DNA of 64,000 bases from Rhizomicrobium electricum (GTDB lineage: Bacteria > Pseudomonadota > Alphaproteobacteria > Micropepsales > Micropepsaceae): NCBI RefSeq assembly GCF_011762045.1, contig NZ_JAASQS010000006.1:62001-126000 (forward strand). Direction: 5' to 3'. A model generated the notes under the pieces. It ran no database searches and was not told the origin of the DNA. It was given only the letters and a program-made list of their open reading frames with translations. This document shows positions 1 to 64,000 of the stretch, piece by piece; position 1 is the stretch's first letter; the number at the start of each line of letters is the position of its first letter. Made by a program: the position numbers and the translations under genes.

Positions 1-138
1 GCCGGCGTCAGCGGCATTTTCCGCTTCAAAACCGACGGCAGCATCGATCGCGGCTTGGCGGTTCTGGGCGTCGAACCGGCCGGTTTCACGCTGGTCAATT
101 CGGCACCGGTGACGTTCCAGGCGGGTCCGCGGAGTTAG
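1..138 (+). CDS. C-terminal end of a periplasmic-binding-fold protein (LpoA-like, partial)
   Basis: Open from the left edge in frame 1 to a TAG stop at 136-138, so only the last 45 residues are visible. The tail pattern GxxGxFRF...DGxxxRGLAVLxV followed by a short proline-containing end resembles the C-terminus of alphaproteobacterial penicillin-binding-protein activators, which have a Leu/Ile/Val-binding protein fold. That family often lies next to hemW in this class, so the convergent hemW supports the guess. The stop overlaps the hemW stop by four bases. The fold assignment is inference from a short fragment; the start and most domains lie outside the window. Confidence 0.55.
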   Translation, partial: AGVSGIFRFKTDGSIDRGLAVLGVEPAGFTLVNSAPVTFQAGPRS

Positions 139-1277
139 TCGATAAGCGCAGCGATGACGGCGTTCAGAACCAGCATACCGGCCGGCGTGACGCGGAGGCG
201 CGTGCCATCAAACGCGACCAAGCCGGATGATGTGAGATCGGCGATGCGGGCCGGTGACGGTGCCGTGCCCCAGCGCTTTTCGTAATCGCCGAGATCGAGG
301 CCTTCGACCAGGCGCAAATTCATCAGCAGATGTTCGCGGGCCGCATCGGCGGGCGCGATTTCATTCCATTCGACAAAGCCATGGCCATCGCGCGCGACAC
401 GCTCGCGCCAGCGTTCCGGCACCCGCTCGCACGCCGAGGCAAAGCGTTTGCCGCCAAGCTCCAGCCGCCCATGCGCACCGGGACCGAAACCAGCATAAGC
501 GCCATAACGCCAGTAGAGCAGGTTGTGCCGCGCTTCCTCGCCGGGACGGGCATGATTGGAAACTTCGTAGGCGGGAAGCCCGGCGGCCGCAGTGATCTCC
601 TGGGTCGCTTCGTAAAGCGCGGCGGCGAGATCTTCGTCCGGTATCGCAAATTTGCCTTCGCGATAGAGCGTGGCGAAGCGGGTCTTCTCTTCTATGGTGA
701 GCTGGTACAGCGATAGATGCGATGTGTCGAACGCCAAAGCTTCGGCGAGTTCGTTTTTCCACGCCGCTACACTCTGATTGGGACGGGCATAAATCAGATC
801 GAGCGACACCCGGTCGAAGGTCTTTTGCGCCAGCGCCAGTGCCGCTTTGGCTTCGGCAAGATTGTGCAGACGGCCGAGGAATTTCAGGTCGGCATCGTTC
901 AAAGCCTGAATACCAAGCGAAATACGATTGATGCCGGCGGCACGGTAATCGGCAAAGCGCGAGGCGTCGGCGCTCGCCGGATTGGCTTCCAGCGTGATCT
1001 CGACATCGTTCGCCCACGGCCATAGCCGCCGGGCTTGTTCGAGAATTTTTGCGATACTCACGCCGTGCGTCAGGCTGGGGGTGCCGCCGCCGAAGAAAAT
1101 CGTCTCCACGACCGGCCGCGCGTCGCCCTGCAACGCGGCGACATGGGCCATTTCAGTCCGGATCGCGTCGCACCAGCCGGTTTCGTCGATCACCGGACGA
1201 ACGTGGGAATTGAAATCGCAATACGGGCACTTGGCCGCGCAGAACGGCCAATGGATATAAAGGCCGAAGCCCGTCAT
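135..1277 (-). CDS. hemW: HemW, radical SAM haem chaperone
   Basis: 380 residues beginning [12 protein letters not shown]. The radical SAM cluster motif is Cys13-x3-Cys17-x2-Cys20 followed by Asp-Phe-Asn. This lacks the extra Cys of true HemN, so the haem-carrier HemW is the better call than coproporphyrinogen dehydrogenase. A GGGTP motif follows about 65 residues later. HemW binds haem and S-adenosylmethionine and is thought to deliver haem to respiratory enzymes. The frame stays open upstream to 2003, but the ATG at 1277 matches the family N-terminus and makes an ATGA overlap with the rdgB stop, so translation is probably coupled in rph-rdgB-hemW. Confidence 0.93.
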
Positions 1278-1873
1278 GCCAGCACGGCCGCAGCGAATTT
1301 CTTGAACGCGTTGGCGCGGTGGCTGATGGAATGCTTCAGCGCGGGATCGATCTCGCCGAAGGTCTCGTGCATGCCGTTGGCAACGAAAATCGGGTCGTAG
1401 CCGAAACCGTTCGAACCACGCGGCGGAAATTCGAGATGGCCGTGCACTTCGCCTTCGAACACTTCCACCTTGCCGTCCGGATCGCTGAGCGCCAGCGAAC
1501 AGACGAACTTGGCGGAACGATCCGTTTTGTTCAGTTCCGTCAGCAGCCGCGCGACCTTGGCCATCGCGAGCGTGAAATCGCGCGTCTCGCCCGCCCAGCG
1601 CGCCGAATAAATGCCGGGCGAACCATCGAGCGCGGCCACCGCCAATCCGGAATCGTCGGCCAGCGCATAGGTCTTGGTCGCCAGCGCGGCAGCACGGGCT
1701 TTCAGGATCGCATTCTCGGCAAAGGTGGTTCCGGTTTCTTCCGGTTCCGGCAGCCCAAGTTCGCCGGCGCCCTTGACGGTGATCCCGTAGGGGGCGAGCA
1801 GATCGAAAATCTCGCGGACCTTGCCTTTGTTGTGGCTGGCGACGACGAGGGTGCAACCCTTCGGCAGTTTCAT
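1274..1873 (-). CDS. rdgB: RdgB/HAM1 non-canonical purine NTP pyrophosphatase
   Basis: 199 residues, the usual length. The SHNKGK signature lies near residues 14-19, with the ADDSGL metal-binding stretch and [14 protein letters not shown] following, and the late GYDPIF and SHRANAF motifs present. It hydrolyses ITP, dITP and XTP to monophosphates and so keeps deaminated purines out of DNA and RNA. The ATG overlaps the rph stop by four bases (1870-1873) and its own stop overlaps the hemW start. The three genes therefore form one tightly coupled minus-strand unit. Confidence 0.96.
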
Positions 1874-2580
1874 TCGCCCAAAGCCTCTTTCTGCTTGGCG
1901 ACCAATTCGCCGATGCCTTTGCGCGCCAGGCCGAGCAGCGTCGCGAACTCTTCGTCGGAGAACGGCGCGCCTTCGGCGGTGCCCTGAATCTCAACCAATC
2001 CACCGGCGCCGGTCATGACGAAATTGGCATCGGTCAACGCCGTCGAATCCTCGGAATAATCGAGGTCCAGAACCGGTTTACCGGCGACGATCCCGCAGGA
2101 AATCGCCGCGACATGATCCTTCAGCACCGGCTTGGTCACGGCGCCGGTCATTTTCATGAATTTGACCGCCTGGGCGAGGGCGACATAGCCGCCGGTGATC
2201 GAGGCGGTGCGGGTGCCGCCATCGGCCTGCAGCACGTCGCAATCGATGATGATCTGGCGTTCGCCCAAGGCGGCGAGATCGACCACCGCCCGTAAGGAAC
2301 GGCCGATCAGGCGCTGGATTTCCTGGGTGCGGCCCGACTGTTTGCCGGCGGCGGCCTCGCGGCGCATGCGGGTGTTGGTGGCGCGGGGCAGCATACCGTA
2401 TTCGGCCGTCACCCAGCCCTTGCCCGATCCGCGCAGGAAGGATGGCGTGGTTTCCTCAAGCGACGCGGTAACCAAGACATGGGTGTCACCGCATTTGACC
2501 AGACAGGAACCCTCGGCGTGCTTGGCAAAGCCCGGAACCAGAGTGATGTCACGGAGTTGGTCGGGAGCCCGTTCACGCAT
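1870..2580 (-). CDS. rph: Ribonuclease PH
   Basis: 236 residues from the chosen ATG at 2580. An in-frame GTG at 2586 would add two residues, but AAGG upstream is spaced seven bases from the ATG and only one from the GTG. The N-terminus [13 protein letters not shown] and the phosphate-binding [15 protein letters not shown] stretch are typical of RNase PH, the phosphorolytic 3'-5' exonuclease that trims tRNA precursors. It is the first gene of rph-rdgB-hemW and is divergent from hrcA, an arrangement common in alphaproteobacteria. Confidence 0.96.
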
Positions 2581-2691
2581 ATGCACACCTTGAAAGTTCG
2601 ATTGCAGGCCGTTACCTAGCGACTTGCAGCGGTAAAGTGCAACCGCGCCCGGTCACTGCGGCAATTTGCAGTCGATTCAAGGACTTAAACC

Positions 2692-3750
2692 ATGAGTTCG
2701 CCGATGATGAGTGCCTCCCAACTGGCGGACCGCCAGCGCGAGGTCTTTCGCCATCTGGTGGAAGCCTTCCTGAACACCGGCGAACCGGTTGGATCGCGCA
2801 CCCTGTCGCAGATCCTGCCGATCGCCCTGTCGCCGGCCTCGATCCGCAATGTCATGGCCGATCTGGAGAGTTTGGGCCTGCTTTATGCCCCCCACACCTC
2901 GGCCGGACGGGTGCCGACCGAGCGCGGTTTGCGCCTGTTCGTCGACGGCCTGCTGCAGGTCGGCGACATGGGGACCACCGAGCGCGACGATATCGAAGCC
3001 AAGCTGGCCGGATCGGACCGCGGCGTCGAGGAGCTGCTGACCCAGGCGACCACGTTGTTGTCGGGCCTGTCGCGCTGCGCCGGCGTGGTAGTGGCAGCCA
3101 AGCAGGACGCCGCCCTCAAGCACATCGAATTCGTCGCCCTGGCGCCAGGCAAGGCCATGGTCATCATGGTCACCGAGGACGGCCAGGTCGAAAACCGGAT
3201 CATCAACACCCCGCCGGGTCTGCCGGTATCGGCGCTGGCGGAAGCGAGCAACTACCTGTCGGCGCGTCTGGCCGGACGCACCATCGACGATGCCCGCAGC
3301 GGCATCCTCACCGAACTCGAAACCGAACGGGCCGAGCTTGACGTCCTGACCGCCAAGATCGTGGCGGAGGGTCTTGCCACCCTGTCGGATCCGGCCGAAG
3401 GCGACGAGAAAGTTCTCATCGTCCGCGGCCAGTCGCATTTGCTGGAATCCCTAGAAGCGCAGAGCGATCTCGAACGCATCCGCACCCTGTTCGACGATAT
3501 CGAACGCAAGAACGAACTCATCCGGCTGCTGGAACTGGCGCGCGAAGGCGACGGCGTCAGGATCTTCATCGGCTCGGAAAACCGCTTGTTCAGCCTGTCG
3601 GGCTCGTCCATCGTGGCGGCGCCCTACGTGAACAGCAAAGGCAAAGTCGTCGGCGTGATCGGCGTACTCGGTCCGACGCGCCTCAATTACGCACGCATCA
3701 TCCCGATCGTGGACCATACGGCTCGCGTGATCGGGCGTTTGTTGGGATAG
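2692..3750 (+). CDS. hrcA: HrcA, heat-inducible transcription repressor
   Basis: 352 residues. An N-terminal winged helix-turn-helix (roughly residues 8-75) contains the family motif PHTSAGRVPTERG, followed by the GAF-like dimerisation region. HrcA represses groESL-type operons by binding CIRCE elements and is tuned by GroEL. The start follows AAGGA by about eight bases. It is the first gene of hrcA-grpE-dapB. I looked for the CIRCE inverted repeat in the 111-base gap to rph and did not find one, so this hrcA-grpE unit is probably not autorepressed through a classical CIRCE. Confidence 0.96.
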   Translation: MSSPMMSASQLADRQREVFRHLVEAFLNTGEPVGSRTLSQILPIALSPASIRNVMADLESLGLLYAPHTSAGRVPTERGLRLFVDGLLQVGDMGTTERDDIEAKLAGSDRGVEELLTQATTLLSGLSRCAGVVVAAKQDAALKHIEFVALAPGKAMVIMVTEDGQVENRIINTPPGLPVSALAEASNYLSARLAGRTIDDARSGILTELETERAELDVLTAKIVAEGLATLSDPAEGDEKVLIVRGQSHLLESLEAQSDLERIRTLFDDIERKNELIRLLELAREGDGVRIFIGSENRLFSLSGSSIVAAPYVNSKGKVVGVIGVLGPTRLNYARIIPIVDHTARVIGRLLG

Positions 3751-3759
3751 GATTGTCAC

Positions 3760-4329
3760 ATGGCAGAAGAAAACGAACCGCAAGAAGCCCCCGAGGCCCC
3801 GGCACCCGACGAACTGGAGCAGTTGCATGCGTTGGTGCAAGCGCTGAATGCCGAGAATAGCGAACTCAAGGATCAGCGCCTGCGCGCGCTCGCCGAACTC
3901 GAAAACACCCGCCGGCGTGCCGAGCGCGAAAAGCAGGATGCCAGCCAGTTCGCGGTGACGCGCTTTGCCCGCGATATGCTGACGGTCGCCGATAACTTTT
4001 CCCGCGCGCTCAAGGCCTGTCCGCCGGAATTGCGCGATGCAGCCGATCCGCAAGTGAAGGGCGTGATCGACGGCGTCGAAGTGACCGAACGCCAGCTCCT
4101 CACCACGCTGGAACAGCACGGCGTCAAGATCATCGACACCACCGATGCCAAGTTCGATCCCAATCTGCATCAGGCGGTCGCCGAAGTGCCGGGCGAAGGC
4201 AAACCCGCCGGATCGATCGTGCATGTGATCCAGACCGGCTACACCATCAACGGCCGTCTCTTGCGCCCTGCGATGGTCACCGTGGCGCGCAAGGAAGATA
4301 CGACCCCAACCGTCGATCAGCAGGCTTGA
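3760..4329 (+). CDS. grpE: GrpE, nucleotide exchange factor for DnaK
   Basis: 189 residues. An acidic, proline-rich N-terminus is followed by a long charged coiled coil (about residues 18-70, ending near [11 protein letters not shown]) and the C-terminal beta domain with the family signature FDPNLHQAV...[13 protein letters not shown]. GrpE dimers release ADP from DnaK and act as a thermosensor. It starts 9 bases after the hrcA stop and is followed one base later by dapB, so all three are likely co-transcribed. Confidence 0.97.
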
Positions 4330-4330
4330 T

Positions 4331-5152
4331 ATGAGCGATATCCGCATCGTGGTGGCAGGCGCCGCCGGACGCATGGGCCGCACGCTGGTGCGGATCATCA
4401 CCGAAACCAAAGGCTGCGTGGTCTCGGGCGCGTTCGAAATGAAGGGCCATCCTTTGCTCGGCCAGGATGCGGGGACGCTCGCGGGTGTCGGTGCGTTGGG
4501 TGTTGCGGTGACCGACGATCCGCTGGCGGTCATCGCCAAAGCCGACGCGCTGGTCGATTTCACCGGCGCCAAGTCGTCGGTGGAACTGGCTGGCCTCGCC
4601 GCGCAGGCGCGGATCGTCGACGTGATTGGCTCGACCGGATTTTCCGCCGAAGACGATGCCAAGATCGAGGCCGCTGCACGCCATGCGGTCATCATCAAAA
4701 GCGGCAATATGAGCCGGGGCGTGAATCTCTTGGCCGCGCTGGTGAAGCAGGCGGCGAAATCGCTGCCGGGATTCGATGTCGAAATCGTCGAGATGCATCA
4801 CAACAAGAAAGTCGATGCGCCATCGGGCACCGCGCTTCTGCTCGGCGAAGCGGCGGCGGCAGGCCGCGGGGTTTCGCTGGCCGATAACGCCGTGCGCGCA
4901 CGCGATGGCGTCACGGGTGCACGGAAGCCCGGAACCATCGGCTTTGCGGCGCTACGCGGCGGCACGGTGGTCGGCGAACACCAGGTCATCCTGGCGGGCG
5001 AACACGAACGGGTCGTGCTCGGCCATATCGCCGAAGACCGCTCCATCTTCGCCCAAGGCGCCGTGCAGGCGTGTCTGTGGGGTCAGGGCAAGAAGGAAGG
5101 CCTTTACAGCATGACCGAAGTCATGGCCGACGTGCTGGGCCTGTCTTCTTGA
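4331..5152 (+). CDS. dapB: 4-hydroxy-tetrahydrodipicolinate reductase
   Basis: 273 residues. The NAD(P)-binding GAAGRMG motif is near residues 9-15. The catalytic block [15 protein letters not shown] has His156-His157 and Lys159-Lys160, matching the His/Lys pair of E. coli DapB. It reduces the DapA product in the diaminopimelate/lysine pathway, feeding peptidoglycan and lysine synthesis. It starts one base after the grpE stop. Its last 49 bases overlap the 3' end of the convergent Ada-like gene. Confidence 0.97.
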
Positions 5153-5988
5153 TCTAGCTTGGCGGCCTCAACCGCCAGCATGGCGCGTTTGCGTTCCATG
5201 CCCCAGTGATAGCCGGTGAGCGCGCCGCTCGCTCCGAGCACGCGGTGACACGGGATCAGCCACGAAATCGGATTGCGTCCGACCGCAGCGCCGACCGCGC
5301 GACAGGCGGTGGGATTGTGCAAGTGTTCGGCGATGGCGCCGTAACTTGAAAACGTGCCGCTCGGGATGGCGAGCAAGGCTTCCCAGACTTTGATCTGAAA
5401 CGGCGTGCCCATCAGGTAGAGCGGCAGCACCTCACGGCTCTCGCCGAAAATCCGCGCCACCAGTTTTGCGGCGCGCGCATCGTTGCGGCGGTAGTCCGCT
5501 TTCGGCCAGCGGGCGCTGATATCGGCGAACATCGCCGCTTCGTCATCACCGAAGCCGAGCGCACAGACGCCCTTGTCGGTTGTCGCCACGATGGCGAGCC
5601 CGAACGGCGAAGAGGCAAAGCCGTAATCGATGGCGAGCCCGGCGCCGGCCTTGGCGTAGTCGCCCGGCGTCATTGCTTCGATCTTCAAACACAGATCATG
5701 CAGCCGCGACGGGCCTGACAGTCCCGCCTCCAGCGCCGCCGCCAAAACGCTCGCACCTTGCGCCAAGTCGCGCTTGGCGTGATCGAGGGTCAAGTGGCCG
5801 ACAAAGGCTTTGGGGCTGACGCCGACATGGCGGGTGAACAGCCGCTGGAAATGGAACGGCGACAGACCGACCGCCGCGGCCGCTGCGTCCAGGCTGGGCT
5901 GGTCCTGATAGCGGGCGGTGAGAAACGCGATGGCGTCGGCCATCCGCTTCATGTCGTCGGTGCGGGTCATCGGAACGATTGTGATCAT
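5104..5988 (-). CDS. AraC-type HTH fused to O6-alkylguanine-DNA methyltransferase (Ada-like)
   Basis: 294 residues. An AraC-family double helix-turn-helix occupies about residues 15-105 ([11 protein letters not shown] and the following SGPSRLH helix). The methyltransferase domain, roughly residues 120-280, carries the acceptor motif PCHRV with Cys247 and an upstream [10 protein letters not shown] helix. The N-terminal zinc-binding methylphosphotriester domain of E. coli Ada is missing. It therefore probably repairs O6-methylguanine and may act as a regulator without phosphotriester sensing. Met1, Met7 and Met13 are all possible starts. Confidence 0.9.
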
Positions 5989-6101
5989 GGTCGCGAGCCT
6001 GACGCAATCGGGCCGGGCCGGCGACCCGTTTCTTGCTCGGCGGTTGCGGAACCGGCGGCGTTGGGCGTTAATCCCGGCCGCAAAATCACGTCCGGTCCGC
6101 C

Positions 6102-6806
6102 ATGCCGAAATCCGCCTTTACGAAAGCCGAAGTCGACGCCTTTTTCGCCGCTCTGAAGAAGACCAATCCCGATCCCAAGACCGAACTCAATCACATCAAC
6201 CCGTTCACACTGCTGGTGGCGGTGGTGTTGTCGGCGCAAGCGACCGACAAAGGGGTCAACAAGGCGACGGAAGCGCTGTTCAAGGTGGCCGACACGCCGA
6301 AGAAAATGGCGGCGCTCGGTGAAGAGGGCCTGATCCCGTATGTGAAGACGATCGGGCTCTACAAAGGCAAAGCCAAGAACGTCATCGCGCTGTCGAAGCT
6401 GCTGGTCGCAAACCACGGCGGCGAGGTGCCGCAAAACCGCGAAGCGCTGGAGGCGCTACCGGGCGTCGGACGCAAGAGCGCCAACGTCGTGCTCAATGTC
6501 GCGTTCGGCGAGAAGGTGATCGCCGTCGACACCCATATTTTCCGCGTCGCCAACCGCACCAAACTGGCGCCGGGCAAGGATGTGCGCGAGGTCGAAGACG
6601 GGCTGATGGCGGTGGTGCCCGACAAATATCTCTTGGGCGCCCATCACTGGTTGATCCTGCATGGGCGCTATACCTGCGTCGCCAAGAAGCCGCACTGCCC
6701 CACCTGCGTGGTGCGCACCCTCTGCCGCTTCGAAGACAAGACGGTCGAGCCGCCCCTCACGCCGGTCAAGAAACCGGGGAAGCTGGTTTCCCGCGCAAAA
6801 CGCTGA
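6102..6806 (+). CDS. nth: Endonuclease III
   Basis: 234 residues. A helix-hairpin-helix LPGVGRKSANVV has the catalytic Lys125, and the catalytic Asp143 lies in VDTHIFRVANR. The [4Fe-4S] ligands are Cys192-x6-Cys199-x2-Cys202-x5-Cys208, the exact spacing of E. coli Nth. It is a bifunctional glycosylase/AP lyase for oxidised pyrimidines. The C-terminal tail after the cluster (about 26 residues, lysine-rich) is longer than in E. coli. The last 41 bases overlap the convergent lipoprotein gene. Confidence 0.97.
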   Translation: MPKSAFTKAEVDAFFAALKKTNPDPKTELNHINPFTLLVAVVLSAQATDKGVNKATEALFKVADTPKKMAALGEEGLIPYVKTIGLYKGKAKNVIALSKLLVANHGGEVPQNREALEALPGVGRKSANVVLNVAFGEKVIAVDTHIFRVANRTKLAPGKDVREVEDGLMAVVPDKYLLGAHHWLILHGRYTCVAKKPHCPTCVVRTLCRFEDKTVEPPLTPVKKPGKLVSRAKR

Positions 6807-7122
6807 GGCAGCCCGGATCGGCGGCCATGGTGCGCCCGCGCGGCACCGTCTCGACATGGCGGACGCGGGTGGTGCCGCCTTCGGCATAGAGGAAGAAGAA
6901 GGCGCGGCACTGCGGGCTGTCATAACGCCACAGCTCGGAGCCGTTCTCCCGGCGCGAAAACGCGGCCCGGCCCAGCATGGCCTGAAGCTGCGGACCGGTG
7001 AGGCCGATCAGCTCGCGGGGCTCCCCGGCCGGCGGAGAAGCCGGCAGCGGCGTGCGCGCGGGCTGCGGCGTGGTGGTGCAGGCCCCGAGCAGCAAAACAA
7101 GGGCAATGGCCAGCCTTTTCAT
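6766..7122 (-). CDS. Small lipoprotein, SmpA/BamE-like
   Basis: 118 residues from an ATG at 7122 preceded by AAAGGAG at five bases. The frame is open further upstream but without a better start. The signal peptide MKRLAIALVLLLGAC ends in a lipobox with Cys15. A Pro/Thr-rich linker leads to a compact domain with LIGLTGPQLQAMLG and ELWRYDSPQCRAFFFLY, resembling the SmpA/OmlA fold of BamE-type outer-membrane lipoproteins. Two further Cys residues could form a disulfide. The function is inferred only from this pattern. The gene is convergent with and overlaps nth. Confidence 0.75.
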   Translation of the reverse strand: MKRLAIALVLLLGACTTTPQPARTPLPASPPAGEPRELIGLTGPQLQAMLGRAAFSRRENGSELWRYDSPQCRAFFFLYAEGGTTRVRHVETVPRGRTMAADPGCLSVLRGKPASPVS

Positions 7123-7253
7123 GGGAGCTCCTTTTCGGCCCCCCTCATACACCATCGCCCGCGGCTTTCGGAGGTGAACACGGCGCAATGTTTGGGCTTG
7201 CGTCACCCCCCCGACCTCTTTATGCGGGCGAGGTTTTGATCCGGGAGCGGGCT

Positions 7254-8243
7254 GTGACGAAAACCTATGACGTGCTGGGACTGGGCAATGCCATCGTCGA
7301 TGTGCTGGCCCCGGTCGACGACGCTTTCGTCCTGACCCATCAGGTGGTCAAGAACGCCATGATGCTGATCGACGAATTCCGCGCCGAGCAGCTCTACAAG
7401 GCGTTCGGCGAGAAGGTCGAAGCCGCCGGCGGTTCGGTCGCCAATTCGATGGCGGGCCTCGCCTCGTTCGGCGGCCGCGGCAAGTTCGTCGGCAAGGTCA
7501 AGGCCGACCGGCTCGGCGCCGCGTTCGCCGAAAGCCTGATCGCGGGCGGCACCGATTTCACCACCATGCCGGCGACCGAAGGCCCCTCCACCGCCTGCTG
7601 CCTGATCGCGGTGCCGCCGGATGCCCAGCGCGCCATGAACACCTTCCTCGGCGCCAGCCGCGGCCTCGGCCCCGACGACATCGCGGCCGACGACATCGCC
7701 GCCTCGAGCATCGTCTATATCGAAGGCTATCTGTGCGATTCCGAAGTGTCGCTCGAAGCCGCGCACAAGGCGGCGACCATCGCCAAGCGGACCGGCACCA
7801 AGATCGCGCTCACCTTGTCGGACTCGTTCTGCGTCGGACGCTACCGCCAGGAATTCCTGAATTTCCTTGGCGAAGTCGACATCCTGTTCGCCAACGAGGA
7901 AGAAGCCAAATCGCTGTTCGAAGTGGACTCGTTTGACGAAGCCTTGCAGCGCTTCCAGGCCTGGAACGGCATCACCGCGTTGACCCGCGGCGCCAAAGGC
8001 TGCGTCGTCACCGGCAACAATGCGGTGCATGTGGTCGACGCGTTCCCGCCGGCCCAGGTGCTCGATACCACCGGCGCCGGCGACCAGTTTGCGGCGGGCT
8101 TCCTTTATGGCTTGTCGACGGGCCGCAGCCTCGCCGATTGCGGCAAGCTCGGCGCGCTGGCGGCGGCGGAAGTGATCTCCCACTTCGGCGCCCGTCCCGA
8201 CGTGAAGCTGCAGACGCTGGCGCAAAAGCACGGACTGATCTAG
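7254..8243 (+). CDS. PfkB-family sugar/nucleoside kinase (adenosine kinase-like)
   Basis: 329 residues from a GTG at 7254 preceded by GGGAG. The N-terminus TKTYDVLGLGNAIVDVLA matches alphaproteobacterial adenosine-kinase annotations, so the longer upstream frame (ATG at 7188) is disfavoured. The second PfkB signature DTTGAGDQFAAG carries the catalytic Asp277 and the anion hole, and GGSVANSMAGLASFGG is the substrate-binding loop. It phosphorylates a sugar or nucleoside from ATP. The exact substrate is not decidable here, with adenosine the usual assignment. A strong hairpin follows the stop. Confidence 0.85.
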   Translation: MTKTYDVLGLGNAIVDVLAPVDDAFVLTHQVVKNAMMLIDEFRAEQLYKAFGEKVEAAGGSVANSMAGLASFGGRGKFVGKVKADRLGAAFAESLIAGGTDFTTMPATEGPSTACCLIAVPPDAQRAMNTFLGASRGLGPDDIAADDIAASSIVYIEGYLCDSEVSLEAAHKAATIAKRTGTKIALTLSDSFCVGRYRQEFLNFLGEVDILFANEEEAKSLFEVDSFDEALQRFQAWNGITALTRGAKGCVVTGNNAVHVVDAFPPAQVLDTTGAGDQFAAGFLYGLSTGRSLADCGKLGALAAAEVISHFGARPDVKLQTLAQKHGLI

Positions 8244-8263
8244 GCGAAGCGCTCCATATACCA

Positions 8264-8289
8264 AAGGCGGAATCGAGAAATTCCGCCTT
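8264..8289 (+). terminator. Hairpin downstream of the PfkB kinase
   Basis: A perfect 10-bp stem, AAGGCGGAAT pairing with ATTCCGCCTT around a 6-base loop, lies 20 bases after the kinase stop. No T-run follows, so it is either a weak or Rho-assisted terminator or an mRNA-stabilising hairpin. Confidence 0.55.
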
Positions 8290-8740
8290 CAGCCTCAAGC
8301 CCGCCGCCGCCTCCGGAGGCCGTTTTCAGGCGGCGATCGACAGGCGCATTGGTCTCTTTCTGCGGAGTGCGTGAGCAAACCGGCCGCCTTGTGATACGGC
8401 CGATGCCGCCTTGGCGGTCTTGCACGGACTTACGTATCCTCGCGGGGGTCATGCCTTTGCAGCGCGTGCGGGCGCGATACTCCTGTATTTGCGCAGATCG
8501 TTTAGGCCACGCGACGGATCGGAAAAGTGTCTCCCATTTTTCCGGTCGCGCTTATCGGCCGAAGATCGTCCTCCATTGTCAAACACCGCATTTCGATGTG
8601 GGTATGCGGTGCCAACAGTTCAAGACGTGAGGAAAACTATTTTTCTGCACCTAGTTGCGCGACGCAGCCGCAATAATTTCCGGAAGATGGACGAATGAAA
8701 CGCGTCACAATGATGAATTGGTGAATGCGGCGCGCGCTCT
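8290..8740. other. Intergenic stretch without a supported gene
   Basis: No frame here shows a recognisable protein or a start with a convincing ribosome site. The short frames present on both strands do not resemble families I know. A GCCTCCGGAGGC palindrome lies at about 8310-8321. A sequence CGGAAAAGTGT followed closely by TTTTTCCGG (about 8520-8545) resembles the hairpin upstream of pheS at 43972-43996, suggesting an interspersed repeat. The right end leads into the palindromic element that starts at 8741. Confidence 0.6.
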
Positions 8741-8948
8741 CTTTTCTGCCCCACGCGGGCGCACGAGTTTTCTGCGTTGGCACTCAGAACGCGGGGGGAA
8801 GTGCTGAGCGTAGCGAGGCAAAGGGGGGATCGTCCGTGCGCTGAATAAGCCCCCCTTTGCCCTTTTGCGCTCCGCGCCTTAACGGGCACTTCCCCCCGCG
8901 GTCCTAGTGCGAGTTGAGAGAACGTCGCGCCCGCGTGGGGCAGAAAAG
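8741..8948. repeat. MITE-like nested palindromic element, copy 1
   Basis: About 208 bases bounded by a perfect 22-base inverted repeat (8741-8762 and 8927-8948). Inside is a second inverted repeat of 25 bases with about three mismatches (8780-8804 and 8886-8910), continued inward by runs of six G and six C. Read as one strand this is a long, nearly continuous hairpin. The inner right arm ends CGGTCCTAGTGC, which recurs at 10184-10195. No transposase is present, so any mobility would need one supplied in trans. A further partial right end (GTGGAGGGCAGAAAAGAGG) follows at about 8960-8979. Confidence 0.75.
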
Positions 8949-9038
8949 ATGAGTGCGCCCGTGGAGGGCAGAAAAGAGGCGTCGGCCGTCCGGCAGAGGA
9001 CGGCCGTTCGCTGGCCTGTTCTTGAATTCTCTCCGACT

Positions 9039-9971
9039 CTATTTCGCTTTGCTCAGCATGCCGTGCATGGCGAGCCAGCGGGTGTAGGCGTCGAACCAAC
9101 CGGTCGAGGTGGTCGGCTTCTGATACATGCCGAAGCCGTGGCCGCCCTGTTCGAAGAGATGGAATTCGACCGGCCGCTTCGCCGTGCGCCAGCTATCGAT
9201 CAAGCCGTAGCCGCCATTGCCGAACAAGGGATCGTCGGCCGCAAGCGCCACGAACAGCGGCGGCGCGTCGGCGGGAACCGTCACCGGCGCCAGCGAGCCG
9301 TAGATGATGCCAATGAACGCGGGCTTGGCATCCTGGCCGGCGAGCGTCGTCGCCATCGTGAGCCCGGCACCGGCGGAGAAGCCGACCATGCCGATGCGGT
9401 CGGGATCGACATGCCACTCAGCGGCGCGGCTGCGCACCAGCGCGAAGGCGGCGCGCGCATCGGCGATCTGCGGCGCCAGACTTGCCGTCATGTCGACGTT
9501 GGGCGCTGCGGACGGCCGCGGCGCCTTGGCGATATTGGCGAACATGGCGGCGAGCGATTGGCCGAACTCGTCGAGGCCCGCCGGGGTCTGGCGCAGCCGG
9601 TATTTGAGCACGAACGCGGCCACGCCTTTGGCGGCAAGCGCCTTGGCGACATCCCAGCCTTCGTTCTGCATCGAAAGAGTCATGAAGCCGCCGCCCGGCG
9701 CGACGATCACCGCGGCACCGGTCGCCTTGGCCGGATCGGGCAGGAACGGCGTCAGCGTGGCCACCGTCACGTTGCGGGCGAAAACGCTGCCGTATTGGCT
9801 GTGCCAGGACTCCGGCACCGTGGCGCCCGGCAACGGACCGGTGCCGAGTTCGATGGCGCCCGGCTGCGCCGGAATCGCGATCGGCGCCATCTTGTCGTTC
9901 TGCGCCAGCGCGGGCGCGGCCAGCGCGAAAGCGAGCGCCACTAAGATCGAACCAACGATGCCTCGTGCCAT
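9039..9971 (-). CDS. Secreted alpha/beta hydrolase (esterase-like)
   Basis: 310 residues. A signal peptide ends near AAPALAQ (about residue 24). The oxyanion-hole block IVAPGGGF, the nucleophile elbow GFSAGAG with its Ser, a later Asp-rich loop (LAADDPLFG) and the catalytic His in GGHGFG give a complete alpha/beta hydrolase triad. The family resembles the acetyl-xylan-esterase/BD-FAE group of carbohydrate esterases exported to the periplasm; the substrate is inference. It stands alone on the minus strand between two copies of a palindromic element, in a patch that interrupts core genes. Confidence 0.85.
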   Translation of the reverse strand: MARGIVGSILVALAFALAAPALAQNDKMAPIAIPAQPGAIELGTGPLPGATVPESWHSQYGSVFARNVTVATLTPFLPDPAKATGAAVIVAPGGGFMTLSMQNEGWDVAKALAAKGVAAFVLKYRLRQTPAGLDEFGQSLAAMFANIAKAPRPSAAPNVDMTASLAPQIADARAAFALVRSRAAEWHVDPDRIGMVGFSAGAGLTMATTLAGQDAKPAFIGIIYGSLAPVTVPADAPPLFVALAADDPLFGNGGYGLIDSWRTAKRPVEFHLFEQGGHGFGMYQKPTTSTGWFDAYTRWLAMHGMLSKAK

Positions 9972-10054
9972 GAAAGCCCCCTGTTTGTGCGATGTCTCAC
10001 GCGGCGCAGAGAATACTCATACAATAGGAAGCGACACAACCGCGGTAAGCGATG

Positions 10055-10195
10055 TCACGTCGGGCGCGGGGGGAAGTCCGCGCGAAGCGCGGGAAGGGGG
10101 GATTACTGCGGGCATCACTCTCTCGCGCAAAATCACCCCCCTTCGTCATCCTGCGCCTACGCGCAGGCTGACACTTCCCCCCACGGTCCTAGTGC
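10055..10195. repeat. Palindromic element, copy 2
   Basis: About 141 bases related to the element at 8741-8948. The right end (10171-10195) shares ACTTCCCCCC, then CGGTCCTAGTGC, with copy 1. The left arm (10055-10077) carries the complementary GGGGGGAAGT. An inner stem pairs GAAGGGGGGAT with the CACCCCCCTTC side. As in copy 1, it is followed by GCGCCCGTGGAGGGCAGAAAAG (about 10212-10234). The two copies bracket the secreted hydrolase gene. Confidence 0.7.
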
Positions 10196-10291
10196 CGGTG
10201 TGAAAAATCTCGCGCCCGTGGAGGGCAGAAAAGAGGGGTGCGCCTGCGTAGGGTAGAAAAGAAAACACGCGAAGATGCGGCGTTTCCCAGC

Positions 10292-10468
10292 CTGTCATTC
10301 CCGGCTGAGCCAAGGCGCGTCAGCGCCAGGCGAAGGGAAGGGAACCCAGGAGCCGAAACACACTCAGCGAAGAAGAACGAGCGAAGATCACCGCTGGCAG
10401 CGCGCCGTTGACACGACCTGGGTCCCCTTCCCGTCGCCGCGCTGCGCTAGCTCCGCCGGGGATGACAG
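10292..10468. repeat. Long imperfect inverted repeat of a second type
   Basis: 177 bases beginning CTGTCATTCCCGGC and ending GCCGGGGATGACAG. The arms of about 55 bases are imperfectly complementary, including GGGAAGGGAACCCAGG on the left against CCTGGGTCCCCTTCCC on the right. This layout is typical of interspersed extragenic palindromes in alphaproteobacteria. It lies in the otherwise gene-free interval 9972-10534, just upstream of the AT-rich orphan gene. Confidence 0.7.
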
Positions 10469-10534
10469 TATCGAGATTGCACCAAGATGCTAAAAAACAC
10501 ATTCTTGCTTGTGAAAAAGCGCAGGAGGGGTGCC

Positions 10535-11263
10535 ATGGATTGGTGGAATCTGATTACGACATTAGTTGGCGCGATAATCGGCGCTGTAGTAGCTGGTGTG
10601 ATCTCGTACATTATTGCGCGCCAGAGCGCCCGAGAAACGTTAGCACTACAGAAACAAGAACGAGTCGACCGAGAAAAATCAAAAGCGCATAGCCTTACCG
10701 TAAAGATGATGCGCTTGACCAATTCCCTCGCGGGATTTCACAGCGCCATCGAAAGCTCTATACGCGAAGCAGAAAGACAAATCCCAGATGCACCTCTCTG
10801 GTGCAAAGTGAGACCCGTTGTGGGAACTGAAGACACAATGCTGCATCTCCTGCCCGATGAACTTGCTCTTTTTGTAGCGGCACGAGAATTTGATTTCATG
10901 AATAGAGCGATCATGTTGAACGATAGGTACAACTCATTTGTACTCGGCTGTCGCACATATTCAGCAGAACGTACACGCCTGACAGACGAATTCGGTGCTG
11001 AAATGGTAGGGAAATTTGGCACTACTCATTTCACCAAAGAACAATATGAACGAGTAGCACCACGTGTTGTTGTGGTCGACGCTCTTGCAAACGAAATCCG
11101 ATCTACGCTCAATGAATTATTTGCCGAAGCAATCAGCCTCATTACGAAGTTCACACCGATCATGAGGAAATACTTTGGCGACCAAACGTTTCCGGAGCTC
11201 GCCATTTTGGAACCAGCTAAGGCACTAGCATCTGGACAAATTTGCCCAAAAGCAAAAGCGTAG
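10535..11263 (+). CDS. AT-rich membrane-anchored protein of unknown function
   Basis: 242 residues from an ATG at 10535 with a strong AGGAGGGG site four bases upstream; the frame opens earlier at 10487 without such a site. A single N-terminal transmembrane segment (about residues 7-27, LVGAIIGAVVAGVISYII) is followed by charged, helical cytoplasmic sequence. Two Trp and four Cys can be seen, but no catalytic motif. Base composition differs sharply from its neighbours (23 G or C in the 60 bases from 10861), indicating recent acquisition. I do not recognise the family. The anchor plus charged helical region recalls small defence or stress effectors, but that is only resemblance. Confidence 0.7.
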   Translation: MDWWNLITTLVGAIIGAVVAGVISYIIARQSARETLALQKQERVDREKSKAHSLTVKMMRLTNSLAGFHSAIESSIREAERQIPDAPLWCKVRPVVGTEDTMLHLLPDELALFVAAREFDFMNRAIMLNDRYNSFVLGCRTYSAERTRLTDEFGAEMVGKFGTTHFTKEQYERVAPRVVVVDALANEIRSTLNELFAEAISLITKFTPIMRKYFGDQTFPELAILEPAKALASGQICPKAKA

Positions 11264-11287
11264 ACCGCCGAGTACGAGTCGTTGCCC

Positions 11288-11899
11288 TCACCCTCGCGCC
11301 GGTTTGCGCAGGTAGACGTACAAGGCGCCTTCGCCGCCGTGGCGTTTGTGGGCCCAGCGTTTGTCGGCGATGAGTTTCGCCATCGGCGCTTCGTCGAGCC
11401 AGCGCGGCACCATCTGTTTGAGCACGCCGCGGCCGGCTTCGCCTTTGCCGGTGACGATCAAGACCAGCCGGTCGCCGCGGCGATGGGCGGCGGTGAGGAA
11501 GGTGATGAGCGTGCCGTGCGCCGCCGCTTCGGTCATGCCATGCAGATCGAGCTTGGCGGCGGGCGCGATCTCGCCCTTTTCCAGTTTCTTCTTGGTGGCG
11601 CCATCAAGTCCGGTGGGCTTGGCGGCGAGCTTCGGATGCGGTTTGGGCGGCGGCGCTTTCGGCGCGGCAGGAATGATTGCCGGGCGCGGACGCAGGCCGA
11701 TCGCTTCGAGGAACAGCAGCACTTCGTCGTCGCTGGCCTGGCGCTTGCCGTTGACGATTGTCGGTTTTGCTTTCGAGGGCGCCTGTTCCGCAGCCTTTTT
11801 TGCGACCGCCTTTATCGCTGCGCGCACCGTTCTGACCGGCAGGCGTCCGGACAGCGCCGCGAGAAAAAGCTCGCGTTCTTCCGCCGTAACCTTTCTCAT
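11288..11899 (-). CDS. Smr-domain protein
   Basis: 203 residues. A proline-, alanine- and lysine-rich N-terminal half leads to a C-terminal Smr domain with LDLHG (residues 117-121), TGKG (150-153) and a closing GALYVYLRK. Smr domains are nicking nucleases or RNA-cleaving domains linked to MutS2 and ribosome rescue; this stand-alone form is common in alphaproteobacteria. The ATG makes an ATGA overlap with the MltA stop, so it is translationally coupled as the last gene of tim44-mltA-smr. Confidence 0.9.
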   Translation of the reverse strand: MRKVTAEERELFLAALSGRLPVRTVRAAIKAVAKKAAEQAPSKAKPTIVNGKRQASDDEVLLFLEAIGLRPRPAIIPAAPKAPPPKPHPKLAAKPTGLDGATKKKLEKGEIAPAAKLDLHGMTEAAAHGTLITFLTAAHRRGDRLVLIVTGKGEAGRGVLKQMVPRWLDEAPMAKLIADKRWAHKRHGGEGALYVYLRKPARG

Positions 11900-13068
11900 T
11901 GGAGCGTTCCGGCGCGCGCCAGGCGCTCCACCACCGGTTTCGGCAGCAACGCATAGAAGCGGCCCGGCTGGTTCATGGTCCCGGCTTGCTCTTCGGCTTT
12001 TTCGCCGTAACCGAAATAGACGTCGCCGCGCACGATATTGCGAATGGCGCCGCCGATGTCCTGGGCGATCAAGACGCGCCCGAGCGGGGCGGGTCCGGCG
12101 ACGAAGAACGGTGTGCCGAGGCCGTGAATGCGGGTGTCGACCGCGACGCTGGCTTTCGGCGTCAGCGGCACGCCTTGCGCCCCTTTGGCGCCAAGCCGCG
12201 GATCGCCGAGCTGTTCTTCGGAGAAGAAAATATACGAGGCATCGCTGTTCATGACCTCGGCGGCTTCGGCCGGATGCGATTTCAGCCAGGCGCGGATGAC
12301 TTGCAGGCTCATGCCGTCCTTGGGCACGCCGCGGGCGATCAGGGTCTTGCCGATGGCGGTGTAAGGCTGGCCGTTCTGGGCGGCATAGGCGACGCGGGCG
12401 GTCGTGCCGTCGTCGAAGGTGACCCGGCCCGAGCCCTGAATATGCAGGAAGAAGAGTTCGACCGGATCGTCGGTGTAGAACAGGATTTTGGCATTCAGGC
12501 CGTGGGCTTCGATGTCGGCACGGGCCGGATACGGCACCAGCTTCATGCCGTCCAGACGCCCGGCAAGGCGCTCGCCTTTGAGCGCCGGGCGGAAGGCACC
12601 GAGATCGACCTGAATGAGATCGTCGGGCTTGGCGTAGACCGGAATTTGGAAAGCGCCGTGACGGGTGCGGCTGCCTTTGATCTCGGGTTCGAAATAGCCG
12701 GTGAAGCGGCCTTGCGCGACCCGGCCCGCGGTCACCGCCACCGGCTGGAACCACTGCTCGAAAAACCGGCGGGCGTCGGGCGCTTGCGCGGCGGCGGCGC
12801 ACGGCGCGCGCCAATCGGCCAGCGTGCCGCCATAGGTTCCCATCGGCTCGGTGTCAGGCTTTTTCGCCAGCGCCACGCAGGATTGCTGAAACGCGCCCAG
12901 CGCCGCGCGCGGATCGGTGGCCGCCCAGCCGTCGAGTTCGGCAAAGGAGACTTTGCTCAGCTTCAGCGGTCCGGGCTGGGGGTGGAGGTACCACCAGATC
13001 CCGGCGCCGCACGCCAAAACGAGAAACAGAAGACCGAGAACGAGCGCCGGTGTTCGCGCTCGCGCCAC
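11896..13068 (-). CDS. mltA: MltA, membrane-bound lytic murein transglycosylase A
   Basis: About 390 residues from a GTG at 13068, one base after the Tim44 stop. The frame extends to 13176 without a better start, so the N-terminus is uncertain. A hydrophobic segment ending VLACG could be a lipobox or a plain anchor. The MltA domain includes GRFTGYFEP, the VELFFLHIQGSGRV block and the C-terminal 3D domain with IAQDIGGAI and RGDVYFGYG, which carry the catalytic Asp. It cleaves peptidoglycan to 1,6-anhydro-muropeptides in the periplasm. Confidence 0.92.
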   Translation of the reverse strand: MARARTPALVLGLLFLVLACGAGIWWYLHPQPGPLKLSKVSFAELDGWAATDPRAALGAFQQSCVALAKKPDTEPMGTYGGTLADWRAPCAAAAQAPDARRFFEQWFQPVAVTAGRVAQGRFTGYFEPEIKGSRTRHGAFQIPVYAKPDDLIQVDLGAFRPALKGERLAGRLDGMKLVPYPARADIEAHGLNAKILFYTDDPVELFFLHIQGSGRVTFDDGTTARVAYAAQNGQPYTAIGKTLIARGVPKDGMSLQVIRAWLKSHPAEAAEVMNSDASYIFFSEEQLGDPRLGAKGAQGVPLTPKASVAVDTRIHGLGTPFFVAGPAPLGRVLIAQDIGGAIRNIVRGDVYFGYGEKAEEQAGTMNQPGRFYALLPKPVVERLARAGTLQ

Positions 13069-13069
13069 C

Positions 13070-13723
13070 TCAGCGCGGCTCGCTCGAGGTCGCGACCAGC
13101 GTCCAATTGGGATCGCGCGCCCGCACGTCGCGGGTGAAGGTCCACACGTCGGTGACGTCCTGCACCGCGCTGGCATCGCCTTCGATCACCTTGCCGTCCT
13201 TGTCGGCGGTGGACGAGATCAGCCGCGAACTGAACGCCAGCGTGATTTCGGCGACACTGTTCTTGAGCGCGGCGGCGATGATCTTGACGTCGGAAAATCC
13301 GACCAGGGTCAGGGTGGCTTTCTGACCGGCCGCCTCGCGCGCCGCAATGGCACCGTCGAAAGCGGCGAACACTTCGTCGGACAGCAGCGGCTTCAGGATC
13401 GCCCGGTCGCCGCTCGCATACGCCGTCAGGATCATTTCATAGGCGGCGCGGGCCCCCTTGAGAAACTGATCCTTGTCGAAGCCGCGATCGGCCAGCCCGA
13501 TGTCGAACAGGCCCGACGCCACCGGATCGGTGGGCCGCTCGGGCGAGATATGGCTGAGCTTGGGCGCGGCGCCGACCGTGTCCTCAGCCTCGCGCAGACG
13601 GTAGTCCTCCTGCGGCGGGCGCTCGTGTCCCGTCCGCCGACCGAGCACGGTGTAAAGGCGGAATAACAGGATGCCTGCCACGGAGGCGATCAGAATAACG
13701 GTCAACAATTGGGAGTCAGCCAT
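13070..13723 (-). CDS. Tim44/TimA-family membrane-anchored protein
   Basis: 217 residues from an ATG at 13723. An ATG two codons upstream abuts GGAG directly, whereas the chosen one sits six bases from it. One N-terminal membrane segment (about residues 5-22) precedes a charged linker and a Tim44-like domain (about residues 70-215, with FLKGARAAYEMI and DVWTFTRDV). The bacterial relatives of mitochondrial Tim44 are inner-membrane adaptors of uncertain role. Order tim44-mltA-smr, next to divergent secB, is conserved in many alphaproteobacteria, suggesting a link to envelope protein traffic. Confidence 0.88.
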   Translation of the reverse strand: MADSQLLTVILIASVAGILLFRLYTVLGRRTGHERPPQEDYRLREAEDTVGAAPKLSHISPERPTDPVASGLFDIGLADRGFDKDQFLKGARAAYEMILTAYASGDRAILKPLLSDEVFAAFDGAIAAREAAGQKATLTLVGFSDVKIIAAALKNSVAEITLAFSSRLISSTADKDGKVIEGDASAVQDVTDVWTFTRDVRARDPNWTLVATSSEPR

Positions 13724-13894
13724 GTCCATCTCCGCGGGATACGCGGGTGCCGTAAACTACCGCCCCCGCGGGGGAGGGTCCATAGATAGGGCGTCAAAAT
13801 GGCAAAAGTACGGACCGGACCGGCGTTTTCCTTGAATTTGCCGTACATTCCATGCTAGCGCCGCGGCCGCGATAAACGAAACGACAGGTTTACC

Positions 13895-14377
13895 ATGGCC
13901 GACGAAACTCCCCCGCAAGGCACCAACGGTTCGGATCAGGACGCCCCCCGCGTCCAGGTGGTCGGCCAGTACATCAAGGATCTCTCGTTCGAGAACCCCG
14001 GCGTGATCAGCGGCCAACAGGCCCGCCCCCAGATCGAACTCAATGTCGACCTGCAGGTCCGCCAGCTCGAACAGGAGCATTACGAAGTCGAACTCAAGCT
14101 GCGCGTCAACGCCAAGGCGGACGAGAAGGCACTGTTCCTGCTCGAACTCGTCTACGGCGGCCTGTTCCAGCTCCACAACATTCCGGAAGAAGTGCGCCAG
14201 CAGGTGCTCTTGATCGAAGCGCCGCATATCCTGTTCCCGTTCGCCCGCCGCATCGTCGCCGATGTGGTGCGTGACGGCGGTATGCCCCCGCTGATGATCG
14301 AGCCGATCGACTTCGCCGCGCTCTATCGCGCCAAGCTCGCCCAGATGCAGGGCCAGCAGCCGGTCGCGCAGGCTTAA
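13895..14377 (+). CDS. secB: SecB export chaperone
   Basis: 160 residues, the usual size. QYIKDLSFENPG, the alternating strand IELNVDLQV and the ELVYGGLFQL and LFPFARRIVADV blocks are family hallmarks. The SecB tetramer keeps preproteins unfolded and hands them to SecA. It would be the expected chaperone for several secreted proteins encoded in this window, including the giant autotransporter, although that pairing is inference. It is divergent from tim44 and convergent with dnaQ, with two hairpins in the gap. Confidence 0.97.
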   Translation: MADETPPQGTNGSDQDAPRVQVVGQYIKDLSFENPGVISGQQARPQIELNVDLQVRQLEQEHYEVELKLRVNAKADEKALFLLELVYGGLFQLHNIPEEVRQQVLLIEAPHILFPFARRIVADVVRDGGMPPLMIEPIDFAALYRAKLAQMQGQQPVAQA

Positions 14378-14402
14378 TTTCGTTCAAACGCCACTAAGGC
14401 TT

Positions 14403-14434
14403 CCGCGCCACAAGGCGCGGCGGCCGGTCGGCCG
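14403..14434. terminator. Tandem hairpins between secB and dnaQ
   Basis: CCGCGCC-ACAA-GGCGCGG (14403-14420) is followed directly by CGGCCG-GT-CGGCCG. They lie in the short gap between two convergent genes and probably serve as a bidirectional terminator. Neither has a clear T-run. Confidence 0.55.
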
Positions 14435-14449
14435 CTGGACGTAAGATGA

Positions 14450-15151
14450 TCAATTCGTCGGTGCGGAGGCTGCGTTCCAGATCGCGGCCTCGCCCAATTC
14501 CTTCTTGACGAACGCGGCGTGCGCTTCGCGCTCTTCGGGCGTGATCAGCGACGGCAGCGGTTCGGGGCGCAGCCGCACCGTGCGGGCCTCTTCCGCCATT
14601 GCGGCCGTCACGTCGGCCGGCGCCAGGATGAAGCGCTTCTGCCGGCCACCCAACAATTCGAGATAGACCTGCGCCAGAAGATCGGAGTCGATCAGCGCGC
14701 CGTGCTTGGTGCGCGAGGTTGCGTCGATGGCAAAGCGCTTGCAGAGCTCGTCGAGCGAAACGCGCGAGCCGGGAAACTTGATCCGCGCCATTGCCAGCGT
14801 GTCGATCGCCCGCGCATCGGGCAAAATCGGATGGCCGGCACGCGACAGCTCGAAATTGAGGAATTTCATGTCGAACGCGGCGTTGTGGATCACCAGCGGC
14901 GCATCGCCGATGAACTCCAGGAACTCGGCCGCGATGTCGGCGAACACCGGCTTGTCGGCCAGGAACGACGCCGACAGGCCGTGCACCTTTTCGGCCTCCT
15001 CCGGCATGTCGCGCTCGGGATTGATGTAGACGTGATATTCGGCGCCGGTGGGAAAGTGATCGACCAGCTCGACGCAGCCGATTTCGACGAGGCGATCGCC
15101 GCTCGCCGGATCGAGGCCGGTGGTTTCGGTATCGAGAACGATTTCACGCAT
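14450..15151 (-). CDS. dnaQ: DNA polymerase III epsilon subunit (proofreading exonuclease)
   Basis: 233 residues. Exo I is [11 protein letters not shown] with Asp7 and Glu9; Exo II lies in [14 protein letters not shown]; Exo III is [14 protein letters not shown]. The C-terminal tail (about residues 185-233) would bind the alpha subunit. It is the last gene of the coupled run ppsR-maf-aroE-coaE-dnaQ, which starts at the candidate origin. Its ATG lies inside the end of coaE (8-base overlap). Confidence 0.96.
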
Positions 15152-15764
15152 GGGTCTGTTCTTGCAATCGCCGCCACTTCAGTTCGTCGACGATCTTACG
15201 GACTTGGGCGCGGGCGTGGTCGAACCCTTCACTGGTGTCCACAACAAAATCGGCCAGGGTGCATTTTTCGAGGTCGGGCATCTGGCGGGCGAGAATCTGC
15301 GCCAGCTTCTCCTCGGTCATGCCGGGACGGGCGAGCGCGCGCTGGCGTTGAATCTCGGCCGGGGCCGACACCACCACCACCACGTCGACCCGTGAATCGC
15401 CGCCGGTCTCGAACAGCAGCGGAATGTCGAGCACGATCAGTTCGGCATAGGGGTGGGCGGCGATGAATTCGCGCTGCTTTCTGGTCACCAGCGGGTGGAC
15501 GATGGCTTCCAGCCGGGGAAAGCCGTCGGGGTCTTTGGCCAGCGCCGCCATCAGCGCGACGCGGTCGACGGCCCCGTCGCGGGTGGTGCCGGGAAACGCC
15601 TGTTCGATGGGCTGCACAGCTTCTCCACAAGGCCCGTACAGGCTGTGGACGGCGGCGTCGGAATCGTAAACCGGGATGCCGAACTCGGCGAACATGGCGG
15701 CGGTCGCCGTCTTGCCCATGCCGATCGAGCCGGTCAGTCCCACCACAAGCGGACGCTCAACCAC
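15144..15764 (-). CDS. coaE: Dephospho-CoA kinase
   Basis: 206 residues from a GTG start. The P-loop [11 protein letters not shown] spans residues 9-19. [15 protein letters not shown] and DIPLLFE are typical CoaE motifs. It phosphorylates dephospho-CoA in the last step of coenzyme A synthesis. The GTG lies 8 bases inside the aroE end, with GAAGG upstream; the stop overlaps the dnaQ start by 8 bases. Translation is probably coupled along the set. Confidence 0.96.
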
Positions 15765-16611
15765 CTTGCAACGCCTTCACAAGCTCGGCGCGCAAGGCCG
15801 CGGTCACTTCCGGGCGGACGCCGAAAAACGCTTCGAACGACGGCACCGCCTGATGCAGCAGCATCCACAATCCATCCACCGTCTTCAGCCCCCGTGTGCG
15901 CGCTTTGGCGAGGAGACCGGTTTCGAGCGGATTGTAGACGGCATCGAACACCGCCGCACCGGCCGGCAGATCGTCGAGACCGAGATCGAGCGACGGGGTC
16001 TGTTTCATTCCGGCGCTGGTGGTGTGGACGATCAGAGCGACGTCGCGGCCGGACCAGGCGTCGTACCCGGCCCCGCTGAGCTTGGCGGCGGTTTTGCCGG
16101 CAAACGATGACGCCAGCGCCACGGCTTTGGCGGGAGTGCGGTTGAACAGGCGGATTTCGGCAACGCCGAGACCGTCGAGGGCATGGATCGCCGCCCGCGT
16201 GGTGCCGCCGGCGCCCCAGATCGCCGCGGTCTTGCCGCGCAGCGCTTCGGCCCCGAGATGTTGCGTCAGGGTGGCGGCGAGACCGTAGGCATCGGTGTTG
16301 CGGCCCTCGAGACCGTCCGCTGTGGTCACCAACAGATTGACCGCGCCGATGGCGGTTGCCGCCGCATCGTGACGGACGGCCAAGGCGAAGGCTGACTCCT
16401 TGTGCGGCACGGTGACGTTGAAACCCTTGAACCCGGCCCGCACCAAGCCGTCGATGCTGCGCGAAAAATCCGCGGGCGCGATGGCGAGCGGCACATAAGC
16501 GCCGTCGATGCCGTATTGCCTCAGCCAATGGCCGTGCAACGCCGGCGACAGCGATTGGCCGACCGGCCAGCCGATCACGCCTGCCAGCAATGCGGACCCC
16601 GTCAAACTCAT
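15757..16611 (-). CDS. aroE: Shikimate dehydrogenase
   Basis: 284 residues. Substrate-binding SLSPALH near residues 20-26, the catalytic Lys71 in NVTVPHK and Asp107 in GRNTDAYG are all present. The NADP-binding GAGGTTRA and NRT motif follow, and the closing DGLWMLLHQA helix is typical. It reduces 3-dehydroshikimate in aromatic amino acid synthesis. Its ATG forms an ATGA overlap with the maf stop. Confidence 0.97.
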   Translation of the reverse strand: MSLTGSALLAGVIGWPVGQSLSPALHGHWLRQYGIDGAYVPLAIAPADFSRSIDGLVRAGFKGFNVTVPHKESAFALAVRHDAAATAIGAVNLLVTTADGLEGRNTDAYGLAATLTQHLGAEALRGKTAAIWGAGGTTRAAIHALDGLGVAEIRLFNRTPAKAVALASSFAGKTAAKLSGAGYDAWSGRDVALIVHTTSAGMKQTPSLDLGLDDLPAGAAVFDAVYNPLETGLLAKARTRGLKTVDGLWMLLHQAVPSFEAFFGVRPEVTAALRAELVKALQGG

Positions 16612-17204
16612 GCCTCGATCAGCCCGTGATGACGCAGCGCCGCCAGCAGCGGCAGCAGCGGCAATCCCAGCACGCAGAAGAAATCGCCGCTGATGGATTC
16701 GAACAACTGAGCGCCGCGGCCTTCGAGCTGATAGCAGCCGACCGAGCCGAGCACGAGCTTGCCTTCGTTCTTGAGATAGGCATCGAGGAATTCGTCGGAG
16801 AAAGCGCGCATGCGCAGCGTGGCGCTTTCGCAGTAGCGCCAGACCGGCTTGCCGCCTTGCGCCAGAACGCAGGCGGTGACGAGCTGATGATCGCGGCCGC
16901 GCAGGAAGGCCAGCGTCTCGCGCGCTTCGGCGGTATCGCGGGCCTTGTCGAACACGCGGCCTTCCGAGATCAGCACCTGGTCGCAGCCGAGCACCAGCGC
17001 TTGCGGCGAGGCCTCGGACACATTGAGCGCCTTGGCTTCGGCGAGAGCGTCGGCAAACGTCTTCGCCGCGACACCGTCGCGGCGCAGCGTCTCCTTGATG
17101 GCGGATTCGTCGACATCGGGCGGGCGCACGCCGAACCGCACCCCGGCCTCGCGCAACAGACGGGCCCGGATGCCGCTCGACGAAGCCAGGATCAACATGG
17201 TCAT
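16608..17204 (-). CDS. maf: Maf-family nucleoside triphosphate pyrophosphatase
   Basis: 198 residues. The N-terminal ILASSSGIRARLLREAG motif and VDESAIK are Maf hallmarks; the late VGCYQLEGRGAQLFESISG block looks more like the YceF (m7GTP) than the YhdE (dTTP/UTP) subgroup. Maf proteins hydrolyse modified or canonical pyrimidine nucleotides as house-cleaning enzymes. The ATG at 17204 overlaps the ppsR stop (ATGA). The second gene leftward from the oriC candidate is maf in Caulobacter as well. Confidence 0.92.
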   Translation of the reverse strand: MTMLILASSSGIRARLLREAGVRFGVRPPDVDESAIKETLRRDGVAAKTFADALAEAKALNVSEASPQALVLGCDQVLISEGRVFDKARDTAEARETLAFLRGRDHQLVTACVLAQGGKPVWRYCESATLRMRAFSDEFLDAYLKNEGKLVLGSVGCYQLEGRGAQLFESISGDFFCVLGLPLLPLLAALRHHGLIEA

Positions 17205-18028
17205 CCCTGTTCCTCTTTCGCCAGTTTGTGTTCGGACAAGAGGTTCATGATGGCGGCAGCAGTTTCTTCGATCGACCGGCGGGTCACGTCGATCGACGGC
17301 CAGCCGTGGTATTCGTAAAGACGGCGCGTCGTCATCACCTCGCTGCGGACCTTGTCGAGATCGACATAATCGGTCTCGTTCTGCACGCCCATGGTGGTCA
17401 GCCGGTTGCGCCGGATGTGAACCAGACGCTCGGGGCTTACCCACAAACCCACGATGAGCGGCTTGGTGAAGGTCAGCAATTGTGACGGCGGAGGCATGCC
17501 GAGCACAAGAGGAACATTGGCAGCCCGGATACCCCGGATGGCCAGATATACACAGGTCGGTGTCTTCGAGGTGCGACTGGCTCCTATCAAGATCACTTCG
17601 GCGTGGCCGAGGTCGAGATTGGAGCCGTCGTCGTGCTCGATCATATAGTTGAGCGCCTCCATGCGGTGGAGGTACTCCTGATCGACTTCGTGCTGGCCGC
17701 CGCTGCGGGTGGTGGCTTCGGCGTTGAAGACGCGCTGCATCAGCCCGACCGGGCCTTCCATCACGTCGTAATTGGGCAGGCCCAACAGACTAAGCTGCGC
17801 GACAAGATCGTTGCGCAGTTTGGGATTGACGATGGTGAACAACACCAGGCCGGGGTTTTCCCGAATCCGATCACAGGCCCGCTGCAACTGGCGCTCGCTG
17901 CGCACCAAGGTATAGGCGTGCTGCTGGATGTCGACGCCATGAAATTGCGCCATGGCCGCCTTGGCGACCGAATGCAGCGTTTCACCCGTCGCATCGGAAA
18001 TGAGATGGACGTGAAAGGGTCCACTCAC
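17201..18028 (-). CDS. ppsR: PpsR-type kinase/phosphorylase regulating PEP synthase or PPDK (DUF299)
   Basis: 275 residues from a GTG at 18028, with GAGGAG seven bases upstream. A TTG at 18043 would add five residues but lacks such a site. HLISDATGETLHSVAKA and the phosphate-binding loop GASRTSKT (residues 149-156) define DUF299, bifunctional enzymes that add or remove phosphate on pyruvate-phosphate dikinase or PEP synthase. It is the orthologue of the gene (RP001) that borders oriC opposite hemE in Rickettsia and Caulobacter. It heads the leftward run ppsR-maf-aroE-coaE-dnaQ. Confidence 0.92.
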   Translation of the reverse strand: MSGPFHVHLISDATGETLHSVAKAAMAQFHGVDIQQHAYTLVRSERQLQRACDRIRENPGLVLFTIVNPKLRNDLVAQLSLLGLPNYDVMEGPVGLMQRVFNAEATTRSGGQHEVDQEYLHRMEALNYMIEHDDGSNLDLGHAEVILIGASRTSKTPTCVYLAIRGIRAANVPLVLGMPPPSQLLTFTKPLIVGLWVSPERLVHIRRNRLTTMGVQNETDYVDLDKVRSEVMTTRRLYEYHGWPSIDVTRRSIEETAAAIMNLLSEHKLAKEEQG

Positions 18029-18289
18029 AGATCTGCTCCTCAACTATCCACTTTCGCCGCCGGACTATGCGCATAACCGGGCCGCTGTTCAAACTGTGTG
18101 CCGTTAGGGCCGGCGAGTCACCAGCCCATGCACCGACCCGGCGGCGGCGGCCTCTCAAACCAGAAGCGCAAGCCTTTGAACTCGCCTATACTCTGCGCCG
18201 GGTTCGGAACCCATCCCCCGAGCCTTCCACAATTCACACCCCAAACATCATCTTCAGAATCTTTTAACTTATAGGAGTCTTGTAGTTTG
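18029..18289. other. Candidate chromosomal replication origin (oriC)
   Basis: The 261-base gap between divergent ppsR and hemE occupies the position of oriC in Caulobacter and Rickettsia. The 50 bases 18241-18290 hold only 16 G or C, a plausible unwinding region. GANTC methylation sites occur at 18115-18119, 18257-18261 and 18275-18279. Only weak DnaA-box matches were found: CTATCCACT at 18044-18052 and CAATTCACA at about 18230-18238, each 7 of 9. No perfect TTATCCACA and no paired CtrA half-sites were found. The call rests mainly on synteny, outward gene orientation and nearby parS/parAB. Confidence 0.6.
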
Positions 18290-19315
18290 ATGTCCTTGTT
18301 CCTGGATGTGCTGGCTGGAAAAAAAGCCCGGACCCCGCCTCCGATCTGGATGATGCGTCAGGCCGGACGCTATTTGCCCGAATACCGGGAGGTGCGCGCC
18401 AAAGCGGGCTCTTTTCTGGGCTTGTGCGGCAATCCGGAACTGGCCGCGGAGGTCACGCTGCAGCCGATCCGGCGGTTCGATTTCGATGCCGCCATCATTT
18501 TTTCCGATATCCTGACGGTGATCATGGCTTTGGGCCATGCGGTGACGTTCGACGAAGGCCCCAAGCTACCGCCGCTCGAGCCTCACAGGGAGGCTGTCGC
18601 CGCTCTGCAGCGCGATCCGGCACGCTGGCGCCCGGTGCTCGCCCCCGTTTGCGAAGCGCTCGCCCTGGCCCGCGCTGGGCTCTCTCACGACAAGGCGCTG
18701 ATCGGCTTTGCCGGGGCGCCGTGGACGCTGGCGACCTACATGGCCGGCGGCGGCAACGACGAGCAGAAAGCCGCGCGGTTGTGGGCTTATCGCGATCCCG
18801 AAAGCTTCGATGCCTTGCTCGCCTTGTTGGTGGATTGTGTATCGCAGCATCTGATCTGGCAGTTCGAAGCCGGTGCCGAGGCTGTGCAAATCTTCGACAG
18901 CTGGGCGGGCGGACTGCCGCCGGTGCTGTTCGAGCGCTGCGTGGTCAAGCCGACCCAAGCGATCGTGGAAAAGGTGCGGGCCGCCGTTCCGAATGCGCCG
19001 ATCATCGGCTTTCCGCGCGGAACCGGACTGACCGGGCTTCTGGACTATGCCGAAGCGACCGGGGTGGACGGACTGTCGGTCGATCCCGCCATCGATCTTG
19101 GTTTGATCGCCGCCGCGGAGGGTCCGGTTCTGCAGGGCAATCTCGATCCGCTGGCGCTGGTGGCCGGCGGCGATGCGCTGCGCACGGGTGTGGAAAGCAT
19201 TCTGAAGGCGACCAAACACGTGCCGTTCATCTTCAATCTCGGCCACGGCATCCTGCCCACAACGCCGATCGAGCATGTGCATGAATTGTTGAAACTGGTG
19301 CGAGGCACGCGGTGA
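18290..19315 (+). CDS. hemE: Uroporphyrinogen decarboxylase
   Basis: 341 residues from ATG 18290; a TTG at 18287, nearer the AGGAG at 18273-18277, would add one residue. PPIWMMRQAGRYLPEYR is the family signature, with the conserved Asp in IIFSDILT and a second block GFAGAPWTLATYM. It decarboxylates uroporphyrinogen III to coproporphyrinogen III. It is first of hemE-hemH-hemJ; its stop overlaps the GTG of hemH. Its position beside the oriC candidate is the classical alphaproteobacterial one. Confidence 0.97.
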   Translation: MSLFLDVLAGKKARTPPPIWMMRQAGRYLPEYREVRAKAGSFLGLCGNPELAAEVTLQPIRRFDFDAAIIFSDILTVIMALGHAVTFDEGPKLPPLEPHREAVAALQRDPARWRPVLAPVCEALALARAGLSHDKALIGFAGAPWTLATYMAGGGNDEQKAARLWAYRDPESFDALLALLVDCVSQHLIWQFEAGAEAVQIFDSWAGGLPPVLFERCVVKPTQAIVEKVRAAVPNAPIIGFPRGTGLTGLLDYAEATGVDGLSVDPAIDLGLIAAAEGPVLQGNLDPLALVAGGDALRTGVESILKATKHVPFIFNLGHGILPTTPIEHVHELLKLVRGTR

Positions 19316-20331
19316 AACTGGCGGTCGTCCTGTTCAATCTGGGCGGACCGGACTCGCCGGATGCGGTCGAGCCGTTCCTGGCCAATCTGTTCAGCGATCC
19401 GGCGGTGCTGACGATGCCGGGTTTCGTGCGCAAGCCGCTGGCGCGGTTCATTGCCCGCAAGCGGGCGCCGATCGCGCGCGAGATTTACGCCAAGATCGGC
19501 GGCCGCTCGCCCATCGTGGAAGAAACGCTGCTCCAGGCCGAGGCGTTGGAAAAAGCGATTCCGGAACACCAGACGCGGGCTTTCATCGCCATGCGCTGCT
19601 GGAAACCGTTCACGCACGAAGCCGCGGCGGCGGTGGCAGCGTTCCAACCCGATCACATCGTGCTGTTGCCGCTCTATCCCCAGTTCTCCACCACCACCAC
19701 CGGATCTTCCCTTAAGGAATGGAAACGGGTGGCGGCTTTGGCGGGAATTACGGCGCCGACCACCACGATCTGCTGCTATCCCGATCTCGGCGGATTCATC
19801 GCCGCACTCGCCGCTAATATCGAAGACAGCGCCGCCGAGCCCCGCGCCGATGTGTCCTACCGGCTGCTGCTTTCGGCGCACGGTCTGCCGAAGCGGGTGA
19901 TCGCGCGCGGCGATCCCTATCAAGCCCAGGTGGAACAGACTGCCGCTGCGCTCAAGGCGCGATTGTCGTGGGACGACGTGTCGATCTGCTATCAGAGCAA
20001 GGTCGGGCCGCTGGAATGGATCGGGCCCGCTACCGATGCGGAAATCCGCCGCGCCGGGGCCGAAGGCAAAGGCGTGGTGATCGCGCCGATCGCCTTCGTC
20101 TCGGAGCATTCCGAAACCCTGGTCGAACTCGACATCGAATACGCCAAGCTGGCGCGCGAATCCGGCGTGCCGGATTACCGCCGCGTGCCGACCGTCGGCG
20201 TGCGGGCAGAATTCATCGCCGGACTGGCCCAATTGGTGCGCCAGTCGATCGACAGCGTAAAAAACGGCAAAGGCGCAGGCAAAACCTGTCCCTTGACCGC
20301 GGCACGCTGTCCGCGCACGGGGACGGCATGA
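19312..20331 (+). CDS. hemH: Ferrochelatase
   Basis: 339 residues from a GTG that overlaps the hemE stop. LFNLGGPDSP at the N-terminus, the catalytic His in LLLSAHGLPKRV and SKVGPLEWIGP are typical. It inserts Fe2+ into protoporphyrin IX. The C-terminal extension carries Cys326 and Cys333, and Cys154-Cys155 occur in the body. This pattern recalls ferrochelatases with a [2Fe-2S] cluster such as that of Caulobacter, though one expected ligand is not obvious. The stop overlaps the hemJ start. Confidence 0.96.
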   Translation: MKLAVVLFNLGGPDSPDAVEPFLANLFSDPAVLTMPGFVRKPLARFIARKRAPIAREIYAKIGGRSPIVEETLLQAEALEKAIPEHQTRAFIAMRCWKPFTHEAAAAVAAFQPDHIVLLPLYPQFSTTTTGSSLKEWKRVAALAGITAPTTTICCYPDLGGFIAALAANIEDSAAEPRADVSYRLLLSAHGLPKRVIARGDPYQAQVEQTAAALKARLSWDDVSICYQSKVGPLEWIGPATDAEIRRAGAEGKGVVIAPIAFVSEHSETLVELDIEYAKLARESGVPDYRRVPTVGVRAEFIAGLAQLVRQSIDSVKNGKGAGKTCPLTAARCPRTGTA

Positions 20332-20771
20332 AAGCCTGGCTGCTCGAGCATTACCTGACGCTCAAGGCGTTTCACATCATCGCCGTGATCGCCTGGATGA
20401 GCGGGCTGTTCTATTTGCCGCGGCTGTTCGTCTATCACACCGAAACCCGTGTGGGCGCGCCGGACTATCTGCGTTTTGCGGTGATGGAGAAAAAACTCCT
20501 TGCCGCCATCATGGCACCGGCGATGGGATTGACCTGGATTTTCGGTCTTTCCTTGGCGTGGGCGGGCGACTGGTGGCAGGCGGGCTGGTTCCACACCAAG
20601 CTCGCTCTGGTCCTCGTTATGACCGCGATTCACATCACCAACATCCGGTTCGCCAAGGATTTTGCGTCGGGGCGCAACGTACGGACCGGGCGGTTCTTCC
20701 GCCTCTGGAACGAGCTGCCCACACTCCTGATGATCGCCATCGTCATCTTGGTGGTGACAAAAGCTTTCTAA
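20328..20771 (+). CDS. hemJ: HemJ, protoporphyrinogen IX oxidase
   Basis: 147 residues, four predicted membrane helices. The N-terminal segment LKAFHIIAVIAWMSGLFYLP, with its conserved His, and the downstream PRLFVYH and FHTKLALV motifs are typical of HemJ (UPF0093). It oxidises protoporphyrinogen IX to protoporphyrin IX in the inner membrane and supplies HemH. The ATG overlaps the hemH stop (ATGA), so hemE-hemH-hemJ is a coupled operon of late haem synthesis. Confidence 0.95.
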   Translation: MKAWLLEHYLTLKAFHIIAVIAWMSGLFYLPRLFVYHTETRVGAPDYLRFAVMEKKLLAAIMAPAMGLTWIFGLSLAWAGDWWQAGWFHTKLALVLVMTAIHITNIRFAKDFASGRNVRTGRFFRLWNELPTLLMIAIVILVVTKAF

Positions 20772-20778
20772 GCCCTGT

Positions 20779-20806
20779 TTGCATTAGGCGCGAACCACGG
20801 TATAAA
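20779..20806 (+). promoter_or_regulatory. Predicted rho promoter
   Basis: TTGCAT (20779-20784) and TATAAA (20801-20806) are separated by 16 bases. They lie just after the hemJ stop and about 120 bases upstream of rho, implying a long rho leader. Confidence 0.5.
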
Positions 20807-20928
20807 TAGCCAGTTCTCCCATTGAACCCCACCTGATCGGCCGCTTCCTGCGGGCCGTCACGGCATTCAGCCGGGGTTGTTCTCCACATCGCTCCCGCCT
20901 TGCCGCGGGTATTCCAGGTGCTACTTCC

Positions 20929-22212
<1,284 letters not shown>

Positions 22213-22290
22213 CGTAGCGGGATTGCAGTTTTGCGATCTCCGTAAACTAGCGGACCGCGCTTATCTCTCCTGCGAGAAGAGGGGGACGAT

Positions 22291-23673
22291 ATGCGCGGTC
22301 TTTGCGTTTTGTGTGCCGTGGGCTTGCTGAGTTCGGGTGCCTGGGCGAGCGAAGCCCGCATCTATAGTCTCGATCTGAAATACGATCCGGGTTCGGGCCG
22401 GGTGGCGGCGACGGCCGATATCGTGCTGAAGCCCGAGCCGGGCGCCAAGACCGTCACGTTTTACCTGCACGACGAACTCAAGGTCGCTCGGGTCGCCATT
22501 GGCGGCAGGAAGGCGGCGTTCCGCCAGGCGGTCGTGCCTTACGACTACAGCTACGACACCAAAGCCAACAAAATCGTGGTCGAAGCGGCCGGACGCGATC
22601 TGGCGCGCGGGCTCTCGGTCACTTACGCGGGACGATTCTCGCCCTCGGCGGCGCGCTCGCCTTCGGACTATATGCGCGGCGATCGCGACGGACTCTATCT
22701 GCGCTCCTATGCCTATTCGCTGTGGTTTCCGGTGTTCGCCGAAGCCAATGCCAGCTTTCCGGCGGTCGATTTCGATTCCGTGACCATCACCGCGCCGGCC
22801 GAACTCCGCGCCGTGTTCGTCGGCGAAGAAACCGGCCGGGTCGAAAAGAACGGACTAGCGACATCGACGTGGACCGCCAAAGCCGTCGGCCCTTACGACG
22901 CGCAACTGACCCTCCGCCGGTTTGCCGTCGCGCATTGCGGCGGCCTTGCCGCCTATCACCTGACCGATACCGCCTCGAGCGATGCGGCGGGCCGCGTCTG
23001 CGACGAGGCCGGCAAGCTGCTGGCCTACTACACCAGCCATTACCGCGAGACGGCAGGAAACCGCTCCATTCTGCTCGTCCAGGAACCGGCCTATGGCGAC
23101 ATCGCCGGCGCCAATATGATCGGACTGGCCGACCAACGCTGGCGCGAGATCAAGCGCGACGGCGACGAGATCGAAACCCTGGCGCACGAACTGGTGCATG
23201 CCTTCGTGCAGACGCCGACCGCCAAATCCGATCCGCTTTATGTATTCGAGGTCGAAGGGTTCCCGAGCTACTTCCATTTGCCCGCGCTGGCTTCGGTTTT
23301 GGGCGAAGACTGGTACGCCCGCCAGCTCGACCGGATCGAGAAGCTTTATCGCGAGCGGCGCGACACCGGGAAAATGGGCGGCGAAAAAATGCCGCCGGAA
23401 AAACCGATCCTGGCGATCGGGGCGGAAGAGCTTGGAACCTATAAAGATGTGTTCGTGCTCAACGACCGGGCGCTGCTGTTCTGGGATTATCTGCGCCGCA
23501 AAATGACGCCGCAGGATTTCGATGCGCTGGTACGGGCGTTGACGGCGTCATCGGAGGTCACGGCAAAGAGCTTCTTCGCTCTCGTCGCCAAGTACGCACC
23601 GGCACTCGAAGCCGATGCGTATGTGTGGCTCGAAACCAGCGCGTATCCGGAAAAATTCCGCCGGAATTTTTAA
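22291..23673 (+). CDS. Secreted M1-like zinc metallopeptidase
   Basis: 460 residues. A signal peptide ends near SGAWASEA (residues 17-24), and GAGGGGG precedes the start. The N-terminal beta-rich domain resembles the aminopeptidase N saddle. The zinc site HELVH has His299, Glu300 and His303, followed 19 residues later by Glu322 in VEGFPSYF, the exact HExxH-x18-E spacing of M1 gluzincins. The canonical GxMEN exopeptidase motif is not evident (AGANMIG lies near the expected place). It is much shorter than PepN and looks like a periplasmic or extracellular relative with unknown substrate. Confidence 0.8.
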   Translation: MRGLCVLCAVGLLSSGAWASEARIYSLDLKYDPGSGRVAATADIVLKPEPGAKTVTFYLHDELKVARVAIGGRKAAFRQAVVPYDYSYDTKANKIVVEAAGRDLARGLSVTYAGRFSPSAARSPSDYMRGDRDGLYLRSYAYSLWFPVFAEANASFPAVDFDSVTITAPAELRAVFVGEETGRVEKNGLATSTWTAKAVGPYDAQLTLRRFAVAHCGGLAAYHLTDTASSDAAGRVCDEAGKLLAYYTSHYRETAGNRSILLVQEPAYGDIAGANMIGLADQRWREIKRDGDEIETLAHELVHAFVQTPTAKSDPLYVFEVEGFPSYFHLPALASVLGEDWYARQLDRIEKLYRERRDTGKMGGEKMPPEKPILAIGAEELGTYKDVFVLNDRALLFWDYLRRKMTPQDFDALVRALTASSEVTAKSFFALVAKYAPALEADAYVWLETSAYPEKFRRNF

Positions 23674-23728
23674 CAAAGCGGCCAACTTTTCCCCCGATAC
23701 TGCGGAGCGTGCGAAAGGGGGTTTTGCC

Positions 23729-23941
23729 ATGGCAATCTGCCGCTTCGGCCCAACCTGCGATGTCTTCGTCGATTTCGGCGAAGAAGGACGTGTGGAATGC
23801 GTTGCTTGCCGTCTCGACGGACGCACGACGCATATCGCCTTGGACAAACAGGCGATGAAAGCCCATCTCGAAGATCACGTGTCGGCCGGACACAAAGTGC
23901 CCGACGCGGTGTTCGAGGATCTCGACCGAAACGCGTGGTAG
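23729..23941 (+). CDS. Small Cys/His-containing protein, function unknown
   Basis: 70 residues. The start follows a GGGGG run by about nine bases. Cys4, Cys10, Cys24 and Cys27 (the last two as CxxC) and two His in the helix HLEDHVSAGH could form a small metal site. Similar short proteins with the pattern CRF...DV...C..C occur in many bacteria and phages without known function. It is convergent with the quinone reductase gene, four bases away. Confidence 0.65.
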   Translation: MAICRFGPTCDVFVDFGEEGRVECVACRLDGRTTHIALDKQAMKAHLEDHVSAGHKVPDAVFEDLDRNAW

Positions 23942-23945
23942 CCCG

Positions 23946-24917
23946 TCAGGGTACCAGAATGGTTGCACCGGTGGTCTTGCGCGAATGCAAGGCCTCGTGC
24001 GCCTTGCGTGCATCGGCCAACGCGAAACGCTGGTTGACCGCGATCTTGACGGCGCCCGAGGCGATGACGGCGAACAGATCGTCGGCCATGGCCTGAAGCG
24101 CGTCCGGCGCGGCGGCATAGGCGAACAAGGTCGGCCGGGTCAGATAGAGCGAGCCCTTCTGCGACAGGATCGCCGGCGAGAACGGCGGCACCGCGCCGGA
24201 GGAATTGCCGAAACTGACCATCATGCCGCGGGGCGCGAGACAATCGAGCGAACCGTCCCAGGTGTCCTTGCCGACCGAGTCATAGACCACCGGAACACCC
24301 TTGCCGCCGGTCGCTTCGCGGACCTTGGCGACCCAGTCGTCCTGATTGAGATTGAGCACCTGGTCGTAGCCATTGGCCTCGGCCAGCGCGATCTTGTCGT
24401 CCGATCCGACCGTGCCGATCACCGTGGCGCCGAGATGCTTGGCCCATTGCCCGGCGATCAAGCCGACCCCGCCGGCCGCGGAATGGAACACGATGGTCTG
24501 GCCGGGCTGGACCGCAAAGGTCTGCTTCAGCAGATACTGCGCCGTCAGGCCCTTCAGCATCCCCGCCGCGGCGGTGTCGAAACCGACCGAGTCCGGCAGC
24601 TTGACCAATTTGCCGGCGTCAACCAGATGCGCCTCGGCATAGGCGCCGACCGCGGCGGTGCAGTACGCCACCCGGTCGCCCGGCTTGAAGGTGCTCACTC
24701 CCTCGCCCACGGCTTCGACGGTTCCCGCCGCTTCGGTTCCGAGCCCGGTCGGCAGCGGCAACTTGTAAAGGCCGGAGCGATGGTAGGTGTCGATGAAGTT
24801 GACGCCGATGGCCGCCGCGCGCACCAGCACCTGCCCCGGACCGGGCGAAGGCAATTCCACATCCTGAAGTGTGAGAACCTCAGGGCCGCCGTTTTTCAGG
24901 ATGCGAATGGCTTTCAT
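23946..24917 (-). CDS. NADPH:quinone reductase, zinc-free MDR family
   Basis: 323 residues from ATG 24917; upstream codons in frame are unlike the family. GVNFIDTYHRSGLY, GTEAAGTVEAVGEGV and the nucleotide-binding HSAAGGVGLIAGQWAK are typical of QorA-like quinone oxidoreductases, and the structural-zinc cysteines are absent. It probably performs NADPH-dependent one- or two-electron quinone reduction. It follows the YyaL-like gene on the same strand, separated from it by a strong terminator. Confidence 0.92.
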   Translation of the reverse strand: MKAIRILKNGGPEVLTLQDVELPSPGPGQVLVRAAAIGVNFIDTYHRSGLYKLPLPTGLGTEAAGTVEAVGEGVSTFKPGDRVAYCTAAVGAYAEAHLVDAGKLVKLPDSVGFDTAAAGMLKGLTAQYLLKQTFAVQPGQTIVFHSAAGGVGLIAGQWAKHLGATVIGTVGSDDKIALAEANGYDQVLNLNQDDWVAKVREATGGKGVPVVYDSVGKDTWDGSLDCLAPRGMMVSFGNSSGAVPPFSPAILSQKGSLYLTRPTLFAYAAAPDALQAMADDLFAVIASGAVKIAVNQRFALADARKAHEALHSRKTTGATILVP

Positions 24918-24979
24918 CGGATTCCTCGTTTGCGTCGTTCTGCAAAATTGCCACCGACTGGCACCGGCCTGCAAAGCAA

Positions 24980-25007
24980 AACGCCCGGCCATCGCTGACC
25001 GGGCGTT
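24980..25007 (-). terminator. Intrinsic terminator of the YyaL-like gene
   Basis: On the minus strand a perfect 9-bp stem, AACGCCCGG with CCGGGCGTT around a 10-base loop, is followed by TTTTGCTTTGC. It lies 23 bases after the stop of the upstream minus-strand gene. Confidence 0.85.
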
Positions 25008-25029
25008 GCTGGATACAAAAACGTCGCCG

Positions 25030-27087
25030 CTACTGCGGACGCTGGCCCGGCTGTTGCGGACGCGGCGGCAGTTGCAGCACCTGGCTCAGGGTCACCGGGT
25101 TCGAGATCGGCGCCGAGCAGTTCTGATGCTGGCAGACGTACGCGGTCGGCTGACCGTTCTCCATCGTCTTGCCGCGAGCCGGATGGCCTTCGGGCAGATC
25201 TTCCGACGGATCGACCACCATCAACAGCCGGTTCGGCAGGCTGCGGCCGAGCACGGCGGTGACCAGCTCGCGGGTCTTCGGCGCGTCATGCGGTCCGACG
25301 ATCACGATCTGCAAACCGGCGATCAGGGTTTCGAGCCCGTTGAGGTAGGAGCCCATCGCCATGAACGAACGGCCGACCTCGCCGGCGAAGGTGCCGACGA
25401 TATCGCCGCCGCGGTCGCGATACGCGACGTCGCCGGTGGCCAGATAGAGTTTGGCGTTGACGGTGATCATGGTTCCGTTGGCCGAGGGAACGGCGGCATC
25501 ATAGACGGTGCGCACGCGCTGGATCAGCGCCGCATCGTCGGCCGCGGTCAGGCAATAGCCGCCCGAGGCCGCATCCCAGAAGGACTCGTTCAGGGTGCGC
25601 GTCCAGCGCTTGGCCCAATCGAGGTATTCCTTCTTGCTGGTGGCTTCGAACAGCGTCAGCGCGGCGCGCGCCATGTGGGCATAATCGTCGGCGAACGCGG
25701 CATGGCCGCGCTTGCCGTCGCGCCAGGAGTGGAACAGACGGCCGCCTTCGGCCATCGCCGAAGTGATGAAGGCAAACGCCTTCTCGGCCGCGACCAGCCA
25801 TTCGATATTGCCGTAGGTCGCGCCGGCATTGGCGAGCGCCGCGATCATCATGCCGTTGGAATCGGCCAGCACTTTGTCGTCGCGCAGCGGCGCTTTGCGG
25901 GTCTGCTGGCGGGCGGCGAGCAAGAGTTCGCGCTGACGCTTGAGCAATGCTTCGTCGGCATCGGCCAGCGGATAGGGGAAGCCGCCGGTGCGGGCGATGA
26001 TGTTCTTGCCGTTGAACGGGCCTTCGGCCTGGATGGCGTACACTTCCTTGAAGCGCTGCGAGAAGGTGCCCATCAGGGTGGCGTCGATTTCCGGCGCGGT
26101 CCACAGATAGTAAGCGCCCTCTTCGCCGTCGACATCGGCATCGAGGCTGGCGGCGAAGGCATCGCCCACCATCATGTCGCGCAGCACCCAGCCGATGGTC
26201 TCTTCGACGCGGGCCTTGTACAGCGGCACGCGGTTATGGACGCCGATGGTGGTCAACAGATCGACCATCAGGGCGTTGTCGTACAGCATCTTCTCGAAGT
26301 GCGGAATCAGCCAGCGCTCGTCGACCGCATAGCGGTGGAAGCCGCCGCCGACATGATCGTAGACGCCGGAAAGGCACATCGTGTCGAGGGTGATCTGCAC
26401 GAGCTGCGGGAACTGCATCGCGCCGGTCCTGAGGAACGAGCGCCACAGGGTTTCGATCAGGGCCGCATTGGGGAATTTCGGAGCGCCGGTGACGCCGCCG
26501 TAAAAGACGTCGAAGCGTTGCGCCACGTGGACCGACAAAACGTCGATCAGGCGCGGATCGAACGGTCCGCGCAGATCGCGCGTCCAGATCGCGCCGACCG
26601 CATTGTTGATGTTGGCGGCATCGGTGGCGACGACGTCGGACTGTTCCTTGTACTTCTTGGCGACGTCTTCCAGCACGCGCTTGAACGGCGGCTGGCCGAA
26701 ACGTTCTTCGTTGGGGAAATAACCGCCGACGAAGAAAGGCTCGCCCTTGGGATTGAGGAAGATGGTGAGCGGCCATCCGCCTTGATACCCCATGGTCTGG
26801 GCCGCCGCCTGATAGAGCTGATCGATGTCGGGGCGTTCTTCGCGGTCGACCAGCACCGGCACGTAATTCTCGTTGATGAAGGCCGCGGTGTCGGCGTCGG
26901 AGAAACTCTCCTTGTTCATCACATGGCACCAGTGGCAGGCGGTGTAACCGATCGACAGAAGGATCGGCTTGCCCGACGCTTCGGCTTCGGCCAACGCTTC
27001 CTGGCCCCACGGGGCCCAATGAACGGGATTGTCCTTGTGCAAGAGCAGATAGGGACTGGTTTCCTCGGCGAGACGGTTGGTGCTCAT
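25030..27087 (-). CDS. Thioredoxin-domain protein of the YyaL/SPATA20 family (DUF255)
   Basis: 685 residues from ATG 27087, preceded by GGAAGAAG. The N-terminal DUF255 thioredoxin-like domain has [16 protein letters not shown] and the CHWCH motif (Cys51 and Cys54). It is followed by an (alpha/alpha)6-barrel region, including [13 protein letters not shown] and [11 protein letters not shown], resembling N-acylglucosamine epimerases. The family is widespread, from bacteria to human spermatogenesis-associated protein 20, but its reaction is not established. The C-terminus ends with a Pro/Gln-rich tail and two extra Cys (CQHQNC). Confidence 0.92.
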
Positions 27088-27231
27088 CTTCTTCTTCCGG
27101 TGATGCGCTGGCGCGCGCATTGTTGCGGGACTGATTTGAACCAAGATTTACGCGCCGAACCAAGCGCTCACAAGCTGCCAGGGGGTCGCCTGGGCCTGGG
27201 GCAAGAGGATTGGTGAATTTCGGAGGACCTC

Positions 27232-28551
27232 ATGCGGCGGGACGACACGATTTTCGCGACGGCGAGCGCACCCGGCCGGGCCGGCGTGGCGGTCGTGCGG
27301 GTGTCGGGACCGGCGGCGCGCTTCGCGGTCCAGACCGTCAGCCGCAAAGCCCCGCCGCCGCCGCGCCGGGCGGCACTGAGGGCCTTGCGGTCCGGGGCCG
27401 GCGAGATTTTCGACCGCGGACTGGTGCTGTGGTTCCCGGCGCCCGACAGTTACACCGGCGAAGATGTGGCCGAGTTCCACATTCATGGCGGCCGGGCGGT
27501 GCTGGCAGCGCTGATCGAAGCCTTGGCGGCGATGCCGGGCTTGCGCGCGGCCGGTCCCGGCGAGTTCACCCGGCGCGGCGTCGAGAACGGCAAGCTCGAT
27601 CTCACCCAGGCCGAAGCGATTGCCGATCTCGTCGATGCCGAGACCGAAGCCCAGCGCCGCCAAGCCCTGCGGCAATATGACGGCGCCCTCGCCCGCTGCA
27701 GCGACGGCTGGCGCACGGACCTCACCAAGGCGCTGGCCTGGGCGGAAGCGGCGATCGATTTCTCCGACGAGGAACTGCCCGAAGAGGTGATGGCCGATGC
27801 GCGCCAGACCGCGGCGGTAGTGAAAGACGCGCTGATTGCGCAACTCGGTGATGCCCATCGCGGCGAGCTGGTGCGCGAAGGTCTGTTCGTGGCGGTGGTG
27901 GGCGCCCCCAACGCCGGCAAGAGTTCGCTGGTCAATGCCTTGGCCGGCCGCGACGTCGCCATCGTTTCGGAAACCGCCGGGACTACCCGCGACGTGATCG
28001 AAGTGCGCCTGAACCTCGGCGGCTATGCCGTAGTGCTGGCCGATACTGCCGGGCTGCGCGCGGCCGCCGACCATATCGAAGCCGAAGGCGTGCGCCGGGC
28101 GCTGCAGCGGGCCGAAACCGCCGACCTAGTGGTGCTGGTGAAGGATGGAAGTGCGCCTGATAACGCCCTGGATTATAACGATAAGTTAGACAGCAAAACT
28201 GTCCTAACTGTGTGGAACAAGGCGGATTTGCCGTGGCCGGCAGCGCAGCAAGGCCTAACGCTGTCGCTCCAAACCGGCGACGGCCTTCAAACGGTGGTGG
28301 ACGCCATCACGGCGGCGGCGCGGGACAAGCTGGAAGCCGGCGGCGAGGCCCCTCTCCTCACCCGCGCCCGGCATCGCGAAGCGCTGGAGGAAGCCGCGGC
28401 CGCTCTCGCCCGCGCCGAGACCCAGGACGCACCCGAGCTGTTCGCCGAAGACCTCCGCCTCGCCGTCCGCGCCATCGGCCGCATCACCGGCCGGGTCGAT
28501 GTCGAAGACCTGCTGGACGTGATCTTCCGGGACTTCTGCATCGGCAAGTGA
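27232..28551 (+). CDS. mnmE: MnmE, tRNA modification GTPase
   Basis: 439 residues. The N-terminal formyl-THF-binding domain has TIFATASAPGRAGVAVVRVSG. The helical domain is interrupted by the G domain, with G1 GAPNAGKSS at residues 224-232, DTAGL and NKAD. The C-terminal CIGK carries the conserved Cys. With MnmG it installs the 5-(carboxymethyl)aminomethyl group on wobble uridine 34 of tRNAs. It begins the conserved set mnmE-mnmG-rsmG-parA-parB. A parS site lies just after its stop. Confidence 0.97.
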   Translation: MRRDDTIFATASAPGRAGVAVVRVSGPAARFAVQTVSRKAPPPPRRAALRALRSGAGEIFDRGLVLWFPAPDSYTGEDVAEFHIHGGRAVLAALIEALAAMPGLRAAGPGEFTRRGVENGKLDLTQAEAIADLVDAETEAQRRQALRQYDGALARCSDGWRTDLTKALAWAEAAIDFSDEELPEEVMADARQTAAVVKDALIAQLGDAHRGELVREGLFVAVVGAPNAGKSSLVNALAGRDVAIVSETAGTTRDVIEVRLNLGGYAVVLADTAGLRAAADHIEAEGVRRALQRAETADLVVLVKDGSAPDNALDYNDKLDSKTVLTVWNKADLPWPAAQQGLTLSLQTGDGLQTVVDAITAAARDKLEAGGEAPLLTRARHREALEEAAAALARAETQDAPELFAEDLRLAVRAIGRITGRVDVEDLLDVIFRDFCIGK

Positions 28552-28556
28552 AGTGG

Positions 28557-28572
28557 CGTTTCACGTGAAACA
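28557..28572. promoter_or_regulatory. parS centromere site 1
   Basis: CGTTTCACGTGAAACA matches the 16-base ParB box TGTTTCACGTGAAACA at 15 positions, with a perfect 14-base palindrome at 28558-28571. It lies between mnmE and mnmG, about 3.4 kb from parB. Confidence 0.93.
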
Positions 28573-28630
28573 AGCCTGAATGATTCCTGAGACTTGCCCA
28601 CAGGGGCCCGGTCCCGTACTAGACCCGGCC

Positions 28631-30517
28631 ATGGGATACGACGTCATCGTGATCGGGGGTGGGCATGCCGGCTGTGAAGCCGCGGCGGCCTCCGCGCGCG
28701 CCGGCGCCAAGACCCTCCTCCTCACCCATCGCCGCGCCACCCTTGGCGAGATGAGCTGCAACCCCGCCATCGGCGGCGTCGGCAAAGGCCACCTCGTCCG
28801 CGAGATCGATACCGCCGACGGGCTGATGGGCCGGGTGGCCGATGCAGCCGGGATCCAGTTCCGCATCCTCAACCGCCGCAAAGGTCCGGCCGTCCGCGGG
28901 CCGCGGGCCCAGGCCGACCGCGCCTTATATAGAAGTGCGATGCAGGCCGCCCTCGCCGCCACCGCCAATCTCGATATTCGGGAGGCGGCGGCCGAAGATC
29001 TGGTTCTCAAGGACGGCCGGGTCGTCGCGGTGGTGACCTCCGATGGCGATACCCTCCCCGCCGGGGCCGTGGTTCTCACCACCGGGACCTTCCTGAAGGG
29101 TCTGATCCACTGCGGCACTCTCACCTTTCCGGCCGGCCGCGCCATTGCCGGCAAAGCGGGCTTCGATCAAGACGGCACCGAAAAACCCTCGGTCGGTCTC
29201 TCCGATACTCTGCACGGCATCGGCTTCAAGATGGGCCGCCTCAAGACCGGCACTCCGCCCCGTCTCGATGGGACTTCCATCGATTGGCCGAGCCTGGAGG
29301 TGCAGCACGGGGACGATCCGCCCTCGCCGTTCTCCTTTCTGACCCGGACGGTCCCCAATCCGCAGGTCGTCTGCCATATCACCCGCACCACCGAGGCCAC
29401 CCACGAGGTCATCCGGTCCAATCTGGATCGCGCACCCCTCTATTCGGGCCAAATCCACGGCCGCGGACCCCGCTATTGCCCCTCGATCGAGGACAAGGTC
29501 GTCCGCTTTGCCCATCGGGCCAGCCACCAGATCTTCCTCGAGCCCGAAGGTCTCGATGACGACACCATTTATCCCAACGGGATCTCGACCTCGCTGCCGG
29601 AAGACGTCCAGCACGCGCTGTTGAAGACCATTCCGGGTCTTGAAAAGGTCCGGGTCCTGAGGCCGGGTTATGCCATCGAGTACGACTATGTCGATCCGCG
29701 CGAGCTGAAGCCTTCGCTGGAGACCAAACGGGTGTCCGGACTGTTCTTCGCCGGTCAGATCAACGGCACCACCGGCTATGAAGAAGCCGCCGCCCAGGGT
29801 TTGATGGCCGGATTGAATGCGGCCAGGGCCGTTTCGGGGTCGGACGCGGTCGTTCTGGACCGGGCCTCAGCCTATATCGGGGTCCTGATCGACGATCTCG
29901 TCACCAAAGGGGTCACCGAGCCGTACCGGATGTTCACCTCACGGGCCGAATACCGGCTGACCTTGCGGGCCGACAATGCCGATCAGCGGCTGACGCCGGT
30001 GTTCGAAACGGCCGGATGCGTCGGTTCGGAGCGGTCGCAGGTGTTCGCGAGCAAGATGGCGAGCCTGGGCGAGGCGAGGGGGGTGATGGAAGGGCTGTCG
30101 CTGACCCCCAACCAGGCCCAGAAGTATGGCATCGCGGTTCGTCTCGATGGCACGCGGCGCACGGCGCATGACCTCCTCAGTCTTCCGGGGGTCGATTTCC
30201 ACGCTCTGACCGCGATCTGGCCGGAACTCGGCCGGTTCGGCGGTGAAATCGCCGAGCAATTGGAAATCGATGCCCAATATGCCGGGTATCTCGACCGTCA
30301 GGAGGCCGATATCGCGGCCTTCAAGCGGGACGAGGCACTGGCGCTGCCGGAAAGTCTCGATTACGGCCAGGTCTGCGGACTGTCGACCGAAGTCCGCCAG
30401 AAGCTGACCAACATCCGGCCGGCCACGCTGGGGCAGGCGTCCCGGATCGACGGCGTGACCCCGGCGGCGCTGACGCTGGTCCTGGCCCATGTGAAGGCGA
30501 AATCCCATGCTGCCTGA
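28631..30517 (+). CDS. mnmG: MnmG (GidA), tRNA uridine 34 modification enzyme
   Basis: 628 residues from ATG 28631; an ATG at 28580 would add 17 residues, and neither has a clear ribosome site. The FAD-binding GGGHAG is at residues 9-14. [45 protein letters not shown] and [13 protein letters not shown] are hallmark segments. It works as a heterotetramer with MnmE. The stop overlaps the rsmG start by 11 bases. Confidence 0.97.
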
Positions 30518-31136
30518 TGCGGCGTCGTTCGGACCCGAAGAATTCGCCGAAGCAACCGGCGTTTCACGTGAAACGCTGGACCAGCTTCAGGCCTACGCCG
30601 ATCTTCTCGCCGCCAGCCCCCATAATCTGGTCTCCGAAGCCAGTCTGAAGGAGGTCTGGCACCGCCATTTCCTCGACTGTGCCCAGCTCGTGCCGTTGAT
30701 CCCGCCGGAAGCCCGGACTTTGGCCGATCTCGGCAGCGGGGCCGGGTTTCCGGGACTGGTGCTGGCGATCCTGCTGCGCGAGCGGCTCAAGGTCAGCCTG
30801 TTCGAAGCGACCCATAAGAAGGCGGACTTCCTGGCCTCGGTGGCGGAGCGGGTCGGGGTAAAGGTCACCATCCGCAACGAGCGGATCGAAACCGCCAAGC
30901 CGCAGCGCTTCGACGTCATCACGGCGCGCGCCTTTGCGCCCTTGCCCGAACTTCTCGGCTATGCACAGAGATTGGCGGGACCCAAGACGATTTGCTTGTT
31001 TCTCAAAGGCCAGAGCCACACCGCCGAATTGACTGCAGCGGAACGGACCTGGAAGATGAATATCCGGAAACACCCAAGCCAAACCCATCCGCTTGGCGTG
31101 GTTCTGGAGATCCGGGATTTGATCCATGTCTCCTGA
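30507..31136 (+). CDS. rsmG: RsmG (GidB), 16S rRNA G527 methyltransferase
   Basis: 209 residues. The SAM-binding motif [13 protein letters not shown] lies near residues 70-82. SPHNLVSEA and [11 protein letters not shown] are family hallmarks. It methylates N7 of G527 in 16S rRNA; loss gives low-level streptomycin resistance in other bacteria. The codons for Val-Ser-Arg-Glu-Thr near residue 20 form a perfect parS palindrome. It overlaps mnmG by 11 bases and parA by 11 bases. Confidence 0.96.
30561..30574. promoter_or_regulatory. parS centromere site 2, inside rsmG
   Basis: A perfect GTTTCACGTGAAAC palindrome lies within the rsmG reading frame, about 2 kb from the first site. parS copies inside rsmG near the origin are known from other bacteria. 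Confidence 0.92.
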
Positions 31137-31950
31137 TAGCCCCGCCAAGAAACCGCGCGTCCTGGTGATTGCCAACCAGAAAGGCGGGGTCGGCAAGACC
31201 ACCACGGCGATCAATCTCGGCACCGCTTTGGCCGCGGTCGGCGAACCGACGCTGATCATCGACATCGATCCGCAAGGCAATGCCTCGACCGGCCTCGGCA
31301 TGGCGCGGGCCGAGCGCAAAGTGTCGATCTACGATGTTCTGACCGGGCAGGCGCCGCTGGCGGACGCCATCCATCCGACGCGGATTCCCAAGCTCTCCAT
31401 CGTGCCGGCGACGGTCGATCTGTCGGGCGCCGAACTCGAACTGATCGATGCCGAACGGCGCAATTACCGGCTCAAGGACGCGATCGAGGATTATTCCGTA
31501 CACGGACAATCTCCGTTTTCCTATGCGCTGATCGATTGCCCGCCGTCGCTGACGCTTCTGACGGTGAACGCGATGGTGGCGGCCGATGCGGTGGTGGTGC
31601 CGCTGCAATGCGAGTTTTTTGCGCTCGAAGGCCTGACCCAGCTCCTCAACACCATCGAGCTGGTGCGCGAGAATTTGAATGCCGATCTCGAGCTGCAAGG
31701 CATCGTGCTGACCATGTTCGACAAGCGCAACAAGCTGTCGGATCAGGTCGCGGCCGATGTGCGCGGGCATTTGGGCGACAAGGTCTACAACACCGTGATC
31801 CCGCGCAACGTGCGCATTTCCGAAGCGCCGAGCCACGGCCTGCCGGCCCTGGTCTATGATCTCAAATGCCCCGGCAGTCAGGCTTACATCAAGCTGGCCG
31901 GCGAACTGATCCAGCGCGAGCGCGTCCGGGCGATGGCCGCGGCAGAATAA
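31126..31950 (+). CDS. parA: ParA, chromosome partitioning ATPase
   Basis: 274 residues. The deviant Walker A KGGVGKTT spans residues 19-26, followed by DIDPQGNASTGLG and DCPPSLTLLTVNA, as in chromosomal ParA/Soj proteins. There is no N-terminal DNA-binding domain as in plasmid type Ia ParA. It forms ATP-dependent gradients that move ParB-parS complexes. It is followed 17 bases later by parB. Confidence 0.97.
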   Translation: MSPDSPAKKPRVLVIANQKGGVGKTTTAINLGTALAAVGEPTLIIDIDPQGNASTGLGMARAERKVSIYDVLTGQAPLADAIHPTRIPKLSIVPATVDLSGAELELIDAERRNYRLKDAIEDYSVHGQSPFSYALIDCPPSLTLLTVNAMVAADAVVVPLQCEFFALEGLTQLLNTIELVRENLNADLELQGIVLTMFDKRNKLSDQVAADVRGHLGDKVYNTVIPRNVRISEAPSHGLPALVYDLKCPGSQAYIKLAGELIQRERVRAMAAAE

Positions 31951-31967
31951 CGATGACGGAGAGTGAG

Positions 31968-32825
31968 ATGGCAGAAGACGTCCGCCCGCGTGGGCTTGGC
32001 CGGGGCTTGTCGGCCCTGATCGGGGAAGACGCGCCGCGCTCCGGCAACCGCGCCCCGCGCCAGGTGCCGACCGCCTTCCTGCGCCCCAACAAATTCCAGC
32101 CGCGCAAGACCTTCGTCGACGACGACCTCAACGACCTGATCACCTCGGTCAAGGACAAGGGCATTCTGCAGCCGCTGCTGGTCCGCCCGATTGCCGGCGA
32201 GCCGAACGCCTACGAGATCGTCGCGGGCGAACGGCGCTGGCGCGCCGCCCAGGCCGCCAAACTGCACGAAGTGCCGGTGATCGTGCGCGAGCTCACGGAC
32301 GGGCAGGCGCTCGAATTCGCCATCATCGAAAACGTCCAGCGCTCCGACCTCAACGCCATTGAAGAAGGGCTGGCCTATCAGGAGTTGATGGACCGGTTCT
32401 CCTACACCCAGGACCAGATGGCCGACGCCGTGGGCAAAAGCCGGCCACATATCGCCAATACCATCCGGCTGCTCAAGCTGCCGGAGTCGGTGCGGGTGCT
32501 GGTGCGGGACGGCAAGCTGGCGCCGAGCGCCGCGCGGACCCTGATCGGCGATCCCGATGCCGAAGCGCGGGCGCTCGAAATCGTCGCCGGCGGACTGAAT
32601 GTGCGTCAGGCCGAACAGCGTTCAAAAGAGAAAAAGCCGGGCAAGAAGGCCGCCGCCAAGCCGGCCGCGGAAGACCCCAACATCAAAGAGCTGGAAGTCA
32701 GCCTCGCCAACATCTTGGGGCTCAAAGTTCAGATTGTGGATAAAGGTGAGGCGGGCGAAGTCCGGATTCTCTATAAAACCCTGGAACAGCTCGACGATCT
32801 CATCCTGCGGTTGAAGAAGTACTGA
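31968..32825 (+). CDS. parB: ParB, chromosome partitioning CTPase/DNA-binding protein
   Basis: 285 residues from ATG 31968, preceded by GGAG at six bases; an upstream in-frame ATG at 31953 lacks a ribosome site. RGLGRGLSALIGE is the ParA-interacting N-terminus. The CTP-binding domain has GERRWRAA and ENVQRSDLN. The helix-turn-helix follows (QMADAVGKSRPHIANTIRLL), and the C-terminal dimer domain ends LDDLILRLKKY. It binds the parS sites at 28557 and 30561 and spreads as a CTP-driven clamp. Confidence 0.97.
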   Translation: MAEDVRPRGLGRGLSALIGEDAPRSGNRAPRQVPTAFLRPNKFQPRKTFVDDDLNDLITSVKDKGILQPLLVRPIAGEPNAYEIVAGERRWRAAQAAKLHEVPVIVRELTDGQALEFAIIENVQRSDLNAIEEGLAYQELMDRFSYTQDQMADAVGKSRPHIANTIRLLKLPESVRVLVRDGKLAPSAARTLIGDPDAEARALEIVAGGLNVRQAEQRSKEKKPGKKAAAKPAAEDPNIKELEVSLANILGLKVQIVDKGEAGEVRILYKTLEQLDDLILRLKKY

Positions 32826-32833
32826 TAACAGAC

Positions 32834-32842
32834 TTATCCACA
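32834..32842 (+). promoter_or_regulatory. Consensus DnaA box after parB
   Basis: TTATCCACA, a perfect 9-of-9 DnaA box, lies 9 bases after the parB stop. It is a single copy, so it is more likely a titration or regulatory site than an origin. Confidence 0.55.
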
Positions 32843-32884
32843 ACACAATATATAGGAATATGACGAGAACCTATATGTTGTGTT
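32842..32884. terminator. AT-rich inverted repeat between parB and hisA
   Basis: Arms of 15 bases (32842-32856 and 32870-32884) are complementary with one mismatch around a 13-base loop. The repeat lies between two convergent genes and includes the hisA stop. It may act as a bidirectional terminator, although it lacks GC pairs and a clear T-run. Confidence 0.5.
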
Positions 32885-33608
32885 CACTCTCGCAGAGCTT
32901 GAGCGCCATCGCCGGATTGATACGGCCGTCGTAAAGCGCGCGGCCGACCACCACCCCCTCGATATTGGGCTCGTTGACGGCAATCAGGTCTTCGATGTCG
33001 CCGATGGCCGAGACGCCGCCGGAGGCGATCACCGGAATGGATAGGGAACGCGCCAAAGCTGCCGTTGCGGCAACATTGACGCCGGTGAGCAGGCCGTCGC
33101 GATCGACGTCGGTATAGAGAACCGCCGCGACCCCGGCATCCTCGAAACGCTTGCCGAGATCGACCGGCGACAGGTCGGAGGTTTCGGCCCAGCCCTCGGT
33201 AGCGATCTTGCCGCCTTTGGCATCGGCGCCGACCACGATCTGCCCCGGAAAGGCGCGAGCCGCTTCCTTGACCAGCGCCGGATTGGTGAGCGCGACGGTC
33301 CCCAGGATGACGCGGGTGATCCCGGCCTCGAGCCAGGCGGCGATCCCCTTCATGTCGCGAATGCCGCCGCCGAGTTCGATCGGCAGATCGATGGCGGAGC
33401 GGATCGCGGCCACCGCCTCGGCATTGACCGAGCGGCCTTCGAAGGCGCCGTTGAGATCGACGCAGTGCAGCCATTGGAAGCCGGCGTCGGCAAAGCTTTT
33501 CGCCTGGGCGGCGGGATCGTCGTTGAACACCGTGGCGGTATTCATCAAGCCGCGCTGCAAGCGCACGCAGCGGCCGTCTTTGAGATCGATGGCGGGAAAC
33601 AGGATCAC
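32871..33608 (-). CDS. hisA: HisA, ProFAR isomerase
   Basis: 245 residues from a GTG at 33608 that overlaps the hisH stop (GTGA). The TIM barrel has the catalytic Asp8 in FPAIDLKDG, the phosphate-binding GGGIRD, VGADAK and YTDVDRDG with the second catalytic Asp, and a closing ASGGVSA. It isomerises ProFAR to PRFAR in histidine synthesis. The frame is open far upstream, but the GTG matches the family N-terminus. hisF, its usual partner downstream, is not in this window. Confidence 0.95.
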
Positions 33609-34249
33609 GGCGTCCAGTCCAGGAAATTGCCAAGGAATGTCAGGCCCAAAGCCTGGCTTTTCTCGGGATGAAACTGGGTGCCGACGATATTGTCGCGGCC
33701 GATCACCGCCGCCACGACGCCGCCGTACTCGGTGGTGGCGAGAAGATGGGCCTTGTCGGCCGGCTTGTAGCAATAGGAATGGACGAAATAAGCGTGCGCG
33801 CCACCTTCGAGATCGGCAAACAGCGGATGCTTTTTGACGAAGCGCAGCTCGTTCCAGCCCATATGCGGGATTTTGAGCGCCGGATCGGCGGGGGTGAGGC
33901 GCACGACTTCGCCGGGAACCCAGCTTAACCCTTTGTGATCGCCGAACTCGCGGCCGACCGAGGCGAGGAGCTGCATGCCGACGCAGATGCCCAGAAACGG
34001 CGTCCGCTTGACCAGCACCGCCTCGCGCAAGGCTTCGACCATGCCGGGAAGCCGGGTGAGCCCGCCCATGCAGTCGGCAAACGCTCCGACGCCGGGCAGC
34101 ACGATGCGTCCCGCTTCGGCCGCCACCGCCGGATCGGAGGTCACCACCACCTGCCGGTCGAGCCCGCGTTCCTGCGCCGCCCGCGCCAGCGCTTTTTCCG
34201 CCGACCTGAGGTTTCCGGAGCCGTAATCGATGAGGGCAACAAGCGACAT
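33605..34249 (-). CDS. hisH: HisH, imidazole glycerol phosphate synthase glutaminase subunit
   Basis: 214 residues from ATG 34249, six bases after AAGGGA; an ATG two codons earlier abuts the site and is less likely. This class I glutamine amidotransferase has nucleophile Cys89 in GICVGMQLL and His194 and Glu196 in [14 protein letters not shown] at the N-terminus and PHMGWNEL are HisH-specific. It supplies ammonia to HisF. Coupled with hisA by a 4-base overlap. Confidence 0.96.
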
Positions 34250-34350
34250 GGACATTCCCTTTACGGGCGTTCCTTAGCCCAATCCGCCGCCGGGACCAAC
34301 TGCGCGGTTTGGCCGAGGGAGGGGCAAGCACCATCCAAAACCGTGTAGAA

Positions 34351-34372
34351 TTACGCTTGACGTAACGCGTAA
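34351..34372 (+). promoter_or_regulatory. Palindromic operator/promoter of the HigBA pair
   Basis: TTACGC (34351-34356) and GCGTAA (34367-34372) form an inverted repeat overlapping a likely -35 hexamer TTGACG (34357-34362). It lies 20 bases before the toxin start, as expected for antitoxin autorepression. Confidence 0.55.
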
Positions 34373-34392
34373 CGAATGACACACTCCCGGCC

Positions 34393-34677
34393 ATGATCCT
34401 GGGCTATGGGGACGCCCGGACCGAGAGGTTCGCGCGAGGGGAACGGGTCAAGGCGTTCGAGCCATTCCGGCGCAGAGCCGAAATGGTGCTGGACCGGCTC
34501 GATATGGCGACATGTCTTGCCGATATCGCCGCGTTCCCCGGCCATCATCTGGAGAAGCTGGGTGGGGATCGCAAAGGCCAATGGAGTGTCAGGATCAACG
34601 ACCAGTGGCGCATCTGTTTCCTCTGGGACGGCGGCGCTCCTGGTCCAAGCGGCGTTGAGATCGTCGATTACCATTGA
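34393..34677 (+). CDS. higB: HigB/RelE-superfamily toxin
   Basis: 94 residues of the plasmid-maintenance-killer group. The core block [19 protein letters not shown] is typical of HigB toxins, with the basic residues that contact mRNA in the ribosomal A site, and the protein ends with a VEIVDYH strand. It precedes the antitoxin by 8 bases, the toxin-first order of higBA. Probably a ribosome-dependent mRNA interferase. Confidence 0.92.
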
Positions 34678-34685
34678 GGTGTGAT

Positions 34686-34973
34686 ATGGCGCGTACCCCG
34701 ATCCATCCCGGCGAACATCTGGCGGAAGCCCTGGCCGAAACTGGACTCTCGGCAGCGGAGTTCGCCCGCCAGATCAACGTCCCGACCAACCGCGTCACTG
34801 GCATCCTGAACGGCCAGCGCGCCATTTCCGCCGACACCGCCTTACGCCTCGGCCATTGGTTCGGCATGAGCGCCGAGTTCTGGCTCAATTTGCAGAAACT
34901 GTATGAACTGCGGCTGGCGGAGCAGGAGAAGGGCGAAGAGATCAGGAAACTGCCGAAGAGACGGGCGGCATGA
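34686..34973 (+). CDS. higA: HigA-family XRE antitoxin
   Basis: 95 residues from ATG 34686, preceded by GAGGTG; a TTG at 34674 would extend it. RTPIHPGEHLAEALAE is the family N-terminus, followed by an XRE helix-turn-helix (about residues 18-60, AEFARQINVPTNRVTGILNG) and the WLNLQ motif. It neutralises the toxin and probably represses the operon through the palindrome at 34351-34372. The downstream 136 bases to lepA show no gene. Confidence 0.93.
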   Translation: MARTPIHPGEHLAEALAETGLSAAEFARQINVPTNRVTGILNGQRAISADTALRLGHWFGMSAEFWLNLQKLYELRLAEQEKGEEIRKLPKRRAA

Positions 34974-35109
34974 TAACCAGGCCTACGCGTCTCGACGCCG
35001 ATGACTATCCGAAATCCATTTGAATCGGCGCATCCGTCTCCGCTCGTGCGAGCAAAATGGAAGGACAAATGGGACGCCATTCCGGCCGAATGGGCCATGA
35101 CCGGCGTCC

Positions 35110-36912
35110 CTAATCCTGATCCATCTTCAGCGCGGCGATGAAGGCTTCCTGCGGGATGTCGACCTTGCCGAACTGGCGCATCTTCTTCTTGCCCTCTTTC
35201 TGCTTGTCGAGAAGCTTGCGCTTGCGGGTGATGTCGCCGCCGTAGCACTTAGCCGTCACGTCCTTGCGCAGGGCCGAGATGGTTTCGCGGGCAATGACCT
35301 TGCCGCCGATCGCCGCCTGGATCGGAATCTTGAACAGGTGGCGCGGGATCAGGTCCTTGAGCTTTTCGCACATGCCGCGGCCGCGCGATTCCGCCCGCTG
35401 GCGGTTGACGATCATCGACAAGGCATCGACCGGTTCTTCGTTGACCAGGATGCTCATCTTGACGAGATCGCCCTCGTGATAGCCTTCGAGGTGATAATCG
35501 AAGCTGGCGTAACCGCGGCTGACCGACTTGAGGCGGTCGTAGAAATCGAACACCACTTCGTTGAGCGGCAGCCGATAGATCACCATGGCGCGGTTACCGG
35601 CATAGGTGAGCTCGATCTGCTCGCCGCGGCGGTCCTGGCACAATTTCAGCACGGCGCCGAGATAATCGTCCGGCACCATCACGGTGGCGCGGATCCACGG
35701 CTCCTCGATTTTCTCGATCTTGGTCACTTCCGGCATGTCGGCCGGATTGTGCAGCTCGATCACTTCGCCGTCGGTCATGTGGATGCGATAGATCACGCTC
35801 GGCGCGGTGGCGATCAGTTCGAGATTGAATTCGCGTTCCAGCCGTTCCTCGATGATTTCGAGGTGCAACAGACCGAGGAAGCCGCAGCGGAAACCGAAAC
35901 CGAGCGCGGCGCTGGTCTCCATTTCATAGGTGAAGCTGGCGTCGTTGAGATGCAGCCTCGACAGCGCGCTGCGCAAATCCTCGAACTGGGCCGCGTCGAC
36001 CGGGAACAGGCCGCAGAACACCACTTGCTGCGCCGGCTTGAAGCCCGGCAGCGCCTCGTCGGCGGGCTTCTTGTCGTCGGTGATGGTGTCGCCGATATGG
36101 GTGTCGGCCACTTCCTTGATCTGGGCGGTGATGAAGCCGACTTCGCCCGGTCCGAGGTTGTCGGTCAAAACCTGCTTGGGCGTGAAATAGCCGACGCGCT
36201 CGACCTGATAGGCGGCGCCGGACGCCATCATGCGGATCTTCTGGCCTTTGTTCAGTTCGCCGTCGATCACGCGCACCAGAACCACCACGCCGAGATAGGC
36301 GTCGTACCAGGAATCGATCAGCAGGGCCTTGAGCGGCGCGCCGATCTTGCCTTTGGGCGCCGGCAGGCGGGTGACGACACCTTCCAGCACCGCCTCGATG
36401 TTGAGGCCGGTCTTGGCCGAGATCGCAATGGCGTCGGAAGCGTCGATGCCGATCACGTCTTCGATCTGCTGCTTGACCCGGTCGGGCTCGGCGGCGGGCA
36501 GGTCGACTTTGTTGAGCACCGGCACGATCTCGAGATTCATGTCGATGGCCTGATAGACGTTGGCCAGGGTCTGGGCCTCGACGCCTTGGGAGGCGTCCAC
36601 GACCAGAAGAGCGCCTTCGCAGGCCGCCAGGCACCGGCTGACTTCATAGGCGAAGTCGACATGGCCGGGCGTGTCCATCAGGTTGAGGGTGTAGGTCTCG
36701 CCGTTCTTGGCCTTGTATTCGAGGCGGACGGTCTGGGCCTTGATGGTGATGCCGCGCTCGCGCTCGATCTCCATGTTGTCGAGCACCTGGTCCTTCATTT
36801 CACGGGTGGTGAGCCCGCCGGTGAACTGGATCAGGCGGTCGGCCAGGGTCGACTTGCCGTGATCGATATGGGCCACGATGGAGAAATTGCGGATGTGTGC
36901 GAGGTCGGTCAT
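35110..36912 (-). CDS. lepA: LepA/EF4, ribosome back-translocation GTPase
   Basis: 600 residues, the usual length. G1 AHIDHGKST spans residues 14-22; DTPGHVDF and NKVDLP follow. The long C-terminal LepA-specific domain includes [14 protein letters not shown] and ends with lysine-rich sequence. It acts on stalled or misassembled ribosomes and in 30S biogenesis. It stands alone on the minus strand. The 165-base gap to the next plus-strand gene holds no evident gene. Confidence 0.97.
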
Positions 36913-37077
36913 CGAAACTCTTTAATTGGGGCCCGTGCGGAGGCCGAGATCGGCTTGCTACGCTGCTCGAGGCGAGGGCTAAATACCTGCGACTTACCAC
37001 CCTGTCGAGGCCGCGCAAAAAAGGCTAAGTTCCGCCGAAAAGGCGGGCCGGTTGCCGGGCCGTGCGGGAGGGGAGCC

Positions 37078-38220
37078 ATGAAAATCACCACCATCGGGCT
37101 TTTGGCCGCGGGACTGATCGGTCCGGTGGCGGCTTTCGGCGGTGTTCTCGGCGATCTGGTCGGCGGAAACTCCGTCGCAGGCGAGTATGCCGGAACCTGG
37201 ACCGCCCCACCCGGCAGCGACATCGACCATATCGTGGTGACGACCGGCTCGGGACCGGTGCGCATCCAGGTGTTCGGCCGGTGCGAAACCCGCGTCTGCA
37301 ACTGGGGCGCGTTACCGGCCCGCGTGCGGACGGACGGACCCAATTCGGAGGTGGTGCGGTCGCTGGGAGCCGATTTCAACCTCGGCTTTGCCCTGCGACA
37401 TATCACCCTTCACCGTCAGGCCGGCAATGCACTGCGCTTTGATCTGGTGACCGAGTTCACCGACGGATCCGAGCGCCACGATTACGAAACCGCCGGCCAG
37501 CTCGTTCCGGCCGGGACCGTGGTCGCAGCCGCCCCCGCAGCCGCAGCGCCCACAGTGGCACCCGCTGCAGCGCCCAACGCAGCGCCAGCACCGGCTGCAG
37601 CCGCCCCGGCGCCGCAAGCCGCTCCAGCAGCCGCCCCGAAAGCGGGCTCGGGGATTACCGCCCTGAACCCGCTGAACTGGTTCTCCAAACCGGAGACTCC
37701 GGCCTCGGTCCAGCCGGGTCCGGAAGACAGTTCCACGCCGGCGGCCGTCGGGGTCGCTGCGCCGGTCGACGACTGTTTCGCTGTCGACACCAGCCACGCC
37801 TACGTCGTCAACGCCAACGGCAACTGGAATGTGCGCGACTTCCTGCACGTGGTGCAGGGCTTCGGGCCGTACCGCGTGGCCGCCGAAAAAGGCCTCAGGA
37901 CGATCGGCTACTACCACTTCGACGAGGTCTGCCACATCGGCCGCGGCGCCACCAACATGACCTTCTTCCGCGCCGCCGGCGAAGTCCCGCATCAGGCGAT
38001 GCCGGGCGATAGCTGCGTCGACACCCATCCCGACAAGGTGACGGCGGCCAAGCGCGACGACGACTGGAAGGTGGTCGACGGCGATCGCGAGATTTTCAAC
38101 TACGGCTCGGATCAGGCCGGCGCCGCCCAGGCCGCAGCGGTGATTAAGGCACTCGCTTTGTCACGCCAGTGCTATTACGACCGCGCCAATCTCACCGCTT
38201 CCTATTGGCTGTCGCGCTGA
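37078..38220 (+). CDS. Secreted protein with two C-terminal Cys/Trp repeats, function unknown
   Basis: 380 residues from ATG 37078, preceded by GGGAGGGGAG. A signal peptide (to about residue 20) is followed by a domain with GTWTAP...RIQVFGRCETRVCNWG (about residues 38-85). An Ala/Pro linker follows (about 145-185). Two repeats of about 70 residues come next (about 237-300 and 305-378), each with an N-terminal Cys, a W.V core and a late Cys: NWNVRDF...EVCHIGR and DWKVVDG...QCYYDR. The next gene has the same plan. No enzyme motif is visible; it may be an exported binding protein. Confidence 0.75.
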   Translation: MKITTIGLLAAGLIGPVAAFGGVLGDLVGGNSVAGEYAGTWTAPPGSDIDHIVVTTGSGPVRIQVFGRCETRVCNWGALPARVRTDGPNSEVVRSLGADFNLGFALRHITLHRQAGNALRFDLVTEFTDGSERHDYETAGQLVPAGTVVAAAPAAAAPTVAPAAAPNAAPAPAAAAPAPQAAPAAAPKAGSGITALNPLNWFSKPETPASVQPGPEDSSTPAAVGVAAPVDDCFAVDTSHAYVVNANGNWNVRDFLHVVQGFGPYRVAAEKGLRTIGYYHFDEVCHIGRGATNMTFFRAAGEVPHQAMPGDSCVDTHPDKVTAAKRDDDWKVVDGDREIFNYGSDQAGAAQAAAVIKALALSRQCYYDRANLTASYWLSR

Positions 38221-38224
38221 CGTC

Positions 38225-39178
38225 ATGGTTCGCATTGCGGTTCTCGGCCTGATGCTGTTTGCGGGCGCGGCGCATGCCGAAGCCACCGACTTCATCGGCA
38301 ATTGGAAGACTCCCGATCCCAAGCCGGGCGGGATCACCCGCGTCGCCATCAATCCCAACGGCGGCGACCGGGTCGACGTGCGCGCCTATGGCGACTGCCA
38401 TCCGAACGAATGCGACTGGGGCCTGGTGCAAGGCGACGTCTATTATGCCGATCCCAAGTCGGATCATGTGACGGTGATCGTCGCCACCTTCCATTTCGGC
38501 TTCGCCCATCACCAGATCACGTTCCGCAAAGGCAAAAACGGGCAGCTCCAGTTCGAGAAGCTGACCAAGCTCGACGACAATTCCGACCGCCACGCCTTCG
38601 TGCAGTCCGGCATCCTCAAGCCCACCACCTGGGTCGGGCCGATCAGCCAGACCTGGCAATCCGAGCCGGGCCTGACGACCGGCTGGGGCGGCGGCGCGCG
38701 CTCGGGCGCGGCGGGCACGCCGCACGAGGAATGCACCGTCTACGATGTGCGCGATGTGCGGGCGGTGAACGAGCGCGGATCGTGGTCGGTTAAAGCGGGC
38801 GGCAAAGTGTTGATCGCCACCGGCAAGGACGACAAGGCGGCGATGCTCGCCGAAGCGGCGTTCCGCTATTACCGGTTCGATCGTCTCTGCCGGTCGGGCG
38901 GCCAATGGAAACCCTATTGGCGCAGCGCCAAAGGTTTCGGCAGCGACCGCATGGGCGGGATCTATTGTTTGTCGTTCCATCCCACCACGGCGCATCTAGT
39001 GCGGTCGAAAAACAGCTGGAATATCGCCGACGGCGCCACCTCGCTGGTCGAGCTCGGCCCTTACAAGCCGCAAGCCGAAGCCATGCTGGGCATGATCCGC
39101 GCCAAGAAGCTGACCGGCGAATGCTTCATCGGTTCGCCCGACATCATGACGTTCTGGATCGCGGAGCCGACGCGTTGA
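38225..39178 (+). CDS. Secreted paralogue of the preceding protein, function unknown
   Basis: 317 residues, starting 4 bases after the preceding stop. A signal peptide ends near AAHAE (residue 19). The N-terminal domain repeats the pattern GNWKTPDPK...VDVRAYGDCHPNECDWG. Two C-terminal units follow: ECTVYDV...GSWSVKAGG...RLCRSGG and YCLSFHP...NSWNIADG...GECFIGSP. It lacks the Ala/Pro linker. Same order of domains and similar Cys spacing point to a tandem duplication. The last 35 bases overlap the convergent MFS gene. Confidence 0.75.
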   Translation: MVRIAVLGLMLFAGAAHAEATDFIGNWKTPDPKPGGITRVAINPNGGDRVDVRAYGDCHPNECDWGLVQGDVYYADPKSDHVTVIVATFHFGFAHHQITFRKGKNGQLQFEKLTKLDDNSDRHAFVQSGILKPTTWVGPISQTWQSEPGLTTGWGGGARSGAAGTPHEECTVYDVRDVRAVNERGSWSVKAGGKVLIATGKDDKAAMLAEAAFRYYRFDRLCRSGGQWKPYWRSAKGFGSDRMGGIYCLSFHPTTAHLVRSKNSWNIADGATSLVELGPYKPQAEAMLGMIRAKKLTGECFIGSPDIMTFWIAEPTR

Positions 39179-40331
39179 TGGCGCGCGCCAGCGGGAAAGC
39201 GGCGGCAAGCTGCGCAATCACTGCCACGGCGACAAGGGCCGGCAGCGAAATGTCGTAAAGCGCCCCCAGCAGGGCGCTGCCGGCAAACCATGCAGTGCCG
39301 AAGATCGCGGTGAAGAGGCCGAAGGCGCGGGCCCGCGCATGCAGCGGCACCAGGGTGGCGACACCGGCATTCATCACCGACTCGTGGACGCCGAGCGCGG
39401 TGCCCCAAGCCAGCGTGCCGACGAGTGCGCCCCACCAGCCGCCGAAAAACGCCAGCGGCGCCACGGCGACGCCGATCAGGATGCCGCCATAGACGACCCG
39501 CAATCCGGCGCGGTCGAACCAGCGTCCGAACAGAAGCGAGGCGGCGCCGTCGGCCAGCATGGCGGCGGCATAGAAAACGGCGATGGCTTCGCCGCCGAGC
39601 GTGCCGGCTTTGCCGAAATGATAGGAGATCAGCGTGAAATCGGCGAAGCCGAACGCGATCAGCGCACTGGCGGCGGCGTAAAACCAGAAGGCGCGCGGCA
39701 AAGCCTGGTCCGGTGCCGCATCGTGCGGCCGCGCGATCTTGCCGAGCGCGCCGTACTTCAAACGCATCGCGACCACCAGCGCGACGGTGGTCAGCGACGG
39801 AATGGCGAGCCAGACGAACGCGGCGCGGTAATCGCCATGCCGCGCCAAGACGAGCGCCGCGATCAACGGCCCGGCGCACGCGCCGATCTGATCGAGCGCC
39901 TCATGCAGACCGAAAGCCCAGCCATGTCCGATGGTCTCGCCGGCGCGCGACAGCATGGCATCGCGGGCCGGATTGCGGATCGCCTTGCCGGCGCGCTCGA
40001 TGATGATGAGGCCTGCGGCCACCCACCAATTGCCCGCCAGCGCCATCATCGGCACCGCCGCCATCTGGATGATGTAACCGGTGAGCGTGATCGGCCAATA
40101 GGCGCGGGTTGAATCGGCGAAGCGGCCGGAGAACAGCCGCAGGAGATAGCCCGCGAGTTCACCGGAACCGGCAATCAACCCGACTGCAAGGCCGCTGGCG
40201 CCCAAACTCGCCAGGAACGGCCCGGCGATGCCGCGCATGCCTTCGTACGACATGTCGGCGAACAGGCTGACGATGCCGAAGGCGAGAACGAAGGACAGGG
40301 CTTGGCGATTGGTATAGGGCGAAACAGTCAT
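39144..40331 (-). CDS. MFS transporter
   Basis: 395 residues, about 12 membrane helices. The loop between helices 2 and 3 (GYLLRLFSGRFADSTRAYW) is the MFS motif A region, and ERAGKAIRNPARDAM is seen in a subgroup of putative efflux or drug transporters. The substrate is unknown. The ATG lies at the edge of a 12-bp perfect hairpin and has no purine-rich ribosome site, which is unusual. It is downstream of pheT on the same strand. Confidence 0.88.
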   Translation of the reverse strand: MTVSPYTNRQALSFVLAFGIVSLFADMSYEGMRGIAGPFLASLGASGLAVGLIAGSGELAGYLLRLFSGRFADSTRAYWPITLTGYIIQMAAVPMMALAGNWWVAAGLIIIERAGKAIRNPARDAMLSRAGETIGHGWAFGLHEALDQIGACAGPLIAALVLARHGDYRAAFVWLAIPSLTTVALVVAMRLKYGALGKIARPHDAAPDQALPRAFWFYAAASALIAFGFADFTLISYHFGKAGTLGGEAIAVFYAAAMLADGAASLLFGRWFDRAGLRVVYGGILIGVAVAPLAFFGGWWGALVGTLAWGTALGVHESVMNAGVATLVPLHARARAFGLFTAIFGTAWFAGSALLGALYDISLPALVAVAVIAQLAAAFPLARAINASAPRSRTS

Positions 40332-40364
40332 GGCGCACAGGATTAGAGTATTTCCTGTGCGCCA
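40331..40364 (-). repeat. Perfect 12-bp inverted repeat at the MFS start
   Basis: TGGCGCACAGGA (40331-40342) and TCCTGTGCGCCA (40353-40364) flank a 10-base loop. It lies 16 bases after the pheT stop and ends at the first base of the MFS start codon on the minus strand. It could be a terminator for pheST, a translation-blocking hairpin or an operator. Confidence 0.75.
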
Positions 40365-40380
40365 CTATGACAGGTTTCGA

Positions 40381-42771
40381 TCAGGCCCGCAGCGTTCCGC
40401 CGGTGGCTTTGGCGACCGCCGCCACGATCTTCTGGCCGACGGTTTCGATTTCGGCGTCGGTCAAGGTCTTGTCCTTGGGCTGCAGCCGCACCGTGATGGC
40501 GAGCGACTTCTTGCCCTCGGGAACGCCTTTGCCTTCGTAGAGATCGAACACCGCGACCGATTCAACGAGATTGCGTTCGGCGGTCTTGGCCGCCTTCACC
40601 ACGTCGTCGGCCGAAATGGAAGCATTCACGACAAACGCGAAGTCGCGTTCCACCGCCTGATAGGGTGACGGCGCATAGTTCGCCTTCTTGGCCTTCGATT
40701 CCGGTACGGCATCGAGGATCAGCTCGAACGCCGCGACCGGGCCGGTGAGGTCGAACGCGGCGACGACGGAAGGATGCAGTTCGCCGAACACCGCCAGCAC
40801 TTTCGGACCGAGCGCCAGGGTGCCGGAGCGGCCCGGATGATACCAAGCCGGTGCCGTCGCCTTGATCGGTGCGGACATGGCGGATCCCATCGCCGCTTCG
40901 AGCGCCGCCAGCACATCGGCTTTGACGTCGAAGGCATCGGCGGGATGACTCGCTTTGGTCCAGGTGCGGATGCCCGAACCGACGCGAATGCCGGCCGCCA
41001 CGGTCTGCTGGCCGCCCGGCATGCCGCTCTGGAACGCCGCGCCGATCTCGAACAACTGCAGATCGTTGAAGCCGCGCGCCTGATTGCGCATCGCCGCGGC
41101 AAGCAGCGACGGCAACGGCGAAGGCCGCAACGCATCCATCTCGGCTGCGATCGGATTGGCGATCTGGCGGGCGTCGTCGCCGCCGCCGAACAAAGCGGCA
41201 TGGGCGCGCGGAATGAACGAGTAGGTCACCGTCTCGTTGAAGCCGCGCGAGGCCAGCGCCCGGCGGATCAGCCGGCGGCGCTTTTGCGACGGCGTCAGCA
41301 CCGAACGCGCAATGGCGGTGGGACGGCTCATCGGTACCGACGGCACATGCTCGAGGCCGTAGATGCGCACCACTTCTTCGACCAGATCGGCGGCACCGTC
41401 GATGTCGCTGCGCCAGGACGGCGGCGCAACCAGCCAGCCGCTGCCGCAGTCCTTCAGCGCGAACCCGAGATGGCCGAGGATTTCGACGATGCGGTCCTTT
41501 TCGATCTTCAAGCCACCGATGCGTTCGACGATATCGGCCGCGAACGGAATTTCACGCTTCCATTCCGGCACCGCACCGGCCACGACGATGTCGGACGGCT
41601 CGCCGCCGCACCATTCCAGGATCAGCTTGGTCGCCAGTTCGAGACCGGGCACGACGAATTCGGGATCGACGCCGCGTTCGAAGCGGTAGCGGGCATCGGA
41701 ATTGAGCTGCAGCTTGCGGCCGGTGGCGGCAACGCTGATCGGCTGGAACCAGGCCGATTCCACGAACACATTGACCGTGGTTTCGCTCGAACCGGTATCC
41801 TCGCCGCCCATCACGCCGGCAATCGACTGCGCCGCCGCCTCGTCGGCAATGACGCACATCTCGCCGTCGAGCTCATAGGTTTTGCCGTCGAGAGCGAGCA
41901 GCCTTTCGCCGGACTTGGCGAGGCGCGCCTGGACGTTGCCTTGCAGCTTGTCGGCATCGAAGACATGCAGTGGCCGGCCGCGATCGTGGCTGACGAGATT
42001 GGTGACGTCGACGAGGGCATTGATCGGACGAAGACCGATGGCCTTCAACCGTTCCTGTACCCAGAGGGGCGAAGGACCGTTTTTCACGCCGCGAATGACC
42101 CGGCCGGCGAACAGCGGGCAAGCGGGCTTCTGACCGGCGGGGAAATTCAGCGCGATGGATTTGGGCGACGGGAAGGTGCCCTTCACCGACTCCACCTTCG
42201 GCGTCTTCAGTTTGCCGAGACCGGCGGCGGCGAGATCGCGCGCCACGCCCCAAACGCTGGTGCAATCGCCGCGGTTGGGAGTGATGGAAATGTCGATCAC
42301 CGGATCGGTGAGGCCGAGGGCGGTTGCCACCGGCTGACCCACCACCGCGTCCTCGGGCAATTCGATGATGCCGTCGTGATCGTCGGAGATCAGAAGCTCG
42401 CGGCCGGAACACATCATGCCGCGGGATTCGACGCCGCGGATGGTGCCGATCTTCAGCGCTTCGCCGGAAACCGGAATGACGGTGCCGGGCTGGGCGAACA
42501 CGACCTTGATGCCGGCCCGCGCATTGGGCGCGCCGCAAACGACCTGGACCGGTTCCTTGCCGCCGGCATCGACCGAGCACAGGTGCAAGCGGTCGGCGTT
42601 GGGATGCTTGTCGGCGGTGACGACGCGCGCGACGACGAAGTCCTTCAGCCGCGCACCGGCGTCCTCGACGCTTTCGACTTCGAGGCCGATGGCCGTCAGC
42701 TTGTCGGCGATGGTTTGCGCGTCGGCGTCGGTTTCAAGATGATCTTTGAGCCAGGAAAGCGGGAATTTCAT
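40381..42771 (-). CDS. pheT: Phenylalanyl-tRNA synthetase beta subunit
   Basis: 796 residues. [19 protein letters not shown] is the family N-terminus. The tRNA-binding EMAP-like domain lies at about 40-150 ([19 protein letters not shown]); B3/B4 editing and B5 domains follow, and the ferredoxin-fold anticodon-binding domain ([12 protein letters not shown]) ends the chain. It forms the alpha2-beta2 enzyme with PheS. Its ATG overlaps the pheS stop (ATGA). Confidence 0.97.
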
Positions 42772-43838
42772 CGGGAAAGCCCTCCATCGAGGGTCGGTAT
42801 GTCGAGCGCGGCGAAGCCGTAGGCCTTGAGCCAGCGCAAATCGGATTCGAAGAACGAGCGGATGTCGGGAATGCCGTATTTCAGCATGGCGAGACGGTCG
42901 ATGCCGCCGCCGAAGGCGTAGCCTTGGTACTTGCTGCTATCGATGCCGCAATTCTCGAGCACGCGCGGATTGACCATGCCGGAGCCGGCCACTTCCAGCC
43001 AGTCGTTGCCGGTGCCGAACTTGATCTGGCCGCCGGAACGGTCGCAGCGGATATCCCATTCGAGCGACGGCTCGGTGAAGGGGAAATAGCTGGGGCGGGC
43101 GCGCAACTCGACTTTGTCGACCTCGAAGAACGCCTTGTAAAATTCCTCCAGCACCCATTTGAGATGACCGAGATGGGTGACCTCGTCGATCACCAGACCT
43201 TCGTACTGGTGGAACATCGGCGAGTGGGTGGCATCGCTGTCGACGCGATAGGTGCGGCCGGGCGAAATGATGCGGATCGGCGGCTTCTGGTTCAGCATCG
43301 TGCGCACTTGCACCGGCGAGGTGTGGGTGCGCAGGACGTGCTGGGAACCATCGGCCTGCTTGGCGACATAAAAGGTGTCGTGCATCTGCCGCGCCGGGTG
43401 ATCGGGCGGGATGTTGAGCTTGGTGAAGTTGTAGTCGTCGTATTCGACGTCGGGGCCTTCGGCGACGGCAAACCCGAGATCGGCGAAGATCGCCACCACT
43501 TCGTCGAACACCTGGCTGACCGGATGCACGCTGCCGGCGGGCTCGGGGCGCACCGGCAAGGTGATGTCGACGCGTTCGGAGGCGAGCCGTGCGTTCAACG
43601 CGGCGGCTTCGAGTTCGCTTTTCTTGGCGACGATGGCTTTCTGCACGCGGTCGCGCAAGCCGTTGAACGCCGGACCGTTGACCTTCTTCTCTTCCGGGCT
43701 CATGGCGCCGAGCGATTTCAGAAGATCGGAAATGGTGCCCTTTTTGCCGAGGGCGGCAACGCGCACCGCTTCGAGCGCCGCTTCGTCAGCGGCGGCGGCG
43801 ATGCCCGCCAGAATTTCTTTTTCGAGGATATCGGTCAT
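42768..43838 (-). CDS. pheS: Phenylalanyl-tRNA synthetase alpha subunit
   Basis: 356 residues from ATG 43838; the frame is open to 43925 but the chosen start matches the family. An N-terminal coiled coil is followed by class II motifs: [19 protein letters not shown], the [20 protein letters not shown] region (motif 2) and the final [13 protein letters not shown] (motif 3). It charges tRNA-Phe with PheT. The leader holds a terminator hairpin, so expression may be attenuated. Confidence 0.97.
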
Positions 43839-43907
43839 GCTTGATCCCTTCGAATCCGTTTGACCACGCTGCCCGGCCAAAGCCAAGGAGCTTTTCGGCC
43901 AAACAAA

Positions 43908-43939
43908 AACCCGGCAAAGCGACATGGCTCTGCCGGGTT
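43908..43939 (-). terminator. Intrinsic terminator/attenuator in the rplT-pheS gap
   Basis: AACCCGGCA (43908-43916) pairs with TGCCGGGTT (43931-43939). On the minus strand it is followed by TTTTTGTTTGG. It lies 76 bases after the rplT stop and about 70 bases before the pheS start, so it could end rpmI-rplT transcription or attenuate pheST. Confidence 0.82.
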
Positions 43940-43971
43940 CTTGGTTCTAGATTTTTGGTCGCGCGACCGGA

Positions 43972-43996
43972 CGGAAAACCGTTTCACACTTTTCCG
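43972..43996. repeat. Short interspersed hairpin
   Basis: CGGAAAA (43972-43978) pairs with TTTTCCG (43990-43996). A related sequence lies near 8520-8545, and a weaker relative may lie near 63150. Such CGGAAAAGTGTG-type hairpins are common intergenic repeats in alphaproteobacteria. Confidence 0.45.
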
Positions 43997-44014
43997 GGTC
44001 GACGCTCCAAGAAA

Positions 44015-44365
44015 TTAGGCGGCCTTCGCCTGGTCCACCAGAGCCTTGAACGCGGCGGGCTCACTGACGGCGAGTTCGGCGAGAACCTTGCGGTCCACGG
44101 TGATCTCAGCCTTGGCGAGCAAGGCGATAAACTGCGAATAGGTCAGGCCATGCTCGCGGACCGCAGCGTTGATGCGCTGGATCCAGAGGGCGCGGAAATT
44201 CCGCTTCCTGAGCTTGCGGCCGATATAGTTGTGCTGCAGCGAACGATCCACCGACTCGTTGGCAACGGTGATGGTGTTCTTGCGGCGGCCATAGAAACCT
44301 TTGGCGGCCTTTAAAACGCGCTTGCGGCGCAGACGGCTGGGTACGGCGCGAGGTGCACGAGACAT
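44015..44365 (-). CDS. rplT: 50S ribosomal protein L20
   Basis: 116 residues, basic, with the family block [21 protein letters not shown] and [18 protein letters not shown]. It is an early 50S assembly protein. The start codon directly abuts the rpmI stop, and its GGAGGAGG ribosome site lies inside the end of rpmI, so the two are co-translated. Confidence 0.98.
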
Positions 44366-44572
44366 TTAGATACCTCCTCCGTACGGCATCCAACGCTTCA
44401 CGCGCTGGGTTTCCGAGCTCGACAGAACCGACGTTCCGCGCAGGGTACGGGTGCGTTCCGGCGTGTTGGAGATCAAACGGTGGCGCTTACCTGCCTGACC
44501 GGTCTTGACCTTGCCTTTGGCCGTGAGTTTGAAGCGCTTCTTAGCGCCCGACTTGGTCTTCATTTTGGGCAT
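44366..44572 (-). CDS. rpmI: 50S ribosomal protein L35
   Basis: 68 residues, highly basic: [15 protein letters not shown] at the N-terminus and [10 protein letters not shown] in the middle, both family hallmarks. The frame is open further upstream, but the family N-terminus fixes the start at 44572. infC, often upstream in other bacteria, is not here; the gene has its own promoter in the divergent gap. Confidence 0.97.
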
Positions 44573-44660
44573 TTCGGTCTCCTTGGGACTTTCATCCCGG
44601 TTGCCTTTATGAGCCGCCACGGCATGCCCTTTTCGCCGGGCCGCTCTAAAGAGGGGGCGT

Positions 44661-44688
44661 CTTATACGAATCAGACCGCCAAAAGCAA
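44661..44688 (-). promoter_or_regulatory. Predicted rpmI-rplT promoter
   Basis: On the minus strand, TTGCTT (44683-44688) and TATAAG (44661-44666) are 16 bases apart, about 90 bases before the rpmI start. Confidence 0.55.
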
Positions 44689-44772
44689 GGCGGGGCCCCG
44701 CTTTCCAAGGTTTAACCCCAAATTGCCGCGGTGCATGGCAGAAGAGAGCGGCAACGGGGGAACCGGCACGCA

Positions 44773-45162
44773 ATGCGAGATTTTCTGGTCAAGTGGCTGC
44801 CCCGGCTGGCCGTGCTCGTGTTCCTGCCGGCCATGGCGGTGGTGAGCTGGGGCGAACTGTCGACAACGGCCGCGGCCGCGGAAGCCAATTTCTGGGATAA
44901 GGGATTGCATTTCATCGCTTATTTCGGTCTGGCCGGAATCCTTTGCGTGGCTTTGAAAGGCGACCGGCGGGCGCTGACCGCGACCCTTCTGGTGGCCTTG
45001 TTCGGGGGCGTTCTGGAGATCCTGCAAGGCTTTGTCGGCCGCGACCCCGATATTTTCGACGAGATCGCCAATATCCTCGGGGCCGCCACCGGCGCCGGGA
45101 CCGGCTGGTTCGCGCTCTGGTTGGTCCGTCCGAAAACGCTTGCCGCGCGAATGGGGAACTAG
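44773..45162 (+). CDS. VanZ-like membrane protein
   Basis: 129 residues from ATG 44773. It has about four membrane helices, with [16 protein letters not shown] near residues 36-51 and the [27 protein letters not shown] block typical of VanZ-like proteins. The function is unknown; VanZ proteins affect lipid II-related antibiotic resistance in some bacteria. It is divergent from rpmI and 39 bases before mscL. Confidence 0.82.
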
Positions 45163-45201
45163 CACCTTGTCCGATGTGCAAATTCGACTTGGGATAATGC
45201 G

Positions 45202-45618
45202 ATGTTCAAGGAATTCCGCCAGTTCGCCCTCCGCGGCAATGTGATCGATCTGGCCATCGGCGTGATCGTCGGCGCGGCGTTCACCTCGATCGTCAATTCG
45301 CTGGTCAAGGACATCATCACCCCGCCGCTCGGCCTGCTGACCGGCGGTCTCGATTTCACCAACATTTTCATCGTCTTAAAGGGCGAGCACTATGCCACTT
45401 TGGCGGATTCCGCCAAGGCCGGGGCGGTGACCCTCAATATCGGCGTGTTTCTCAACGCCCTGATCAGTTTCCTGATCGTCGCCTTCGTGCTGTTTCTGAT
45501 TGTGCGCTCGGTCAACCGCCTGTTCGCCAAGCAGGAAGCTCCCGCCGCCCCGCCCGCCCCGCCGGAAGACGTGGCGCTGCTGCGCGAAATCCGCGATCTC
45601 CTGAAGCAGAAGAATTGA
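45202..45618 (+). CDS. mscL: MscL, large-conductance mechanosensitive channel
   Basis: 138 residues. The N-terminal amphipathic helix and first membrane segment contain [23 protein letters not shown], with the gate region; a second membrane helix (about 72-100) and a C-terminal helical bundle with [12 protein letters not shown] follow. A homopentamer, it releases solutes under hypo-osmotic shock. The Ala/Pro-rich linker before the bundle is ordinary for the family. Confidence 0.97.
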
Positions 45619-45692
45619 GCGGCGCCGTTTACCCCAAAACGAGGGGCTCGCTTGATTCCCCGGTCCACCCCGCGTAGGCAACGGAGTTCCTT

Positions 45693-47051
45693 TTGCGGCG
45701 GGACCGCTTCGTGACGCCCTCTTCCTTGCGTATCGATGCCGGGCTTTGGGGCCTCTTGGCCGCCGCGCTCGCCTTCGCGGCCGTTTTGATGATGCCGGCG
45801 GTTTTGACCGGCGGCGATCTCTACTGGCACATCGCGGCCGGGCGCTGGATGATCGACAACCAAGCGATCCTGCGCATCAACCTGTTCTCCTATACCGCGG
45901 CCGGCGATCCCTGGGCCAACCAGGACTGGCTTTCGGAACTGCTGCTGGCCGGGGCCTATGTCGGCGCCGGCTGGAGCGGAATCCTGGCCCTCACCGCGAC
46001 GGTGGCGGCGCTGGCGGCCGGGTTCACCGGATTTTTCCTGGCGCGCGGCCGGCGGGCGGCAATCGCCGGACTGTGGCTCGCCCTCGCGCTCGTCACCGGC
46101 GCCGGAGCGGTGCGCGCGCTGCCGTTCTTTCTGGCGCTGCCATGCCTCATCGTGTGGACCGGTGTTCTGGTCCGCGCCGGCGAAAAAGGACCGCCGCTGC
46201 ATCTTCTCCCGGTGATGCTGATCTGGGCCAATCTGTCGAGCAGCTTCATCCTCGGACTTCTCATTACCGGCGTCCTGGCGCTCGAAGCGATCGCGTTCGC
46301 GACCAAGGACCGGCTCACGGTGGCACGGGGCTGGGCGGTGTTTGCCGGATGCGCACTGCTCATCAGTCTCGTCACGCCGACCGGCGTGTTCGGCGTCGCA
46401 CATGCGCTCAAGGCGTTGCGGCCGTCCGGGCCGGTCGAAGCCGTGCTGCCGCTGCTCGTCGCGCTGCCCGCCGCCGCCATGCTGCTGCCGCAGCGCCGGA
46501 TGATTGTGCGCGTGATCTTTCTCGCCGGCCTTTTGGCATTGGCATTGACGAACGGGCCCGCCCGTCTTGCGTTGGCGGTAACGGCGCCGCTCCTCGCGGC
46601 AGGATCGTTTGAGGACGAACCGTTCAAACTGGCGTGGCGGCCGCTGGTGGCGCTGATTTTGGTGATCGTCGCCGCCGCGGCTTTTCGCATTGGTGTGCCG
46701 CTGACCCGCGGCGACGATGCCTTCTCGCCGCAAACCGCACTGGCCCAGGTGCCGGCTTCGCTCAAGCGTCAGCCGGTGCTCAACGAACGCAGCTTCGGCG
46801 GGTATCTCATTTTCCGCGAGGTCAAGCCGTTCATCGACAGCCGTTCGATCTACAGCGCAGTGTTCCGGCGGCGCTACCAACAAACCGCCGACGCCGGCTT
46901 GCTGGCGAAGACGCTGACGCGCTACCACATCCGCTGGACGATCCTCATGCCCGCCAATCCCGCCGTCAAAACGATGGACGCGATGGCCGGCTGGCATCGT
47001 CTTTATACGGATCAATGGGCGGTCGTGCATGTCCAGAACGACGCGCGCTGA
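45693..47051 (+). CDS. Polytopic membrane protein, GT-C-like family of unknown function
   Basis: 452 residues from a TTG preceded by GGAG at six bases; a GTG at 45711 is an alternative. The early loop GGDLYWHIAAGRWMIDN and WANQDWLSELLL, then about ten membrane segments, resemble uncharacterised GT-C-type membrane proteins. A periplasmic C-terminal domain has LNERSFGGYLIFREVKPFID, a pattern seen in the same family. Sugar transfer or lipid-linked export is only a guess. It is followed by msrC 18 bases later. Confidence 0.75.
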   Translation: MRRDRFVTPSSLRIDAGLWGLLAAALAFAAVLMMPAVLTGGDLYWHIAAGRWMIDNQAILRINLFSYTAAGDPWANQDWLSELLLAGAYVGAGWSGILALTATVAALAAGFTGFFLARGRRAAIAGLWLALALVTGAGAVRALPFFLALPCLIVWTGVLVRAGEKGPPLHLLPVMLIWANLSSSFILGLLITGVLALEAIAFATKDRLTVARGWAVFAGCALLISLVTPTGVFGVAHALKALRPSGPVEAVLPLLVALPAAAMLLPQRRMIVRVIFLAGLLALALTNGPARLALAVTAPLLAAGSFEDEPFKLAWRPLVALILVIVAAAAFRIGVPLTRGDDAFSPQTALAQVPASLKRQPVLNERSFGGYLIFREVKPFIDSRSIYSAVFRRRYQQTADAGLLAKTLTRYHIRWTILMPANPAVKTMDAMAGWHRLYTDQWAVVHVQNDAR

Positions 47052-47069
47052 GAAAGACGACACGCTGCG

Positions 47070-47540
47070 ATGACGCAAACCAAGACGGCTCTCTACCGCG
47101 ATCTGCTTCTGCAGGCGCAAGGCCTCGTGACCGGGATCGACGATCCGATCGCCAACGCCGCCAACATCGCGGCGCTGATCTGGTACGGCCTGCCCGATCT
47201 CAATTGGGCGGGCTTCTATTTCGCCAAGGACCGCGAACTGGTGCTGGGACCGTTCCAGGGCAAACCGGCCTGCGTGCGGATCGCCGACGGCAAGGGCGTG
47301 TGCGGCGCCGCCGCGGCGGCCCGCCAAACCCTGATCGTGCCCGACGTGCACGCCTTCGAAGGTCATATCGCCTGCGACAGCGCCTCGAACGCCGAAATCG
47401 TGGTGCCGCTGATCCGCAATGGCGCCGTCATCGGCGTGCTCGATCTCGACAGTCCGTTGCGGGCGCGCTTCGACGAGGCCGATGCGGCCGGACTCGAAGC
47501 TATCGCAGCGGTCTGGATCGCCGCCAGCAAGGCCTTCTGA
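47070..47540 (+). CDS. msrC: Free methionine-(R)-sulfoxide reductase (fRMsr)
   Basis: 156 residues, GAF-domain fold. LNWAGFYFAKDRELVLGPFQG is the family N-terminal block. Cys68, Cys78 and Cys102 have spacings 10 and 24, exactly as in E. coli (84, 94, 118), with Cys102 in FEGHIACDS the catalytic residue. It reduces free Met-(R)-sulfoxide. The gene is convergent with a predicted small RNA and a LacI regulator. Confidence 0.95.
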   Translation: MTQTKTALYRDLLLQAQGLVTGIDDPIANAANIAALIWYGLPDLNWAGFYFAKDRELVLGPFQGKPACVRIADGKGVCGAAAAARQTLIVPDVHAFEGHIACDSASNAEIVVPLIRNGAVIGVLDLDSPLRARFDEADAAGLEAIAAVWIAASKAF

Positions 47541-47550
47541 AGACGGGATG

Positions 47551-47642
47551 AAAAGAAAAGGGCGGCGCTCGGCCGCCCAAGTCCAGGGAGGAGTGACCAG
47601 CACTCACAAAGTTCTCGACCGGGCAACGGTCGAGGGCAGTGG
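47551..47642 (-). ncRNA. Probable suhB/MmgR (alpha-r8)-type small RNA
   Basis: On the minus strand about 92 bases run from just after a CTATAG (-10-like, 47648-47653) to a terminator GGGCGGC-CGAGC-GCCGCCC with TTTTCTTTT. The first stem-loop is CTCGACCG with CGGTCGAG; between the stems lies CACTCCTCCCTGG, an anti-Shine-Dalgarno motif flanked by TTTGTGAGTGCTGGT, as in the alphaproteobacterial suhB RNA family (recalled, not searched). Such RNAs act with Hfq on target ribosome sites. The gene lies in the gap between msrC and the LacI gene. Confidence 0.6.
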
Positions 47643-47682
47643 CTGAACTATAGCGCAACCCGCCTGCGCTTACCAGAAGTTT

Positions 47683-47696
47683 TGACAGCGCTTTCC
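47683..47696. promoter_or_regulatory. LacI-type operator-like palindrome
   Basis: TGACAGCGCTTTCC (complement GGAAAGCGCTGTCA) matches the generic LacI-family operator TGAAAGCGCTTTCA at 12 of 14 positions. It lies 30 bases upstream of the small RNA's -10-like box and 43 bases after the adjacent LacI gene. Confidence 0.45.
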
Positions 47697-47738
47697 AAAA
47701 TCAAGGAAAACTATTTCTTATCAAGACGCTATCTCAGA

Positions 47739-48791
47739 TTATCCGATGGCGCCGGGAGGCGGCACGGTGGATTCCCGGACCACCAGTTCGTGCTCGAACT
47801 GGCGCTCGACCGGGGCATCGGTGGCGGTCCTCTGGATCAGCATCGAAACGGCGGCTTCGGCCATTTCGCGGATCGGCTGGCGGCAGGTGGTCAGGCGCGG
47901 CGACACCACCTGGGCGACCAGGGAGTCGTCGAAGCCGGCGACCGAAAGATCGTGCGGAATCTTGAGATTGTAGCGCTGCGAGCAGGCCAGCACGGCGGCG
48001 GCCATGTCGTCGTTGCCGGCAAAGATCGCGGTCGGCCGGTTCTTCAAGGTCAGCAGCTTTTCGCCGGCTTCCAGGCCCGATTGGTAAGAGAAAAAGCCCT
48101 GAACGCAGAGTTCTTCTTCGAGCGGCAGGCCGGCATGTTCCAGCGCGGAGCGATAGCCGGCAAAGCGCGCCTGGGCGGCGCCATGGCCGGGATGGCCCTT
48201 GATGAAGCCGATCCGCCGGTGACCGAGACCGATCAGATAGGCGGTCATGTCGTACGCCGCCTTGAAATCGTCGATGCGGACATCGGAGGCACCGGGCAGA
48301 TGCTTTTCCGGGGCAATGCGCACGAACGGACAATTGGCCCGGTTGAGCGCGTCGATCACCGCCTGGGTATCGCACAAAGGCGGGGTCAGAATGACGCCGT
48401 GCAGCGAGGATTCCGTCACCAGCGAATGTACTTGGCGGCCGAGATTGGGATTGGCGGCGTCGAGGCTTTCGACGATCAGGTGATAGCCTTCTTCGCGGCA
48501 GCGGGTCAGAACGCCCACCTGCATCGCGGCGATATAGCCGGCCGACGGATTGTCGTAGAGCAATCCGATCAGGAACGAGCGCTCGCTGGCGAGGCCGCGG
48601 GCGAAAATATTGGGGCGGTAGGACAACGCCTCGACCGCCTCCATCACCTTTTCGCGGGTGGCGTCGCTGACATTGGACTGGCGGTTGACGACCCGCGACA
48701 CGGTTTTGATCGAGACGCCGGCGCGCTTGGCGACGTCATAGATGCTGGCCGGTTTGTGGTTTTCGGGGCGTTCGGGGGAAGTTGGTTTCAC
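47739..48791 (-). CDS. LacI-family transcriptional regulator
   Basis: 350 residues from a GTG at 48791; the frame extends to an ATG at 48881, but that gives an N-terminus unlike the family. The helix-turn-helix ASIYDVAKRAGVSIKTVSRVVN is followed by a hinge helix region and a periplasmic-binding-type effector domain, with PPLCDTQAVIDAL, LGHRRIGFIKGHPGH and FAGNDDMAA. It is clearly paralogous to the partial LacI gene at 63223. The effector is probably a sugar. Confidence 0.92.
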   Translation of the reverse strand: MKPTSPERPENHKPASIYDVAKRAGVSIKTVSRVVNRQSNVSDATREKVMEAVEALSYRPNIFARGLASERSFLIGLLYDNPSAGYIAAMQVGVLTRCREEGYHLIVESLDAANPNLGRQVHSLVTESSLHGVILTPPLCDTQAVIDALNRANCPFVRIAPEKHLPGASDVRIDDFKAAYDMTAYLIGLGHRRIGFIKGHPGHGAAQARFAGYRSALEHAGLPLEEELCVQGFFSYQSGLEAGEKLLTLKNRPTAIFAGNDDMAAAVLACSQRYNLKIPHDLSVAGFDDSLVAQVVSPRLTTCRQPIREMAEAAVSMLIQRTATDAPVERQFEHELVVRESTVPPPGAIG

Positions 48792-48917
48792 GGTGCTTTT
48801 ATTTCTGGAGAGAAAATCTCGGAAAACGCCGATGACAACGCTGCCATCATAACCACCGGTCACCAAGATGCCAGATACCAATCGCCCCAGGCCGACGCGA
48901 GAAAAACCGCTGAATAA

Positions 48918-50228
48918 TCATATTAATCGGCGCTGTAAGGCCATGGCACCGGCTACGATAGCCGCCAGCATCACCGGATAGGCATAGCGAACCTCGCAGG
49001 CCTGCGGCAGCAGGAAGAAACTGAATTCGTAGGCCAGAGCGAACCCGGCCAGCAGGCGGGCATCGCGGCATCCGACGATCAGCACCAGCAGCAACAGGCC
49101 GAGATAGACCACGGCGCGGAACGTGAGGCTGACCGGAAAGATGTGACTTGTCATGATCTTGGCCGAAAGCGCCGGCGCAAAGGCTTGGGCGCCGACCGCC
49201 GCCACCGCCGGACGCGGCAGCGTGGAAATCCCTGGCGTGAGCGGGCGGCATCGCCAGATATCGCCGAGCCCGATCACCCGCGCGAACGCGGCCATGCGGT
49301 GCTGCAGAAAGGCGCCGGGACGCTCGCTCGCGACCCTGCGCCATTGTTCGAGCACGACGCGGTCGGGCACGTAATACAGCCGTCCGAACACGCCGCTGGT
49401 CGGCGTGATGGTGCCGCTATCCTTGGTCTGCCATAGCGTGTCGACCCGCACCGGACTGTACTGCGCGCGCATCTCGCGGGTGAGGCGGACGGTATCGAGA
49501 TGTTCGCGGGCAAACACCGTCAGCGGTGTCGACGGATCGTGCGCGACCGTGCCGGCGATATCGAAGATTGCCATCTTGCGCAGCGACAGCAAAACGTCGC
49601 CCGGTCCGGCTTTGACGAACAGTGCCGCCACCGCCGCGTTCACTAGCACGAAGACGACGACAATACCGGCAGCCCCGGCGAACGCGGTCCGGCGGTCGCG
49701 CTCGGGCCACCAGGCGATCGCCAACAGCGGCAGGATCAATCCGAACTGATAGCGCAACAGGAAGGCCAGCGTGCCGACCGCAAACGCCGCGAACCAGCGC
49801 GCCGGATTTTTGCCCGCCGCCAAAGCAAAAGCGAGCAGCACGAGATGGGCGCCGAACACGTCCTTCACGGTCACGCCTGCGGTGGCGAGCAGCGGCGGCC
49901 ACACCAGCAGCACGGCGCAGAACAGCGTTGCCGCCCACGCCGGCGGGCGATGGCGCGCCAAGAGAAGACCGACCGCCAGCCATAAGCTCGCCAGTTGCAA
50001 CGCGGTGAACAGCGCCGGGCCGCGTACCACCATCTCGCTGAGGCGCCAGATCAGGACCAGCGCAGCCGGATGCTGCGCGAACAGCGTGTGCGTTTCGGCT
50101 TCATACCAGACGATGATGCCGTCATAAGGAACATTGCCCGGCAACTGCAGCAGCAGCGCCAGCACAAAAAAACCAGCCGCCATCTTGGCCGCCGCGCGGC
50201 CATCGAGCGGGCGCTTGAAAACCTGCAT
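48918..50228 (-). CDS. Polytopic membrane protein of unknown function
   Basis: 436 residues with about ten membrane segments; the start follows AAGGGG by about five bases. Large extracytoplasmic loops contain WYEAETHTLF and a 130-residue stretch (about 210-350) with DTLWQTKDSG and WRRVASERPGAFLQHRM. The layout resembles GT-C-fold glycosyltransferase-like proteins of unknown activity, comparable with the 45693-47051 protein in plan but not obviously in sequence. The neighbouring gene is a secreted aspartyl-protease-like protein. Confidence 0.7.
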   Translation of the reverse strand: MQVFKRPLDGRAAAKMAAGFFVLALLLQLPGNVPYDGIIVWYEAETHTLFAQHPAALVLIWRLSEMVVRGPALFTALQLASLWLAVGLLLARHRPPAWAATLFCAVLLVWPPLLATAGVTVKDVFGAHLVLLAFALAAGKNPARWFAAFAVGTLAFLLRYQFGLILPLLAIAWWPERDRRTAFAGAAGIVVVFVLVNAAVAALFVKAGPGDVLLSLRKMAIFDIAGTVAHDPSTPLTVFAREHLDTVRLTREMRAQYSPVRVDTLWQTKDSGTITPTSGVFGRLYYVPDRVVLEQWRRVASERPGAFLQHRMAAFARVIGLGDIWRCRPLTPGISTLPRPAVAAVGAQAFAPALSAKIMTSHIFPVSLTFRAVVYLGLLLLVLIVGCRDARLLAGFALAYEFSFFLLPQACEVRYAYPVMLAAIVAGAMALQRRLI

Positions 50229-50326
50229 GCTTCACCCCTTCACGCGCGCGCACCTTAGGCAAATCGGGACGTGCTGCGGCAGGTCCAGGCGAAGATTTTC
50301 GAGCGCGACGGTTGCGGAAGGACGGG

Positions 50327-51541
50327 TTAGTCGGCGTCCGGCTCGAGCCAGAAACACATGGCATCGAAATCGAGCACCCAGCGGCGGGCGTCCTTCACGG
50401 CATCGAGACCGAGGGCGCCGTGGCGATCGGTTTCCGGGCGCGACTGCACGGCGACATTCTGCAATGTCACCGGCGTATTCCCGATCACGATGCGCCATTC
50501 ATCGAGAACGCGCGCACGGTCGGTGATGCTGCCGCCGGCGCCGCGCCACGTGAGGACCCGCTCCGATGTCTTCTTGGGGCTCGCCGTCACCGTCCATACC
50601 GAGGCATTCAGCGTCGTGGTATCGGCGGCGGTATCGAGCGCCAAACGCACTCTGGCACTGCCCGATTGCACCAGCACGAAAGGATCGAGACCCGACAACA
50701 GGACATTCGGCTCCATCGCCGCTGCCGCTGCGCCGCGACCGTAATCGAGACGGCCCGCCTCGCGGTCGTAAGCGATGCGGCCGAGCGTTACCAGCACCGG
50801 CAGGCCGATCACGGCCTCGATGCGATAGTCCGGCCGAAGGCGCATCGCCGAATCCGGCAGCACTGCGAAGACGACGTTGGCCAGTTCGGCATCGCCGAAC
50901 ATCAACCGGTCGGCAACAGCGAGCTGCATCGGCTGATCGGGACGAGCGGTGGTGAGAACGGTCAGGGCGTCCGGCAAAATCCGCAATCCGAGGCGTTCGG
51001 CCACCGACCGGCTCACCACCGAAAACGAGGCGTCGCTGTCGATCACCGCGCGGATCCGTTCGCCGTTGACGGTGACCGGCACGCGGATCAATCCCGCATG
51101 GTCGCGACGCGCCTCTACCGATCCGGCGGCGGAGCGAACCAGCGTCATCGGCTTTTCGCCGGCCAATGCGGCAGTGTCGTGCAGCACTTGCAGCGGTTCG
51201 CCCTCGAGCGGCGCGCCCGATTGGACCTCGACACAGTGCAATGCGGCGCGGGCCTCGGCGTAACGGGTCTGGCGCAAATAGATGTCGGAGAGAGCAAAAC
51301 AAGCACCGGCGCTGATGTCCTGCGACGCCGCAGCGCGCGTCAGCGGCTCCAGGATTGCGAGGGCCGCCGTGTCGCGATGGCGCAACGCCAGCACCGCACC
51401 GCGCGCGAGCAGCGCGGCGTCTTCGGTCTCGGCAGACAGTGTTTCGAGTGCCGCGATATCGCGATGCGCGATGGCCGTGGTCAGCGGCGAAGCGGCGGCA
51501 CCGCACACCAGGCAAAAGCCGATCAGAAGCAGTGACCGCAT
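50327..51541 (-). CDS. Secreted aspartyl-protease-like protein with altered active-site motifs
   Basis: 404 residues from ATG 51541, preceded by GGGGGA. A signal peptide ends near GAAASPL (residue 20). A helical, TPR-like region (about 25-130) is followed by two retropepsin-like lobes. The first catalytic motif reads VIDSDASFSVVS (DSD rather than DTG or DSG); the second reads LALDTAADTTTLNASV (DTAA rather than DTGA). The Asp is kept in both, but the Gly after Ser/Thr is changed. It may be an inactive or modified relative of periplasmic clan AA proteins. Confidence 0.7.
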   Translation of the reverse strand: MRSLLLIGFCLVCGAAASPLTTAIAHRDIAALETLSAETEDAALLARGAVLALRHRDTAALAILEPLTRAAASQDISAGACFALSDIYLRQTRYAEARAALHCVEVQSGAPLEGEPLQVLHDTAALAGEKPMTLVRSAAGSVEARRDHAGLIRVPVTVNGERIRAVIDSDASFSVVSRSVAERLGLRILPDALTVLTTARPDQPMQLAVADRLMFGDAELANVVFAVLPDSAMRLRPDYRIEAVIGLPVLVTLGRIAYDREAGRLDYGRGAAAAAMEPNVLLSGLDPFVLVQSGSARVRLALDTAADTTTLNASVWTVTASPKKTSERVLTWRGAGGSITDRARVLDEWRIVIGNTPVTLQNVAVQSRPETDRHGALGLDAVKDARRWVLDFDAMCFWLEPDAD

Positions 51542-52200
51542 GATGTCCCCCGGCGGCAAACTTAGCCGTGCACCGGAGGCGCTCCAAGCCGCGATCAAAC
51601 GGGGCGCGAAATCGTGAAGTCTGCTGCGGCTATGCTTGCAGAGACACAGTGTGCGCGAATGTTTGCTGTGCCGTCCTTCACTTGTAGTTGTCGACTGCGA
51701 ACAGCGGGTCGATCTCGTTGCAGACCTCAGAGACACCAAATCTGCTTTGCCGTTCTCGGCCTAGTATAGGTCGAAGACCAAACGGCTATGGTTAGTAGTC
51801 GGAAGACAAGAGTGATTTGAATTTTCAACACTGTAATTTGACTGTTCAGAGCAATGACTTGACCGGAATTCCGTTTACTCGTTTAAAGGGAATGTTACAC
51901 TCGTATGCATAAAGAAGTGCACAAAGAGACTCATTAATACCAAGGCGTCCTGTTTCGTCCGCGATCCGGACCGAGACTGGGATTGGGGCATCGGGGAATG
52001 GTGTTTGGTTATCACGTTGTGCCCGCAAGCGGCACGGTCGTGAGTGGAGTCTGCCGAAAAGTCCACGCCGCATCGGTGTGAATGCGGCCATCACCCATAA
52101 GCCCTCGGGCTTGTGGTGCCGGAAATTGTGTATCGGCCCGCCTTTTGGGAGGCGTCCGGCCGGTTATCGCGCAGGAAATCTGTGCGGAAGGGGGAAGATC
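51542..52200. promoter_or_regulatory. Upstream region and likely promoter of the giant autotransporter
   Basis: 659 bases without a supported gene; the middle (about 51780-51950) is AT-rich. Two promoter candidates are TTGACC-N17-TTTAAA (51859-51887) and TTTACT-N16-TACACT (51874-51901). Either would give an untranslated leader of about 300 bases that includes a short hairpin AAGCC-CTCG-GGCTT (about 52100). A minus-strand frame at 51846-52094 shows no recognisable features and was not called. Confidence 0.5.
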
Positions 52201-55200
52201 ATGTTCTCGCTCGCCAAAGCCATTCGCCGCGCCAATCCGGTGATGACATCCGTGATCGCGTTGATGTCGGGCCTTGTCGTTTCCTCCATGCCGGCCCATG
52301 CGGGCTGTTCGCTCAGCGGAGCGAGCATTGTCTGCACCGGGACGATCGCCGATCCGCTCGTCAAGGGGGCCACCACCACCATCGACACCATGAGCGTGTC
52401 GTCGATTGCCAATAGTACGACCCTGATCGCCTTCGTCGGCGACGGCGACGATGTGACGGTCACCCCTACCGACGGGCACTACACCTGCAGCGTCGCCAAT
52501 CAGTGCGTGATCGTGCCTTACATCGACGACGATCACGGCGAGACCTGCACGCCCAAAACCGACGGCGACGGCAACCCGCTCGGCGCTTGCATCGAAGGCG
52601 TGACCAGCATCGGTCCGACCGGAAAATCCGGCGAGAATGTGCATCTGATCATCGATGCGCCGACCTCCGGCACTATCACGATCGGCGGCGCCAGCCTGGA
52701 TGCGGCCGTCATGGCCCGCGCCAAGGGCGCTAACGGCGGCAACGGCGGCAACAACTATTTCGCCGGCAACGCGGGCAGCGGCGGCGACGGCGCCGACGGC
52801 GGCATCGCCACGGTGTCGTTTGCCGGCGTGGTGACGTCCGGCAACTCCGGCGGCATCCTGGCCGCCAGTATCGGTGGCGCCGGCGGTAACGGCGGCAGCA
52901 GCAAAGGTCTCGGCGGCAAAGACGGCTCCGGCGGCAAAGGCGGCTACGGCGGCACCGCTACCGCCCTGTTCAGCGCCGGTTCGGTCGCTACCTCGGGCAA
53001 GGGCAATATCGGCGTTCTCGCCATCAGCCAGGGCGGCGAAGGCGGCAAGGCCGGCAGCGGCGGCGGCATCGTTCATTTCGGCGCCGGCGGCGACAACGGC
53101 GGTCAGGCCGGTTCGGCGAGCGTCATGACGCTGGCGGATACCCTCGTCACGACCTACGGGAGCTATTCCAGCGGCATCGGTGCGCTCAGCATCGGCGGCG
53201 GCGGCGGCAAGGGCTCGGGCGGCTTCGGCCTGATCTATTCCGGCGGCGGCGACGGCTCGGCGGGCGGTAACGGCGGCGCGGTGCTGGTGGACGCCAAAGG
53301 CACCGTCATTACCCATGGCGCCTACTCGCAAGGCATTCTGGCGCAATCGATCGGCGGCGGCGGCGGCAGCGCGGAAGGCGTTGCGGGCATGGTCGCGCTC
53401 GGCGGCCAGGGCGATATCGGCGGCGTCGGCGGAGCGGTCACGGTCACCAATGCCGGCGCGATCACGACCTACGGATACCGCTCGAACGGTATCGAGGTGC
53501 AGTCGATCGGCGGCGGTGGCGGTAACGGCGCCAACTCCGGCGGCCTGTTCTCGCTCGGCGGCAAGGGCTCGTCGGCCACCATCGGCGGCACGGTCGCGGT
53601 GACCAACAGCGGCACCATCGTCACCTACAACTCGGATTCCATCGGTATTCTGGCGCAGTCGATCGGCGGCGGCGGCGGCAACGGCGGCACCTCGGGCGGC
53701 CTGATGGCGTTCGGCGGCTCCGGCGGCGGCGGCGGCGATGGCGGTATCGTCAGCGTCATCAACGCGGGCAACATCTACACCGGCCTCAACAGCGGGACCG
53801 CGGGTTCGGCCGGCATCCTCGCCCAGTCGATTGGCGGCGGCGGCGGTAACGGCGGCGGCTCGGTGGCGGCAGGGCCCGGCTTCGCCGTGGCGTTCGGCGG
53901 CTCGGGCGGCGTCGGCGGCAAAGGTAAAAGCGTCACCGTCGGGCTCGACGATCCCGATATCACGCTGGCCAAAGGCTACGCCATCGAAACCCATGGCGAC
54001 GCATCCTCCGCCATCGTCGCCCAATCCATCGGCGGCGGCGGCGGCAACGGCGGCTTCGCCGTGGCGGCTACGGGCAGCGCCAGCCTGTTCAGCGTCGCGC
54101 TCGGTGTCGGCGCCGGCGGCGGCGCCGGTGGCGACAGCTCGACGGTCGTGGTCACCACCAAAGGCAGTCTCGTCACACACGGTTTGGCGTCCGACGGCGT
54201 TCTGGCCCAATCGATCGGCGGCGGCGGCGGCAACGGCGGCTTCGGCGTGGCGGCGAGCTTCAATATCGGGACGTCTATCGCCGTCGGAGTCGGCGGCGGC
54301 GGCGGGTCGGGCGGCGCGGCTTCGAGCGTCACCGTCACCAGCCTCAGCGACATCGCCACCACCGGCGACAACAGCTACGGCATTCTGAGCCAATCGGTCG
54401 GCGGCGGCGGCGGTAACGGCGGCTTCTCGGTCGCCGCAAGTGTCGGCATTGTCGGCGTCAGCGTCGGAGTCGGCGGCACCGGCGGATCGGGCGGCGCCGC
54501 GGATTGGGCGCATGCGACCAATACCGGCAGTATCCAGACCTCCGGCGAAAACGCGGTCGGCATGGCGGTGCAATCGATCGGCGGCGGCGGTGGTAACGGC
54601 GGCTTCGCCGTGGCCGGCGCAATCGGCGCCGGCGGCATCGGCGTCGGCGTCGGCGGCTCCGGTACGACCGGCGGCGCATCCAGTTCGGCGCGGCTCGACG
54701 ATTCCGGATCGGTCCTCACCACGGGCGACAACGCCACCGGTCTTCTGGCGCAATCGCTGGGCGGCGGCGGCGGCAACGGCGGTTTCTCGGCCACCGCGGC
54801 GATCTCCGTGATGGGATCGGCGTCGGTCGGCATCGGCGGCTCCGGTGGCGGCGGCCAACATGCCGGATCGGCTCTGCTCTATGCCGACGGCGGCAATGCC
54901 AATATCGCGGTGAGCGGCTACGGAGACGGCTGGACGCTGGTCACCACGGGCGACAACGCGGCCGGTATCGAAGCCCAATCGATCGGCGGCGGCGGCGGCA
55001 ACGGCGGTTTCGCCGGGACCTTGTCGTTCTCCGGCGGCAGCGCCGTGACACTGGCGCTCGGCGGATCGGGCGGCGCCGGCAGTTACGCCTCCAATGCCAC
55101 CGTCCATAGCGGCTACGCCCGTGCCTATGCCGAAAACATCTTCACCCGCGGCGACAACTCGACCGGCATCGTTGTGCAGTCGATCGGCGGCGGCGGCGGC

Positions 55201-58200
55201 AACGGCGGCTTCGCGGTCAGCCTCAGCGGCGCCGTCAACGGCGGCAGTGCGCTGGCGGTGAGCGTCGGCGGCAGCGGCGGATCCGGCGGATACGCGGCGC
55301 GGGCCGCCGGGTTCAGCGTCGGCAATATCACCACCCTCGGCAATATGTCGGACGGCATTCTGGTGCAGTCGATCGGCGGCGGCGGCGGTAATGGCGGCTT
55401 CTCGGTGGCGCTTTCGGCCTCGACGCAAAGCTATTCCGGCGCCGTGGCGGTCGGCGGCAGCGGCGGTGCCGGCAATCACGCCGGTGCGGCGATCCTCAAT
55501 TCCAAAGGCAACATCACCACCTATGGCGATCAATCGATCGGCCTGTTCGCCCAATCGATCGGCGGCGGCGGCGGTAACGGCGGCTTCGCCGGGGCGGGTG
55601 CGCTCACCCTCAGCAGCGTCGGACTTGCGGCCGGTATCGGCGGCAAAGGCGCCGGCGGCAGCAACGCGTCCACGGTCGATCTGACCAGTGTCGGCGACGT
55701 CACCACCTATGGCAACGAGTCGAGCACGATCATCGCGCAATCCATCGGCGGCGGCGGCGGCAACGGCGGTTCGACCATCGGTCTGGCTTTCGGCGGACTC
55801 GGTTCGACCGGCGTCACGGTCGGCGGTTCGGGCGGGATCGGCAGTTCGGCCGATGCCGTGACCGTGACGTCGACCGGCAATCTGTCGACCGGGACCGGAT
55901 CGACCTCGGCGACGCTCGGCAACAATGCGTTCGGTATTCTCGCCCAGTCCTTGGGCGGCGGCGGCGGCAACGGCGGCTTCGCCGGTTCGCTGTCGGCGGG
56001 CGGCGCGGTCGGGATCAGTGTCGCGGTCGGCGGGCAGGGCGGCAAAGGCGGCTCCGCCAGCACCGTGACGGTGACATCGACCGGCAATATCTCGACCGTG
56101 TTCGACGATTCCGCCGGCATTCTGGCGCAATCCATCGGCGGCGGCGGCGGCAATGGCGGCTTCTCGGTCGCGTTGTCGGCTTCGGCCACCATCGAAGACA
56201 CCGGCGCCGCGGCGGCCGTGGCCATCGGCGGCTGGGGCAGCGATGCCGGTAATGCCGACGCCGTGTCGGTCACCTCGACCGGTCTCGTGCATACCGTGGG
56301 CGCGCATTCGGCGGCGCTCGAAGCGCAGTCGGTAGGTGGCGGTGGCGGCAACGGCGGCTTTGCGATTTCCGGCGCAGCCACGCTCGGACAGGCCGGCGTC
56401 AACGTCTCCATCGGCGGTTTCGGCGCCGGCGGCGGCGATGCCGGCAGCGCCACGCTGGAAAGCTACGGCGCAGGCCTCGACATCGTTCCGGCAGCCGACG
56501 TCATCACGATTGAAACGGACGGTGTGCAATCGGACGGCATTCTCGCCCAGTCCCTGGGCGGCGGCGGCGGTAACGGCGGCTTCGCAGTCGGTGCCAGTCT
56601 GGCCGCGGACGGCGCGGCGCTCGGCGTCTCGATCGGCGGTTTCGGCGCTGTCGGCGGCGATGCCGCTATCGTGAAGGTCACGAGCTACAACAACATCCTG
56701 ACCAAAGGCTTCCAGTCGAACGCGATTTCGGCGCAGTCGATCGGCGGCGGCGGCGGTAACGGCGGCTTTGCGGTCGAATTGACGGCCGCGTCCGATTTCA
56801 CCGCATCGGTGGCGGTCGGCGGCTTCGGCGACGGCGGCGGCGATGCCGACAAGGTCACGGTCGACAGTTTCGGCACGCTGGTTACCTCCGGCGCGGAAGC
56901 CAACGGCATCCTCGCCCAGTCTCTGGGCGGCGGCGGCGGCAATGGCGGGTTCGCCTTGTCCGGCGCGTTCAGCATGGAAAACGGTGCTCTCGCGGCCAGC
57001 CTCGGCGGCTTGGGCGGCAAGGGCGGCAAGAGCGGCGATGTCCTCGTCGCCAGCAACGCCGGCACAACCCTGACCGGCAATGTCGCCACCATCCAGACAT
57101 CCGGCGACAGCGCCAACGGTATCGAAGCGCAGTCGATCGGCGGCGGCGGCGGCAACGGCGGCTTCTCCGGTGCCTTCAACGCCACGGCCGATGGCACGTT
57201 CGGCATGAGCCTCAGTGTCGGCGGCTTCGGCGGTGCCGGCAATTCGGCCGGTTCGGTCGGCCTTACCTCGGTCGACAACATTCTGACCAAGGGCGACGGC
57301 GCCATCGGTATCCTGGCGCAGTCGATCGGCGGCGGCGGCGGTAACGGCGGCTTCTCGTTTGCCGGAACGGTGATGATGTCGTCGTCCAAGGGCTTCGCGG
57401 TGTCCGCCTCGCTCGGCGGTCTCGGCGGCAACGGCGCCAACAGCGACACGGTGACGGTGAATTCCACCGGCCTGATCTCGACCTCCGGCAAGCATGCCAG
57501 CGGTGTCGTCGCGCAATCGGTCGGCGGCGGCGGCGGCAACGGCGGCATCAGTGTCGCCGGTAGCTTCAACGCGTCCGCTTCGTCCACCAACGCCTCGCTT
57601 ACCGCCTCGGTCGGCGGCAAGGGCGGCGCCGGCGGCGCAGCGTCCGACGTGTTGGTGACCCGCAATGGCGCCATCACCACGCTCGGCGACGATTCCGTCG
57701 GCATCGCGGCCCAGTCGATCGGCGGCGGCGGCGGTAACGGCGGCCTCAGCATCGCCGGTTCGATCGGCGGACCGGATGCCAAGCAGATCACCGCCTCGGT
57801 CGGCGGTTTCGGCGGACCCGGCAGCGAAGCGGGCAATGTCCGCGTGCGCAATACCGGCACCATCACCACCGGCAAGATCGCAACCCAGAAGATCCAGATC
57901 GCTGCCGTGGGCGAAGTGTATATCGACGCATTGGTCGAATACGGCAACGGCTCGGCGGGCATCCTGGCCCAATCGATCGGCGGCGGCGGCGGCAACGGCG
58001 GTTTCTCGTTCGCCGGTTCGGTCGGGCCGATGGGCGACAAGACCTCGCTCAATGCGTCTTTGTCGGTCGGCGGTTTTGGCGGCAGCGGCGGTTACGCGGG
58101 TTCGGTCGATGTCGGCAATCTCGGCCTGATCACGACCTATGGCGCCAACGCCAACGGCATCGTGGCGCAATCGATCGGCGGCGGCGGCGGCAATGGCGGC

Positions 58201-61200
58201 TCCTCGCTGACCGGCCAGATCGCAGCCGGTGACGTCACCGGCGGCGGGCGTTCGATCAATATGGCGGTGTCGGTCGGCGGCTTCGGCGGCGACGGCAACA
58301 AGGGCGGCGATGTACTGGTCGAACAGACCGGCGGCATCGTCACCACAGGCGCCGCGTCGAACGGCATCCTGGCGCAGTCGATCGGCGGCGGCGGCGGCAA
58401 CGGCGGCAACGCCAATTCGCTGTCGCTCCAGCTCGCGACCACCTGCACCTTCGACATTCCCGGCCTGCCCAAGATCAAGGGCTGCAAGTCGCCCGAGAAC
58501 AAGAGCTGGAACGTCCAGTTCGATATCGGCGGCTGGGGCGGCACCGGCAACGATGCGGGCATCGTTACGGTCCTCAATCACAGCTTCATCTCGACCAGCG
58601 GCAGCGCGTCGTCGGGCATCAAGGCCCAGTCGATCGGCGGCGGCGGCGGCGATGGCGGCCAGGCGGTGGTCGGTCTCGCCGGCATGTTCCCGGATGCGGA
58701 ATATGTCGATTACGGTTTGACCGCGACGTCCCTCATCATCGGCGCGTCCGGCATCACCACCGGCTTCGGCCGTATCACGGTCGGCGGCTTCGGCGGTGCG
58801 GCGGGCGACGGCAATACCGTCAGCGTCACCAACGAAGGCGTCATCCAGACCACCAGCGACACCTCGCACGGCATTTCGGCGCAATCGATCGGCGGCGGCG
58901 GCGGCAACGGCGGCAACGCGTCTTCGGGCGTGACCGCGCTGGCCAGCGTCGGCGGCTTCGGCGGCGCCTCGGGCAACGGCGGCAGCGTCGATGTCCTCAA
59001 CAAGCTTGGCGCCAACATCCTGACCACCGACTTCATGTCGAACGCGATCTTCGCGCAATCGATCGGCGGCGGCGGCGGTACGGCCTACAGCGACGGCGAT
59101 GCCAACGGCAACGGCGGCTCGGCCAGCGCCGCGATTGCGCTCGGCGGTTTCGGCGGCGCTTCGGGCAGCGGCGGCGCCGTGAGCGTCGACAATGCGGCGA
59201 GCATCGAGACCCGCGGCTTCAACGCGGTCGGCATCTTCGCACAGTCGGTCGGCGGCGGCGGCGGCAATGGCGGCGGCGTCGGCTTGTCGCTGATCGGCGT
59301 CGGCGGTTCGGCCGGCGTCCTCGGCTCCACCGGCGACGGCGGCACCGTCAAAGTGACCAATCGCAGCTCCTCTACCATTTTGACCAAAGGCATCCTCGGC
59401 CACGCGATCTTCGCGCAGTCGGTGGGCGGCGGCGGCGGTGCGGGTGGATCCTCCAGCCTCATCTCGCTGGTGGCGACGGTCGGCGGCGAAGGCGGCCGGG
59501 CCGGCAAGGGCGGCTTGGTCGACGTCACCAACGACGGCCTGATCGAAACCGACAATGTCGATTCCTTCGGCATTTTCGCGCAGTCGATCGGCGGCAGCGG
59601 CGGCGCCGGCGGTGCCACCAACCTGTCGCTCATTACCGTGGGCGGTTTCGGCGGCGCAGCCGGCGACGGCGGCGAAGTCGATGTCACCAATCGCAATCAG
59701 ATCAGGACGCTGGGCGTCGGTTCGGATGCGGTCGTGGCGCAATCGGTCGGCGGCGGCGGCGGTCAGGCCGGCGGCGTCGGCGCGACGGGCGTCACCAGCC
59801 AAGGCCTGGGCTTGCTGGTTTCGGTCGGCGGCTTCGGCGGCGCGGCCGGTAACGGCGGCACGGTATCGGTCAACAATGCGGCGGTGCTGCAGACCGAATC
59901 CGCGGTGGCCAAAGGCATTCGTGCGCAGTCCATCGGCGGCGGCGGCGGCGACGGCGGTCATGGCATCGGCACCATCGCGGTCGGCGGCTACGGCGGTGCG
60001 GCCGGTGACGGCGGCGCGGTGACGGTCACCAATGCGACCGGCGGAACGATCTGGACCAAGGGCGTTCTGTCCGACGGCATCTTCGCGCAATCCATCGGCG
60101 GCGGCGGCGGCAACGGCGGCGGCGCGTATTCGGGCTCGTTCATCGGCGTTGCGGCGAGTGTCGGCGGCAAGGGCGCCGGCGGCGGCAAGGGCGGTGACGT
60201 CGTGGTCGACAACAATGCCGTTATCCAAACCGACGGCTTGGCGTCGAGCGCGATCTTCGCGCAGTCGATCGGCGGCGGCGGCGGCAATGGCGGCGTGGCC
60301 GGTTCGATTTCCGTCCAGGCCATATCGTCGACTTTGCCGGCAGGCTCGCTGGCCATCGGCGGCAGCGGCGGGATCGCCGGCGACGGCGGCCATGTCGTGG
60401 TTCGCAACCGGCTCGGCGGTCTGCTCAACAGCACGGCTTTATATTCGACGGGCATTCTCGCCCAGTCGGTCGGCGGCGGCGGTGGCACCGGCGGCTACAC
60501 GCTGACCGAAGCGGCGGCGGCGACGTTCTCGGTTGCGGTTGCGCTCGGCGGCAGCGGCGGCGCGGCGGGTAACGGCGGCGCGGTCGATGTCTCCAACGCC
60601 AGCACCATCGTCAATTCCGGCAAGAACGCGATGGGCATCATCGCCCAGTCGGTCGGCGGCGGCGGCGGCATCGCCTCGGCGTCGTTCAACGTCAGCGATG
60701 TTCCGATCACCATCGGCGGCCAGACCGGCGCCAACGGCAACGGCGGCGCGATCACGGTCGACAATTCGGGCTCGATGGGCTTCACCGCCAACAACGCGGT
60801 CGCCATCTTCGCGCAAAGCGTCGGCGGCGGCGGCGGCCTAGTGCGGACCGGCGGCGACGTCACCAGTGTGACGCAAACGAACGGCGGCGGCGGCAACGGC
60901 GGCACCGTCACGGTGACCAACACCGCGGCAGCGCTCGTGCTCAACGGCCAGAACAGCATCGGCGTCTACGCCCAAAGCGTCGGCGGCGGTGGCGGCGCGG
61001 TCGGATTGAATGTCGATCCGCCCGGCCAGGTCGGCGCCTTCCTGTTCTCCGGGACAGCCGGAGGCACGGGCACGGCGGCGGCTGTCACTCTCAACCAGAC
61101 CGGCAATGTCTTTGCCACGGGCTTGAATTCGATTGCGCTGGTGGCGCAGTCGAGCGCGGCCGGCGGCCAAGGCGACATCACGGTCGCTATCACCAATCCG

Positions 61201-63102
61201 GCATCGAGCCGCAGCTTCGTGCTCGGCGGTCTCGGCAGCGGTGCGGCGGTCGAGATTCTCGACGGCGGCGCCAACACGCTGAACAATGCCGGCGTGATCG
61301 CGGCCGTCACGGCGATTACCGGCACCATCACCGGCGTCTCGGACAACGACGGCACCTTCACGGTCGCGGGCACGCCGGCGACGATTGTCGACGGCACCCA
61401 AGGCTATGCCGTGCGCGCCAGCAGCGGGACCGGCACCACGATCAACAACACCGGCCTGATGATGGGTTCGATCGATCTCGGACTCACCGGTCTCAATGCG
61501 ATCAACAATCGCCAGGGCGGCGTGTTCGATGCCGGTGCCGTGGTCATATTGGGCGCAGGCAATACCTTGACCAATGCGGGTCTGTTGGCGCCGGGCGGCT
61601 ATTACCATCTGTCGAGCCTCGCCATCACCGGCAATCTGGTGCAGACCGCGACCGGCACCTACGGGCTGGATCTCGATCTCAAGCCGGACGCCACCGACCG
61701 CATCACGGTCAGCGGCACGGCGGCGATGTCGGGAACGGTGCTGACCAATCTGACCGATCCGTTGACGGCACCGGGCTTCTCGCTGCCGGGAACGCACACC
61801 AAGGTGATCCTGACGGCGACCGGCGGCGTGACCCATACCGGCTTGACGCTGGCGGCGTTCAACACCGCGGTGGCGAATTATGCTCTGGTCTATCCGGATG
61901 CGCAGACGGTCGATCTGCAATACGTGGTCGACTATTCGCCCACCGGCCTAACCGGCAACCAGCATGCCACCGGCGATGCGGTCAACATCATCCAGACGGC
62001 GCAGACGTCGCCGGCCTTCCGGCCGATCGCGACCAATCTGTTCTATCTGCCCGATGTTGCGACCCTCGGCCGGGCCTACGACCTGTTGTCGGGCGAAGGC
62101 ATTGCGGCCCTGGAACAGGCCTCGTTCGACTCGAACGAACGCTTCCTTGCGGCAGCCGGCGCGCAAACCGCCGACTGGCGCGATACGCCGCGTTCGCCCG
62201 AGCACGCCTGGCGTTTGTGGATGATGCCTTACGGCTACACCGCGCTTTACGGCGGCGACAAGGATATGGGCGCAGCCAAGGTGAAGGATCAGGCCTGGGG
62301 CATCGTGGGCGGTGTCGATTACCAGATCTCGTCGCGCGCGCTGATCGGCGTGGCGGTCGGCGGCGGTACCACCTGGATCAATGTTCCCGACCGGCTCACC
62401 AAAGCCAGCACCGATGCCATCCATTTCGGTCTCTATGGCGGCTGGAACGGCGATGCCTATTACGCCGACGGCGCCTTCGGCTACGACCTGTTCACGAACG
62501 CGGAATCGCGCGTTGCGATCATTCCGGGCGTGACCTTGCCGAAGTCGTTGTTCGTCGACGGCCCGTACCGGGTGCCCGGCTTCTCCGAAACGCCGGAAGC
62601 ACGCTTCCACTCGTCGTCCTATAGCGGCCACTTGGAGGCGGGCTATCACTACGACCTCGGCATCGTGCGGGCGACGCCGTTCATCGGGCTCAATTTCGGC
62701 AGCCTGACCACGGACGGCTTCACCGAGACCAATGCCGGCCAGACCAGCGTTATCGGGATGATCTCCAATCAGCAAACCGTCGATTCGCTGCCCGGCCTCT
62801 TGGGCGTCATGGTCGACGGCAAGTTCGATCTCGGCGGCGACCTGATGCTGGCCGGATGGCTCAAGGGCACCTGGAAGCACGAGTTCGACATCAGCCGGAA
62901 GACGAGCACCCAGTTCATCTCGGCGCCCGGCTTCGCGTTCCAGGTCCATGGTGCCGAACCTGCCCGCGAGACGGGTGTCGTGGATACCGGTCTGCGTCTG
63001 TCGATCGACGGTCACTTGTCGGTGTACGCCAACTACTCCGGCGCGTTCGGCGGACCGAATTCGTCGCACACCGGTACGGCCGGCGTGAGCATTACATGGT
63101 GA
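52201..63102 (+). CDS. Giant repetitive autotransporter adhesin-like protein
   Basis: 3633 residues from ATG 52201, preceded by AAGGGGGAAG. A signal peptide ends near MPAHA (residues 30-34). The passenger is Gly/Ser/Thr/Val-rich. About 41 units of roughly 50-75 residues (about residues 380-2930) each contain QS(I/L/V)GG(G/S)GG, usually followed by NGGF; three divergent units precede them and one degenerate unit follows. A less repetitive stretch (about 2980-3300) leads to a C-terminal beta barrel (about 3335-3633) ending in SITW. It probably forms a long surface fibre; adhesion is inference from the architecture. Confidence 0.92.
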   Translation: MFSLAKAIRRANPVMTSVIALMSGLVVSSMPAHAGCSLSGASIVCTGTIADPLVKGATTTIDTMSVSSIANSTTLIAFVGDGDDVTVTPTDGHYTCSVANQCVIVPYIDDDHGETCTPKTDGDGNPLGACIEGVTSIGPTGKSGENVHLIIDAPTSGTITIGGASLDAAVMARAKGANGGNGGNNYFAGNAGSGGDGADGGIATVSFAGVVTSGNSGGILAASIGGAGGNGGSSKGLGGKDGSGGKGGYGGTATALFSAGSVATSGKGNIGVLAISQGGEGGKAGSGGGIVHFGAGGDNGGQAGSASVMTLADTLVTTYGSYSSGIGALSIGGGGGKGSGGFGLIYSGGGDGSAGGNGGAVLVDAKGTVITHGAYSQGILAQSIGGGGGSAEGVAGMVALGGQGDIGGVGGAVTVTNAGAITTYGYRSNGIEVQSIGGGGGNGANSGGLFSLGGKGSSATIGGTVAVTNSGTIVTYNSDSIGILAQSIGGGGGNGGTSGGLMAFGGSGGGGGDGGIVSVINAGNIYTGLNSGTAGSAGILAQSIGGGGGNGGGSVAAGPGFAVAFGGSGGVGGKGKSVTVGLDDPDITLAKGYAIETHGDASSAIVAQSIGGGGGNGGFAVAATGSASLFSVALGVGAGGGAGGDSSTVVVTTKGSLVTHGLASDGVLAQSIGGGGGNGGFGVAASFNIGTSIAVGVGGGGGSGGAASSVTVTSLSDIATTGDNSYGILSQSVGGGGGNGGFSVAASVGIVGVSVGVGGTGGSGGAADWAHATNTGSIQTSGENAVGMAVQSIGGGGGNGGFAVAGAIGAGGIGVGVGGSGTTGGASSSARLDDSGSVLTTGDNATGLLAQSLGGGGGNGGFSATAAISVMGSASVGIGGSGGGGQHAGSALLYADGGNANIAVSGYGDGWTLVTTGDNAAGIEAQSIGGGGGNGGFAGTLSFSGGSAVTLALGGSGGAGSYASNATVHSGYARAYAENIFTRGDNSTGIVVQSIGGGGGNGGFAVSLSGAVNGGSALAVSVGGSGGSGGYAARAAGFSVGNITTLGNMSDGILVQSIGGGGGNGGFSVALSASTQSYSGAVAVGGSGGAGNHAGAAILNSKGNITTYGDQSIGLFAQSIGGGGGNGGFAGAGALTLSSVGLAAGIGGKGAGGSNASTVDLTSVGDVTTYGNESSTIIAQSIGGGGGNGGSTIGLAFGGLGSTGVTVGGSGGIGSSADAVTVTSTGNLSTGTGSTSATLGNNAFGILAQSLGGGGGNGGFAGSLSAGGAVGISVAVGGQGGKGGSASTVTVTSTGNISTVFDDSAGILAQSIGGGGGNGGFSVALSASATIEDTGAAAAVAIGGWGSDAGNADAVSVTSTGLVHTVGAHSAALEAQSVGGGGGNGGFAISGAATLGQAGVNVSIGGFGAGGGDAGSATLESYGAGLDIVPAADVITIETDGVQSDGILAQSLGGGGGNGGFAVGASLAADGAALGVSIGGFGAVGGDAAIVKVTSYNNILTKGFQSNAISAQSIGGGGGNGGFAVELTAASDFTASVAVGGFGDGGGDADKVTVDSFGTLVTSGAEANGILAQSLGGGGGNGGFALSGAFSMENGALAASLGGLGGKGGKSGDVLVASNAGTTLTGNVATIQTSGDSANGIEAQSIGGGGGNGGFSGAFNATADGTFGMSLSVGGFGGAGNSAGSVGLTSVDNILTKGDGAIGILAQSIGGGGGNGGFSFAGTVMMSSSKGFAVSASLGGLGGNGANSDTVTVNSTGLISTSGKHASGVVAQSVGGGGGNGGISVAGSFNASASSTNASLTASVGGKGGAGGAASDVLVTRNGAITTLGDDSVGIAAQSIGGGGGNGGLSIAGSIGGPDAKQITASVGGFGGPGSEAGNVRVRNTGTITTGKIATQKIQIAAVGEVYIDALVEYGNGSAGILAQSIGGGGGNGGFSFAGSVGPMGDKTSLNASLSVGGFGGSGGYAGSVDVGNLGLITTYGANANGIVAQSIGGGGGNGGSSLTGQIAAGDVTGGGRSINMAVSVGGFGGDGNKGGDVLVEQTGGIVTTGAASNGILAQSIGGGGGNGGNANSLSLQLATTCTFDIPGLPKIKGCKSPENKSWNVQFDIGGWGGTGNDAGIVTVLNHSFISTSGSASSGIKAQSIGGGGGDGGQAVVGLAGMFPDAEYVDYGLTATSLIIGASGITTGFGRITVGGFGGAAGDGNTVSVTNEGVIQTTSDTSHGISAQSIGGGGGNGGNASSGVTALASVGGFGGASGNGGSVDVLNKLGANILTTDFMSNAIFAQSIGGGGGTAYSDGDANGNGGSASAAIALGGFGGASGSGGAVSVDNAASIETRGFNAVGIFAQSVGGGGGNGGGVGLSLIGVGGSAGVLGSTGDGGTVKVTNRSSSTILTKGILGHAIFAQSVGGGGGAGGSSSLISLVATVGGEGGRAGKGGLVDVTNDGLIETDNVDSFGIFAQSIGGSGGAGGATNLSLITVGGFGGAAGDGGEVDVTNRNQIRTLGVGSDAVVAQSVGGGGGQAGGVGATGVTSQGLGLLVSVGGFGGAAGNGGTVSVNNAAVLQTESAVAKGIRAQSIGGGGGDGGHGIGTIAVGGYGGAAGDGGAVTVTNATGGTIWTKGVLSDGIFAQSIGGGGGNGGGAYSGSFIGVAASVGGKGAGGGKGGDVVVDNNAVIQTDGLASSAIFAQSIGGGGGNGGVAGSISVQAISSTLPAGSLAIGGSGGIAGDGGHVVVRNRLGGLLNSTALYSTGILAQSVGGGGGTGGYTLTEAAAATFSVAVALGGSGGAAGNGGAVDVSNASTIVNSGKNAMGIIAQSVGGGGGIASASFNVSDVPITIGGQTGANGNGGAITVDNSGSMGFTANNAVAIFAQSVGGGGGLVRTGGDVTSVTQTNGGGGNGGTVTVTNTAAALVLNGQNSIGVYAQSVGGGGGAVGLNVDPPGQVGAFLFSGTAGGTGTAAAVTLNQTGNVFATGLNSIALVAQSSAAGGQGDITVAITNPASSRSFVLGGLGSGAAVEILDGGANTLNNAGVIAAVTAITGTITGVSDNDGTFTVAGTPATIVDGTQGYAVRASSGTGTTINNTGLMMGSIDLGLTGLNAINNRQGGVFDAGAVVILGAGNTLTNAGLLAPGGYYHLSSLAITGNLVQTATGTYGLDLDLKPDATDRITVSGTAAMSGTVLTNLTDPLTAPGFSLPGTHTKVILTATGGVTHTGLTLAAFNTAVANYALVYPDAQTVDLQYVVDYSPTGLTGNQHATGDAVNIIQTAQTSPAFRPIATNLFYLPDVATLGRAYDLLSGEGIAALEQASFDSNERFLAAAGAQTADWRDTPRSPEHAWRLWMMPYGYTALYGGDKDMGAAKVKDQAWGIVGGVDYQISSRALIGVAVGGGTTWINVPDRLTKASTDAIHFGLYGGWNGDAYYADGAFGYDLFTNAESRVAIIPGVTLPKSLFVDGPYRVPGFSETPEARFHSSSYSGHLEAGYHYDLGIVRATPFIGLNFGSLTTDGFTETNAGQTSVIGMISNQQTVDSLPGLLGVMVDGKFDLGGDLMLAGWLKGTWKHEFDISRKTSTQFISAPGFAFQVHGAEPARETGVVDTGLRLSIDGHLSVYANYSGAFGGPNSSHTGTAGVSITW
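53340..61010 (+). repeat. DNA-level repeat array inside the autotransporter gene
   Basis: The core coding CAATCGATCGGCGGCGG and the following GGCGGCAACGGCGGC recurs about 41 times by hand count with few changes, at spacings of about 150-220 bases. Near identity of the core, with diverged spacers, suggests copy-number change by recombination or slippage is possible. Confidence 0.85.
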
Positions 63103-63169
63103 CGAAAGGGAGTTTCTGACCGCGGGCGAGGGCCTGCGCCGACCTGAAAAAGTGGTACGCTCGAAAACC

Positions 63170-63200
63170 GGACCGGATTGCGCTAGAGCTTGACCGGTCC
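63170..63200. promoter_or_regulatory. Inverted repeat before the second LacI gene
   Basis: GGACCGG (63170-63176) and CCGGTCC (63194-63200) flank a 17-base spacer, 22 bases before the regulator start. It could be a terminator for the autotransporter or an operator for the regulator. Confidence 0.4.
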
Positions 63201-63222
63201 GAGAGCGGGCGTGTCAGGCCGA

Positions 63223-64000
63223 ATGAAAAAGCAGGTTAGCGAGGGGCGCTCGCCCACTATCGTCGATATCGCGCGGGAGGCCGGTGTGGCCTTCAAGACG
63301 GTGGCGCGCGTCGTCAACGGCGATGGCGCGGTCAAGCAGGAGACGCGCGAGCGGGTCGAGGCGGTTATTGCGCGCCTCGGCTACAAGCGGAACGTCTGGG
63401 CGCGCTCGCTGCGCAGCGCACGGTCGCATCTCATCGCCATGGCCATCATGCCGACCGCCTCGCCCGACGCCGAGAATTTCGAGCTCACCAGCGAGGAAAA
63501 CCTCGCAGTTTCGTCCTACTTCAACCGCCTCCAGATGACGGCGATGGCGCGCAGCCAGGAGGCCGGCTACCACCTTTTCGTCGACGTTCAACGCAGCGGC
63601 GCAGCCGGCGTCGCCAAGCACATCGTCGATATGGTCGAGCATGCCAACGTCGACGGCGTTCTTCTGGTGCCGCCGCTGTCCGACGATCTCTCCGTGATGA
63701 AGGCTTTGCGGAAAAAAGGGGTGCCGTTTGTGCGGGTGTCGCCTTATCAGCACCTCGAAATGTCGTCCTACGTCTATATCGACGACCGGCAAGCCTCTTA
63801 CGAGCTGACGCGCCATTTCATCAAGCTCGGCCATCGCGACATCGCGTTTTTCAAAGGCGCCCCCGACCACCTGTCGAGCACGGCTCGCTTCGCCGGTTTC
63901 GAAGATGCGATGCGGGAGGGGGGCATCGCCATCCGGCCGGAATGGGTCGTCGATCGCGTGTACAGCATGCGCTTCGGCGGCAGGGCCGGCGATCTCCTGC
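63223..64000 (+). CDS. LacI-family transcriptional regulator (partial, runs off the right edge)
   Basis: At least 259 residues, open to the window end. The start may be ATG 63223 or a GTG at 63211. The helix-turn-helix TIVDIAREAGVAFKTVARVVN is followed by an effector domain with VPPLSDDLSVMKAL, IDDRQASYELTRHFIKLGH and ARFAGFEDAM, each matching a segment of the LacI protein at 47739-48791. It starts 120 bases after the giant autotransporter, which it could regulate, though no operator matching a known consensus was identified. Confidence 0.9.
   Translation, partial: MKKQVSEGRSPTIVDIAREAGVAFKTVARVVNGDGAVKQETRERVEAVIARLGYKRNVWARSLRSARSHLIAMAIMPTASPDAENFELTSEENLAVSSYFNRLQMTAMARSQEAGYHLFVDVQRSGAAGVAKHIVDMVEHANVDGVLLVPPLSDDLSVMKALRKKGVPFVRVSPYQHLEMSSYVYIDDRQASYELTRHFIKLGHRDIAFFKGAPDHLSSTARFAGFEDAMREGGIAIRPEWVVDRVYSMRFGGRAGDLL

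Follow-up and report, generated by a model that had tools for sequence, protein, structure and literature searches.

A predicted compact hemE/COG1806-type origin of replication in Rhizomicrobium electricum

Does the short gap between ppsR and hemE in Rhizomicrobium electricum hold the chromosomal origin of replication (oriC)? This gene pair (COG1806 and hemE) flanks the experimentally mapped origin of Caulobacter (Cori) and the predicted origin of Rickettsia (PMC1914354). From that shared position an earlier note proposed an origin here, and the position proved to be the same. No description of an origin for the Rhizomicrobium-like group turned up in the literature searched. The DNA analyzed, hereafter the window, is a 64-kb stretch covering bases 62001-126000 of contig C6 (375,169 bp) in a genome of 4.73 Mb and 16 contigs. 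From its sequence, the gap at 18029-18289 is predicted to be an oriC of the alphaproteobacterial hemE/COG1806 type, with a probability of about 0.85. It is read as an origin because its position, a conserved element, the weakest 25-bp duplex, nearby parS sites, and a switch in the polarity of the octamer GGGCAGGG agree.

Gene neighbourhood and strand polarity

The genes and segregation sites around the gap are as follows.

17204-18028, minus strand: ppsR (Kinase-PPPase, COG1806/DUF299; PF03618, E 9e-84)
18029-18289: ppsR-hemE intergenic region, candidate oriC, 261 bp
18290-19315, plus strand: hemE (uroporphyrinogen decarboxylase; PF01208, E 2e-102)
28557-28572, plus strand: parS-like site CGTTTCACGTGAAACA, a palindrome with a GTTTCACGTGAAAC core
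30560-30575, plus strand: parS-like site CGTTTCACGTGAAACG, a palindrome with a GTTTCACGTGAAAC core
31126-32825, plus strand: parA and parB (NCBIfam ParA/MinD-type and parB_part matches)

The gap between a DUF299-type gene and hemE is real, with ppsR starting at about 18028 on the minus strand and hemE at 18287/18290 on the plus strand. Its AT content is 0.44, compared to 0.35 window-wide. To the left, maf, aroE, coaE, and dnaQ all lie on the minus strand. To the right, hemE is followed by hemH, hemJ, and rho on the plus strand. The 14 kb of outward genes described in the earlier note was an error, as the right-hand run extends only about 4 kb, to the end of rho at 22212. An alcohol dehydrogenase gene (23946-24992) and a DUF255 gene (25030-27144), both on the minus strand, point back toward the gap, and beyond them mnmE-mnmG-rsmG-parA-parB are found on the plus strand. 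The note had also placed parS and parAB 10-14 kb away, which agrees with two parS-like sites 10-12 kb from the gap, a parA start at 31126, and a parB end at 32825. Elsewhere in the window, a 460-aa open frame without a Pfam match lies between rho and the alcohol dehydrogenase gene (22291-23673), and the segment 52000-62000 has a GC content of 0.68-0.71 and a GC skew of about +0.05, against about 0.64 GC elsewhere in the window.

GC skew was examined on C6 and in the complete relative G028, there in 40 samples of 20 kb each spread over the genome, and was found to be weak, flat, or noisy with no clear minimum. Being weak and at odds with the polarity of GGGCAGGG, it was disregarded in locating the origin. 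GGGCAGGG is one form of KOPS, the E. coli octamer that points from origin to terminus (PMC2680272). No octamer in G028 has a stronger strand bias (51:10), and on contigs C1 and C2 of the present genome nearly all copies of GGGCAGGG share one orientation. On C6 its polarity turns from minus to plus between 57 and 147 kb, an interval containing the gap at 80.0 kb as well as the parB-hisA junction at 94.8 kb. A fit to G028 placed the terminus at 1.28-1.38 Mb, roughly opposite the gap at 3.516 Mb, and the best origin at 3.54-3.90 Mb, slightly to one side of it; of 79 sites, 16 were misfits for the best origin and 19 for the gap, and sites near the origin were mixed in polarity. The polarity of GGGCAGGG thus puts the origin in the right region but is too coarse to tell the gap from adjacent sequence. 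When CATAAN6TTATG was used to look for dif, this genome yielded no convincing site and G028 none at all. A dnaA-linked origin was considered and set aside, as no cluster of boxes lies near dnaA, which is on contig C2.

A conserved box-triplet element in the gap

Within the gap, the following sites were recorded.

18044-18052, plus strand: DnaA-box-like CTATCCACT, two mismatches to TTATNCACA
18068-18076, minus strand: DnaA-box-like TTATGCGCA, one mismatch to TTATNCACA, the best match in the gap
18223-18231, plus strand: DnaA-box-like CCTTCCACA, the upstream site of the conserved element, from the alignment
18230-18238, plus strand: downstream DnaA-box-like site CAATTCACA, two mismatches to TTATNCACA
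18239-18243, plus strand: C-rich spacer CCCCA
18244-18255, plus strand: triplet tract AAC-ATC-ATC-TTC, DnaA-trio-like, with period-3 C in relatives
18249-18273: duplex-unwinding candidate, the weakest 25-bp duplex of the window in a nearest-neighbour scan
18257-18261: GANTC (GAATC), within the AT-rich stretch
18275-18279: GANTC (GAGTC), overlapping the hemE Shine-Dalgarno AGGAG and kept in nearly all relatives

A feature overlooked in the earlier note is a conserved element at 18225-18255 that reads TTCCACA-ATTCACA-CCCCA-AAC-ATC-ATC-TTC and is followed by AGAATCTTTTAACTTATAG. Two DnaA-box-like sites are succeeded by a C-rich spacer and four WWC triplets, which run into an AT-rich stretch. The 18230 site is offset by 7 bp from the 18223 site, so that two standard 9-bp footprints would overlap; a matrix derived from outgroups (below) places its match at 18229. 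The note had called the DnaA boxes weak, and indeed no TTATCCACA with one mismatch or fewer and no box closer than one mismatch to TTATNCACA was found in the gap. The TCCAC core of the 18044 site is nevertheless aligned at the same place in many relatives, and GCATAAC of the 18068 site is kept in closer ones. DnaA carries the canonical GGRDHTTV box-reading motif. Genome-wide (4.7 Mb), TTATCCACA occurs six times against 36 copies of its reversed control, a depletion of about six-fold that would fit a DnaA recognizing the consensus box. Other observations of the note also stood: the gap contains three GANTC sites (the third at 18115) and lacks a paired CtrA site (TTAA-N7-TTAA). Its AT-rich patch goes beyond composition, as the weakest 25-bp duplex of the window starts at 18249, within the triplet tract itself. 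The suggestion that such an origin would be compact or use atypical boxes holds on both counts, the gap being short and its boxes degenerate.

Named relatives, retrieved by way of mnmE, are for the most part uncultured Alphaproteobacteria, and the closer ones include a Rhizomicrobium sp. MAG; those found for the Rhizomicrobium-like group are almost all metagenome-assembled genomes. The ppsR-hemE or ppsR-hemH gaps of relatives were extracted and 31 non-redundant ones were aligned. The element was found to be near-constant, at near-fixed spacing, in the hemE-proximal third of the gap. When the 31 sequences were aligned on the second CACA, the third base of the successive triplets was C at frequencies of 1.00, 1.00, 0.81, and 0.84, compared to at most 0.13 at the eight columns in between. 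The mean over the triplet columns (0.91) lies far above the mean (0.31) and maximum (0.43) of 2000 shuffles. Identity to moderately diverged relatives reaches 68% over the 70 nt before hemE; the corresponding figures are 54% upstream of rho, 45% upstream of mnmE, and 34% once the sequence is shuffled. The size of the gap in the group is about 214-320 bp, compared to 383-556 bp in most outgroups.

The pattern of two sites plus four triplets has a single match in the 375-kb contig C6 (at 80226, in the gap) and a single match in 1.05 Mb sampled from G028 (in the ppsR gap); as the pattern was read from these very gaps, the matches show uniqueness rather than discovery. A less circular test used a 28-position matrix built from outgroup orders only (Azospirillales, Rhodospirillales, and others), the hand alignment of its rows being a weakness. 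When the first 306 kb of C6 (about 612,000 positions) were scanned, this matrix ranked the site in the gap 11th, and it also matched the corresponding place in most relatives. In the outgroup gaps themselves, TTATCCACA or ATCCCCA boxes are followed by triplet tracts such as ACTACAACAACAACTAC. The exact motif TCCACAANTCACAG was tried as a marker and found too strict, occurring in 8 of 41 genomes; it is missing here because CACAC replaces CACAG.

The parB-hisA junction and the hem leader as rival readings

The main rival within the window lies 14.6 kb from the gap, and was likewise overlooked in the earlier note.

32735-32842: two perfect TTATCCACA boxes (32735, minus strand; 32834, plus strand) at the parB-hisA junction, adjoining a 15-bp hairpin

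These are the only perfect DnaA boxes of the window, and with two of the six genomic copies of TTATCCACA placed 99 bp apart, the junction is a serious rival. The working origin would then be located here (about 32730-32890), with the ppsR-hemE gap as a decaying ancestral origin. The two boxes flank an AT-rich stretch, the weakest 40-60 bp duplex of the window is at this junction, and the outgroup matrix ranks the parB-hisA box 6th, above the site in the gap. Moreover, TTATCCACA is kept after parB in L046, L048, L049, L054, and G010, and appears as TTATACACA in G028. Against this, about half of the relatives with data lack the box, no triplet tract was found at the junction, and the box at 32735 falls within the parB coding sequence. 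The AT-rich stretch (within 32735-32886) is a 15-bp hairpin between the convergent genes parB and hisA and resembles a terminator, and the element in the gap is strongly conserved instead of decaying. A working origin at the junction is judged very improbable. It is possible, although only tentatively proposed, that these boxes form an accessory DnaA site (for titration, re-activation, or a DnaA-controlled terminator) while oriC lies in the gap. The recurrent, if not universal, conservation of a box near parB favours this putative function, which is compatible with oriC in the gap; chance plus coding constraint could produce the same picture. L046 and contig C3 of G007 differ from the window in that the mnmE-hisH block is flipped with respect to the ppsR-rho block; the gap and the parB-hisA boxes are both retained there.

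On a different reading, the conserved element would have no bearing on replication and would instead serve to regulate the hem operon, as its promoter and 5' untranslated leader. It lies 30-70 nt before the start of hemE or hemH, adjoins a conserved promoter-like CTTGAGTC and the Shine-Dalgarno, and is always upstream of a hem gene, so that a leader function is not wholly separable. Six relatives bear on this (G028, G029, G022, G025, G014, and G011; L187-L192). In these, hemH follows the ppsR gap and hemE is found elsewhere, in G028 at 2.07 Mb compared to 3.52 Mb for ppsR (1.4 Mb apart). The displaced gene is the sole hemE match in each of the six genomes and is about 52% identical to that of the window. 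The element is still present in all six ppsR-hemH gaps, and the 300 nt preceding each displaced hemE contain neither TCCACA nor TCACAG. The element stays with ppsR when hemE moves away, which speaks against a leader specific to hemE. For a leader of the hem operon as a whole the case is less clear-cut, since hemH still adjoins the gap. The layout of DnaA box, DnaA box, triplets, and AT-rich stretch is however common to outgroups, where the elements lie about 100 nt from hemE and often have perfect boxes. A role confined to hem regulation is considered extremely unlikely, even more so than a working origin at the junction. An RNA leader or riboswitch in the gap was rejected, with no Rfam match and no significant fold.

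Comparison with known origins and a possible mechanism

The gap is most likely a compact member of the Caulobacter-type hemE/COG1806 origins, its points of interest being compactness and degenerate boxes. It shares with Cori of Caulobacter crescentus the flanking genes, an AT-rich stretch, and parS/parAB close by (PMC1914354; PMC4468827), and in both the DnaA sites, here candidates, are weak rather than consensus (PMC4468827). Conversely, the Caulobacter gap is >400 bp compared to 261 bp here, and neither the Cori-type CtrA pair nor the TGATCCACA-type G-box of Cori is found in the gap. Some accepted hemE-type origins also lack TTAA-N7-TTAA (PMC1914354), and the CtrA pair is therefore not a required feature. 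The predicted origin of Rickettsia prowazekii (RP001-hemE) has the same gene pair (PMC1914354), but its gap is 384 bp and 83% AT, compared to 261 bp and 44% AT here. The hemE-ppsR gaps of Azospirillum and Nitrospirillum (L073, L118, and others) similarly place a box before C-containing triplets and an AT-rich stretch, but are about 420-560 bp long and mostly contain perfect TTATCCACA. In L101 and L105 the box-like pair is offset by 9 bp instead of 7 bp.

The arrangement, in which tandem boxes are followed by a G+C spacer, a period-3 tract, and an AT-rich stretch, is also that of the Bacillus subtilis basal unwinding system (BUS; DnaA-box 6/7 plus DnaA-trios). A published search rule for the BUS calls for one or two DnaA boxes, a spacer of at most 16 bp, and at least three NAN trios read 3' to 5' (PMC8287927). 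In the gap, CAATTCACA (two mismatches) is followed by an 8-bp spacer and by 3'-TAG-TAG-AAG-5' from 18247-18255, a pattern that is loose when taken alone; the three trios lie within 16 bp of the box, as in B. subtilis, here on the complementary strand (PMC8287927). The period-3 tract is moreover conserved across relatives. In contrast to B. subtilis, the boxes here are degenerate and offset by 7 bp. On the box strand the triplets here read WWC, so the trio's middle A varies among relatives, and what stays constant is a C at every third base of that strand.

A mechanism can be proposed from these likenesses. DnaA assembly would begin at the two weak tandem sites (18223-18238), with help from the weak sites near 18044 and 18068, and continue over the WWC triplet tract (18244-18255) as an ATP-dependent filament. 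The AT-rich stretch at 18249-18289 would then be opened and the helicase loaded there. Forks would leave bidirectionally, with the nearby parS/ParAB moving the new origins, and GANTC methylation may time the re-use of the origin. A more far-reaching scenario, regarded as unlikely, is that this lineage reduced oriC to a gap of ~214-320 bp in which fused degenerate DnaA sites (overlapping 9-mers offset by 7 bp, not 9) and the WWC tract carry out the unwinding, while the perfect boxes were relocated to the end of parB as an accessory site linking initiation with segregation.

For the Rhizomicrobium-like group, the element offers a signature for locating origins that does not depend on GC skew. 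The triplet tract and its spacing are retained where the consensus DnaA boxes are lost, and even where hemE is no longer next to the gap.
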